From a virus, in the IMG/VR virus record IMGVR_UViG_3300034071_000672, positions 1 through 37,556 of that record: DNA of 37,556 nucleotides; one strand, 5' to 3'. Below the pieces are notes generated by a model. The model did no database searches. It was not told the DNA's origin and saw nothing but the letters and a program-made list of their open reading frames with translations. Each line of letters starts with the position of its first letter. The stretch's first letter is position 1. Below are positions 1-37,556 of this stretch, in pieces. The position numbers and the translations under genes were made by a program.

Positions 1-652
1 ACTTAGTTAAGTAGTTGGTAGTCAATGATCCAGCACCTGTGATAGCAATATCATCAGCGTTAACTGTGATACCAGTTCCTGCACCTACTGCAAAAGAACG
101 TGAAGCTGTAATATCTCCTCCGCCAGTTAAACCTGCACCTGCTGTCAAGATAACTGCAGAGTGATCAGTGTTACGAGTAGAAGTGGTGTCAAGAGCTACG
201 TCATTGGCGTTTACAGTAATACCTGTACCTGCTCCAATGTTAAGAGTTACAGAAGCTCCAAGAGCAACAGAACCACCATCAGTAAGACCTGCTCCAGCAA
301 CTACAGAAAGGGAAGAGTTAACCAACATTCCGTTAGTAACACCGCCTGCCTTAATGTAAAGTTGGTTAGAACCGTTTAAACCAATAGAAGCATCGTCATA
401 CAGAACGTTTACGGTAATATCTCTGGTTCCGCTAACAGATATAGCGTTACCAGCTACAATTGACCTTAAATCACCTCCTACGTCTACCCAGGCAGTACCA
501 TCATAGAAGTAGATTGACTTGTCTCCAGTAGAGGAGTTGAAGTAGACTTGACCTGCGGCAGGAGTTCCTGGTGCTGTACCTAAGTTCTGGATGACCGCAT
601 TCTGCAGTTCGCATTTATTGAGGTCTATGCCAGATAAGAATTTTTTTGACAT
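1..652 (-). CDS. Tail fibre / tail appendage protein, N-terminal part (gene runs off the window)
   Basis: An open reading frame on the minus strand starts at an ATG (650-652) and stays open to base 1, so about 217 N-terminal residues are visible and the C-terminus lies outside. It begins MSKKFLSGIDLNKCELQNAV, followed by a segment reading GQVYFNSSTGDKSIYFYDGT. This is the N-terminal module typical of tail or appendage proteins in many phages of Bacteroidota. The rest is low-complexity, Gly/Ala/Thr/Val-rich sequence with repeats of the form AGAGLTGGGDITASRSFAVG and GAGTGITVNANDVA, the beta-rich shaft repeats of phage fibres. The role is inferred as host-surface contact in the virion. It is the downstream member of the leftward group after the genes at 681-1289 and 1291-1665. 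The family call is fairly sure; the exact virion position is not. Confidence 0.8.
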   Translation of the reverse strand, partial: MSKKFLSGIDLNKCELQNAVIQNLGTAPGTPAAGQVYFNSSTGDKSIYFYDGTAWVDVGGDLRSIVAGNAISVSGTRDITVNVLYDDASIGLNGSNQLYIKAGGVTNGMLVNSSLSVVAGAGLTDGGSVALGASVTLNIGAGTGITVNANDVALDTTSTRNTDHSAVILTAGAGLTGGGDITASRSFAVGAGTGITVNADDIAITGAGSLTTNYLTK

Positions 653-680
653 GATTTTATATTTTTATTTTTTGTTTATT

Positions 681-1289
681 TTAGTTAAAGTAAGCTTTAC
701 CACTGAACGCTCCACAAAAATTAATAGTTACTGCATTTAAACTAATGTAATCTACCGAGCCATCCACGGTAGTTCCTGCTGAATCTACAATCGTTACCGA
801 AGGATATTTGTTCATGTTATGAGTGATAGTCCAGGTACTAATAGGAGAACTTTGAGTGTGAGTGTAAGTATCTACGTAAGAAACGCTTACTACGCCTCCA
901 TCTACTTGGTGTAAGTTTAAACTTTTGGTCTCTGCTCCTGTAATAGACATAGAAGCAATCTGATTTCCTTCTACAGTGTCCAATAAATTGTCCACTTGTG
1001 TCTTGGTATAGGCGTCTGTAATGCCGTATTCAGCTAAAGTGTCTGGAGTATTGATGATTTTGTTCCAGTCTAACGAAGTAATAAAGGAAGGATTGGCATA
1101 AGACCCTGATAATAGAACAAAATTACTTAAACCAGAGTTAAGTAAACGAAAGTCTACTAAGTCTTCTACTCTAACTTTACGAGATCTTACGTTTCCTGTA
1201 GTGGGATTGACGTCAATTAACAACAGAAGATCTTCTCCTGCAATTTCAGGACCTGTTAGTGGTTGTAGTTGGGAAACTTTGTAATTCAT
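681..1289 (-). CDS. Tail fibre-like structural protein
   Basis: The protein has 202 residues. The N-terminal part (about 1-60, with EDLLLLIDVNPTTGNVRSRK) looks like a virion-attachment segment. The middle (about 75-105, SLDWNKIINTPDTLAEYGIT followed by DAYTKTQVDNLLDT) is the short repeat often found in phage tail fibres. The C-terminal 60 residues (HNMNKYPSVTIVDSAGTTVD and onward, ending AFSGKAYFN) match the small C-terminal tip domain found at the end of many tail fibres. It lies 28 bp upstream of the fibre gene at 1-652 and 1 bp after the stop of 1291-1665, so the three are probably co-transcribed leftward. The protein is complete. The assignment rests on motif recognition only. Confidence 0.75.
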   Translation of the reverse strand: MNYKVSQLQPLTGPEIAGEDLLLLIDVNPTTGNVRSRKVRVEDLVDFRLLNSGLSNFVLLSGSYANPSFITSLDWNKIINTPDTLAEYGITDAYTKTQVDNLLDTVEGNQIASMSITGAETKSLNLHQVDGGVVSVSYVDTYTHTQSSPISTWTITHNMNKYPSVTIVDSAGTTVDGSVDYISLNAVTINFCGAFSGKAYFN

Positions 1290-1290
1290 G

Positions 1291-1665
1291 TTATTCGTAC
1301 ACTATATATTGACCTTCTTCGTTTAAAATATAACCATCTTCTAGAAAAGTACCCTTAGCGGATTGACCTTCGTACCTAAGAAAACCTAACTTCTGGTAGG
1401 GACCCTCAAACCTAGGCTTAGAACAAGTAACTGAGTTATCTTCTATAACCTGTGTTTCAAATTCTCCTCCGTAGTTGTCTCCTCCTCTAAGTAAGACAAA
1501 CCATTTATGTCCTTCTCTTCTTATCTTTATTCCTACTCTTTCTTTGAAAGCGTATAACTGTTGCCAGTCATGAGGACAAACATAAGTCTTCTCCGAAAAC
1601 CCCTTAATAATTACATTTACTAAGTCTGTAGCGTAGCCAGGTGTCTGAAAGAAGTTGTTACGCAT
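1291..1665 (-). CDS. Hypothetical phage protein, first gene of leftward unit
   Basis: The product has 124 residues and is not recognised. It has no signal peptide or membrane segment. It is rich in aromatic residues and Gly, with a charged centre (KIRREGHKWFVLLRGGDNYG) and a C-terminus ending EEGQYIVYE. Because it stands first in a leftward group of tail fibre genes, a small structural or assembly role is possible, but this is inference from position. An attenuator-like hairpin with a T-run on the minus strand lies 24-89 bp upstream of its start. Confidence 0.65.
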   Translation of the reverse strand: MRNNFFQTPGYATDLVNVIIKGFSEKTYVCPHDWQQLYAFKERVGIKIRREGHKWFVLLRGGDNYGGEFETQVIEDNSVTCSKPRFEGPYQKLGFLRYEGQSAKGTFLEDGYILNEEGQYIVYE

Positions 1666-1688
1666 ATAAATTTAGAAGTTTATAAACT

Positions 1689-1754
1689 AAAAAAGGGTTC
1701 TAGGTAGGGGAATACATGAAAGGAGAAAGATCTGAATCCCTACCTAGTAACCCT
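1689..1754 (-). terminator. Attenuator-like hairpin with T6 on the minus strand
   Basis: The arms AGGGTT (1694-1699) and TAGGTAGGG (1701-1709) pair with CCCTACCTA (1738-1746) and AACCCT (1749-1754). This gives 15 base pairs, one small internal loop and a 28-nt terminal loop. Read on the minus strand, the stem is followed at once by six T (1694-1689). It lies in the 5' leader of the leftward tail operon, 24 bp before the start codon at 1665, so it could attenuate that operon. It could equally block leftward read-through from further right. Confidence 0.6.
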
Positions 1755-1896
1755 CCAAAAACATGGCTAAAGAAACTAGTCACAAAACAATCGTAACTCC
1801 AAGAAAAACACAGATCTCCCCCTAAGAACAAAAATAGCTCTTTAAAAAAATAAGTCAAGAAAACTTAAGTAGAAGAGTGGTTTTTGTTTAATTAAC

Positions 1897-1904
1897 TATC
1901 TTTG
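1897..1904 (+). promoter_or_regulatory. Putative -7 element (TATCTTTG)
   Basis: TATCTTTG matches the Bacteroidota -7 consensus TAnnTTTG and lies 37 bp before the start of the gene at 1942. No well-spaced -33 TTTG box is present; the nearest TTTG, at 1883-1886, is only 10 bp away. It would place the transcript start just before the 11-bp repeats. Confidence 0.4.
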
Positions 1905-1915
1905 ATTTAAAATAC

Positions 1916-1948
1916 AGCTATAATAGAGCTATGATAAAGTTATGATAC
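1916..1948. repeat. Three tandem 11-bp repeats overlapping a start codon
   Basis: The units AGCTATAATAG, AGCTATGATAA and AGTTATGATAC follow each other without gaps. The third contains the ATG at 1942-1944. One turn of DNA per unit suggests a protein-binding site on one face of the helix. The same positions would also be in the mRNA, so a translational operator is possible. Confidence 0.55.
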
Positions 1949-2613
1949 AGGTTATCTTTGATCATATAACAGGGTACGGTAAGGTCACAAAAGAAGACTT
2001 TATCTTCTCTGACCCCAAAGGAATAGCCTTAGATACTACTTATCTAACCTACCTAAGTGAAGGATGGGTAGAATGGCAAGACTACTGGTATAATCTAAGG
2101 TCTGTTAGACTTAGAGTAAAAGACTATAAGCCTACTAAAACTGTAAAAAAACTAAGCAAACAAATACAATACTCTCTGCACTTTGTATCAGAGGAAGTTT
2201 TAACTCTTCTAGAGCCTATTTATAGAAAGTACACAGACAAACATAATTTTAAAAGAGATATAAATCTAGAAGACTTTAAAGGATTTGAATGTCTGCTTTA
2301 CTACTACGAAGAAAAGCTAGTAGGAGCTAATATTTTTAAACTATACAAAGACACTACTGGAAGGACTTTAGTCTCTTACCAGTTTCTGTGGGATTATGAA
2401 AACCCAAAACTATCCTTAGGTAATGTGTCTCAGTTATTCGAGTGTAGAATAGCTCAGTTCTTTAGATGTAATCATGTCTACCTTCTAGGAGGCTACGAAT
2501 TAGCTTCAGCTTACAAGGCAGACTTTAAAGGCTTTGAATGGTGGACAGGAAAGGAATGGTCTGAAGACAAAACACTTTACTTAAACTTATGTAAAAGAGA
2601 CACCCAACTATGA
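1942..2613 (+). CDS. Arginyl-tRNA-protein transferase-like (ATE/GNAT fold) protein
   Basis: The product has 223 residues. Its C-terminal half resembles the C-terminal catalytic domain of arginyltransferases. It has YQFLWDYENPKLSLGNVSQL (about 146-165), with the SLG turn at 158-160. It then has YLLGGYELASAYKADFKGFE (180-199), corresponding to the family pattern Y-x-G-x-Y-I-x-x-x-x-x-M-x-Y-K-x-x-F-x-P-x-E. The family transfers an amino acid from aminoacyl-tRNA to a protein N-terminus. The Cys-rich N-terminal domain of eukaryotic ATE1 is absent, and the 110-residue N-terminal part is unrecognised. The gene overlaps the next one by ATGA (2610-2613). An alternative is a GNAT of other specificity. 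The fold resemblance is moderately sure; the activity is unproven. Confidence 0.6.
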   Translation: MIQVIFDHITGYGKVTKEDFIFSDPKGIALDTTYLTYLSEGWVEWQDYWYNLRSVRLRVKDYKPTKTVKKLSKQIQYSLHFVSEEVLTLLEPIYRKYTDKHNFKRDINLEDFKGFECLLYYYEEKLVGANIFKLYKDTTGRTLVSYQFLWDYENPKLSLGNVSQLFECRIAQFFRCNHVYLLGGYELASAYKADFKGFEWWTGKEWSEDKTLYLNLCKRDTQL

Positions 2614-2813
2614 TAATCTTTGAACCTACAAATCGCTTAGAAGTAAATACCCCTAAAGGAAAAGGAATAATATGGCTAGTAACAGACTACGGTTATGAAA
2701 CCGATACCATATATACAGTCATCCTAGACAGTGGAGAGATGTGGCAGTTTACTCATAAAGACTTAACAGTTCGAAGTAATATAACCTTTGGTCGTTTACT
2801 TCCTAAACCTTAA
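2610..2813 (+). CDS. Hypothetical small protein
   Basis: The product has 67 residues. It starts in an ATGA overlap with the arginyltransferase-like gene, implying translational coupling. The sequence (for example KGKGIIWLVTDYGYETDTIY and LDSGEMWQFTHKDLTV) has the alternating hydrophobic pattern of a small beta-barrel, SH3-like. No family is recognised. Its last 18 bp overlap the 3' end of the convergent nuclease gene. Confidence 0.6.
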   Translation: MIIFEPTNRLEVNTPKGKGIIWLVTDYGYETDTIYTVILDSGEMWQFTHKDLTVRSNITFGRLLPKP

Positions 2814-3380
2814 GTAATCGGTGGTACCTGGATCTTCGTTCTTGAAATAATAAACTTCCTTCACCTTGCCGTATTTAATAGTTTTTAAGAACCCATCAGG
2901 GACTGTAGCTCCTGTTGGCAACCTTAAGCTACTCTTGGAGTAGACCATTTTAATCTCTACTTCTACTTTGTGACTCTTAGACAACTCTCTTTCTCTGACC
3001 TCTAGAAGTCTCCAAGCACCTCTGTTTAATCTCTCATGTTGAAGGACACAGTTTAAATAAGAGAAGGTAGCCCATAGTCTATCTTTATCACAGTTAAAGT
3101 CAGCTGCTGGAGCACAATGTCCTTTATCCCATACATTAGCCTCATAGTCCTTACCATCTGAAGTCCTTACACTATCGTTAGTGTAGAAGTCCATTCCTTT
3201 TCTAGGATAAGAACCTAAGGGACATTGAACAGTGTACCAAACTCGCTTAGGCTGTTGTAAAACCTCTGAATACACACAAGAATAGATAGAGGTCTTAACA
3301 TAAACAGAATCCCTTTGAGAGAACCCTTGTAGGGAAAGAAAGAAAGATAAGATAAAAATAAAATTTTTTAATTTTCGCAT
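2796..3380 (-). CDS. Exported DNA/RNA non-specific endonuclease (NUC1-like, beta-beta-alpha metal)
   Basis: The product has 194 residues. The N-terminus RKLKNFIFILSFFLSLQGFS is a clear Sec signal peptide with probable cleavage near residue 21. The mature protein carries the catalytic motif DKGHCAPAADF (D85-K86-G87-H88), the family's D-R-G-H with Lys for Arg. It also has the downstream Asn-rich helix (N119 in LNRGAW) and a Glu at 127, the usual metal-site context. The family cleaves DNA and RNA with Mg2+. Export means it would act in the periplasm or outside the cell, for example on host debris or competing DNA. It is convergent with 2610-2813. It has its own promoter only 5 nt before the ATG, which looks like an independently expressed accessory gene. 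Confidence 0.8.
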   Translation of the reverse strand: MRKLKNFIFILSFFLSLQGFSQRDSVYVKTSIYSCVYSEVLQQPKRVWYTVQCPLGSYPRKGMDFYTNDSVRTSDGKDYEANVWDKGHCAPAADFNCDKDRLWATFSYLNCVLQHERLNRGAWRLLEVRERELSKSHKVEVEIKMVYSKSSLRLPTGATVPDGFLKTIKYGKVKEVYYFKNEDPGTTDYLRFRK

Positions 3381-3385
3381 GGGTT

Positions 3386-3416
3386 CAAAGGTAAACTAAA
3401 AAAATTTTTTTCAAAA
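3386..3416 (-). promoter_or_regulatory. Bacteroidota-type promoter for the exported nuclease
   Basis: On the minus strand TTTTG (3416-3412), 18 nt and TACCTTTG (3393-3386) match the -33 TTTG and -7 TAnnTTTG boxes. The -7 box ends 5 nt before the ATG at 3380, which predicts a leaderless or almost leaderless mRNA. Confidence 0.6.
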
Positions 3417-3420
3417 TTTT

Positions 3421-3527
3421 CAACCCCTCCATTTTATATCCATGAGAGGGTGGGGGACACCAATTTAACATACCCCATCCCAAAATTGGCGCTAGGGGTA
3501 CCCCCTATAAAACGCTAATAGACAGAT
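3421..3527. other. G/C-rich divergent intergenic region with inverted repeats
   Basis: The stretch between the leftward nuclease and the rightward gene at 3528 holds CCAATTT and AAATTGG arms (about 3461-3488). It also has the palindrome GGGGTACCCC (3495-3504), and a C-tract near 3424 that can pair with the G-tracts near 3447-3455. It is more GC-rich than its surroundings. No ORF is seen. Confidence 0.5.
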
Positions 3528-3851
3528 ATGAAAACAAATCAGGACTTCGACAGTAAGACAATCAATGAGATTGCCTTGGAAATGACACCAATCTTCCGTT
3601 CAAAAGGTGCTACAAAAGCACTCGGCTTCAACATCATCACAGGTGAGAAAGATGCCGAAGGCAAAGAGCAACAAGTGTTTGTTTGGTTGAGTAAGAATTT
3701 ATCAAGTAAGTGGGAAGACACACCATTTACACAGGTTGCTGGCAACTCTGTGGTGCTTGAGGTAACCTTCAAGGAAACAGGGCATAAGGCACTTGTTTGT
3801 TGTACTCCTCAAATCCGCATTAAAATGGCGGATGCGGAAGTGTGGGACTAA
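3528..3851 (+). CDS. Hypothetical protein with atypical composition
   Basis: The product has 107 residues and is unrecognised. It begins MKTNQDFDSKTINEIALEMT and ends IRIKMADAEVWD, with no export signal. Compared with neighbours it uses more C- and G-ending codons (GCC, CTC, TTC, GGC), and it sits alone between GC-rich hairpins. This suggests a separately acquired gene. The leader carries the ACAGATAT motif directly before the start, shared with several genes to its right. The stop codon lies inside the loop of a strong hairpin. Function is unknown. Confidence 0.65.
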   Translation: MKTNQDFDSKTINEIALEMTPIFRSKGATKALGFNIITGEKDAEGKEQQVFVWLSKNLSSKWEDTPFTQVAGNSVVLEVTFKETGHKALVCCTPQIRIKMADAEVWD

Positions 3852-3875
3852 CCACACTTCCCCCTTTGGGGGTTT
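3838..3875 (+). terminator. Double hairpin at gene end
   Basis: AAGTGTGG (3838-3845) pairs with CCACACTT (3852-3859) around a 6-nt loop holding the stop codon. It is followed directly by CCCCC-TTT-GGGGG (3860-3872) and TTT. The T-tract is short, so termination efficiency is uncertain. Confidence 0.6.
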
Positions 3876-3895
3876 CAAAGGTTATTCCAAGGGTT

Positions 3896-3927
3896 TATCT
3901 TTCTCATTTTACTGTGTATCTTTCTCA
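3896..3927. repeat. 11-nt direct repeat, 21-bp period
   Basis: TATCTTTCTCA occurs at 3896-3906 and 3917-3927, exactly two helical turns apart. A related TTCTTTCTCACTG lies near 4070. It resembles a pair of binding sites. Confidence 0.5.
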
Positions 3928-3945
3928 ATTAACAGGTAAAATAGG

Positions 3946-4012
3946 TTTTGTTTAACTTTTGAAAGTCTAAACCCGGGAAAATCGGAGACAATTGTCATTT
4001 TGTTTAACTTTT
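3946..4012. repeat. 15-nt direct repeat
   Basis: TTTTGTTTAACTTTT occurs identically at 3946-3960 and 3998-4012, 52 bp apart. The second copy lies inside the loop of the TGACAATTG inverted repeat. Confidence 0.55.
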
Positions 4013-4024
4013 TCATGACAATTG
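3987..4024. promoter_or_regulatory. Palindrome and inverted repeat, operator-like
   Basis: GACAATTGTC (3987-3996) is a perfect 10-bp palindrome. CAATTGTCAT (3989-3998) is repeated in inverted form as ATGACAATTG (4015-4024). This gives three half-sites of TGACAATTG within 38 bp, the layout of a repressor operator. No candidate regulator gene could be linked to it. Confidence 0.5.
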
Positions 4025-4040
4025 GAGGTCAGAAAGTGGA

Positions 4041-4063
4041 TAAAAAGAGGGATTCTTCCCTCT
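4041..4063 (-). terminator. Hairpin terminator on minus strand
   Basis: AGAGGGA (4046-4052) and TCCCTCT (4057-4063) form a perfect 7-bp stem with a TTCT loop. Read leftward the stem is followed by five T-equivalent bases (4046-4042). It could stop leftward transcription entering the nuclease region. Confidence 0.5.
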
Positions 4064-4155
4064 CTATCTTCTTTCTCACTGTCCAAAATAGTGGATTTTA
4101 ATACCTTTTAGGTTGTGATATGACCAATAAGTAAAATCCCTATTAACCTTACTAA

Positions 4156-4217
4156 CTTATAACCTCTTATATAATCTCTTATAAGTTGTTATAGGTTATT
4201 CTTATTCGTCTCTTATA
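4156..4217. repeat. Phased CTTATA/GTTATA motifs in AT-rich DNA
   Basis: CTTATA occurs at 4156, 4166, 4178 and 4212, and GTTATA at 4188, so four neighbours are 10-12 bp apart. ACTTATAA (4154-4161) and TTATAAGT (4180-4187) are an 8-bp inverted repeat. The pattern fits a duplex-unwinding element or a multi-site protein-binding region. Confidence 0.4.
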
Positions 4218-4450
4218 GCAGAGACGTTATCTAATGCTAAGCGAAAGTTTTGCTTGGTTAATAAAACCCTAGAAGCGGGGTTCAAGACAGATATAATGCG
4301 AAGTGAAACTGTCTTACTTTAATGCACCACAACTCACTTCCAAAGGGTGAGCAGTTGTAATAACGTAACTAAGTAGGCATGTTTGCTCTTAGTAAAGCCT
4401 CTTATTACAACTGAGTGCAGATGGGAGTAAATTATACCTTATGGTATAAT
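4207..4450 (+). ncRNA. Candidate structured RNA / leader with alternative helices
   Basis: A chain of helices is visible. CGTCTC/GAGACG forms at 4207-4226, and a 9-bp stem with an AGT loop at 4237-4257. AACCC/GGGTT forms at 4265-4282, and AAGACAG/CTGTCTT at 4284-4315. A stem of 9 bp forms at 4329-4358. A perfect 12-bp helix pairs 4352-4363 with 4402-4413 around an inner ACTAAG/CTTAGT hairpin. The last two share 4352-4358 and exclude each other, as in switching leaders. The 8-bp hairpin ATTATACC/GGTATAAT (4431-4450) follows, just before the gene at 4477. No known class is recognised. Confidence 0.45.
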
Positions 4451-4470
4451 ACCAATTAGTATAAACTAAA

Positions 4471-4478
4471 ACAGATAT
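4471..4478 (+). promoter_or_regulatory. ACAGATAT leader motif
   Basis: ACAGATAT preceded by AACTAAA stands directly at a start codon. Equivalent copies are at 3522-3529, 4689-4696, 5262-5269 and 5600-5607, each at or just before a start. In the copy at 4689 the motif ends 4 nt before the ATG, so it is not merely the start codon context. It is probably a shared leader signal for this gene group. Confidence 0.5.
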
Positions 4479-4683
4479 GAAGATAATAACTACTATCCCA
4501 AACTTTGATAAGACTAAATCTTATCCTAATGTAGTACAAGTTAAGCTTGTTCCTCTCTATGCCACCAAGTGTCCTTGTTACTATGGATATAGATGTGATG
4601 ATCCTGAGTTTGATTATAGTAAGCCTTTACGTTATGTAGAGATTGCTAAACATGATGACCGAGATAAATTATTTGACTCTTAA
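4477..4683 (+). CDS. Hypothetical small protein
   Basis: The product has 68 residues: MKIITTIPNFDKTKSYPNVV at the start and a Cys pair in CPCYYGYRCDD near the middle. No family is recognised. It is the first gene after the large non-coding control region and carries the ACTAAAACAGAT leader. It is probably an early host-interaction protein by position and size, which is inference. Confidence 0.6.
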   Translation: MKIITTIPNFDKTKSYPNVVQVKLVPLYATKCPCYYGYRCDDPEFDYSKPLRYVEIAKHDDRDKLFDS

Positions 4684-4700
4684 ACTAAACAGATATAGAA

Positions 4701-4907
4701 ATGGAAAATACATTTGAACCCACTGTTAGACATAATACCTTGTTAAGGTATATGGATGACCAAACTAAAGCAGCTATTAAGCTGATGGTTACTACTCTTG
4801 GTTACTATAGCACTATTAGTGTTTTAGTGAGTGATTGTGGTAAAGGTAACAATGAAGCCCGGATTTTAGCTGATATCGGGTGTTATATGTTAGAAGACTA
4901 TGAATAA
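4701..4907 (+). CDS. Hypothetical small protein
   Basis: The product has 68 residues, with an acidic C-terminus (GCYMLEDYE). It is soluble by composition and unrecognised. It carries the ACAGATAT leader 4 nt before the ATG. The gene overlaps the next by 8 bp (4900-4907), implying coupled translation. Confidence 0.6.
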   Translation: MENTFEPTVRHNTLLRYMDDQTKAAIKLMVTTLGYYSTISVLVSDCGKGNNEARILADIGCYMLEDYE

Positions 4908-5112
4908 GTTTATAGTTTTCTCTACATTAGGCCAAGCAAAGAACTTTGTTAAGCGTAAACTTCCCACTCATTATCATAATGACGGATGTGGTTGCTGTTA
5001 CAGTGAATCATATCCTTTGATAATAAATAAAAGGGTTGTTTATGTGCAAATGAATTCTTCTGCTGGTCACATAACCTCGGAAGTAACTGTCATTGGCAGA
5101 TACAAAAGATAA
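4900..5112 (+). CDS. Hypothetical small Cys/His-containing protein
   Basis: The product has 70 residues. It contains HYHNDGCGCCYSESYPLIIN (about residues 24-43), a tight His/Cys cluster that could bind metal, followed by a beta-rich C-terminus ending GRYKR. No family is recognised. It starts inside the previous gene. Confidence 0.6.
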   Translation: MNKFIVFSTLGQAKNFVKRKLPTHYHNDGCGCCYSESYPLIINKRVVYVQMNSSAGHITSEVTVIGRYKR

Positions 5113-5236
5113 ACACTCTACTGGCCATAAAGTGTAGATATGATCGTGATTGGCCACACGTCAAGGTACTCAAAGATACCTTTGAAACACAAGGGATGTT
5201 TCTAAAGGGGATTAGTGAACAAATGATCTAATCCCC
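5113..5236 (+). ncRNA. Candidate structured 3' region or small RNA
   Basis: The 155-bp gap after 5112 holds consecutive hairpins: ACACT/AGTGT (5113-5135), CGTG/CACG (5145-5160), AAGGTA/TACCTT (5163-5182) and GAAACA/TGTTTC (5184-5202). The terminator-like GGGGATTAG/CTAATCCCC (5207-5236) closes the series. There is no ORF. It could be a structured mRNA tail or a processed small RNA. Confidence 0.4.
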
Positions 5237-5240
5237 AATC
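5207..5240 (+). terminator. Hairpin terminator
   Basis: GGGGATTAG (5207-5215) pairs perfectly with CTAATCCCC (5228-5236), giving 9 bp with a 12-nt loop. It is followed by an AT-rich tract with only a weak T-run. Confidence 0.55.
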
Positions 5241-5267
5241 TTTATTTTAAACTAAACTAAAACAGAT

Positions 5268-5561
5268 ATGAATAACTACATTACTATTAAAGAGACTACT
5301 CGTGGATTCTCTAAAGACTTTATTGACGAAGGTTTTTGTCTTACGTTTGCTAACAAAGTTTATGTAAGCGTAAGATTTGGTACAGGTCATTACTGTGATC
5401 AGGGTGTAACAACTGCTGAAGTTGCTGTCATAGACAAAGATGGTAACTGGTATGTTTATTATGATGGTAATCTGACTATTACTCCAGACGGTACAGATGT
5501 TAACCCTCGTGTAAGTACTGATGATTTAGTAGAAATTTTAGTGCTTGCAAAAAATCTATAA
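5268..5561 (+). CDS. Hypothetical protein
   Basis: The product has 97 residues: MNNYITIKETTRGFSKDFID at the start, and YVSVRFGTGHYCDQGVTTAE in the middle. It has a beta-rich pattern with many aromatic residues and no membrane segment. It is unrecognised. It has its own AACTAAAACAGAT leader and its own terminator, so it is probably a single-gene transcript. Confidence 0.65.
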   Translation: MNNYITIKETTRGFSKDFIDEGFCLTFANKVYVSVRFGTGHYCDQGVTTAEVAVIDKDGNWYVYYDGNLTITPDGTDVNPRVSTDDLVEILVLAKNL

Positions 5562-5585
5562 GGGGACTAATAATCCCCTTTTCTC
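5560..5585 (+). terminator. Intrinsic terminator
   Basis: AAGGGGA (5560-5566) pairs with TCCCCTT (5574-5580) around a 7-nt loop, followed by TTTTCTCTT. The stem overlaps the stop codon of the preceding gene. Confidence 0.8.
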
Positions 5586-5605
5586 TTAATTAGAACAAAA
5601 CAGAT

Positions 5606-5839
5606 ATGAATATACTTAAATTTATGTGGAAAGCACTGCTGATAGTAGTTCTCCCAATCGTCTTCTTAGTAGTTACTACTACTATTTTTAACTTCTTTCT
5701 TGCTATTATTGGAAATCTTTCAGGAGCAGGAAGTATTACTGAATGTTTCTATGGATTGTTTAATACAGGCATTACTACGTTTATAGTAGGTGTGTTTACT
5801 ATTATCGGTACTATTTACTATTTAAGCCAAGAAGCATGA
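5606..5839 (+). CDS. Small membrane protein, two TM segments
   Basis: The product has 77 residues with two hydrophobic segments, about residues 9-34 (ALLIVVLPIVFLVVTTTIFN) and 53-72 (ITTFIVGVFTIIGTIYYL). It is preceded by the ACAGATAT leader. Its stop overlaps the start of the next membrane protein gene (ATGA). The family is not recognised. An inner-membrane role such as lysis control, superinfection exclusion or holin is possible but not supported by a specific motif. Confidence 0.65.
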   Translation: MNILKFMWKALLIVVLPIVFLVVTTTIFNFFLAIIGNLSGAGSITECFYGLFNTGITTFIVGVFTIIGTIYYLSQEA

Positions 5840-6012
5840 AAAGACTTACTTTACTTTCCCTTCTATTAGGGCTTGCTTGTATTGTTGCTATCATAGCAGC
5901 ATACCTAAGCGAACAAATGGGCTTGACCGTTATCTCTAACTTCTTCTCTATTGGAGCCATTGCTACAGGCATTGGCTCTATAGTAGTAGATTCTAAACCT
6001 TTTAAAAACTAA
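5836..6012 (+). CDS. Small membrane protein, two hydrophobic segments
   Basis: A 58-residue ORF: MKRLTLLSLLLGLACIVAII followed by AAYLSEQMGLTVISNFFSIG. The first segment (about 3-24) and the second (about 31-51) are hydrophobic. The N-terminus could also be a signal peptide or lipoprotein leader, since it has LGLAC. It starts in an ATGA overlap with the upstream membrane protein and ends in a TAATG overlap with the next ORF, strong evidence that it is translated. With its neighbour it could form a two-component membrane function. Confidence 0.6.
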   Translation: MKRLTLLSLLLGLACIVAIIAAYLSEQMGLTVISNFFSIGAIATGIGSIVVDSKPFKN

Positions 6013-6107
6013 TGGAAAAACAACTATTTATCATTGACGGCTATAGAATTTGGGCATTGACTTATGAAGATGCTTATGCTAACTACCTAGTAATCTCAAG
6101 ACTATGA
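6012..6107 (+). CDS. Very small protein (31 residues)
   Basis: The ORF reads MEKQLFIIDGYRIWALTYED and ends NYLVISRL. It is short, but it is linked by TAATG to the gene before and by ATGA to the gene after (6104), so it fills the gap exactly. No family is recognised. Confidence 0.5.
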   Translation: MEKQLFIIDGYRIWALTYEDAYANYLVISRL

Positions 6108-6331
6108 ACCCAGAAGAATTTGTAGAAGCCTTAGCTGTTAGTGTGATCATCATGAAGATTAACCGCTTATACTTCTTCTTAGAAAGACTAGATGAAGAGT
6201 ATGAGTTAGGCAACATCTCTGATGAGTTTTATTTAGAACAAACTCAAGACTTAAGAGTAGCACTAAACAGAATTACTGAACACAACCCTTTTAATCAACT
6301 TAAAGAAGAACTTAACTTAATCACATTATGA
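6104..6331 (+). CDS. Hypothetical small protein
   Basis: The product has 75 residues. It is helical and charged, with a hydrophobic stretch near residues 9-26 (ALAVSVIIMKINRLYFFLER) and an acidic centre. It is unrecognised. It is coupled to both neighbours by ATGA overlaps. Confidence 0.6.
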   Translation: MNPEEFVEALAVSVIIMKINRLYFFLERLDEEYELGNISDEFYLEQTQDLRVALNRITEHNPFNQLKEELNLITL

Positions 6332-6513
6332 ACACTGAAGACATTCAAGACCGATTGACTTACTTGTATCAAGAACTAAATGCTGCAGAGAATGACTTAT
6401 TTTGTTTTACAGTACCTTCTATGGATTCTGGTGAAGAGAATTGGGTAAGAGATCAAGAACGTTACATAGAAACTCTTAAAGCAGAAATTAACTCTTTAAC
6501 TGAAATATTATGA
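6328..6513 (+). CDS. Hypothetical small coiled-coil-like protein
   Basis: The product has 61 residues. It is predicted helical at both ends (RLTYLYQELNAAENDL and RYIETLKAEINSLTEIL), with heptad-like Leu spacing suggesting a short coiled coil. Function is unknown. It has ATGA overlaps on both sides. Confidence 0.6.
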   Translation: MNTEDIQDRLTYLYQELNAAENDLFCFTVPSMDSGEENWVRDQERYIETLKAEINSLTEIL

Positions 6514-6659
6514 AAGATCAATTCTTAGAACATTGGTATGTAGCTAAATCTTATGGACTCTTAGCGGAGTTCTTGGATTTCTACAGGTATTTTAGAAAGC
6601 AAGGTGTAAGCCGAGCTTTCTCTGCTTATTATGCTGCTAAAGAAGTAGGCATAGACTAA
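6510..6659 (+). CDS. Very small basic/aromatic protein (49 residues)
   Basis: The ORF reads MKDQFLEHWYVAKSYGLLAE and ends AAKEVGID, starting in an ATGA overlap with 6328-6513. It is rich in Tyr, Phe and Lys and probably helical. It is the last gene of the overlap chain before tRNA-Glu. No family is recognised. Confidence 0.55.
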   Translation: MKDQFLEHWYVAKSYGLLAEFLDFYRYFRKQGVSRAFSAYYAAKEVGID

Positions 6660-6688
6660 TCCTTCACACTTAAGGTTAAAGTGTAATT

Positions 6689-6763
6689 GGCCCTTTCGTC
6701 TAATGGTAGGACAATAGGATTTCATCCTAGAGATGGTGTGTTCGATTCACCCAGGGGCTACCA
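6689..6763 (+). tRNA. tRNA-Glu (anticodon TTC)
   Basis: The acceptor arm GGCCCTT pairs with AGGGGCT (with G-T at the end), followed by an encoded ACCA. The D-stem is GTCT/GGAC. The anticodon loop ATTTCAT places TTC at 6721-6723. The T-loop is TTCGATT. Two arms are imperfect: the top of the anticodon stem has an A-G mismatch and the T-stem a T-C mismatch. It may be a diverged but usable tRNA. GAA is a frequent codon in this genome. Confidence 0.9.
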
Positions 6764-6802
6764 CAAATTAAACAAAAAAACAAAAAACCAAAAAAAACAT
6801 TT

Positions 6803-7786
6803 ATGAAAACAACAAAGAAAACAAACAAATTAAAGGTTAAATTGGTAACCAAAAATGACGCACCAACTCCTACTCCTCGTAGAAAAGGTCGTCCTCGTAA
6901 AAATGTTATTGTTTCTAAAGAAACAACAGTAACTAATTCTCTGTTACAGTCATCTTCTAGAACTACTCCTATTAGTTTTATGGAGAAAGCTAAAGAAGTT
7001 ACTAAAACAGCAGTAAGCAAGACCAACAAGATGTTGTATGTAAGCGGAAACAGTCTTAAAAACAACTTAAAGTGGCTTAAAGCAAACGAAACACTTAACT
7101 TTTTGCCAGGTGTTCAACGTACTCTTATCTTAAAACACATTGATCGTTTAGCTAATTCTATTCAAATGTATGGTATGATTCGTCCTATCATCGTAGTAGA
7201 AATAGACTTTATTGATGGTTATATGTGTAAGTATGTAGCAGACGGTCAACATGCTCTTATGGCTTGTATGCGTTTAGGTATTCCTATTCCTTATGTAGTT
7301 GTAAATGGAATTGAAAATGTTGAACAGCTTACTGAATTAGTTGCTATGCTTAATTCTTCTTCTAGATCTTGGAAACAAGGCGATTATGTAAATGCCTGGG
7401 CTCAATCTAAAGAAGATTATAAGCAACTTATTTTCTTGAAGAAAAAGTACAACTTAGACTTTGATGTTGTTATTACTGCATCTACAGGTAATGACGGTGG
7501 TGAAGCTGTTAAGACTATGAAAGCAGGTAAATTTGAAATGCCTGACTTTGCTAAATCTGAATTAGCCTGTCAACGTGTAGCAAACTTGCTTACTATTGTT
7601 CCTAAAATGGACAGATGGTCTACAAGAGCATTAACTCGTGCTGCTATTAATATCTTTACAGAAGAAACTTATACTAACGCTAAGCATAAAGCTTTAATGT
7701 CGTATGTAAAAGAAAATGCAGATCAATTAAAATTCTGTGCTTCTAAGAAAGAAATTGCACTTGAGTTCTTGCGTAAAGGCTTGTAA
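6803..7786 (+). CDS. ParB/sulfiredoxin-fold protein with N-terminal AT-hook
   Basis: The product has 327 residues. Residues 1-40 are Lys/Thr-rich and contain RRKGRPRKN (26-34), an AT-hook that binds the minor groove of AT-rich DNA. About 112-168 form a ParB/Srx-like domain: IDRLANSIQMYGMIRPIIVV, then YVADGQHALMACMRLGIPIP, with the DGQH signature at 147-150 where ParB relatives have DGxHR. The family includes nucleotide-dependent DNA clamps and DNA-modification or nuclease enzymes; which applies is not decided here. The C-terminus is helical. Codon use with many GTA, GCT and CGT codons and an A-rich leader suggest strong expression. A terminator follows. Confidence 0.7.
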   Translation: MKTTKKTNKLKVKLVTKNDAPTPTPRRKGRPRKNVIVSKETTVTNSLLQSSSRTTPISFMEKAKEVTKTAVSKTNKMLYVSGNSLKNNLKWLKANETLNFLPGVQRTLILKHIDRLANSIQMYGMIRPIIVVEIDFIDGYMCKYVADGQHALMACMRLGIPIPYVVVNGIENVEQLTELVAMLNSSSRSWKQGDYVNAWAQSKEDYKQLIFLKKKYNLDFDVVITASTGNDGGEAVKTMKAGKFEMPDFAKSELACQRVANLLTIVPKMDRWSTRALTRAAINIFTEETYTNAKHKALMSYVKENADQLKFCASKKEIALEFLRKGL

Positions 7787-7794
7787 TTAAAACT

Positions 7795-7821
7795 AGGGGT
7801 CAGCAATGGCCCCTTTAATTT
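7795..7821 (+). terminator. Intrinsic terminator
   Basis: AGGGGTC (7795-7801) pairs with GGCCCCT (7808-7814) with one T-G pair and a 6-nt loop, followed by TTTAATTT. Confidence 0.75.
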
Positions 7822-7827
7822 AAAACT

Positions 7828-8157
7828 ATGAAAAAACTGTTCTTTATCTTAATTTTAAACGGCTTTACTAATCTAAAAGCCCAATTATTTCCTATTAGAT
7901 CTCTTTGTTCTGATAGCTGTGTAAAACTTGAACGCTTAACGCATTCAGATACTCTCTTTATTGAAGATCTCATAGGAGAAGGTAATCCTAATCCTCCTAA
8001 AGTAATAGATTGTTTCGTGTTTAAGTTCTCAGAATGGAACATGATCATCTCTTACAAGTTACAAGACTGTGAAAAGACTTATCTTATTAAAGACGGCTAT
8101 ATAGGGCCTATTTATATTTATGAGAAAGATAAAGTAACAGTATTAGAAGACAACTAA
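7828..8157 (+). CDS. Small exported protein
   Basis: The product has 109 residues. The N-terminus MKKLFFILILNGFTNLKAQL is a signal peptide with likely cleavage after KA at residue 18. The mature part has four Cys (in RSLCSDSCVKL, KVIDCFVF and LQDCEKT), consistent with two disulfides in the periplasm. No family is recognised. It follows a terminator directly. Confidence 0.65.
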   Translation: MKKLFFILILNGFTNLKAQLFPIRSLCSDSCVKLERLTHSDTLFIEDLIGEGNPNPPKVIDCFVFKFSEWNMIISYKLQDCEKTYLIKDGYIGPIYIYEKDKVTVLEDN

Positions 8158-8191
8158 AAATTAACAAATTTAAAAAACTAAAAACAAAATT

Positions 8192-8782
8192 ATGACTTAC
8201 GAAGATTTCAAATCAACTAATTTAGCTTTCGCTAGCAAAGCTTTCCGCAATTCTGGACTTACAGCTCCTATCACTGTTATGTTCGAGTGCTACACTCCTG
8301 CTAACTTATCTGTTCACCAACGTATGATTAGCCGTGGTCTTGGTGGTAACCTTACCAACCGTATGACTGCATTGCTTAACTTCACTGAAGACAACTTTGA
8401 CAAAGACTTTGGTCAGTTTGGCTTTACTGCTGATGATGTAACTGGTGACTATTCAACAGCTATCCCTGTTAACGTAAGTACTTCTCAGTTGTATGGTGAA
8501 GACTTAATCCTTCGCAGAGTAGATACTACTGATGATGCAGTAGTAAAAAATGCTGATGGTTCTCTTAAGCCTCAATGGTCTGTTAAAAAGACTCGTGATG
8601 GTCAAGAGTTAACTTTTGAAGGTGCTTTGATCTACACTTCTGTAGAGTTTGCTGAACCAGGTATGTCTAATGCTACTATTAAGCAAGATCAAAACTTGTC
8701 TCGTAGCATTACTAACATGACAGCTAATCCTATGGATGCTATCAAAGAAAACAAAGTTAAAGCTAAAGCAGAAGTAATTTAA
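8192..8782 (+). CDS. Hypothetical, probably abundant soluble protein
   Basis: The product has 196 residues, begins MTYEDFKSTNLAFASKAFRN and ends in a Lys/Glu-rich tail (AIKENKVKAKAEVI). It is not recognised. Its codon choice (GGT, CGT, AAC, TTC) resembles that of the SSB gene at 25894 and differs from most neighbours, as expected for a highly expressed gene. It is monocistronic, with an AAAAACAAAATT leader and a terminator behind. A nucleic-acid-associated role is possible but not shown. Confidence 0.65.
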   Translation: MTYEDFKSTNLAFASKAFRNSGLTAPITVMFECYTPANLSVHQRMISRGLGGNLTNRMTALLNFTEDNFDKDFGQFGFTADDVTGDYSTAIPVNVSTSQLYGEDLILRRVDTTDDAVVKNADGSLKPQWSVKKTRDGQELTFEGALIYTSVEFAEPGMSNATIKQDQNLSRSITNMTANPMDAIKENKVKAKAEVI

Positions 8783-8792
8783 CTAAATGAAT

Positions 8793-8800
8793 TATATTTG
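8793..8800 (+). promoter_or_regulatory. Putative -7 element (TATATTTG) upstream of tRNA-Leu
   Basis: TATATTTG matches TAnnTTTG exactly and lies 25 bp before the tRNA. It could drive tRNA-Leu and the attached RNA. No good -33 box is seen. Confidence 0.45.
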
Positions 8801-8801
8801 T

Positions 8802-8826
8802 AGGGAGTCGTAAGGCTCCCTTTATT
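8802..8826 (+). terminator. Intrinsic terminator of the 8192 gene
   Basis: AGGGAG (8802-8807) pairs with CTCCCT (8816-8821), 8-nt loop, followed by TTTATTCT. It lies between the TATATTTG box and the tRNA. Confidence 0.7.
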
Positions 8827-8914
8827 CTATTGTGGTGGAATAGGTAGACACGCAGGACTTAAAATCCTGTTGACAGCAATGTCAGTATGGGTTCGATTCC
8901 CATCAATAGAACCA
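8826..8914 (+). tRNA. tRNA-Leu (anticodon TAA)
   Basis: The acceptor arm TCTATTG pairs perfectly with CAATAGA and is followed by an encoded ACCA. The anticodon stem CAGGA/TCCTG surrounds CTTAAAA, with TAA at 8860-8862. A long variable arm is present, as expected for Leu. The T-arm is GGG-TTCGATT-CCC. It matches the TTA codons common in this AT-rich genome. Confidence 0.95.
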
Positions 8915-9109
8915 AAAAACAACTTCTTACAGAGGGCGGATTAGCACCGTTGAAAGATACTTTGGCTCTTGGGAGTAATTACCCAAATGAGTTACATGAC
9001 CCAAAGTGAACTGTGATGGACCCTGCTCTGATGTGCACGTCAACAGGTGGACAGTAAACTATGTCCAGTAAAATCTACAAGCATGGTGAGCATGCAAGGA
9101 GTTGTTTTT
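8915..9109 (+). ncRNA. Candidate novel structured RNA joined to the tRNA-Leu 3' end
   Basis: Starting one base after the tRNA CCA, 8915-8928 pairs with 9096-9109 in a 14-bp helix with a single T-G pair, closing a 167-nt interior. Inside, ACTTTGG (8959-8965) pairs with CCAAAGT (9001-9007) and encloses CTC-TTGGG/CCCAA-GAG (8966-8991). CAGAGGG (8930-8936) can pair with CCCTGCTCTG (9021-9030) with a bulge. Smaller hairpins are CGG/CCG (8937-8949), GGACA/TGTCC (9049-9066) and GCATG/CATGC (9081-9095). No protein-coding frame is present. I do not recognise it as RNase P, tmRNA, 6S or a group I intron. Confidence 0.6.
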
Positions 9110-9325
9110 AAATGTTCCTGGTTGCATACCGTAAGATCTGCTTCCAGGACTTTTTAGTTAGGATAGATTAGCGTTTATCCTAACTGCAAAGGCTAACCAA
9201 TATTAGCCCTAACCAATGAGTGGTTAAAATCTTTTTCATATCTGTATTACGTCAAAGGAGGTTATTGGGCCTCCTTTTTCTTTTTAGACAGATATCTAAT
9301 TTAGAAACACTTAAAATACATTTAT
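9110..9325 (+). other. Hairpin chain after the structured RNA, no gene
   Basis: Four further hairpins follow: TCCTGG/CCAGGA (9115-9149), AGTTAGGATA/TATCCTAACT (9156-9185), GGCTAA/TTAGCC (9191-9208) and TAACCA/TGGTTA (9210-9226). The terminator at 9254-9285 closes the series. The 60-codon frame crossing this part overlaps the terminator and the next gene and is not believed. ATATCTGT (9238-9245) and ACAGATAT (9288-9295) are inverted copies on either side of the terminator. Confidence 0.6.
9254..9285 (+). terminator. Intrinsic terminator
   Basis: AAAGGAGG (9254-9261) pairs with CCTCCTTT (9270-9277), followed by T-rich TTTTTC-TTTTT. It ends the tRNA-Leu / structured RNA transcript. Confidence 0.85.
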
Positions 9326-9718
9326 ATGAGAAAAAGAATCACTTCGACTGCTATTGTAGCAGAGAAAGTCTACTCCGTAAGGGAGGAGAAGCCACAATTT
9401 AAATCTTTTCAACTTAAGGGTAGGATTACTAGCTTAGATAAGCTAGATCGTATCCAAGAAAGAGAGATTAAAAGGATGTTTAAACACCTAACAGTTAAGT
9501 CTATGATTGATGAAAAGACTTACTTAAGAGGATTAAGAGAACTTCCTACTACTAAGCAAACTATTACCTTCATCAAAGAAGTAATAGTACCTCAAGACTA
9601 CCAAGTTATCCATGATATCATTCTAGGAGACTACAAGGTAGGCAAGAATTATCTTAAGACTTTTATAGAAGAGTCTGAAGTAGTAAGCGTCATTAACTGG
9701 CAAGACGATACTATTTGA
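9326..9718 (+). CDS. Hypothetical basic protein
   Basis: The product has 130 residues. It is basic and mostly helical, for example DKLDRIQEREIKRMFKHLTV and TTKQTITFIKEVIVPQDYQV. No family is recognised. It is preceded by the ACAGATAT motif 30 bp upstream (9288-9295) and followed by its own hairpin terminator. Confidence 0.65.
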   Translation: MRKRITSTAIVAEKVYSVREEKPQFKSFQLKGRITSLDKLDRIQEREIKRMFKHLTVKSMIDEKTYLRGLRELPTTKQTITFIKEVIVPQDYQVIHDIILGDYKVGKNYLKTFIEESEVVSVINWQDDTI

Positions 9719-9725
9719 CTTTAAT

Positions 9726-9760
9726 TTAGGGTAGGAGAGATACCTGCCCTAAGTTCTAAT
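9726..9760 (+). terminator. Hairpin terminator
   Basis: TTAGGGTAGG (9726-9735) pairs with CCTGCCCTAA (9743-9752) through 10 positions with one T-G pair and a 7-nt loop. The T-tract behind it is weak. Confidence 0.65.
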
Positions 9761-9768
9761 TATTACCA

Positions 9769-9800
9769 TTTGGCATAGTTGTTGCCTTAATTTATGTTTC
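9769..9800 (+). promoter_or_regulatory. Bacteroidota-type promoter for the glucosaminidase gene
   Basis: TTTG (9769-9772), 20 nt, and TATGTTTC (9793-9800) fit the -33/-7 arrangement, with one mismatch to TAnnTTTG. It stands 20 bp before the ATG at 9820, right after a terminator. Confidence 0.5.
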
Positions 9801-9819
9801 ACATTTAATATTAACAATC

Positions 9820-10320
9820 ATGTACTACAAACAAAATCAAGATCTTAGCTTATCAAAAGCTCCCAATTATCAGAAGTATTTTCACATCTCTTTAACTATT
9901 AATGTTATCTTTGCAGTATTGCTATTAGTATCATTTATGTTTCCAGAATCAGAGGTAATAACTAAGACTAAAGTGATAAAAGAAGTTATCACAGAGAAGG
10001 ATGTTATTCTTAATGATTCAGGAATTACAGCAGAACTTACTAAGCAAGGAGTAATCCTAGCTGCAGTTGCTTGCTTACAATCTAGAATAGAAAGTAATCA
10101 TGGTAAGTCTAACGTAGGTATCCAAGCAAAGAACTTGTTTGGTATTACCTTTCATAAATGTAAGCATGTAGCAGGTAAACACGGAGTCTATGCTAAGTAT
10201 GACACTTATAGAGACAATATCAAGTGTTATGCTCACATTCAAAAAAGGTATCTTAAAAACATAGACGGTGTCTATGCAGAAGATCCTACTTACGTAAGCA
10301 AACTAAAGAGTTACAAATGA
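9820..10320 (+). CDS. Membrane-anchored glucosaminidase-type peptidoglycan hydrolase
   Basis: The product has 166 residues. Residues 22-41 form one transmembrane segment (HISLTINVIFAVLLLVSFMF), followed by a Lys/Glu/Val-rich linker (44-62). About 75-164 match the FlgJ-type mannosyl-glycoprotein endo-beta-N-acetylglucosaminidase domain (GH73). They show LQSRIESNHGKSN with the catalytic Glu at 91, KNLFGITFHKCKHVAGKHGV and YDTYRDNIKCYAHIQKRYL. It cleaves the glycan strand of murein. The N-terminal anchor suggests activity at the outer face of the inner membrane, as in signal-anchor endolysins. No holin is identified nearby. The gene ends 6 bp before the helicase gene. Confidence 0.85.
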   Translation: MYYKQNQDLSLSKAPNYQKYFHISLTINVIFAVLLLVSFMFPESEVITKTKVIKEVITEKDVILNDSGITAELTKQGVILAAVACLQSRIESNHGKSNVGIQAKNLFGITFHKCKHVAGKHGVYAKYDTYRDNIKCYAHIQKRYLKNIDGVYAEDPTYVSKLKSYK

Positions 10321-10326
10321 TAATAT

Positions 10327-11397
10327 ATGATAACAAGAGATTTAATACAACATCAGGCTCTTAAAGAAGCCTTACAGTTTAAAAGGTGTGGTTTACAATT
10401 AGCGACAGGTGCAGGTAAGACTAAGATAGGATTAGATTATATCAATGTCTTACCTGATCACTTGAAAGTTCTTGTAGTTGCTCCTAAGGTAGATATTTTT
10501 AAGTCTTGGACAGCAGATGCAGTCAAGTTTGAGGTTGAAGAGCTTTTAGAGCGTATTACCTTCACTACTTATCTTTCTCTTACAAAACACAATCCTGAAG
10601 AGTATGATATTCTTATCTTAGATGAAGCACACTCTCTTAAAGCTACTACTCTTCCTTTTTTATTAAAGTACAGAGGGAGGATTTTAGGCTTAACAGGTAC
10701 TCCTCCTAAGTATTTGACTTCAGAGAAAGGTCAACTTATGATGGAGTATTACCCAATTAAGTACGTATTTAAGACAGATAAAGCCGTAGAAAACGAGATT
10801 CTTAACGACTATCACATCTTTGTACACTATTTAGACTTAAACAAAAACAAAACTATTCAAACTAAGCAAGGTTGGATGACCAGTGAAAGAGCTCAGTATG
10901 ACTGGATAACTAGAGAGATAGAAAACGCTAACTCTAGAAATTTGATGTTTAAGACCATTCAAAGAATCAATTTCTTAAAGCAGTTTGAAACTAAGGAAAA
11001 TTATGCTAAGAAACTTATCTCAGAGATAGACTCAGAGGAGAAAGTTATAATCTTTGCAAACACCATAGATCAAGCTGAAAGACTCTGTAAGGACTCTCAC
11101 CATTCCAAGAACAAGAATAGTCCCTTAGAAGCCTTTAAAACAGGTGAAATCACTAAACTATCGTGTGTAGAGCAATTAAGCGAAGGTATTAATATACCTA
11201 ATCTTAAAAATGCTATCATTCTACACTCTTATTCTGGTGGTTCCCCTAAGTTCGTTCAGCGCTTTGGTCGTCTATTAAGACTAAGTCCTGATCAATCTTC
11301 TACTATTCACATATTGTGTTATAAAGATACTGTAGACGAAAAGTGGATGCACGACAACTTAAAATCTTTTGACCAGAACAAAATAACTTATATCTAA
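10327..11397 (+). CDS. SF2 DNA helicase (DEAD/SNF2-like)
   Basis: The product has 356 residues. Motif I is ATGAGKTK (26-33), motif II DEAH (99-102) and motif III TGT (123-125). In the second RecA domain, SEGINIPN (motif V) and QRFGRLLR (motif VI, with the arginine finger) are intact. This is a compact ATP-dependent helicase or translocase like those found in many phages, acting in replication, repair or fork remodelling. It follows the glucosaminidase gene by 6 bp. A GIY-YIG gene with its own promoter stands right behind it. Confidence 0.9.
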   Translation: MITRDLIQHQALKEALQFKRCGLQLATGAGKTKIGLDYINVLPDHLKVLVVAPKVDIFKSWTADAVKFEVEELLERITFTTYLSLTKHNPEEYDILILDEAHSLKATTLPFLLKYRGRILGLTGTPPKYLTSEKGQLMMEYYPIKYVFKTDKAVENEILNDYHIFVHYLDLNKNKTIQTKQGWMTSERAQYDWITREIENANSRNLMFKTIQRINFLKQFETKENYAKKLISEIDSEEKVIIFANTIDQAERLCKDSHHSKNKNSPLEAFKTGEITKLSCVEQLSEGINIPNLKNAIILHSYSGGSPKFVQRFGRLLRLSPDQSSTIHILCYKDTVDEKWMHDNLKSFDQNKITYI

Positions 11398-11400
11398 CTC

Positions 11401-11430
11401 TTGACTATTTATTTTATTCTACTATATTTG
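11401..11430 (+). promoter_or_regulatory. Promoter for the homing endonuclease gene
   Basis: TTGAC (11401-11405), 17 nt and TATATTTG (11423-11430). The -7 box ends 4 nt before the ATG at 11435, which predicts a leaderless transcript. Confidence 0.55.
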
Positions 11431-11434
11431 TTGT

Positions 11435-12334
11435 ATGCCTTACAAAAAATCGGACGTAATAACATACAAACTATATTCCTTATCAGACAGTTCAGGAATA
11501 AGATATATTGGAATAACAAAACAATGCTTAAGATCTAGATTAGCAGGACATATAGCCTCTTGCAGAGTCGCATTTAAACATAAAAAATCTAGACATCACA
11601 GACATTGTTGGATTAAGTCTTTACTAGACAAGGATACTAAGCCTGTAATTACTCTTTTAGCTGAATATGATACAGCAGAAGAAGTAAAACAAGCTGAAAT
11701 CTTAGCAATTAAGAGTTATCCTAATCTAGTAAATGCTACTGCAGGGGGAGATGGTATAAGAGATTATAAACACACAGAAGAAACTATGTCAAAAAGAAGA
11801 TACAAAGTGGACCAGTATGATCAAGAAGGTAACTTTATAGCTACTTACGATAGTATGTCAGAAGCAAGCTTAGCAGTAACGGGTAATCTTAAGAATAATA
11901 CAAAAATATCTTTAGCAAGTAGTGGTAAGAGAAGAATAGCTTATGGATATGTCTGGAGAATACATACAGAGCCTTTTAACAAATACCCAGTAGTTAATGT
12001 ATACAATTGGTCTCCTGAAAGCAGAAAAAGACTAAGCGAACATAGACTTAAATCTAATCCTATGTTAGGTAAGTCTGGTTTATCTGTTAAGCAAAGTAGG
12101 CCTTTATTGGTACTAGACAAAAACGGCTTTATTATGGAAGTTACAGAGTCTGTAAAAGAAGCTACCCAAGTAACAGGTCTTAGTAAAAGTTGTGTAGAAA
12201 AAATGCTTAAATTAAACAAAGAAGTTAAAGGATATCAACTAGTCTACGCTAAGCCTGAAATAGTAAAAAACTTAAAACTAAACAAAGAAGAGACTATCAA
12301 TGGTCTTAAAGGAAAATATTACTTAAACAACTAA
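11435..12334 (+). CDS. GIY-YIG homing endonuclease with NUMOD domains
   Basis: The product has 299 residues. The GIY-YIG nuclease domain (about 10-105) shows YKLYSL (11-16), RYIGIT (23-28), an Arg at 34 and LVNATAGGDGIRD. Around 125-170 a NUMOD1-type repeat (DQYDQEGNFIATYDSMSEAS) is visible. About 192-216 is a NUMOD3-type motif (ESRKRLSEHRLKSNPMLGKS). A second NUMOD1 copy (LVLDKNGFIMEVTESVKEAT) follows. These modules bind DNA. It is free-standing, not in an intron: both neighbouring genes look intact. Its own promoter fits a mobile gene. The cassette of small genes just downstream may have arrived with it. Confidence 0.92.
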   Translation: MPYKKSDVITYKLYSLSDSSGIRYIGITKQCLRSRLAGHIASCRVAFKHKKSRHHRHCWIKSLLDKDTKPVITLLAEYDTAEEVKQAEILAIKSYPNLVNATAGGDGIRDYKHTEETMSKRRYKVDQYDQEGNFIATYDSMSEASLAVTGNLKNNTKISLASSGKRRIAYGYVWRIHTEPFNKYPVVNVYNWSPESRKRLSEHRLKSNPMLGKSGLSVKQSRPLLVLDKNGFIMEVTESVKEATQVTGLSKSCVEKMLKLNKEVKGYQLVYAKPEIVKNLKLNKEETINGLKGKYYLNN

Positions 12335-12337
12335 ACT

Positions 12338-12601
12338 ATGAACAATAAACAACAAACGGCAGTTGAAAAACTATTATTAGCAACATTACTTATCGGAATG
12401 ATAAGTGGTTGCACAAAACCAACAGTATCATCAAAAACTACCAACTACACAATACCCAGTGAAGGTAATTTAGCATCAGACCCGCTTAAAGTATGTGTAA
12501 TTGAAGGATGTGAATACTTCATTTGTAAGAATTACAAGGGTAATATTCTATGTCACAAAGGAAACTGCAAAAACCCAATACACAAGGGAGGTAACAAATG
12601 A
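12338..12601 (+). CDS. Putative lipoprotein with NKQQTAVE N-terminal module
   Basis: The product has 87 residues. It begins MNNKQQTAVEKLLLATLLIG, then MISGC, a lipobox-like end with Cys at about residue 25. The rest is Cys-rich (six further Cys, including CVIEGCEYFIC and CHKGNC). The first nine residues are the same as those of the next gene, encoded by an identical 27-nt DNA segment. It looks like a chimera of that start module with a lipoprotein-like sequence. It starts 3 bp after the homing endonuclease stop. Confidence 0.55.
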   Translation: MNNKQQTAVEKLLLATLLIGMISGCTKPTVSSKTTNYTIPSEGNLASDPLKVCVIEGCEYFICKNYKGNILCHKGNCKNPIHKGGNK

Positions 12602-12630
12602 CAAACAATAAACAACAAACGGCAGTTGAA
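12341..12630. repeat. 27-nt direct repeat at two adjacent gene starts
   Basis: An identical 27-nt segment lies at 12341-12367 and 12604-12630, beginning AACAATAAACAACAAACGGC. It encodes NNKQQTAVE in both genes. A shorter imperfect copy lies at about 15609-15632 (NNKQTAVD). Such a repeat could mediate recombination between gene starts. Confidence 0.7.
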
Positions 12631-12846
12631 CAATTTCTAAATGCTATTAAAGACCAAATTCTACTGAGTAAAGAACATCTTGAAATGATAGAATCTTATG
12701 CAGACCAATGCAAAGAAATGGAGAAGGAAAGAATTGAAACTGCATACAACAAAGGAACAGTTCATGGAATTGATTATCCTGAAAGTACATTACCAATAAC
12801 TGGTGAACAATACTACGAACAAACCTACGGAGGAGGTGAGAAATGA
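12598..12846 (+). CDS. Small phage protein of the NKQTAVE family
   Basis: The product has 82 residues: MTNNKQQTAVEQFLNAIKDQ at the start and GEQYYEQTYGGGEK at the end. It is related to the product of 15603-15827 (same N-terminus; EQYYEQTYGG against GQFYNETFGS). Small proteins of this pattern are widespread in Bacteroidota phages and prophages; the function is unknown. A purine-rich AAGGGAGGT stands 5 nt before the ATG, unusual here because most genes lack Shine-Dalgarno-like sites. It is joined to both neighbours by ATGA-type overlaps. Confidence 0.7.
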   Translation: MTNNKQQTAVEQFLNAIKDQILLSKEHLEMIESYADQCKEMEKERIETAYNKGTVHGIDYPESTLPITGEQYYEQTYGGGEK

Positions 12847-13118
12847 AACTATACACAGAAGAACAAGTAAAAAAAATGATTGAAAAAAGCCAATATACAG
12901 GATTGACTGCTGACTTTTTAATACTAGCAGCTCCTTCAGTTCAACTACCAACTGATGAGGAGATAGAGAAAGAATCAAACAATGAATACCAAGAACAAAA
13001 GCAATCTTATGAGAACAGTGTAGAAATGTTTCCTATTGATTTTGCGAATTATTTAGAAGTAGGATTTATAGAAGGTGCAAAATGGATGCGTAATAAAATA
13101 CAAAGAGATAAGCAATGA
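12843..13118 (+). CDS. Small phage protein (EGAKWMRNKI type)
   Basis: The product has 91 residues. The start MKLYTEEQVKKMIEKSQ, the central LPTDEEIEKES and the end VGFIEGAKWMRNKIQRDKQ form a pattern found in many small proteins of Bacteroidota phages. No function is known to me. The start codon overlaps the previous gene (ATGA), and a GGAGGAGGTGA sequence stands in Shine-Dalgarno position. It overlaps the next gene by ATGA. Confidence 0.7.
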   Translation: MKLYTEEQVKKMIEKSQYTGLTADFLILAAPSVQLPTDEEIEKESNNEYQEQKQSYENSVEMFPIDFANYLEVGFIEGAKWMRNKIQRDKQ

Positions 13119-13408
13119 AACTATTTACACAACATCAATTGCTAAACACTGCCGAGGCAATCAAAAATTACTATGAGAATAACCCAGATACCGCACAAGA
13201 AATGGTAAAAAAACATCTTATGAATTTGGCACCCGTTACTACAAAAAGAACTCTCATCATCTACAACACCAAAGAAACAACAGAAGAAGAAGCAAGGCAT
13301 TTATTAGAGATTCTAAATTGTGATGATTCAACCTTATGGGATAACGCAGACCATTGCGGAGTACAAGTAATCGAAGTACCATTGGACAACGGAGTGGGTA
13401 TCAGATAA
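13115..13408 (+). CDS. Hypothetical small protein
   Basis: The product has 97 residues: MKLFTQHQLLNTAEAIKNYY, then an alpha/beta-looking part (KRTLIIYNTKETTEEEARHL) and CGVQVIEVPLDNGVG. It is soluble and unrecognised. It is the last gene of the overlap-linked cassette that starts at 12338. Confidence 0.65.
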   Translation: MKLFTQHQLLNTAEAIKNYYENNPDTAQEMVKKHLMNLAPVTTKRTLIIYNTKETTEEEARHLLEILNCDDSTLWDNADHCGVQVIEVPLDNGVGIR

Positions 13409-13462
13409 CTTAAAGAATTACGACCAAAACAAAATCACACACCTAACTTAAACCTAATCAAT

Positions 13463-13690
13463 ATGACAAACAAAGAAAAATCATGCAAACAGCTCATTAG
13501 GGAGCTAGACATTCTAATTGAAGCAGACTTTGCTGCGGCTAAGGCTGAATTAGAACAGTTTAAAAATCAACCAAGTGTATTTACTTTGTTCGAAATCAAT
13601 GAACAAGAAGTAACAAACGATGTTATTTGTAGTATATTTGCAGATGATGATCAATTGTCCGACAGCCATGGAAAAGGTAGTATCTCTTAA
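13463..13690 (+). CDS. Hypothetical small protein
   Basis: The product has 75 residues with a helical, acidic N-terminal half (LIRELDILIEADFAAAKAEL). It is unrecognised. It starts 54 bp after the previous cassette. Its end overlaps the start of the following ORF by 23 bp. Confidence 0.55.
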   Translation: MTNKEKSCKQLIRELDILIEADFAAAKAELEQFKNQPSVFTLFEINEQEVTNDVICSIFADDDQLSDSHGKGSIS

Positions 13691-13823
13691 AGGTAAGATG
13701 ACTCCTCAGTTTATAGACCACTGTAACGAGAAAGGTATAGACTTAATCAAATGGTACAGGTGGCAATTACATCTAATTTGGGAACAAAGAAAAATCAGTA
13801 GAAAATACACAAAGCTAAACTAA
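13668..13823 (+). CDS. Hypothetical small basic protein
   Basis: The product has 51 residues (MEKVVSLKGKMTPQFIDHCN, ending ISRKYTKLN). The frame is open further upstream, but the ATG at 13668 gives a sensible start with little overlap into the previous gene. It is basic and rich in Trp near the end (IKWYRWQLHLIWEQRK). No family is recognised. Confidence 0.5.
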   Translation: MEKVVSLKGKMTPQFIDHCNEKGIDLIKWYRWQLHLIWEQRKISRKYTKLN

Positions 13824-13825
13824 TT

Positions 13826-14056
13826 ATGTATCGGGTAAACTATCAGATCGACAAACACAACGCTAACATCTTAATGATTTGTATTAAAAACGGAGACTCT
13901 TGGTCTCAACTTCACGATGAAACACTAGAAAAACAAATCGAAGAGAAGGTAGTAAAGATTGCTAAGACGTATGAAGTAGACAATGCTTATGGAGAGATGC
14001 ATCTCACAGAACAACTTAACTTCATTACAGGTTCCATAGACTTAAGTCAGAAATAA
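13826..14056 (+). CDS. Hypothetical small protein
   Basis: The product has 76 residues: MYRVNYQIDKHNANILMICI followed by a helical charged part. It is unrecognised. Its stop codon shares one base with the start of the next gene (TAATG). Confidence 0.6.
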   Translation: MYRVNYQIDKHNANILMICIKNGDSWSQLHDETLEKQIEEKVVKIAKTYEVDNAYGEMHLTEQLNFITGSIDLSQK

Positions 14057-14307
14057 TGGAAAGCATATTCACAGGCTTAGCAATCTTATTTGGAGCTTCG
14101 GCTATAGGTATAATCATTCTTTACTTACTGTATCGTACAGATAAAAAAGAAAGATACCCTATACATAGTGATATTACTTATGACCACGTAGAGGAAGATA
14201 TTCAAAAAGCCGTTAAGCGTAAAAAACGTAAGGCAGCCAACGCTAAGCGTAGGTCAACAAACACTAAAAGAACTACTAACGGTGACAAAGGAAATTCTTT
14301 GGCTTGA
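14056..14307 (+). CDS. Small membrane protein with basic C-terminus
   Basis: The product has 83 residues. One hydrophobic segment (about 4-26, IFTGLAILFGASAIGIIILY) is followed by a cytoplasmic-looking tail that is very rich in Lys/Arg (VKRKKRKAANAKRRSTNTKR). The tail could bind nucleic acid or phospholipid. Function is unknown. Its 3' end overlaps the next gene by 26 bp. Confidence 0.6.
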   Translation: MESIFTGLAILFGASAIGIIILYLLYRTDKKERYPIHSDITYDHVEEDIQKAVKRKKRKAANAKRRSTNTKRTTNGDKGNSLA

Positions 14308-14629
14308 TGACTTACGTAATCCTACTCAAGCACAATTCAGAGTTTGGATTACAGTTATCTTTGGTGAAAATGTAAAAGTTACTTGGGTAAAAGGTTACAG
14401 AGAATTTGTAAACTATCTAACTGAAAATCCTATGCCTGATGGAATGTCTCTTGATCACGACTTAGGCACAGAGTTAACAGGGTTAGATTGTGCAAAATGG
14501 CTTATAGAATACTGCATGAATAATGCAGTTAAGCTACCAAAGTACTTTGTACACTCTCAGAATCCTGTAGGAAGAGATAACATACAAGGATATCTAGACA
14601 ACTACTTAAAATTTCAAGAGCCCTCTTAA
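14282..14629 (+). CDS. Cyclic-phosphate processing receiver-like (cREC) domain protein
   Basis: The product has 115 residues and uses a GTG start, because no ATG gives the conserved N-terminus. It has ILWLDDLRNP (5-14, Asp pair 9-10), SLDHDLGTELTG (56-67) and HSQNPVGRDNIQGYL (91-105). These are the three blocks of the small receiver-like family annotated as cyclic-phosphate processing receiver domain. The family is predicted, from genome context in the literature, to act on RNA cyclic phosphate ends; no reaction is proven to my knowledge. It overlaps the previous gene by 26 bp, and a strong terminator spans its stop codon. Confidence 0.75.
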   Translation: MTKEILWLDDLRNPTQAQFRVWITVIFGENVKVTWVKGYREFVNYLTENPMPDGMSLDHDLGTELTGLDCAKWLIEYCMNNAVKLPKYFVHSQNPVGRDNIQGYLDNYLKFQEPS

Positions 14630-14643
14630 TCGAGGGCTTTTTT
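14619..14643 (+). terminator. Intrinsic terminator
   Basis: AGCCCTC (14619-14625) pairs with GAGGGCT (14632-14638), followed by TTTTTT. It spans the stop codon of the cREC gene. Confidence 0.9.
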
Positions 14644-14654
14644 ATCTTAAAACT

Positions 14655-15404
14655 ATGACTAACATAAAAGAAAGATTTCTTAATGGCGAGTTTGGAGAGA
14701 TCTATCAGTCTGATGCACTTGCAAAACTTAAAGAAAGAGTTGAACAACGCAAAGAATTTAAAAAAAGAAAAGAAAACATGGGTAAAATAGACAAAAACAG
14801 TAAATTTTATAAGCCTCCTACCTTAGAAGAGCGCTTAGAGAATATTAAGTATTTCTTTCTCTTCTGGAGAGGAAGAAAAAGGGGTATGATATTCACCCGT
14901 AACATTGAATTAGATGATTTCCGCTATATCTTCTTTCCCAAAGGATTTGAGAAGTATGGTTACTTAGGAACACATCTATGGAATGAAGAAGGTGATTATT
15001 TTAATGCTCTTTATCCTTTAGTACTTGCTATGGATCATGAAGCTAAGCCTAAATTCTGCCCCAGGTGGTTTCTTAGATTCTTACATGTGTTTGGTTGTGA
15101 TAAATCTATTGTAAGAGTTCGTAACTGGACCTTGCATAACTTACTTAAAAAACTAACTAAAGGTATTGCCTTTATAGATTGGAAGACTAAGTGGCACAGT
15201 TATGACCTACGTATCTCTATATATGCTCCTATGCACTTACAAAACTTAGCAGATGACATAGAACAAGGGTTTTACTCTAGAGGTGCACAAGAAGAGCTAG
15301 TAGCTAAGATTAAGCAACTAGATCCTAATGCAGGTATTATCTGGGGTAGTATTGAAAGATTAAAAAAACAACTAGAAAACTTAGAAAACAATGACACCAA
15401 TTAA
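14655..15404 (+). CDS. Hypothetical protein
   Basis: The product has 249 residues. The N-terminal 60 residues are charged and helical (RFLNGEFGEIYQSDALAKLK). The central part is rich in Trp, Phe and Tyr (FFLFWRGRKRGMIFTRNIEL). The C-terminus is a Leu/Lys-rich helix. No signal peptide, no clear membrane segment and no recognised motif. It starts right after the terminator and overlaps the next gene by 14 bp. Confidence 0.65.
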   Translation: MTNIKERFLNGEFGEIYQSDALAKLKERVEQRKEFKKRKENMGKIDKNSKFYKPPTLEERLENIKYFFLFWRGRKRGMIFTRNIELDDFRYIFFPKGFEKYGYLGTHLWNEEGDYFNALYPLVLAMDHEAKPKFCPRWFLRFLHVFGCDKSIVRVRNWTLHNLLKKLTKGIAFIDWKTKWHSYDLRISIYAPMHLQNLADDIEQGFYSRGAQEELVAKIKQLDPNAGIIWGSIERLKKQLENLENNDTN

Positions 15405-15606
15405 CAAAGATTCATTACGAGAGATATTAGAAGATAAAATTGCAAGCTTTCCCAAGCCAAAAAAAACAGTAGGATGGTATTGTTTAGGCAGTAAAAGTCG
15501 AGCATACTGTGTTTCATTTGCTACCTATAGTAAACCTAACTTTATTAAGAGATTCTTTATGAGAACCTTACTAGATTTCTATTGGGTTAAAGAAACACAA
15601 CAATGA
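15391..15606 (+). CDS. Hypothetical small basic protein
   Basis: The product has 71 residues. It is basic, with a Trp/Cys-containing centre (KTVGWYCLGSKSRAYCVSFA). It is unrecognised. It overlaps both neighbours (14 bp before, ATGA after). Confidence 0.6.
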   Translation: MTPINKDSLREILEDKIASFPKPKKTVGWYCLGSKSRAYCVSFATYSKPNFIKRFFMRTLLDFYWVKETQQ

Positions 15607-15827
15607 GCAACAATAAACAAACGGCAGTAGATTATTTAGTTGAACAATTATTTCCAAAAGCATTAAGCGCAGAGCAATATTATCATATCGAACAAGCCAA
15701 AGCAATGCACAAGGAGGAAACTATAAAATTGTATTATGCATACGAAGATTATGTATTGCGTGAAGAAGGTATTATAAAAACATTTGGGCAATTTTATAAC
15801 GAAACATTCGGAAGTAACAATGACTAA
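15603..15827 (+). CDS. Small phage protein of the NKQTAVE family, paralogue of 12598-12846
   Basis: The product has 74 residues: MSNNKQTAVDYLVEQLFPKA at the start and FGQFYNETFGSNND at the end. It shares its N-terminal module and C-terminal pattern with 12598-12846 and its N-terminal module with 12338-12601. Function is unknown. It starts in an ATGA overlap. Confidence 0.7.
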   Translation: MSNNKQTAVDYLVEQLFPKALSAEQYYHIEQAKAMHKEETIKLYYAYEDYVLREEGIIKTFGQFYNETFGSNND

Positions 15828-16146
15828 AGAATATATATCTCCCCTTATTGAAAAGCTACTCAGTGAAGTATCTCCTGAACAGTTTGAAGCTACTAGCAAA
15901 CAAATGGAACCTCAAGGTCCTAAAGCAGAAGCCCAAGACTTCGTTTTATCTTTTTACTATAGATTACCTAACAATGGCAGCCTTTATACTGGGATTAACA
16001 GTTGTGAGTCTCGGTATAAGGAAGCTGTAATGTGTGCTAAGTTAAGTCTTGAAAGAATTATATTAGCTCTAGAAGCCCACAGTTGGCAAAACAGACATCA
16101 TATAGAGCACCATAAAGAAATGTTAAAAGAAATAGAAAACTTATGA
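15820..16146 (+). CDS. Hypothetical protein
   Basis: The product has 108 residues using ATG 15820 (MTKEYISPLIEKLLSEVSPE). The frame is open from a TTG at 15784, but that would run 44 bp into the previous gene. It is helical, with a His-rich end (SWQNRHHIEHHKEMLKEIEN). It is not recognised. It has an ATGA overlap with the next gene. Confidence 0.6.
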   Translation: MTKEYISPLIEKLLSEVSPEQFEATSKQMEPQGPKAEAQDFVLSFYYRLPNNGSLYTGINSCESRYKEAVMCAKLSLERIILALEAHSWQNRHHIEHHKEMLKEIENL

Positions 16147-16496
16147 GCAAAATAAAACAAGACAAAATACCTATGACATTAACAGAAGATAATGTCTTAG
16201 AAGTTATTGGCTACAAGTATAAACTTCTTAGAGAAAGAGATAATTTACTTAGCTTTGGTGATAAAGTTGGATGGATTGAATGGAAACCAGATGGTACTTT
16301 TGGAAAATTACATGATAAACCTGCTATTGGCTTATCTTGTATATTAAATCCACATAGAATAAGCTTTGCTTGGTTAACAACTTCTATCACAGAAATCTTA
16401 AAAGAAGAAGACGATTATATTAAGTTTAAAACTACAAATAGTACATACGAACTATGGCACGCACAACAAGAGAACAAAAAAGAGAACAAGCAGTAA
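16143..16496 (+). CDS. Hypothetical protein
   Basis: The product has 117 residues. The pattern LTEDNVLEVIGYKYKLLRER, then GWIEWKPDGTFGKLHDKPAI, resembles small proteins seen in other Bacteroidota phages, of unknown function. The last 43 bp overlap the next gene in another frame. Confidence 0.6.
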   Translation: MSKIKQDKIPMTLTEDNVLEVIGYKYKLLRERDNLLSFGDKVGWIEWKPDGTFGKLHDKPAIGLSCILNPHRISFAWLTTSITEILKEEDDYIKFKTTNSTYELWHAQQENKKENKQ

Positions 16497-16738
16497 TAGA
16501 CATCATCAATCAGATGTTTATTATTGCAGGTCATGAAGTTACATTTGATGACATTAAAGACCGTAAAGACGATTGGTTTACCGATTGGACTATGACTACT
16601 GCACAAGCAGAAGAGTGGAGAAAGTGGGGAGTCGCTTATCTTAGAGAAAAACTAAAAATGAATAAGGGATTAGCAGAGAAAGAGATGATGTGGGTTAACG
16701 TACAGTGGGGACTTAAGTACTCAGATTTTAAAGGATGA
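16454..16738 (+). CDS. Hypothetical helical protein
   Basis: The product has 94 residues: MARTTREQKREQAVIDIINQ at the start and a Trp-rich remainder (DDWFTDWTMTTAQAEEWRKW). It is probably DNA- or protein-binding by composition, which is a guess. It overlaps the previous gene by 43 bp and thymidylate synthase by ATGA. Confidence 0.65.
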   Translation: MARTTREQKREQAVIDIINQMFIIAGHEVTFDDIKDRKDDWFTDWTMTTAQAEEWRKWGVAYLREKLKMNKGLAEKEMMWVNVQWGLKYSDFKG

Positions 16739-17769
16739 ACAGCATAGACACACAATACCAAATTCTACTCCAATCTATCTTAGATTACGGAATAGAGAAG
16801 TCAGATAGAACAGGAACAGGTACTAAGTCAATCTTTGGTTACACCATTAGGCACAGGATGAGTGAGGGATTTCCTCTCTTAACTACTAAGAAGATGCCCT
16901 GGAAGACAATAGTAACTGAGTTACTGTGGTTTTTAAAAGGTGACACTAACATTAAATACCTTTTAGATAACGGATGTAATATCTGGACAGGAGACGCTTA
17001 CAAATCTTATCGTGAAGCAAGATCAAATAATAAAGACGCTTACACCATAGAAGAGTTTGCAGAACAAATCAAGACTAACCCTAACTTTGCTGCTAGATAC
17101 GGTGAATTAGGTCCTATTTATGGTGCTCAGTGGAGAAAATGGCCTTCAACAGACTTAGCAGGAGGTTCAATTGACCAGATTAAAAGTCTAATCCACAATC
17201 TTAAACACAATCCAGACTCTAGAAGATTAATGGTTAGTGCTTGGAATGTAGATGCTCTTGAAGATATGGTACTTCCTCCTTGTCATTATGGATTTCAAGT
17301 TTATACAAGAGAGTTGAGTAGAGCAGAAAGAGTAGAAAATTATAACTCTAAGTTTGAAAATAAAATAGACGTACCATTCATAAAAGTGAACTTAGAAGAC
17401 GCAATAGAAAATACTATTGATACAGCTTTAACTCAAGCTAACATACCAACCAGAGCAATCTCTTTAATGTGGAATCAGCGTTCAGTAGATGCATTCTTAG
17501 GTCTTCCCTTTAATATCGCTTCTTATGCTTTATTATTAACTATGATTGCTGATGAGGTTAATATGATACCTGACCAACTAATAGGTAACCTAGGCGACAC
17601 TCATCTTTATCTCAATCATATTGAACAAGCCCAAGAACAGATTACAAGAACACCTTATCCGTTACCTACTGTACAGGTTAGAGATGGAATCTTTTGCAGT
17701 TCTGTTAACGACATTATCTTAGAAAACTACTTATGTCATCCAACGATCAAAGCACCCCTCTCAAACTAG
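16735..17769 (+). CDS. thyA: Thymidylate synthase
   Basis: The product has 344 residues. It makes dTMP from dUMP with methylene-tetrahydrofolate. DRTGTGTKSIFG (24-35) holds the phosphate-binding Arg. The catalytic Cys is C183 in LPPCHYGFQVY. The nucleotide-binding signature NQRSVDAFLGLPFNIASYAL is intact, with N260 at the position that selects dUMP rather than dCMP. About 40 extra residues (192-235) lie between the Cys motif and the NQRS motif, which makes it longer than the 264-residue E. coli enzyme. It works with the dCMP deaminase at 36147. It ends in TAG, with an in-frame TAA two codons later, and overlaps the next gene by 37 bp. Confidence 0.95.
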   Translation: MNSIDTQYQILLQSILDYGIEKSDRTGTGTKSIFGYTIRHRMSEGFPLLTTKKMPWKTIVTELLWFLKGDTNIKYLLDNGCNIWTGDAYKSYREARSNNKDAYTIEEFAEQIKTNPNFAARYGELGPIYGAQWRKWPSTDLAGGSIDQIKSLIHNLKHNPDSRRLMVSAWNVDALEDMVLPPCHYGFQVYTRELSRAERVENYNSKFENKIDVPFIKVNLEDAIENTIDTALTQANIPTRAISLMWNQRSVDAFLGLPFNIASYALLLTMIADEVNMIPDQLIGNLGDTHLYLNHIEQAQEQITRTPYPLPTVQVRDGIFCSSVNDIILENYLCHPTIKAPLSN

Positions 17770-17969
17770 ACCTAAAAGGTTTTACTGCTAGACAATATGC
17801 TGCCCTTATCTTAAGAGATGATTTAGGATACAGCTATGAAAGAGCAGGAAGACACTTAGGTATTAATAGATTTGCTTTCAGAGAGCTTTATAAAAGAGCT
17901 ATCTATAAACACGAAACTAAAACTATTTATGCTAACTCAAATTTCTTATTACAACAGAAAAGATCTTAA
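17733..17969 (+). CDS. Small helix-turn-helix-like protein
   Basis: The product has 78 residues. The segment KGFTARQYAALILRDDLGYS followed by ERAGRHLGINRFAFRELYKR looks like a helix-turn-helix of the type that recognises DNA. It could be a small transcription regulator. The start lies 37 bp inside thymidylate synthase. The end overlaps the GNAT gene by 41 bp. Confidence 0.55.
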   Translation: MSSNDQSTPLKLDLKGFTARQYAALILRDDLGYSYERAGRHLGINRFAFRELYKRAIYKHETKTIYANSNFLLQQKRS

Positions 17970-18411
17970 GTATTTTCAGTTTATTTCAGATCATTTTGGA
18001 GTACAATTTACGGACAAGTCGTTTAACGACCCTAATTTAACAGTACACGCTATCCAAGACGGACTAGATATAGTAGCTGTAATGTTAATGAGAAAGAAAA
18101 AAGAATGCTATCGTATTAACTTTATTCATGTAGCAGAGAAGTATCAAAGACAAGGTTATGCAAGTTTTCTCATAGATTATGTTATTAAATCTATCTATGA
18201 AGAGACAAAAGATTTTGTAACTGTAATTACAAGAGTTAAAGCGAATAACTTAACTTCGCTTAACTTCTTTATTAAAGCAGGTTACAAGTTTAAAACCTTT
18301 GAGTGTAGGAGTGAAACAGTTGACATCAACGGAAGCATCACAACAACAATTAAACCAGCTTATATACTAACTTATGACTACGGAAAACAAAATCCTTTTA
18401 AACAGGATTAA
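17929..18411 (+). CDS. GNAT-family N-acetyltransferase
   Basis: The product has 160 residues from ATG 17929, chosen over an upstream ATG at 17872 that would overlap the HTH gene by nearly 100 bp. The acetyl-CoA-binding motif is INFIHVAEKYQRQGYASFLI, with Q-R-x-G-Y-A (the R/Q-x-x-G-x-G/A loop). The C-terminal motif B, VKANNLTSLNFFIKAGYKFK, is typical. The target (protein, small molecule or tRNA) is unknown. It overlaps the next gene by 38 bp. Confidence 0.85.
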   Translation: MLTQISYYNRKDLKYFQFISDHFGVQFTDKSFNDPNLTVHAIQDGLDIVAVMLMRKKKECYRINFIHVAEKYQRQGYASFLIDYVIKSIYEETKDFVTVITRVKANNLTSLNFFIKAGYKFKTFECRSETVDINGSITTTIKPAYILTYDYGKQNPFKQD

Positions 18412-18775
18412 AACACCAGATGGTACTATCCTTACTTCTTATAATCGTCATGATTATAACACTTATAAGGATACTATTACTAAAGAAGTTCTTATGGTAG
18501 ATGGAGGAACAGATTATCTTAGAAGACATGTAGGAACTTACGAAGAGTTAAGCGTCTATGACGATGGCTCACATTTAACAAGAAGATCTGCTGTTCATTG
18601 GGGTACTAGAGGTATAGACGGAAGACAACCCTTAGTCTACAAACCTATTAAAGACTTAGACTTCGATCACATAGAAGCTATACTAAAGACTCAATATCAA
18701 CTCTCTGATTTTTACAAAGAGGTTTTTAAAGAAGAGTTAAAATATAGATTCGAAGAGAAGGCAGAAAAGCTTTAA
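18374..18775 (+). CDS. Hypothetical protein
   Basis: The product has 133 residues: NRIKTPDGTILTSYNRHDYN, then LMVDGGTDYLRRHVGTYEEL and HLTRRSAVHWGTRGIDG. This pattern is known to me from other phage genomes as a conserved protein of unknown function. It is soluble. Confidence 0.65.
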   Translation: MTTENKILLNRIKTPDGTILTSYNRHDYNTYKDTITKEVLMVDGGTDYLRRHVGTYEELSVYDDGSHLTRRSAVHWGTRGIDGRQPLVYKPIKDLDFDHIEAILKTQYQLSDFYKEVFKEELKYRFEEKAEKL

Positions 18776-18781
18776 CTAACT

Positions 18782-18789
18782 TATATTTG
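18782..18789 (+). promoter_or_regulatory. Putative -7 element (TATATTTG), leaderless start
   Basis: TATATTTG ends 4 nt before the ATG at 18794. No convincing -33 box. Same geometry as at 11423 and 30181. Confidence 0.5.
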
Positions 18790-18793
18790 TAAC

Positions 18794-19015
18794 ATGAGTC
18801 CCAAACAACAAGCAGAAGCTATAGAAGTGGAAATCAAGAAGACTTTAGGTTTTCAAATGGACCACTACCGATTTAAGCAGATTGCTAATTATACCCTAGA
18901 TAAAATCATTGCTGAGTACAGAGATATGGATAATTATCTAAACAACAAAACTGTACATAATGCAGTTTTATTTTGGAAAGAAGTAAAACAGCACATCAAT
19001 GAGAAAAGCATGTAA
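18794..19015 (+). CDS. Hypothetical small protein
   Basis: The product has 73 residues. It is helical and charged (MSPKQQAEAIEVEIKKTLGF, ending VKQHINEKSM). It is unrecognised. It probably starts a short transcription unit from the TATATTTG element just upstream. Its end overlaps the next small ORF by 17 bp. Confidence 0.6.
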   Translation: MSPKQQAEAIEVEIKKTLGFQMDHYRFKQIANYTLDKIIAEYRDMDNYLNNKTVHNAVLFWKEVKQHINEKSM

Positions 19016-19148
19016 AAATATTGGAAGAAAGCTTAAGAACACTAACTGTATGAGTAGTAACGAGTTCTTCGCATTCTCTCTTCTCTTTGTCTCCGTATTC
19101 TCCCTGTTAATAGGGATTGTAGTAGATTTATGTGCTATCTTTGAATAA
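18999..19148 (+). CDS. Very small membrane protein (49 residues)
   Basis: A basic N-terminus (MRKACKNIGRKLKNTNCMSS) is followed by one hydrophobic segment, about 22-43 (FFAFSLLFVSVFSLLIGIVV). It overlaps the gene before, and its stop shares a base with the next start (TAATG), which supports translation. An internal ATG at 19050 would give 32 residues. Function is unknown. Confidence 0.55.
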   Translation: MRKACKNIGRKLKNTNCMSSNEFFAFSLLFVSVFSLLIGIVVDLCAIFE

Positions 19149-19345
19149 TGGAGTATACGTTAAGCGAAGAAGGTACAGTCATAGAATTCCATCTGATTGT
19201 AAAGACAATGAAAAAGAACGAAGACTACAAGTTCTACTCAGAGAAAGAAAGAGACAGAGAATTTAAAAAAGCTTTAGGAGAAAAAAACTTACTGCTAGCT
19301 CATCGTTACAAAAAAGACAGCGAAAAAACACCAGAACAACTTTAA
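19148..19345 (+). CDS. Hypothetical small charged protein
   Basis: The product has 65 residues. It is Lys/Glu-rich (YKFYSEKERDREFKKALGEK) and unrecognised. It is the last gene before a terminator. Confidence 0.6.
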   Translation: MEYTLSEEGTVIEFHLIVKTMKKNEDYKFYSEKERDREFKKALGEKNLLLAHRYKKDSEKTPEQL

Positions 19346-19365
19346 ATTAAGAAGAAAATTTAATG

Positions 19366-19391
19366 AAAGCACCTCTAGGGGTGCTTTTTTG
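19366..19391 (+). terminator. Intrinsic terminator
   Basis: AAAGCACC (19366-19373) pairs with GGTGCTTT (19380-19387), followed by further T. It separates the small-gene region from the core operons. Confidence 0.88.
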
Positions 19392-19414
19392 TTTTAAACT
19401 AAACCAACTAAAAT

Positions 19415-21520
19415 ATGCCTAATTCACAACCACAAGAACCACAGGAGCTAATTGCAGCTCTAATCCCCGATGATCCATTTTCAATGGAGTTTATGGAAAC
19501 AGCAAATACCTTACAAGTATCTGCTCACTCACTTGGTAGCTTACCTAAAAGACGAGTAAGGATAGCAAGAGACAAATTTGTATTACACAAAGACCTAAAG
19601 ACTCGCTTAACTAGATTAATTGCTAGTAACTGTAGCGAACAAGCAAAAGCAGTAGCTGAAGACATTCTAAACCTTAAGTATGTTCCTTTAGAAGGTAAGT
19701 ATTGTAACTATCTAGGTTTATCTCAAGCGGACTATACTAAGATTTCTTATCTAGATAAAGACCGTGAAGAAAGACTTGCAGGACAAGAAACTACAATGGA
19801 GATGATTCGTCCTGGAACTGTTGCTAAATTCTATGTACAGAGAAGTAGACGTAGAAGCAGAGAACAGACTCCAGATGATTCTACAGCACAAGATATGATG
19901 ATGGTATTTACCTTAAAGTTGACTGCAAGACATCTAGGCGATAGATTTTATCCTATTGAACGTACAGAAGACGCTGACGTATACTTTATTCAAGAATTCT
20001 GGGACGATTCTCCAACTAAAACTTATTCTTTTAGTTTTAAACAGACTTATCTTTCACACGAAGCAGGAACATTACGTATTCAAAACTCAAGAACTAGAGG
20101 AGCAGATGCGTTTACGTTAACTACTAATGGTGTTATTTTAAATTCAAATAACTGGGAAAGACTCTTAGCAGTAGAATTTGAGAACACTTCAATGACTGTT
20201 AAAGAAGTATGGAACTTTAAGAAGCGTTATCACACTTCCATAGGTAAGATTGTACGTAGGTTATTTGCAGACAAGTATTCAGATAGAGAGGTTACTGCAT
20301 TTGCAGAAGCATATGCCTCTTTGATTACTGTTTCCAATCCTTTGTATGACTTTCAGATTATCGAGGGAGAAGATATTAAAGACGCTTATCACGAAAATAA
20401 TTACTATCAACACTCAGGTACCTTAGGTAATTCTTGTATGCGTTACCAAAACTGTAGGAATTATTTTCAAATCTACACTAAGTACCCAGAGAAAGTAAAG
20501 ATGGCTGTACTTAAAAGATCAAATAAGATTGCTGCTCGTTCTATTATGTGGAATATCGAAGGTAAGTTTATGTTTGACCGTATCTATTATTCAAATGACG
20601 AGACTCATAACTTGCTTAAGAACACACTAATAGGAGCTGGTTATGAAACTTTATTTCAATCAAATAGGAATTTCTCCTTAAACATTGACTTAACAGGTAT
20701 TAATCAGTTTCCTTATGTAGACACTCTTTGTAACTACGACCCTCATAGAATGCTTCTGACAAACCAACATCTTAGGGATGAATATTGGCAGTTTAGATCT
20801 ACTGGAGGTTGTTTTAGTCGCTACAACTCTAGTGAAAGACTAGAATGTTGCATCTGTGGAGATGAGATAAACGAAGACGACTCAACTTATATTACTGCAG
20901 GTGATCATTCAGATTCTTATGCTTGCAGTAGTTGTTATATTTATTGTGAAGCAGACGATTCTTATGTTACTATAGAAGATGACACAGTAGAAACCTATAA
21001 TGTAGAAACGATTCTTACATGTAGATCTCTTAGACTAAATAATGGAGAGTATGCTCATATAAATGACGAACAACTCAGAGAGTATGAAAATGGTTTCGGA
21101 TACTTTATTCTAGATGAAGACTTTTACTTTACTGACGGAAGTGGTTTCTATCACAAGAACGATCCAAATATCCCTGAAGACGCTTATGACTCTCAGGAAG
21201 CTGACAGAAGAGCACAAGAAGAAACTATAAGAATGATAGCACAAGCACGTGCTCTAGGAGAAACAATTGCTCAAACAGAAACTAGTTATACATTCATTAC
21301 AAGTAGTTCTGGAACAACTGGTACATATAATCATATTCCAGTTTTAACTTATCTTAATTCTACTGGTTCAGGTATAAATATACATGGATCTTCATTATCT
21401 TCAGTATCTTTAGTATCTTCATCACTAGCACAGATTAACGAAACAGTCGAAGAAGAAGTAGAATTAGAACCAGAAGAAATGGAGGAAGATCTACAAGATG
21501 AACAACAATTCCTTATTTAA
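19415..21520 (+). CDS. Large phage protein with SGTLGNSCMR motif and zinc-finger-like cluster
   Basis: The product has 701 residues. About 300-430 hold the most distinctive part: YQHSGTLGNSCMRYQNCRNY (331-350), FQIYTKYP and KIAARSIMW. This block recurs in large uncharacterised proteins of many phages; I know no proven function. Residues 478-511 form a Cys cluster (CCIC, then CSSC and C511) that fits a zinc ribbon or treble clef. The C-terminus is Ser-rich, then strongly acidic (EEEVELEPEEMEEDLQDEQQ). No signal or membrane segment. It starts a transcription unit after a terminator. It is followed 24 bp later by the peptidase gene, so the two may act together. Confidence 0.6.
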   Translation: MPNSQPQEPQELIAALIPDDPFSMEFMETANTLQVSAHSLGSLPKRRVRIARDKFVLHKDLKTRLTRLIASNCSEQAKAVAEDILNLKYVPLEGKYCNYLGLSQADYTKISYLDKDREERLAGQETTMEMIRPGTVAKFYVQRSRRRSREQTPDDSTAQDMMMVFTLKLTARHLGDRFYPIERTEDADVYFIQEFWDDSPTKTYSFSFKQTYLSHEAGTLRIQNSRTRGADAFTLTTNGVILNSNNWERLLAVEFENTSMTVKEVWNFKKRYHTSIGKIVRRLFADKYSDREVTAFAEAYASLITVSNPLYDFQIIEGEDIKDAYHENNYYQHSGTLGNSCMRYQNCRNYFQIYTKYPEKVKMAVLKRSNKIAARSIMWNIEGKFMFDRIYYSNDETHNLLKNTLIGAGYETLFQSNRNFSLNIDLTGINQFPYVDTLCNYDPHRMLLTNQHLRDEYWQFRSTGGCFSRYNSSERLECCICGDEINEDDSTYITAGDHSDSYACSSCYIYCEADDSYVTIEDDTVETYNVETILTCRSLRLNNGEYAHINDEQLREYENGFGYFILDEDFYFTDGSGFYHKNDPNIPEDAYDSQEADRRAQEETIRMIAQARALGETIAQTETSYTFITSSSGTTGTYNHIPVLTYLNSTGSGINIHGSSLSSVSLVSSSLAQINETVEEEVELEPEEMEEDLQDEQQFLI

Positions 21521-21544
21521 AAAACAAACTAAAACAAAACAAAA

Positions 21545-22993
21545 ATGACAAAATCTTATGTTAGCAGTTACGTTAACCGACTAGAAAGTATAGACCACAC
21601 TATTAAAGGAGATTTCCCCGTAGATTTTGATCTATTGTTTGATATCATGTATCAACAAAGCCCTACTTATCAACCAGAAATGGAAAGACTAAAGAAAGAT
21701 TGGCTTGTAGAATTGATTTCTAAGATAGAAGGTGTAACAGTAGTAGAAAAGGGAGGGAATATCTATTGCACTAAAGGAGAAGCTGAGTTCTACCCTACTA
21801 TTGTAGGTCATTATGACACAGCTCAAGATTACCATGTAGGTATGCGTATCTTTAAAACAGATCAGTGGATTTTTGGCTTTGATGATGCAACAGGTGAACA
21901 ATGTGGCTTAGGTCTCGATGATTCAGTAGGTGTATGCTTTGCTATCCAAATGCTTAAGATGATGCCTGTATGTAAGGTTTTCTTACCTTATGGCGAGGAA
22001 CGAGGAATTGTAGGTACTAATTGCTGTGATATGTCTTTCTTTGACAACTCACTAGTAGTTACTCAGCTGGATCGTAGGTCTTACACCAATGACTTTATTA
22101 AGTTTACTAATGGAGTTCAGACTTTTAGTCACGATCATTATGAACTAATCCAACCTTTGATGGAGAAGTATGGTTACACTCTTAACTCAGGTACAGCAAC
22201 TGATGTCGGTGGTCTACGTAAAAGAGGACTTAAAGTTTCTTCACATAACTTATCATGTGGTTACTTTAACGAGCACTCAGATACCGAGATAGCTAGTGTA
22301 GGTCTTCTTATCAACGCTTTTAGCTTTGCTTATGAAATGCTTACTATGCTTGCTGAAAGGAACATTCCTCTTACATTTCCTATATACTCTAGGTCAGAAC
22401 TTCCCTACGGAGGATCTAAAGTTAAATCTACATCTATTCCTCTTGGTTATGGTGGTCGTCAAATTCATATGTTTGATGCTGATGACAATGATTGGTACTA
22501 TGATGCAGTAGCTGGAGATTGGGTAGAATCTAAACCTAAAATTATAGATCCTTTTGAGCCATCAGCTTCTACTGGATCTAAAGTAGGTAAACAATCCACT
22601 TATTGGAGCAGAGAAATGCCTTCTGAAATGATAGATGAAGCAGAACTAGAAAAAGACAAAGAGTATGAAACCTACAATGAGTGGATTATGGAATGCTATC
22701 CTGAATACACAGATCCAAAAATCAGAGAGGAACTTAAGTCTTATTCTGTTTTCTTCCCTACAATTAAAGAAATAAGTCAGGATCTGCTGGATGAAATGAT
22801 TATGGATGACATCTGCCCTCATTGTTATGATGAAAGTGGCTTAGTAATTACTAACGATCTTTTACTACACACTTGTTGTCATGCTTGTGAAAGCGTATTT
22901 AACGTAGTTGCAGAAGACCAAGATTACGTAGAATCTAAGATTAAAGAGTGTGTGGAAAGAAAAATTGATTTCCAAGAAATAGCAGACATGTAA
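21545..22993 (+). CDS. Zinc peptidase-like protein (M20/M28 type) with C-terminal zinc ribbon
   Basis: The product has 482 residues. The five metal and catalytic positions of co-catalytic zinc peptidases are visible in order: VGHYDT (H89, D91), GLGLDDS (D125), YGEERG (E151/E152), TQLDRR (D176) and NEHSDTE (H244). GTATDVGGLRKRG is also peptidase-T-like. Relatives are aminopeptidases, tripeptidases and carboxypeptidases that use two Zn. Residues about 260-400 are unrecognised. Near the end, CPHC and CCHAC (about 432-456) make a zinc-ribbon-like pair. Such an intact metallopeptidase in a replication region is unusual. An amidohydrolase of other specificity is also possible. A terminator follows directly. 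Confidence 0.75.
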   Translation: MTKSYVSSYVNRLESIDHTIKGDFPVDFDLLFDIMYQQSPTYQPEMERLKKDWLVELISKIEGVTVVEKGGNIYCTKGEAEFYPTIVGHYDTAQDYHVGMRIFKTDQWIFGFDDATGEQCGLGLDDSVGVCFAIQMLKMMPVCKVFLPYGEERGIVGTNCCDMSFFDNSLVVTQLDRRSYTNDFIKFTNGVQTFSHDHYELIQPLMEKYGYTLNSGTATDVGGLRKRGLKVSSHNLSCGYFNEHSDTEIASVGLLINAFSFAYEMLTMLAERNIPLTFPIYSRSELPYGGSKVKSTSIPLGYGGRQIHMFDADDNDWYYDAVAGDWVESKPKIIDPFEPSASTGSKVGKQSTYWSREMPSEMIDEAELEKDKEYETYNEWIMECYPEYTDPKIREELKSYSVFFPTIKEISQDLLDEMIMDDICPHCYDESGLVITNDLLLHTCCHACESVFNVVAEDQDYVESKIKECVERKIDFQEIADM

Positions 22994-23020
22994 ATGACAG
23001 AAATAGAACACTATGGAGAT

Positions 23021-23050
23021 AGCCTGGAGTCACATCCAGGCTTTCTTTTT
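23021..23050 (+). terminator. Intrinsic terminator
   Basis: AGCCTGGA (23021-23028) pairs perfectly with TCCAGGCT (23035-23042), 6-nt loop, then TTCTTTTT. It lies 28 bp after the peptidase stop and directly before the ATG at 23051. Confidence 0.88.
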
Positions 23051-23275
23051 ATGAAAAAAATGTGGTTGGAAGACCAAATTGACTTGGAAAAAGAGGAAGA
23101 TTCGCTTATCTTTGTAGACCCGCCTAAGATTAATTCGAAGGAAATATTTGCAGGTGTAAACTTTAATTTAATAAAAGAAACAGATGAAAAAGACATTCTA
23201 CGAAGTACTATGGGCACTAGCCAAACAGGAAAAGATGATAGACAGATGGATTTACGAAGAGAAACTTCTGTTTAA
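23051..23275 (+). CDS. Hypothetical small acidic protein
   Basis: The product has 74 residues from ATG 23051 (MKKMWLEDQIDLEKEEDSLI). The frame is open from an ATG at 22994, but those 19 codons are the terminator hairpin itself, so the later start is preferred. The protein is acidic and unrecognised. Its last 92 bp overlap the next gene in another frame, an unusually long overlap, so the C-terminal part could be a by-product. Confidence 0.5.
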   Translation: MKKMWLEDQIDLEKEEDSLIFVDPPKINSKEIFAGVNFNLIKETDEKDILRSTMGTSQTGKDDRQMDLRRETSV

Positions 23276-23732
23276 TGGAACAACTTACAGTTGGACTCCT
23301 AAAGCACTACAAGATCTTGATGTAACTGAGTCTGTTGGTGAGTTATCTGCTCTTGAGAAATTAAAGACTACACACATAAACACTGCTCCTAACAGAGACT
23401 TAAGTATCCCTCCTACATGGTTAGCTGATTTTATTTCTAAGTTCAGTGCTAAGAATCTAGGAGTATCAGGTAAAACAACTGATAAGTCTAGTGTAGTTAA
23501 AAGGTTGATTAAGTTTTTATCTGAGTATGATTACACTCTCGAAGAGATCTCACAAGCCACCGATCTGTATATTAGTACGCTTAAGCAGCAAGGAAGTATT
23601 AAATTCATCAGAGAATGTGGTTACTTTATCTTTAAGAAAGTAGACGGAGTAGATCAAAGCGACTTAGCTAAGTGGTGTGAAGAACTCAAAAATGGTACAG
23701 GACCTGCTTACAATAGTCATCAAATCCTCTAA
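23184..23732 (+). CDS. Hypothetical protein upstream of helicase (possible helicase partner)
   Basis: The product has 182 residues, mostly helical: MKKTFYEVLWALAKQEKMID, then PPTWLADFISKFSAKNLGVS. The C-terminal half has a fold-like run FLSEYDYTLEEISQATDLYI. It stands 2 bp before the DnaB-type helicase gene, where phages often carry a helicase loader or accessory protein. This position is the only support for that idea. Confidence 0.6.
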   Translation: MKKTFYEVLWALAKQEKMIDRWIYEEKLLFNGTTYSWTPKALQDLDVTESVGELSALEKLKTTHINTAPNRDLSIPPTWLADFISKFSAKNLGVSGKTTDKSSVVKRLIKFLSEYDYTLEEISQATDLYISTLKQQGSIKFIRECGYFIFKKVDGVDQSDLAKWCEELKNGTGPAYNSHQIL

Positions 23733-23734
23733 TT

Positions 23735-24850
23735 ATGAACTTTGAAAAGTTAATAAGTCAGATTGAGGGTAACAAGATTATTAAAGAGACAGGTGGCTTA
23801 ACAGCTATCCCTCCTCCATTTCCTCGTTTATCAGAACATTATGGAGGATTTACTAAAGGTTCTATTACTTGTTTAACTGCTGCTTCAGGTGTAGGTAAGT
23901 CAAAGTTTGCTAAATACATGACTATTCTTAACATCATGAAGAAGACACAGAACACAAACATAGTTCCTAAAATCTTCTATTTTGCCTTAGAGGAAAGTGC
24001 TACAGACTTTTGGCTATCATTCCTATCTATGTATATGTATGAGAAACACCGTATTACAATCAGTGTATCTCAACTTAAATCAGTAGGTAATTATACTTTA
24101 AGTAGCGAACTATTAGAAAAGGTAAAGCAAGGAGAGAAGTTCATTAACACACTAGAAAGATCAGTAGAGGTAGTTGACTATATCAGAAATCCCACAGGTA
24201 TGGCTAAGTACGTAAAAGCGTACTTCGAAAATCCTGAGATAGGAGAATACACCTACAAAGAAATAGAAGAAGGTAAGCGTATAATAACAGGTTATACTTA
24301 TAAGTCAGATGACTTGTGGGTGTTCTTTGTATTAGATCATATTAGTCTTTTATCTAATGAGCTAGCTCCTGACACTAAGATGAAGTTATCGTCTTATCAA
24401 ACGTTTGACTTTATGATTAAGGATTATGTTCTTGATATATTTTCTAAGCGTTTTAAGATGGTTAATGTAATCGTCCACCAACAAACACCAGCTTCAGAAA
24501 AGCAAACTTACACTTACAAAGGTCAACTTATGGAAGAGAAGCTAGAACCCTCAATGGAGGAGCTTCACATCAATAAGGGTGTACACCAAGACTACGAAGT
24601 AGTAATAGGTTTGTTTAGTCCTGCTAGATACAACATAGGCACACACAATGGCTATGATGTATCATTACTCGGTAACCACTACAGATCCCTTAAATTCCTA
24701 AAAGATAGATACTTTGGCTTAGAAAACTCAAGCATCGGTCTATACTTTAATGGAGCTAACGGAGAATTTGAAGAGTTACCTAGACCCCAAGAGATGAATA
24801 GCCCTACAGCTAATCACTATGAGAATTTTTTAAGAAAAGCAAAACATTAA
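23735..24850 (+). CDS. Replicative DNA helicase, DnaB type (RecA-like core only)
   Basis: The product has 371 residues. Walker A is ASGVGKSK (50-57). The catalytic Glu region is YFALEES (82-88). Walker B is VFFVLDHIS, with D201. Late in the protein, VIVHQQTP (motif for the sensor Gln) is present, then GNHYRSLKFLKDRYFG with basic residues in arginine-finger position. The N-terminal scaffold domain of bacterial DnaB is missing, as in several phage helicases. It unwinds duplex DNA at the fork using ATP as a hexamer. It stands in an operon with a small acidic protein, a P-loop ATPase and SSB. Confidence 0.9.
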   Translation: MNFEKLISQIEGNKIIKETGGLTAIPPPFPRLSEHYGGFTKGSITCLTAASGVGKSKFAKYMTILNIMKKTQNTNIVPKIFYFALEESATDFWLSFLSMYMYEKHRITISVSQLKSVGNYTLSSELLEKVKQGEKFINTLERSVEVVDYIRNPTGMAKYVKAYFENPEIGEYTYKEIEEGKRIITGYTYKSDDLWVFFVLDHISLLSNELAPDTKMKLSSYQTFDFMIKDYVLDIFSKRFKMVNVIVHQQTPASEKQTYTYKGQLMEEKLEPSMEELHINKGVHQDYEVVIGLFSPARYNIGTHNGYDVSLLGNHYRSLKFLKDRYFGLENSSIGLYFNGANGEFEELPRPQEMNSPTANHYENFLRKAKH

Positions 24851-24852
24851 AA

Positions 24853-25176
24853 ATGATCGAAGAAGAAAAGAACCCTTATTTAGTACAACTCATACGGAAG
24901 ATGTGTGAAGTAATCAACGTAGATTACAACACTATAGACTTTCAAGAAGATGAATGGTATGATAAACATACCTGGACAGAAGAACAAGAAAACGAATACA
25001 TTGTATGGATGTCAGAAGAGCTTTTTAACAACGAAGCTATGAGAGAAGAACTGTTAGAAAACCCTGAGAAAAGTATTATGAATTGTTTCCACGCAGCAGT
25101 ACACTTTGTAGCCAACTTTGGTTGGGATACACTAGGTGATATTGTAGACAACATAGAAGAAAACAAAGTAAAATAA
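24853..25176 (+). CDS. Hypothetical acidic protein
   Basis: The product has 107 residues. It is strongly acidic (DFQEDEWYDKHTWTEEQENE) and helical. It lies between helicase and ATPase genes with 2 and 5 bp gaps, so it is probably a replication accessory protein. No family is recognised. Confidence 0.65.
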   Translation: MIEEEKNPYLVQLIRKMCEVINVDYNTIDFQEDEWYDKHTWTEEQENEYIVWMSEELFNNEAMREELLENPEKSIMNCFHAAVHFVANFGWDTLGDIVDNIEENKVK

Positions 25177-25181
25177 AAAAT

Positions 25182-25874
25182 ATGTCATCAAAACTAATCG
25201 CAATTGTAGGTCCTTCAGGTACAGGTAAATCTACCTCTATTAGGACTCTAGACCCAAAAGAAACCTTTATTATTAACGTAGCACGGAAAGAATTGCCTTT
25301 CAAAGGAGCTGAGAAACTCTACAACCTAGAATCTAAAAATTACATGGAAGTAGACGACATCAACCAAATCACTACCTTGTTACAACAGATTAGCGAGAAA
25401 GCATTACACATTAAGACTATCGTAATGGATGATGCTATCTACTCTATGTCATTTCTTATGATGAAGAAAGCTAACGAAGTAGGCTTTGGTAAGTTTGTTA
25501 ACTTGGCTAAAGACGTAACTAACATGCTTACTACTGCTCGTAAGCTTCGTAATGACCTTAAAGTATTCTACATCACTCATAGCGAAACAATTGAGGATGA
25601 TGGACATATCGTAGGTCAGAAGATTAAGACTATCGGTAAAGCGTTAGACAACCAGATTGTTCTCGAAGGATTGTTTACAATCGCACTTTATACTCACGTA
25701 GGTGAAGATAAAGACGAGAATGCAACTTATCATTTTGTGACTAACCGTTTCCGCAACTATCCTGCTAAGAGCCCAATGGATATGTTCTCAGAAACTTTAA
25801 TCCCTAATGACCTTAACTTAGTATGTCAGTCTATTGACTCCTATTACACAGAAGAAGTAACCAAAACAAAATAA
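25182..25874 (+). CDS. P-loop ATPase, Sak4-like / phage AAA family
   Basis: The product has 230 residues. Walker A is GPSGTGKSTS (9-18). Walker B is IKTIVMDDAIYS. VFYITHSE follows, a sensor-like strand. The size and motif order fit the RecA-like Sak4 single-strand annealing / recombination ATPases often encoded next to phage SSB, as here (20 bp before). It is thought to load on SSB-coated single strands and promote annealing. A different small AAA ATPase is the alternative. Confidence 0.8.
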   Translation: MSSKLIAIVGPSGTGKSTSIRTLDPKETFIINVARKELPFKGAEKLYNLESKNYMEVDDINQITTLLQQISEKALHIKTIVMDDAIYSMSFLMMKKANEVGFGKFVNLAKDVTNMLTTARKLRNDLKVFYITHSETIEDDGHIVGQKIKTIGKALDNQIVLEGLFTIALYTHVGEDKDENATYHFVTNRFRNYPAKSPMDMFSETLIPNDLNLVCQSIDSYYTEEVTKTK

Positions 25875-25893
25875 AAAACAAAAAAAAATTATT

Positions 25894-26733
25894 ATGAAAT
25901 TTGACGAATTAGAAACCAGAGAGCCTTCATCAGGCAAAAAGATGTACACAGGATTTGCTCCTATTCAAATTGTAGCTGTTAACCCTAACAGTAAAGCACT
26001 TGCTGCTTTACTAGGTATTGACGAAGACAAAGTAAAAGAGCCTAACTATGACGGTGAAAACGGAATGCGTTTAGACTTCTGGTATGTAAACCATCCTGAT
26101 TTTAAAACAGACTTACGTGGTAAGTTTTCTTTGTGGGTAAACAATGATACTCGTACCTCTCAAGCAGGTAAGAAACAATTCATTGACAACTTTACTAGAA
26201 CTTCTTGGGCTGAGAACTTGGCTGCTTTGAGTGAAGCACAAGCATCTTTGGATCCTTCTCGTAGAATGGACCTTAAGAGTGTTCGTGAAGCTAAAGGTGG
26301 TGAAGAAACTGTATACTCTTTATTGAAGGCTTATGGTAATATCTCTCCTAAAGAGAAGCCATTTGTATTGGATTCTTGGAATTCTATTGCAAAAGGTAAA
26401 GGTAATGAGTTGGTAGATTTCTTTGCACACTTTAACAAAGCCAACATGGGTGTTAAAGTTCTCTTAGGAATCAAAGACGACAAGTACCAAGATGTATGTA
26501 CTAAAGTATTTGTAAACGTAAACAGTAAAATCACTGATTACGTAGCTAAGCAAGTTACTGGTGAGTACGGCTTTAAGAGTTTTTACGGAAACTTTGACTT
26601 CAAAGAATACACCGAAAACAATGCACCTGCTGCTAACGAAGTAGAAAGTCCTTTTGCTAGTGATATGATGTCATGGGAAAAAAGCGATGTAGCTACTGCT
26701 CCTGTTAGTGATGACGTAGATAGCTTGTTTTAA
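25894..26733 (+). CDS. ssb: Single-stranded DNA-binding protein (phage type)
   Basis: The product has 279 residues. The body contains conserved aromatic and basic residues (LRGKFSLWVNNDTRTSQAGK). The end is acidic and finishes DDVDSLF, the acidic tip with terminal Phe that SSB proteins use to bind partners. The family assignment rests on this tip, on size and on the position behind the Sak4-like ATPase. Its codon use (GGT, CGT, AAC) marks it as highly expressed. It covers single strands during replication and recombination. A strong terminator follows. Confidence 0.75.
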   Translation: MKFDELETREPSSGKKMYTGFAPIQIVAVNPNSKALAALLGIDEDKVKEPNYDGENGMRLDFWYVNHPDFKTDLRGKFSLWVNNDTRTSQAGKKQFIDNFTRTSWAENLAALSEAQASLDPSRRMDLKSVREAKGGEETVYSLLKAYGNISPKEKPFVLDSWNSIAKGKGNELVDFFAHFNKANMGVKVLLGIKDDKYQDVCTKVFVNVNSKITDYVAKQVTGEYGFKSFYGNFDFKEYTENNAPAANEVESPFASDMMSWEKSDVATAPVSDDVDSLF

Positions 26734-26759
26734 TTTTAACTAACTGTTTCATTTTTAAG

Positions 26760-26793
26760 AAAAGGGGTTACATTTGTAGCCCCTTTTTCTTTT
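26760..26793 (+). terminator. Intrinsic terminator enclosing a TACATTTG motif
   Basis: AAAAGGGG (26760-26767) pairs with CCCCTTTT (26780-26787), with the stem extended by TACA/TGTA inside. The T-tract is TTTTTCTTTT. The loop side contains TACATTTG (26769-26776), a perfect TAnnTTTG box, which could also start transcription of the primase operon. Confidence 0.85.
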
Positions 26794-26806
26794 AAAAACC
26801 TTTCTT

Positions 26807-27796
26807 ATGGATCTGACAAGTATAGAAATTAGACCTAACGTACAAACTTTGTACAAGTTATTAGGTCAAGAACAACTCATGGAGTTTTACTTCGGAGAAA
26901 AGATTAACTTTAGAAACAAGTACAAGAATCCTTTCAGATCTGATAAGCATGCAACATGCTTCTTTAAGTGGAGTCAAGGTGGTAATCTTTATTTTATAGA
27001 TTACGCTACTGAGAAAATCCACTACAACTGTATAGACATAGCTCAAATGAGAACTGGTTACGAGTATCCAGACATTCTCTATAAGATTGAGTCTGACTTC
27101 CAACTTAAGAACTTTAGCCTAGAAGACAGGTTAGGTCTTAAAATAGAAGTCGACAGTCTTAAAACAGTTAAACCAGCAGAGGTAAAGCCAGCATCTATTA
27201 AAGTTAAACTTACTCGTTTTACACAAAAAGACTTAGAGTATTGGGCACAGTTCGGAGTAACTCCGAGTATCCTTAAGTTTTTTGACATAAGAAGAGTAGA
27301 CAAAGCTTGGATAGCTGATAACATCTGGTACATTAACAATGACTTTGATCCTTGCTATCGCTACAAAGAGAAAGATAAGTTTAAATTATACCGTCCTTTT
27401 GCAGAAAAGAGAGTAAAGTTTAGAACTAATTTCTTCGGAGGCATGCTAGAAGGATACACACAACTCCCTCACAAAGGAAGTATTCTAGTCATCACTAAAG
27501 GTACTAAAGATGTTATGACCTTACACTCTATTGGAGTTAATGCAGTTGCAGTAAGAAGCGAAACTACACCTATATCGGAAAATGCCTATGAATTGCTTAG
27601 AGCAAGATTCGATAACATATATGTGTGGTTTGATGCAGATAGAGCAGGTATAGAAGGCTCACAGAAAATATCTGAGATGTACGACATACCTGTATTATAC
27701 CATCATGCAAGTCTAGGTAAGGACATTAGTGACATTTATAAAGAACACGGAAAAGATAAATTAATAAAATTATGCCAAGAGTTAAAGATATTGTAA
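26807..27796 (+). CDS. DNA primase, DnaG type (TOPRIM)
   Basis: The product has 329 residues. The N-terminal part NPFRSDKHATCFFKWSQGGN with IHYNCIDIAQM has the shape of the CHC2 primase zinc domain but lacks its full Cys/His set, a common decay in phage primases. The TOPRIM domain holds VITKGTKDVMTLHSIGVNAV (the acidic Glu of bacterial DnaG replaced by Lys in TKG) and YVWFDADRAGIEGSQKISE with the DxD-type pair. It makes RNA primers for replication. It overlaps the DnaA-like gene by 25 bp and heads the polymerase-side operon. Confidence 0.88.
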   Translation: MDLTSIEIRPNVQTLYKLLGQEQLMEFYFGEKINFRNKYKNPFRSDKHATCFFKWSQGGNLYFIDYATEKIHYNCIDIAQMRTGYEYPDILYKIESDFQLKNFSLEDRLGLKIEVDSLKTVKPAEVKPASIKVKLTRFTQKDLEYWAQFGVTPSILKFFDIRRVDKAWIADNIWYINNDFDPCYRYKEKDKFKLYRPFAEKRVKFRTNFFGGMLEGYTQLPHKGSILVITKGTKDVMTLHSIGVNAVAVRSETTPISENAYELLRARFDNIYVWFDADRAGIEGSQKISEMYDIPVLYHHASLGKDISDIYKEHGKDKLIKLCQELKIL

Positions 27797-28404
27797 AAGA
27801 AGCTTTAGAAATTGTGTTCACAAAACTCAAAATAGAACCTCTTATGCAAGAGAGTCTATTGAATACAGTAAATTTAAAATCTAAAAACAAAGAGTTCTAT
27901 CAAAGAAGGATTAATATAATCGATCCTGAAGAGTATGCAAGAAAGAAAAAACTAGCACAAGAAAAAGCTCAGATGGTTAAAGTAAATCTAGCTAAGTTTA
28001 CAGACTTTGAGCAGACTATTATAAAGATAGTTTGTAACGTCAATAGAATCAGTGTAGAAGAGTTTGTTAAACTAAGCAGAAAGAGAGAGTATGTAGAAGC
28101 TAGATTTCAGTTTGCTGCTGTTTTACTTATTCAATTTCACTACACATATACTAAAGTAGGTAACTTACTAGGCAAAGATCACTCTACAATCATTCATTCG
28201 ATTAGGCAACATACTGACTTCTACGATGTAATGAACAGCTATAAGGTAAGATATAATCAAATCCTTAACATGGTAGATGATGTTTTTCCTGGTATGATGA
28301 ATACAGAGATTAGAGCTAATGTTATTGTAGAAACTTTAGATAGTAGCAGAAGACGTAAACGTAGAAAAGAGATTAATGAAAAAATTAGTAAATATTCCAG
28401 ATGA
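27772..28404 (+). CDS. Stand-alone DnaA domain IV-like DNA-binding protein
   Basis: The product has 210 residues. Residues 102-147 match the DNA-binding domain IV of DnaA: SRKREYVEARFQFAAVLLIQ, a helix-turn-helix, and GNLLGKDHSTIIHSIRQH with the DHST signature at 136-139. There is no AAA+ domain. The first 100 residues are a charged helical region and the end is very basic (SSRRRKRRKEINEKISKYSR). Domain IV recognises DnaA boxes. The protein could mark a phage origin, help load the helicase or compete with host DnaA. It stands between primase and UDG and overlaps both. Confidence 0.8.
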   Translation: MPRVKDIVKEALEIVFTKLKIEPLMQESLLNTVNLKSKNKEFYQRRINIIDPEEYARKKKLAQEKAQMVKVNLAKFTDFEQTIIKIVCNVNRISVEEFVKLSRKREYVEARFQFAAVLLIQFHYTYTKVGNLLGKDHSTIIHSIRQHTDFYDVMNSYKVRYNQILNMVDDVFPGMMNTEIRANVIVETLDSSRRRKRRKEINEKISKYSR

Positions 28405-29077
28405 TTGGTATTTACACCTAAGAGATACAATAGAAAGTCCATATTTTAAGAGCCTTGGGGGCTTCATTGCTAAGGAAAGACAAACTAAGTCTATTCTTCC
28501 TTACAAAGATGAAGTCTTCAAGGCTTTTAATTTAACCCCTTTTCAGAAAGTAAGAGTGGTTATCTTAGGTATGGATCCGTATCCAGGTAGATACAAAGGA
28601 GAACCTACAGCACATGGCTTAGCTTTCAGTCCTAGAAATAAAGATCAAGTTCCTCCTTCTTTAAGGGTTATGTATAACAAGATTAAAGAAGATATTTATC
28701 CAGACGAACTATCATTTCCTATTGACATGGACCTAGAAGCATGGGCTAAGCAAGGAGTTCTCTTAATTAACGCAGCTTTAACTATCGAAGAAGGTAAGTC
28801 AGGTTCTCATCTAGCTCATTGGACTCAATTTACAGAAGCTGTATTCAAAACTTTAAACGAAAGCACCACAGGACTTATTTTTTGTTTCTGGGGTAAAGAC
28901 GCTTTAAAGTTTGCTCACCTGATTGATGATAAATTTCATCACGTATTAGTAGCATCTCATCCTGCAGCCGCTCTATACGCTGGAGGTAAGTGGGAATGTA
29001 ACCACTTTAAAAGAATAAACGAAATATTAATGGCCAGTAATCGTGATGATATAGACTGGCTACAAAACTTAAAATAA
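28376..29077 (+). CDS. ung: Uracil-DNA glycosylase, family 1
   Basis: The product has 233 residues. It removes uracil from DNA. The water-activating loop reads LGMDPYPGRYKG: the catalytic Asp (D67) is kept, but Gln and His of the usual GQDPYH are Met and Pro. GLAFSP (F84 stacks on uracil), LLINAALTIEEGKSGSH (N132 uracil-specific Asn) and SHPAAALYAGGKWECNHF (H195) are intact. With thymidylate synthase and dCMP deaminase it keeps the genome free of uracil. It overlaps the DnaA-like gene by 29 bp. Confidence 0.92.
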   Translation: MKKLVNIPDDWYLHLRDTIESPYFKSLGGFIAKERQTKSILPYKDEVFKAFNLTPFQKVRVVILGMDPYPGRYKGEPTAHGLAFSPRNKDQVPPSLRVMYNKIKEDIYPDELSFPIDMDLEAWAKQGVLLINAALTIEEGKSGSHLAHWTQFTEAVFKTLNESTTGLIFCFWGKDALKFAHLIDDKFHHVLVASHPAAALYAGGKWECNHFKRINEILMASNRDDIDWLQNLK

Positions 29078-29082
29078 AAAAT

Positions 29083-29280
29083 ATGAATTGGCAAGATTTC
29101 GAGACATTAAGTCATTTAGAATTTAAATCTAAATTAATAGAACACTTTACTGAAAGAGTAAAACAAACCAAACTAATGGAACAAAGTACCGAGTACGACT
29201 ATTGTGAAGTACAAGGTAGAATTAAAGAACTAGAAGAACTACAAAACTTTATTGAAACATTTAAAAGACCAGCCTTATGA
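29083..29280 (+). CDS. Hypothetical small coiled-coil-like protein
   Basis: The product has 65 residues. It is charged and helical (SKLIEHFTERVKQTKLMEQS and RIKELEELQNFIETF). It is unrecognised. It is coupled by ATGA to the DUF932 gene. Confidence 0.6.
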   Translation: MNWQDFETLSHLEFKSKLIEHFTERVKQTKLMEQSTEYDYCEVQGRIKELEELQNFIETFKRPAL

Positions 29281-30125
29281 ACAAACAACAATTATTAGAA
29301 ACCTCCAGGACTAACTGGACAGTAGACAAACGTGAACTAGTAGGTCCTAACGGAGAACCTACTCCTGCTTTTGGTATCTTCAGAGGAGATACTAACAAGT
29401 GTTTAGGTATTGTAGGATCTAAATATGTTCCTACACAGAATGAAGAAATCTTAGACATGCTTTTAGAAGCTGCTGCTAGGGTTAATATCTCAGGAGAAAG
29501 AGGTGGTTTCTTAGGAGACGGCCAGAAAGTATACTATCAATTCCCTCTAACTGATGTTACTATCGGTGGATCTGACAATAAGAGGTTTCTTACAGCCCTT
29601 ACTTCACACGATGGTAGTGCTCCTATTGGCTTCGGAGCAACCAATGTGACAGTTGTATGTGCTAACACGTTTTACATGGCTCTAAGAGAGTCTCAGAGGG
29701 TAAGACACACTAAGAACTCTCACGGAAGATTAGCTATTATCATCTCTCAACTACAAAACTCTCTTACTCAAGAGGAGCAATTTGTTGAGAAGTTAATCGA
29801 ATTGAGTAAAATTAACATTCCTGAAGTAGTTACAGAGGATTTTATCTTAGGTATTATCGGAGGTGATGGGGAAGCTTCTCGTACTAAGAATCGTATCTTA
29901 GATTTCAAACAAGCTATTGCTACTGAGTATAACACTCATGGTAATACAGCTTATGCTTTGTTTAATGCTACTACTCGTTTCACTAACTATATGATGGGAC
30001 ACAAGAGTTTGGAGCATAAGCGTGAGTCTTTGATCCACGGAACAGCTTACAACATCAACAACAGAGGCTTAGAATTAATTTCTGAAACTTACACTCCTAT
30101 ACACGAAGCTAGGTTAACTTTGTAA
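29277..30125 (+). CDS. DUF932 phage/plasmid protein
   Basis: The product has 282 residues. The features RTNWTVDKRELVGPN, then CLGIVGSKYVPTQNEEILD, KRFLTALTSHDGSAPIGFGA, TNVTVVCANTF and a C-terminal HGTAYNINNRGLELI are those of the DUF932 family (phage/plasmid-like protein TIGR03299). The family is common in phages and plasmids and is of unproven biochemical role, often near recombination or defence genes. The codon use shifts toward CGT, ATC and AAC, suggesting good expression. A terminator follows. Confidence 0.85.
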   Translation: MNKQQLLETSRTNWTVDKRELVGPNGEPTPAFGIFRGDTNKCLGIVGSKYVPTQNEEILDMLLEAAARVNISGERGGFLGDGQKVYYQFPLTDVTIGGSDNKRFLTALTSHDGSAPIGFGATNVTVVCANTFYMALRESQRVRHTKNSHGRLAIIISQLQNSLTQEEQFVEKLIELSKINIPEVVTEDFILGIIGGDGEASRTKNRILDFKQAIATEYNTHGNTAYALFNATTRFTNYMMGHKSLEHKRESLIHGTAYNINNRGLELISETYTPIHEARLTL

Positions 30126-30150
30126 TTCTCTTGCATGCCAAAAAAGATTA

Positions 30151-30178
30151 GGGGGTCAACAGATCCCCTTTTCTTTTA
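30151..30178 (+). terminator. Intrinsic terminator
   Basis: GGGGGT (30151-30156) pairs with ATCCCC (30163-30168) with one G-T pair, 6-nt loop, then TTTTCTTTT. Confidence 0.8.
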
Positions 30179-30180
30179 GT

Positions 30181-30188
30181 TATATTTG
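30181..30188 (+). promoter_or_regulatory. Putative -7 element (TATATTTG), leaderless start
   Basis: TATATTTG ends 6 nt before ATG 30195, right behind a terminator. A TTG inside the box opens the frame at 30186 but would make the promoter part of the gene, so ATG 30195 is chosen as the start. Confidence 0.55.
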
Positions 30189-30194
30189 TACACC

Positions 30195-30839
30195 ATGTTA
30201 AAGAGAACAATCAAGAAAGTTCCTGTAAAAGGAAATCCCGAAGAAAGAGACTTGCAGAAGCCTTGCTCTGAGTGCGGTAAAGTAAAAGCTATCGCCAACA
30301 AGACTAAAAGACTTTGTGCAGGATGTGTAGTAAAAGAAAAGAAAGCTAAGCAAAAAGTCCGCAAAGAAATCAAACGTAAGATCAAACAAGAAACTATTAC
30401 TCAAACCAAGTTAGATCAAATAACATCATGGTTAGTAAGAGGTGCACACATCAATAAGTGCCATGCTTGTGAAATTACTCTAGATCCTAAAGGACTTCAG
30501 TGTGCTCACTTTGTAGGTAGAACTAAAGTATCTACTCGTTATCACTTAACTAACTTATTACCAGCTTGTCCTAAGTGCAATCTTTATACCCCTCATCACG
30601 TATGGAACTTAGGTAAATCCCTAAACAAGATATGGGGAGAAGATACCACAGAAGACATGCTACAACTTTCGAATAAGATTCTTAAGTTAAGTAACCACGA
30701 TAGAAAGCTTATCTACGATGTGTACAGAACCTGCCTTACCGATATTGAACAAGGCAACTACTCACAAGAGCAGAAGTATGAAAAGCTTAAACAGGCTTTA
30801 AATGATTATAACAAGATAGTAGGACCCATTTTAAAATGA
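30195..30839 (+). CDS. NinG/Rap-like recombination nuclease (HNH-like)
   Basis: The product has 214 residues. An N-terminal zinc finger has CSEC (24-27) and CAGC (41-44). A basic linker follows (KEKKAKQKVRKEIKRKIKQE). The core has CHAC (89-92), QCAHFVGRTKVSTRYHLTNL and CPKCNLYTPHHVW. The two Cys pairs and the H-x-x-N element give the HNH/NinG arrangement. NinG (Rap) of lambda-type phages promotes branched-DNA processing in recombination; that role is inferred here. It starts the operon with DNA polymerase (ATGA overlap at 30836). Confidence 0.85.
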   Translation: MLKRTIKKVPVKGNPEERDLQKPCSECGKVKAIANKTKRLCAGCVVKEKKAKQKVRKEIKRKIKQETITQTKLDQITSWLVRGAHINKCHACEITLDPKGLQCAHFVGRTKVSTRYHLTNLLPACPKCNLYTPHHVWNLGKSLNKIWGEDTTEDMLQLSNKILKLSNHDRKLIYDVYRTCLTDIEQGNYSQEQKYEKLKQALNDYNKIVGPILK

Positions 30840-32806
30840 TATATCTAGTTACCAAACAAGATATCTCCTTACCCGACATTACCCTTACTACAGTACAAGA
30901 GTCCCTCGAATACTTAAACAAGTTAGAGTGGATAGGTTTGGACACAGAGACCTCAGGTTTCGATCCTTACACTACTAAACTGTATACTCTTCAGTTAGGA
31001 GATAATGATGTTCAATACGTAATAGACTTAACTACGATTGACATCAACGAATACAAAGAGTTATTAGAGACTAAGGGTCTTATTGGTCATAACTTAAAGT
31101 TTGACCTAAGATTCCTTTATCATTATAGGGTAATTCCAACAAAGGTATACGATACCTTCTTAGGAGAAAAAACATCTCGCCTAGGTATAGAAAGCCATAG
31201 ATGCTCACTTGCTGCTTGTGTACTACGTCATTGTGGAGTCATACTAAGCAAAGAAGAGCGACTAAATATTACAGGTAGACTTACTGAAGGTTTCGTAAAG
31301 TACTCTGCGTATGACGTAAAGTATCTACACGAATTAAAGGACAAACAAGAATTCTTACAGCTAGCAGATGGTACCTCAGTGTCCATTGATTTGGACAATA
31401 AGTTTGTATTAGTACTAGCCTACATCGAGTATTCAGGAATGAAACTAGACGTAGAGCAATGGACAGCTAAGATAAACAAAGTACAAGCCATAGCAGATGA
31501 AGCTGAAGCACAGTTAAACCAATTTATCCTAGATAATAAGATGGAAAAGTTTATCGACTCTCAACTTGACCTCTTCTCTTCTTCGACTAAGGTTAATGTA
31601 AATTGGAACTCACCTTCACAAGTTGTGGAGTTCTTTCAGGCACTAGGTGTAAACACTAAAGTAGTAGAGAAAGGAAAGACTAAAGACACCATTGAAGCTA
31701 ACCATCTAGTAAAATACAGCTCAAAATACCCCATTATTGAGACTTATTTAAAGTTTAAAGGAGCTCAAAAAGACATAGGGACTTACGGACAGAACTGGAT
31801 AGACCAAATTAATCCAGTAAGCGGAAGAATCCACACACAGTTTAAGCAGTTGATGAACACAGGACGCTTATCTAGTGGTGGTAAATCAGGGGACGTAAAG
31901 AACTTTAACTTTCAGAACATTCCCTCAGACCAAGAAACTCGATCTTGCTTTGTAGCATCAGAAGGAAACACTCTAGTAGGTTGTGACTATACAGGCCAAG
32001 AGCAAATTGTACTAGTTAACAAATGTCTAGATAAAAACCTCTTAAAGTTCTATGATAATGACTTGGGTGACATGCACAGCTTTATTGCGAGCAAGATGTA
32101 TCCTGAGTTAGATGGTATGGATCTTAATGACATCAAAAAGAAACACAAGGATAAGCGTCAATCAGCTAAAGTTGCAGGCTTTGCTATTAACTACGGTGGC
32201 TCAGGTATTGGTATTGCAGATCAACTAGGACTAAATGTAGAACAAGGTCAGTCTATCTATGATGCATACTTTAGAGCCTTCCCAGGATTAGCAGCTTACT
32301 TTACTGAAGCAAAGAAGTTTGGTGTAGAGAATGGCTATGTTCTTATCTCACCCGTAACAGGTAAGAAGTCTTATGTAGATTACTACGATGAGTTTTCTAA
32401 ACTTAAGAACGAGATGAACAAAGATTTCTGGGACAGGTACAAGCAAATGAAGAATGCAAACACACCTACGGCTAGAGAGATGAAAGAAAAAGTAAGTCAA
32501 TTCTTTAGAAAGCGTGGAGACATTGAACGCATGTCTTTGAACTATCCTATCCAAGGTGAATCCGCAGAAATTACTAAACTAGCTTGTGTGTATTTTTGGA
32601 CTAAGTATTTAGTACCTAATAATTTATTGTTTAAAGTATTGATAGTCAATATAATACACGATGAGATATTAATAGAAACACCTGAGGAAATTGCGCAACA
32701 GGCTGCTGCACAATTAGAAAAAGCAATGGTAGATGCAGGTGCTAAGTTTTGTAAGAGAGTCCCTCTCAAAGCAGATCCCTGTATTGCTCCGTATTGGAAG
32801 AAGTAA
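30836..32806 (+). CDS. polA: Family A DNA polymerase with 3'-5' exonuclease
   Basis: The product has 656 residues. The exonuclease domain (1-170) is active by sequence: D36 and E38 (DTE), N86/D90 in GHNLKFD, and Y156 with D160. In the polymerase domain TGRLSS (342-347), motif A CDYTGQEQ (D384, E389), motif B RQSAKVAGFAINYGG (R441, K445, F449, Y453) and motif C IIHDEI (H608, D609, E610) are all present. Phe at 449 is the bacterial Pol I state. There is no 5'-3' exonuclease domain. It is the replicative polymerase of the phage. Confidence 0.96.
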   Translation: MIYLVTKQDISLPDITLTTVQESLEYLNKLEWIGLDTETSGFDPYTTKLYTLQLGDNDVQYVIDLTTIDINEYKELLETKGLIGHNLKFDLRFLYHYRVIPTKVYDTFLGEKTSRLGIESHRCSLAACVLRHCGVILSKEERLNITGRLTEGFVKYSAYDVKYLHELKDKQEFLQLADGTSVSIDLDNKFVLVLAYIEYSGMKLDVEQWTAKINKVQAIADEAEAQLNQFILDNKMEKFIDSQLDLFSSSTKVNVNWNSPSQVVEFFQALGVNTKVVEKGKTKDTIEANHLVKYSSKYPIIETYLKFKGAQKDIGTYGQNWIDQINPVSGRIHTQFKQLMNTGRLSSGGKSGDVKNFNFQNIPSDQETRSCFVASEGNTLVGCDYTGQEQIVLVNKCLDKNLLKFYDNDLGDMHSFIASKMYPELDGMDLNDIKKKHKDKRQSAKVAGFAINYGGSGIGIADQLGLNVEQGQSIYDAYFRAFPGLAAYFTEAKKFGVENGYVLISPVTGKKSYVDYYDEFSKLKNEMNKDFWDRYKQMKNANTPTAREMKEKVSQFFRKRGDIERMSLNYPIQGESAEITKLACVYFWTKYLVPNNLLFKVLIVNIIHDEILIETPEEIAQQAAAQLEKAMVDAGAKFCKRVPLKADPCIAPYWKK

Positions 32807-32807
32807 C

Positions 32808-33068
32808 ATGACAGATGAACAATTAAAAGAAGTAAGAAGAACTTATCTTCTTGCTAGAGCAGTTAACACACAGTATCAGTTTATCCGTGAGTTTGTTAAT
32901 GACGATTTACGGAAAGCAATTAACGAAGCAAAAGCAAAAAATGCTTACTTTATTAAAATTTTAGACGGATATTTGCAGAAGAGAAACGTAAGTAACCAGA
33001 TAGAAGAAGACGAAGAGTTGGCATTTTTGCTTTTGGAAGAAATAGAAAAGAGAACTAATGATAAATAG
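32808..33068 (+). CDS. Hypothetical helical protein
   Basis: The product has 86 residues from ATG 32808, one base after the polymerase stop; an upstream in-frame start would overlap the polymerase by 74 bp. It is helical and charged (LKEVRRTYLLARAVNTQYQF, ending EEIEKRTNDK) and unrecognised. It overlaps the next gene by 11 bp and ends in TAG. Confidence 0.6.
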   Translation: MTDEQLKEVRRTYLLARAVNTQYQFIREFVNDDLRKAINEAKAKNAYFIKILDGYLQKRNVSNQIEEDEELAFLLLEEIEKRTNDK

Positions 33069-33495
33069 AGTTTACATACCTGCAACTCTTTCCCTTAATA
33101 TAGATGGTAACGTTTATCTTAAGGGAGATAAAGAGTTAATGCAATCATACTTTAAAGAACTTATGAAACAAGATCCGAGTATAGATGTAGAAGTTTGTAT
33201 TACTAGAATAGATTCTAAGAAAACAAACCCTCAGTTAGCTTATTTCTATAGTACCCTAGTACCTATAGTAAAAGCAGGCTTTGAGTCGCTTACAGGGGAA
33301 GTATATAGCAAAGAGGACGTAGTAACATTCCTTAAAGACAAGTACTTCTACGAAGAGACTATGTTCCAAGGACAGTTTATTAAAACTCCTCTCTCTTTAT
33401 CTAACGGTAAGAAAGACGAAGTACATAAGTTTATACAAGATGTGATCTTATTTGCAAGAGAAATCCTGGGAGTGGAAGTACCAGAACTAGACTAA
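33058..33495 (+). CDS. NinB/Orf-like recombination protein (weak)
   Basis: The product has 145 residues. The central pattern KKTNPQLAYFYSTLVPIVKA, then KEDVVTFLKDKYFYEETMFQ and a C-terminal VHKFIQDVILFAREILGVEV, with P-E near the end, resembles the NinB/Orf recombination mediator fold and related phage proteins. Such proteins help load strand-exchange proteins on SSB-coated DNA. Its place next to polymerase and NinG agrees. The similarity is only pattern-level. Confidence 0.5.
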   Translation: MINRVYIPATLSLNIDGNVYLKGDKELMQSYFKELMKQDPSIDVEVCITRIDSKKTNPQLAYFYSTLVPIVKAGFESLTGEVYSKEDVVTFLKDKYFYEETMFQGQFIKTPLSLSNGKKDEVHKFIQDVILFAREILGVEVPELD

Positions 33496-33500
33496 AAATT

Positions 33501-33773
33501 ATGTTATATATTATAGAACCCCGCACAGAATCAGACAAAGTGGAAGCTGTTGGCTCCCCTGATGTCGCACACTCCTACGCTTATGGAGAAAACATGGTCA
33601 CCTATTATGGAGATGAGTACAGTCAAACTATCCAATTAGGAACTATAGTAAACTGTAATGAAGTAATGTCTATTGTAACTAATGTTCTTCCTATGAAATT
33701 TGGAAGAGTTATTCTTACAGTAGTTCCTGCTTATCCTATTTCTAAAACTACTACAGGTGCTTTAAAACGTTAA
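33501..33773 (+). CDS. Hypothetical small protein
   Basis: The product has 90 residues. It has a beta-rich pattern (MLYIIEPRTESDKVEAVGSP, QTIQLGTIVNCNEVMSIVTN). It is unrecognised. It lies between the NinB-like and MazG-like genes with gaps of 5 and 2 bp. Confidence 0.6.
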   Translation: MLYIIEPRTESDKVEAVGSPDVAHSYAYGENMVTYYGDEYSQTIQLGTIVNCNEVMSIVTNVLPMKFGRVILTVVPAYPISKTTTGALKR

Positions 33774-33775
33774 CT

Positions 33776-34135
33776 ATGGCTAACGATTTTCCTGCTATGG
33801 AAGACTATAATGAGGGTAGTCAAGCACTACGATACAACAAAGGTAAGGCTCAGTGGTCTTTAGTAGATTTTAAGTCTTTAGAACCTATGGTAGAAGTACT
33901 AGAGTTCGGAGCTAAGAAATACGCTAAAGATAATTGGAAGAAAGGAATGCCAGCTAGCGAAGTATTAGAGAGTATGTTGAGACATACTTTTAGTTTGTTA
34001 TCAGGAGAGTCTCATGACAAAGAATCTCTTATCCACCATATAGGACACATACAATGTAATGCTATGTTTATTGCCTATATCTTAAGAGAGAAGCCTGAGT
34101 TTAATGATTTGACCCATGAAGATTCAAGTAAGTAA
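33776..34135 (+). CDS. MazG-like nucleotide hydrolase, dATP/dGTP diphosphohydrolase N-terminal (DUF5664) type
   Basis: The product has 119 residues. The features LRYNKGKAQWSLVDFKSLEP, LEFGAKKYAKDNWKKGM and LRHTFSLLSGESHDKESLIH are those of the family annotated as dATP/dGTP diphosphohydrolase N-terminal. They include the acidic/His residues of an all-helical NTP hydrolase (E near EPMVEVLEFGAKKYA, D in SHDKES). It probably adjusts the nucleotide pool. It fits the thymidylate synthase, dCMP deaminase and UDG set. Substrate is unproven. Confidence 0.75.
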   Translation: MANDFPAMEDYNEGSQALRYNKGKAQWSLVDFKSLEPMVEVLEFGAKKYAKDNWKKGMPASEVLESMLRHTFSLLSGESHDKESLIHHIGHIQCNAMFIAYILREKPEFNDLTHEDSSK

Positions 34136-34292
34136 CTTTTCCAAACTAACCAAAGGCCAAAGGAATTATCCTTATTGGTTCTTCTATCCTTTACCCATAT
34201 TAACTTTTAGTCGCACTAACTCTAGAGAGAGGTTTAGTATTCATTTAGGGTTCTTATGGTTTACACTAACTATTAAATTTACGAAGCAATGA
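34116..34292 (+). CDS. Very small basic/aromatic protein (58 residues)
   Basis: The ORF fills the gap between the MazG-like gene and the nuclease: MKIQVSNFSKLTKGQRNYPY, then a hydrophobic, aromatic part (WFFYPLPILTFSRTNSRERF, ending FTKQ). It begins 20 bp inside the gene before and ends in an ATGA overlap with the nuclease gene, which supports translation. No family is recognised. Confidence 0.55.
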   Translation: MKIQVSNFSKLTKGQRNYPYWFFYPLPILTFSRTNSRERFSIHLGFLWFTLTIKFTKQ

Positions 34293-35257
34293 TTTTAGAC
34301 GAGGATTATTTATCCAACACAGCACAAAGCCAGAGTAGGCTAAAGAAAATACTTTTACACCCTAACCTTTATATTAACTACGATCCTAATTCTGACATGG
34401 ATGAACCAGCAGAAGTAACAGTTATAGGTGATGGAGTAGATTTATTATTAACTCAAGGAGAAGATGTATTCATGGAGCAATTCTATTTCAGTACTGTAGA
34501 AAGACCTACAGGACAGATGGGAGACTTTGTATGGCATCTATTTGCTAATCGTAATGATACTATGGCAGAAAACATAGCCTACGAATTAGCAGGATTTAAG
34601 CGTGATACTCTCGCTAAGGTAAGAGAAAGATTCGAGAAAGAGGGTAAAGCCTATTATGATGACTTGATTGCTGGGGAAGGAAAGAAAGTAGTAAGTCCTA
34701 TTCAGTATGCAACCATTCAGAACGTAGCAAACACTCTTAAGATGAGTCCCTTTACTTCTAAGTACGTAGTAGGGAATTCACAGTTTAAAGTATTTACCCA
34801 ACAGTCTCTTCAGTTTGAATACGAAGGAATTGCTTGTAAGGGTCTTTTGGATTTAGTGGTAGTTGACACAGTAAACAACATCCTATATCCTATTGACCTT
34901 AAAACAACCACAACTTCTTTAAACTACTGGGTAGAGATGTTGCTTAAACACAGATATGATTTCCAAGCAGCTTTCTACACAGAAGCTCTTAAGCAGACAG
35001 ACCTAAATATCTACGGAGAGAACTTGACTATACATAACTTTAGATTTATCGTAGAGAGTCAGAAGTATCCAGGTAGTCCTTTGATCTATGAGATGTCAGA
35101 CAAGCTAATGGATTTAGGAAAGATGGGAGGCACTTACTTAGGTAAGGAGTATGAAGGGTTCCACCAAGCAATTCAACGCTTAAAATGGCACTCAGAAAAC
35201 GATATGTGGGCATATACAATGGAGGACTACTGGAATGACGGACTTAGAATTGTGTAA
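34289..35257 (+). CDS. PD-(D/E)XK nuclease (RecB/Cas4-like exonuclease)
   Basis: The product has 322 residues. The nuclease core shows VIGDGVDLLL (45-54), which corresponds to the G-x-x-x-H/D opening motif, then CKGLLDLVVVD with D188. PIDLKTT follows with D203-x-K205, and YDFQAAFYTEAL with Q226-x-x-x-Y230, the QxxxY motif of the RecB group. It probably degrades or resects phage or host DNA during recombination. PD-(D/E)XK genes like this are also standard in crAss-like phages. It overlaps the next gene by 23 bp. Confidence 0.88.
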   Translation: MILDEDYLSNTAQSQSRLKKILLHPNLYINYDPNSDMDEPAEVTVIGDGVDLLLTQGEDVFMEQFYFSTVERPTGQMGDFVWHLFANRNDTMAENIAYELAGFKRDTLAKVRERFEKEGKAYYDDLIAGEGKKVVSPIQYATIQNVANTLKMSPFTSKYVVGNSQFKVFTQQSLQFEYEGIACKGLLDLVVVDTVNNILYPIDLKTTTTSLNYWVEMLLKHRYDFQAAFYTEALKQTDLNIYGENLTIHNFRFIVESQKYPGSPLIYEMSDKLMDLGKMGGTYLGKEYEGFHQAIQRLKWHSENDMWAYTMEDYWNDGLRIV

Positions 35258-35693
35258 AGTGTATTCAGATACTACAAACAATACCACCAAGTTTCTTAGC
35301 CCCATGATATTTACATCAGGGGCTAATGCTGCTCGTTTACTTGCTAACTTTGGGTTAGTTAATGTTTACATAGACGACTACGGGTATAAAAGTAAGTACA
35401 ATAACTGTCTGTTCTTTCTGTTTAAGCCTACAGACAAAGATGCTTTTGAGATGTTTGAAACTAAAATTACAGGATTTGACTCTTTCTACGACTATTATGA
35501 AGTAGATAACATGGTTATGTATGTCTTTAGACCTAGTTCTTTATATCATAGAGACATTGAATTGTTTAAGCAAGGTAGGTTTAATGACATGTCCAAAGAT
35601 TATAAATCTCTTTTACATCGTGATATAAATTTTAAAGACGTAGTTGTAGATATTCCAAAAGAAATCTTTAGATTTGAACTCAGTTTAAGATAG
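35235..35693 (+). CDS. Hypothetical protein
   Basis: The product has 152 residues, with no signal or membrane segment. The pattern FDSFYDYYEVDNMVMYVFRP and LFKQGRFNDMSKDYKSLL recalls phage proteins of unknown function seen next to nucleases. It ends in TAG, with an in-frame TGA two codons on. The next gene starts 2 bp later with TTG. Confidence 0.6.
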   Translation: MTDLELCKVYSDTTNNTTKFLSPMIFTSGANAARLLANFGLVNVYIDDYGYKSKYNNCLFFLFKPTDKDAFEMFETKITGFDSFYDYYEVDNMVMYVFRPSSLYHRDIELFKQGRFNDMSKDYKSLLHRDINFKDVVVDIPKEIFRFELSLR

Positions 35694-35695
35694 TT

Positions 35696-36154
35696 TTGAA
35701 ATTTGTAAAAGATCAATATGACCGATATGACGCTCTAGGAAGGAAACTTACATGTTCCTTCTTAGAAAGTCATGGTTATACAATTGAGCCAAAGGAGGAA
35801 GAAGATTACAACATAGACATTGTAGCCTACAAAGACGGTAAAAGATACTTCTTTGAAGTAGAAATGAAAAATACCGCTTTTACTGATATGAATAGTTTTC
35901 CATATTCTACTGTTTCTTTTTTAGATAGAAAGAAAAAATTTAGTAAAGATCATTTGTTCTTTTATATAATTATAAGCAGTAAAACATATGCAGCTCTAAT
36001 TGTAAGATCTGATAAGATTTTTAAAAAAGAGTACTTAGAGAGGTTATATATTAATACGAGAGAAAGATCTGGAGAAGATTATTTCTACAGAATACCAAAA
36101 GAACTTTGTAGATTTATACCACCTGAACAATTTTTAATAAACAATAATGTATAA
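35696..36154 (+). CDS. Small PD-(D/E)XK-type nuclease-like protein
   Basis: The product has 152 residues with a TTG start at 35696, accepted because the N-terminal helix precedes the core by the usual distance. The core is EEDYNIDIVAYKDGKRYFFE followed by VEMKN: D41, then E54, E56 and K58, the D-(x)n-E-x-K arrangement of restriction-endonuclease-like folds. It could be a resolvase, a restriction-like or a homing-type nuclease. Its second half is more AT-rich than the neighbours. It overlaps the deaminase gene by 8 bp. Confidence 0.65.
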   Translation: MKFVKDQYDRYDALGRKLTCSFLESHGYTIEPKEEEDYNIDIVAYKDGKRYFFEVEMKNTAFTDMNSFPYSTVSFLDRKKKFSKDHLFFYIIISSKTYAALIVRSDKIFKKEYLERLYINTRERSGEDYFYRIPKELCRFIPPEQFLINNNV

Positions 36155-36587
36155 AATACCTATCATATATAACATGCCTAAGACTGATAAGTCTGAACTT
36201 TACTTAGATTTAGCTGTAAGAATCGCTCAAGAATCTTACTGTGAGAGACTACAGGTAGGATCTTTAATCGTAAAGAACGGAAACATTATCTCTTTTGGGT
36301 ATAATGGAACTCCTTCAGGGTTTCCAAATGTATGTGAAGAGAATGATACAACCTTTGAATACGTACTCCACTCAGAATCCAATGCAATTACTAAAGCATG
36401 CAAGAGTCCTATCAGTACAGAAGGAGCCGTTATGTACTGTACTCATGCATGCTGTGTGCATTGTGCTAAGTTGATTATTCAAAGTGGAATCACTACATTT
36501 GTATATCTAGAAGATTATAGAGATAGAACAGGATTAGAACTATTAATAGCAGCAGGTCTAGATGTAATCAAAGCAAAAACAAATTAA
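36147..36587 (+). CDS. Deoxycytidylate (dCMP) deaminase
   Basis: The product has 146 residues. It turns dCMP into dUMP, the substrate of the thymidylate synthase at 16735. The zinc site shows HSESNA (H75, catalytic E77; the usual HAE is HSE) and ACCVHC, with C103 and C106 (Pro of the usual PCxxC replaced by Cys). SFGYNGTPSGFPN (49-61) is the dCMP-deaminase substrate loop. A second ATG at 36174 would give a protein that starts MPKTDKSE and may be the true start. Confidence 0.92.
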   Translation: MYKIPIIYNMPKTDKSELYLDLAVRIAQESYCERLQVGSLIVKNGNIISFGYNGTPSGFPNVCEENDTTFEYVLHSESNAITKACKSPISTEGAVMYCTHACCVHCAKLIIQSGITTFVYLEDYRDRTGLELLIAAGLDVIKAKTN

Positions 36588-36593
36588 AACAAT

Positions 36594-36875
36594 ATGGCAA
36601 TCACAGTAAAAGGACACAGAGTATTACTCAATCGTCCTAAGAGAGAAGAAAGACTCATTCAGCTTACACCAGAGATGGAAGAAGAATTGAACATGAAAGA
36701 GTTAGCTAACCTTAAGCGTTTAGAAGTATACGCTCTCGGAGAAGAAGTAACCAACGTAAAAGTAGGAGACTTCGTTTATGTAAACATCATGTACCTTCAA
36801 TCAGCAGAGTTAGTTGAAGTAGAAGGAGAAGAAAAGATCATGGTAAGTGATCGAGACATTGCTATCGTTTGGTAA
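36594..36875 (+). CDS. GroES-like co-chaperonin
   Basis: The product has 93 residues. The order of features is that of Cpn10: VKGHRVLLNRPKREERLIQL at the start, a mobile loop in the next part, EVYALGEEVTNVKVGDFVYV with the G-x-x-V-x-x-VKxGD signature, and VSDRDIAIVW at the end. Phage GroES proteins (such as T4 gp31) team with host GroEL to fold phage proteins. No groEL gene is in the window. It stands 6 bp after the deaminase. Confidence 0.8.
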   Translation: MAITVKGHRVLLNRPKREERLIQLTPEMEEELNMKELANLKRLEVYALGEEVTNVKVGDFVYVNIMYLQSAELVEVEGEEKIMVSDRDIAIVW

Positions 36876-36889
36876 TTAAAAAGACAAAT

Positions 36890-37213
36890 ATGTTATTCTA
36901 TTACACAGAAAAAGAAAAAGTAGAGAACGGTGAAGAGATGGAATTGATCATTAAGAAAGGTTTCTCTTTTAACATCCACAAGGTTCTTATGACTTACCCT
37001 ACAGAGAATGGTTTAGCCGTTGTCTTAGAAGGTAATGCTGATAAACTTAACCCCGTAGACTATCAATATAAAATTGATCCTGCAACTAAGCAAAAAGTTC
37101 CAGTAAAAATCACTAAATTTGAAATCACAAGTGAGCCAATCGTAGTAGAGCTAAAAGTAAAAGAAGAAGTTCTTGCTTTCTTAGCTGCTACAGGAGGACC
37201 ACAAGCGATGTAA
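36890..37213 (+). CDS. Hypothetical protein
   Basis: The product has 107 residues from ATG 36890 (MLFYYTEKEKVENGEEMELI); the frame opens at a TTG that lies within the GroES-like gene. It is beta-rich and acidic and ends AFLAATGGPQAM. It is the last gene of the rightward operon. No family is recognised. Confidence 0.65.
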   Translation: MLFYYTEKEKVENGEEMELIIKKGFSFNIHKVLMTYPTENGLAVVLEGNADKLNPVDYQYKIDPATKQKVPVKITKFEITSEPIVVELKVKEEVLAFLAATGGPQAM

Positions 37214-37218
37214 TCATA

Positions 37219-37258
37219 GTTTTAGTTTATTTAGTTTTAGTTTTTAGTTATTTAGTTT
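37219..37258. repeat. TTTAGTT repeat cluster
   Basis: TTTAGTT occurs five times in 37 bp (starting 37221, 37230, 37236, 37243 and 37251). On the minus strand it reads AACTAAA, the same string that precedes the ACAGATAT motif in the leaders of small genes. Confidence 0.5.
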
Positions 37259-37270
37259 ACCAACCAAAAG

Positions 37271-37302
37271 AAAAGGGGCTCTTAATAGGGCCCCTTTTTT
37301 TA
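37271..37302. terminator. Bidirectional intrinsic terminator
   Basis: AAAAGGGGC (37271-37279) pairs with GCCCCTTTT (37290-37298), followed by T on the plus strand and by T-equivalents (AAAAG at the left end) on the minus strand. It serves the rightward operon and the leftward gene at 37300-37530. Confidence 0.88.
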
Positions 37303-37530
37303 TAATCTTATTACTCTTGGATGTTCTATCCCGTTTGCTATGACGACATCTAATCCTAGTATACTTTCTATTACAACATCGTCTTCTTCCTCTACTCCCA
37401 TTTCTTTTAATAGATCTTCAAACTGATCTTCTGTAAGCAGTACCACATTAGGTCTTACTGCTAACCCATCCTTCTCTGAGTCTAAATAGAACTGGTTTAT
37501 AAGTTTATCTATATCTGCTATCTTAATCAT
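37300..37530 (-). CDS. Hypothetical small acidic protein
   Basis: The product has 76 residues. It is acidic and helical with a short beta-like end (VVIESILGLDVVIANGIEHP, then RVIRL). It is not recognised. It is convergent with the rightward operon and is read from the right, so the next region outside the window may be a leftward or divergent unit. A TATATTCG (minus strand, 37549-37556 region) lies 18 bp upstream as a possible -7 box. Confidence 0.6.
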   Translation of the reverse strand: MIKIADIDKLINQFYLDSEKDGLAVRPNVVLLTEDQFEDLLKEMGVEEEDDVVIESILGLDVVIANGIEHPRVIRL

Positions 37531-37556
37531 CTTAATTTTATTTAAAGCGAATATAA

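Follow-up and report, generated by a model that had tools for sequence, protein, structure and literature searches.

Extent, fold and tRNA-island setting of the freshwater-1 RNA in large freshwater phages

A structured RNA directly behind a phage tRNA-Leu

The window analyzed here is the whole 37,556-nt stretch of viral DNA held in IMG/VR record IMGVR_UViG_3300034071_000672. It encodes a tRNA-Leu(UAA) followed by a discrete structured non-coding RNA of 195 nt, the 5' boundary of which lies cleanly at the tRNA end, as the initial annotation of this DNA had proposed (Table 1). That annotation had also described a 14-bp outer helix with a single wobble that begins one base after the CCA end. The helix, here called P1, is indeed present with a single G-U pair, but the one-base gap is not, as position 8915 adjoins the CCA. 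The 195-nt stretch folds better than all of 200 dinucleotide shuffles (z -3.3), and the statement that no coding frame fits was borne out, with no ORF of 60 aa or more found within 8915-9109.

A terminator-like hairpin at 8802-8821, just 5' of the tRNA-Leu, may separate the tRNA transcript from the preceding gene. On the other side of the RNA, further hairpins and a terminator had been annotated. The terminator was recovered as an intrinsic-terminator-like hairpin, but the hairpins within 9114-9285 are kept only in near-identical relatives, though the first of them has an apex that is widespread (see the last section). In the window and its close kin, the next gene 3' of the RNA is a protein gene.

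Table 1. Features of the tRNA-Leu/freshwater-1 locus, in positions of the window
Feature	Position	Strand	Remarks
tRNA-Leu(UAA), encoded CCA	8826-8914	+	ARAGORN; Rfam RF00005, 61.3 bits
Full-length structured RNA, P1 to P1'	8915-9109	+	Covariance model R1: 8911-9114, 208.7 bits (the window sequence is itself in the model)
P1, 5' strand	8915-8928	+	Pairs with 9096-9109; two-sided change in 12/14 pairs
P2, 5' strand	8929-8932	+	Pairs with 9011-9014; paired in every one of 61 sequences, with changes from GC to UA and from AU to UA
P3 hairpin	8935-8951 (8935-8939/8947-8951)	+	UUAGC in loop; 98.7% of cells paired, 4/5 pairs doubly changed
P4 long hairpin	8957-9009	+	Outer helix 8959-8965/9001-9007 plus pair 8957-9009
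P4 inner helices	8966-8968/8989-8991; 8969-8973/8982-8986	+	Read from the sequence and the MFE fold
P4 apical loop, AGUAAUUA	8974-8981	+	
Rfam RF02979 (freshwater-1) match	9012-9073	+	84.4 bits, cut-off 72; model positions 1-62
P5 hairpin	9022-9047	+	P5a CCUG/CAGG, 9022-9025/9044-9047; bulge CUC, 9026-9028; P5b stem, 9029-9032/9039-9042
P5 apical loop, GUGCAC	9033-9038	+	Self-complementary
P6 hairpin	9048-9067	+	98.4% paired, 6/6 pairs doubly changed
P7 hairpin	9081-9095	+	Loop GUGAG; 97.2% paired, 4/5 pairs doubly changed
P1, 3' strand	9096-9109	+	Pairs with 8915-8928
Separate hairpin, apex GCAUACCGUAAGAUCUGC	9114-9150	+	Apex 9124-9141; U-run 9151-9155; outside the 195-nt RNA
Intrinsic-terminator-like hairpin	9254-9277	+	End of the transcript region

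The 3' third of the RNA is freshwater-1

Freshwater-1 (RF02979) is the sole known RNA that Rfam 15 gives inside the 195-nt stretch, and it scores above the curated gathering score of 72 bits for this family. Both consensus hairpins (CCUG-CUC-stem-loop-CAGG, then a 6-bp hairpin) are present with every consensus pair formed. The initial annotation had not recognized the class, regarded it as a candidate novel one, and named a match to a known family as an observation that would speak against novelty. Because the 3' third of the RNA is RF02979, the class is not an unknown one. Freshwater-1 is a known but minimally described family, and our literature search, the reach of which did not extend to the 2017 discovery paper, found no text on it. 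P5 and P6 are alike in sequence and structure to the Rfam entry, which lacks P1-P4 and P7. Rfam thus models 62 nt only, while the whole molecule is about 195 nt, three times longer. What is new here is the true extent of the RNA, its complete fold, its tRNA-flush boundaries, its spread across phages and its palindromic loop, the family itself being already known. With the true ends and the complete fold, a 62-nt Rfam fragment becomes a testable molecule.

The extent was established by searches with separate parts of the RNA. A pattern for the freshwater-1 core matched 30 viral stretches, and looser core patterns yielded no additional true members, so there is hardly any variation in the core. 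A pattern built on the 5' half only, the part left unmodelled by Rfam, matched 71 stretches, at least 41 of them new; these matches carry the freshwater-1 core wherever the stretch reaches far enough, and core-based patterns in turn recover the 5' half. Further members were added by a third pattern that permits other loops, and a pattern for the 3' hairpin on its own gave chance matches only. A covariance model from homologous regions, proposed earlier as a check, was then built for the full element (R1) and gave one match in each of 100 stretches, the window and 99 besides. The 5'-half searches and the single R1 matches therefore indicate that both halves belong to one RNA of about 195 nt, found in about 100 homologous viral stretches. 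Rfam must undercount the family, since seven further members that were tested matched the whole RF02979 model at 61.9-71.8 bits, below the cut-off of 72.

Fold and covariation

The covariation alignment held 61 distinct sequences and a 53-pair structure. Across these sequences 91.9% of cells were paired, whereas shuffles reached 76.1% and slid versions of the structure no more than 43.4%; two-sided compensatory changes were seen in 39 of the 53 pairs. An unsupervised consensus fold gave 44 pairs, 35 of them doubly changed. The initial annotation had made its case dependent on compensatory changes in the 14-bp outer helix, and homologues do show them: 12 of the 14 pairs of P1 are doubly changed, and 82.8% of its cells are paired in 61 homologues (64.9% in shuffles, at most 62.9% in slid versions).

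Three of the internal helices proposed from the window (8959-8965/9001-9007, 9049-9066 and 9081-9095) are likewise each backed by compensatory change. The outer helix of P4 is paired in 97.9% of cells with six of its seven pairs doubly changed, and the pair 8957-9009 covaries as well; the apical inner helix of P4 was captured only in part by the alignment test. The variable stem P5b is 99.6% paired with compensatory changes. A further proposed helix, 8930-8936/9021-9030, had to be abandoned, as none of its pairs is doubly changed and its 65.8% of paired cells is the shuffle level. It is replaced by 8929-8932/9011-9014 and the hairpin 9022-9047. Two candidate loop contacts were also rejected upon inspection. 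In a pseudoknot between the CUC bulge of P5 and the GAG of the P7 loop, the P7 loop varies (GAU, GAA, AAA) and the CUC does not, and kissing between the P3 and P4 loops showed no consistent covariation.

These data bear on whether the functional RNA could be the 62-nt Rfam core alone, with the 5' half and the outer helix as variable flank. Rfam models just this core, and member L146 (7908-8036) is a freshwater-1 copy without P2-P4 that keeps P1 and P5-P7. We nevertheless strongly disfavor this explanation and give it very little weight, because covariation in P1, P3 and P4 is as strong as in the part modelled by Rfam, and the 5'-half pattern by itself retrieves freshwater-1 members. The L146 copy may mean that the 5' half is dispensable, or may reflect a natural deletion or a mis-assembled contig.

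Other members depart from the common fold in smaller ways. About 55 extra bases are inserted in P4 in L029:9942-10209 and L053:426-691. P7 is absent from L009, L016 and L152, where P1 comes soon after P6, so P7 is dispensable.

The RNA sits flush between tRNAs

An upstream tRNA was detected for 60 distinct elements, and in all of them P1 starts 0-4 nt after the discriminator base. A downstream tRNA is present in 35 cases; in 32 of these, P1 ends 2-7 nt ahead of that tRNA. The upstream tRNA is of isotype Leu, Gly, Tyr, Ala, Glu, Met, Phe, Thr or Ile. The tie to tRNA-Leu in particular, suggested by the window, therefore dissolves into an association with tRNA islands in general, with nine upstream isotypes. 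Overall, the initial interpretation is partly supported: the structured non-coding RNA, its clean 5' boundary and the compensatory evolution of the outer helix stand, but the unknown class, one helix and the tRNA-Leu link do not.

The tRNA-flush ends of P1 point to an RNA that occupies a tRNA-island slot, and normal tRNA maturation could release it. Since no tRNA lies within reach 3' of the RNA in the window, its 3' end in this phage would have to be made by another nuclease or by the terminator. Phage tmRNA was found near the tRNA island at L129:6263-6646 and L019:13556-13957.

The composition of P1, with an A-rich 5' strand and a U-rich 3' strand, together with the protein gene that comes next in the window, could suggest that this helix serves the tRNA transcript as an intrinsic terminator or spacer. 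We consider this quite improbable. In arrays, the tRNA right after P1 makes it hardly a terminator, as termination would cut the array off; a terminator would need neither the invariant internal core nor the seven-helix body; and a terminator-like site is found at 9254-9277 instead. There is similarly little chance that the RNA regulates the downstream gene in cis, as a riboswitch or leader. Such a role would suit the window and its close kin, where that gene encodes a protein, but tRNAs of many isotypes are common as downstream neighbors, unrelated phages carry the RNA, P1 closes it off from 3' sequence, and no expression platform was seen.

Distribution among phages

A family A DNA polymerase is encoded at 30836-32806 in the window; it shares 48.7% identity with the enzyme of Leptolyngbya phage Lbo-JY46 and 37-40% with those of Crassvirales. 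With these as its nearest relatives, the polymerase suggests a freshwater crAss-like phage as the origin of the window. The polymerase is shared by two other carriers of the RNA, at 98% and 84%, and most carriers are without it. The terminases of 22 carriers form three groups, namely a large one, a single record about 43% identical to it, and a third at about 28%, which is 58% identical to Flavobacterium phage immuto. Carrier contigs reach 311 kb. The RNA is present in at least three phage lineages of large lake phages and, as the carriers belong to separate terminase groups and mostly lack the window polymerase, it has therefore moved between unrelated phages. L076, a close relative of the window phage, also carries a Pistol ribozyme (2664-2725, 48 bits, cut-off 34.5).

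In bacterial genomes, which were searched by exact pattern, the freshwater-1 core pattern gave 0 matches. The 5' pattern gave 15, which were discarded because they lack the downstream core, are mostly coding and look like chance. No blastn match of the core was found in phage isolates, and the full model had no match in four isolate or complete records (Leptolyngbya phage Lbo-JY46, crAss001, cr108_1 and cr111_1). Low-scoring Lbo-JY46 matches obtained with filters off simply aligned the outer helix to an A/U-rich hairpin and were set aside.

Relation to GOLLD and ROOL

GOLLD is a phage RNA that lies near tRNA islands and multimerizes via kissing loops and A-minor contacts, and ROOL is a phage or prophage RNA, often near tRNA islands, that forms RNA-only multimers (PMC12286853). 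The location in phage tRNA islands is common to GOLLD (RF02032) and the 195-nt RNA, but GOLLD is often more than 800 nt long and differs in sequence and fold. ROOL is also larger, and is unrelated by its Rfam model. The covariance models of GOLLD and ROOL gave no match in the window. From this comparison, the 195-nt RNA resembles both in setting and perhaps in multimerization, but it belongs to neither family. GOLLD scored above cut-off in 8 of 31 carrier records; the two RNAs are therefore not simple substitutes and are unlikely to do the same job. At L042:2193-2606, L130:6014-6428 and L036:7072-7506, GOLLD shares a phage tRNA region with freshwater-1.

An invariant core and a palindromic loop

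All 61 sequences have the same P5a (CCUG/CAGG) and the same CUC bulge, even those members found by patterns that do not use them. A helix that never covaries amid helices that vary freely suggests sequence-specific recognition. The same contrast, within a compact closed body, might instead be expected of a self-cleaving or otherwise catalytic RNA, with the CCUG-CUC-CAGG region and conserved unpaired bases as its active site. This is unlikely, as no Rfam ribozyme matches and the boundaries, explained by tRNA processing, suggest no cleavage site.

All 69 distinct elements have a palindromic hexamer as the apical loop of P5 (GUGCAC in 57, UGGCCA in 11 and GUCGAC in 1), carried on stems of many sequences, and the P5 loop of the truncated member L051 has GUGCGCAC. 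Random shuffling of the letters of these loops gives a palindrome in 11% of cases. On a tree that leaves out the P5 region, the loop type changed in at least 7 parsimony steps, some of which may be due to recombination rather than mutation. The two central bases of the loop are adjacent and unable to pair within one molecule, so the complementarity that has been kept suggests pairing between two molecules, and homodimerization by loop kissing is predicted. This is a direct biochemical prediction. Against the dimer reading, 57 of the 69 elements share one loop type, and the palindrome could be kept for another reason.

One such reason would be selection at the DNA level, as the site of a protein dimer or of recombination, with a monomeric RNA. 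Hexamer palindromes are also targets of DNA-binding proteins, and the loop types switch as they do in recombining cassettes. We regard this as a minority possibility, though not a negligible one: the palindrome occupies precisely the apical loop of a stem with RNA-type covariation, and several palindromes are used rather than a single fixed site.

The apex of P4 gives a hint of a second self-complementary loop. Its adjacent positions 8978-8979 are GC or AU, never GU or AC, over 15 parsimony steps. It was not retained as an equally strong self-kissing loop, because the UCGCAA group has no palindrome there.

The pRNA of phage phi29 is of similar size, has paired ends and forms oligomers through loop-loop contacts. 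A packaging-type RNA of this kind, building a ring at the portal, would fit the size, the paired 5' and 3' ends and the self-complementary loop of the 195-nt RNA. The chance of this appears slight in the extreme, since the phi29 pRNA covariance model had no match in the window, the carriers have unrelated terminases, and the RNA was absent from the related isolates tested. Furthermore, the position of the 195-nt RNA is tied to tRNAs, and not to packaging genes or genome ends.

A model for the complete freshwater-1 RNA

The reading that we favor, with a rough probability of 0.55, is that the complete freshwater-1 RNA is excised from the phage tRNA island, dimerizes through P5 and acts in trans, its invariant core binding a partner, in a role linked to translation or tRNAs. 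In this model, drawn from sequence comparison, the 195-nt RNA would probably be co-transcribed with the neighboring tRNAs and released when the 3' end of the upstream tRNA is processed and, in arrays, when RNase P cuts at the downstream tRNA. It folds into a closed multi-arm body with P1 as the lid, an arm formed by P2 that bears P3 and P4, and P5, P6 and P7 as the other arms. Two molecules would probably be joined via the self-complementary P5 loop. The body would act in trans, the surface formed by P5a and the CUC bulge, with nearby invariant unpaired bases, being the likely site for a host or phage partner. The likeliest role would be take-over or protection of the host translation and tRNA machinery, because the tRNA-island setting suggests it.

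A wider proposal, to which we would give slightly less than even odds, is that freshwater-1 is the visible third of a class of tRNA-island phage RNAs that form symmetric homodimers or higher oligomers via self-complementary apical loops, those of P5 and perhaps the P4 apex. Such a class would be the compact, roughly 195-nt equivalent of GOLLD and ROOL, passed horizontally between unrelated freshwater phages. The matter bears on the reason for which big structured RNAs are found among the tRNA genes of large phages. Compared with GOLLD and ROOL, the freshwater-1 RNA is far smaller, which makes it easier to study by probing, native gels, cryo-EM and phage genetics.

A second recurrent element

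The hairpin at 9114-9150 merits separate study. No Rfam family covers it in the window or at the 14 loci scanned, and its 18-nt apex GCAUACCGUAAGAUCUGC occurs in at least 119 viral stretches, in three settings. The first is a hairpin with a conserved bulged U, followed by a U-run, in which six stem positions are paired in 41 of 41 cases and the seventh in 40 of 41, with compensatory changes. In the second, the apex lies inside a structured RNA of about 200 nt that ends in a terminator (L076, L189, L198, L202, L209, L233 and others); in L076 this RNA is found directly behind the freshwater-1 RNA. In the third, it lies inside an RNA of about 130 nt, 'AGUACACGGGAUCGAAA...', often directly behind tRNAs (L187, L196, L219, L223, L253, L292 and others).
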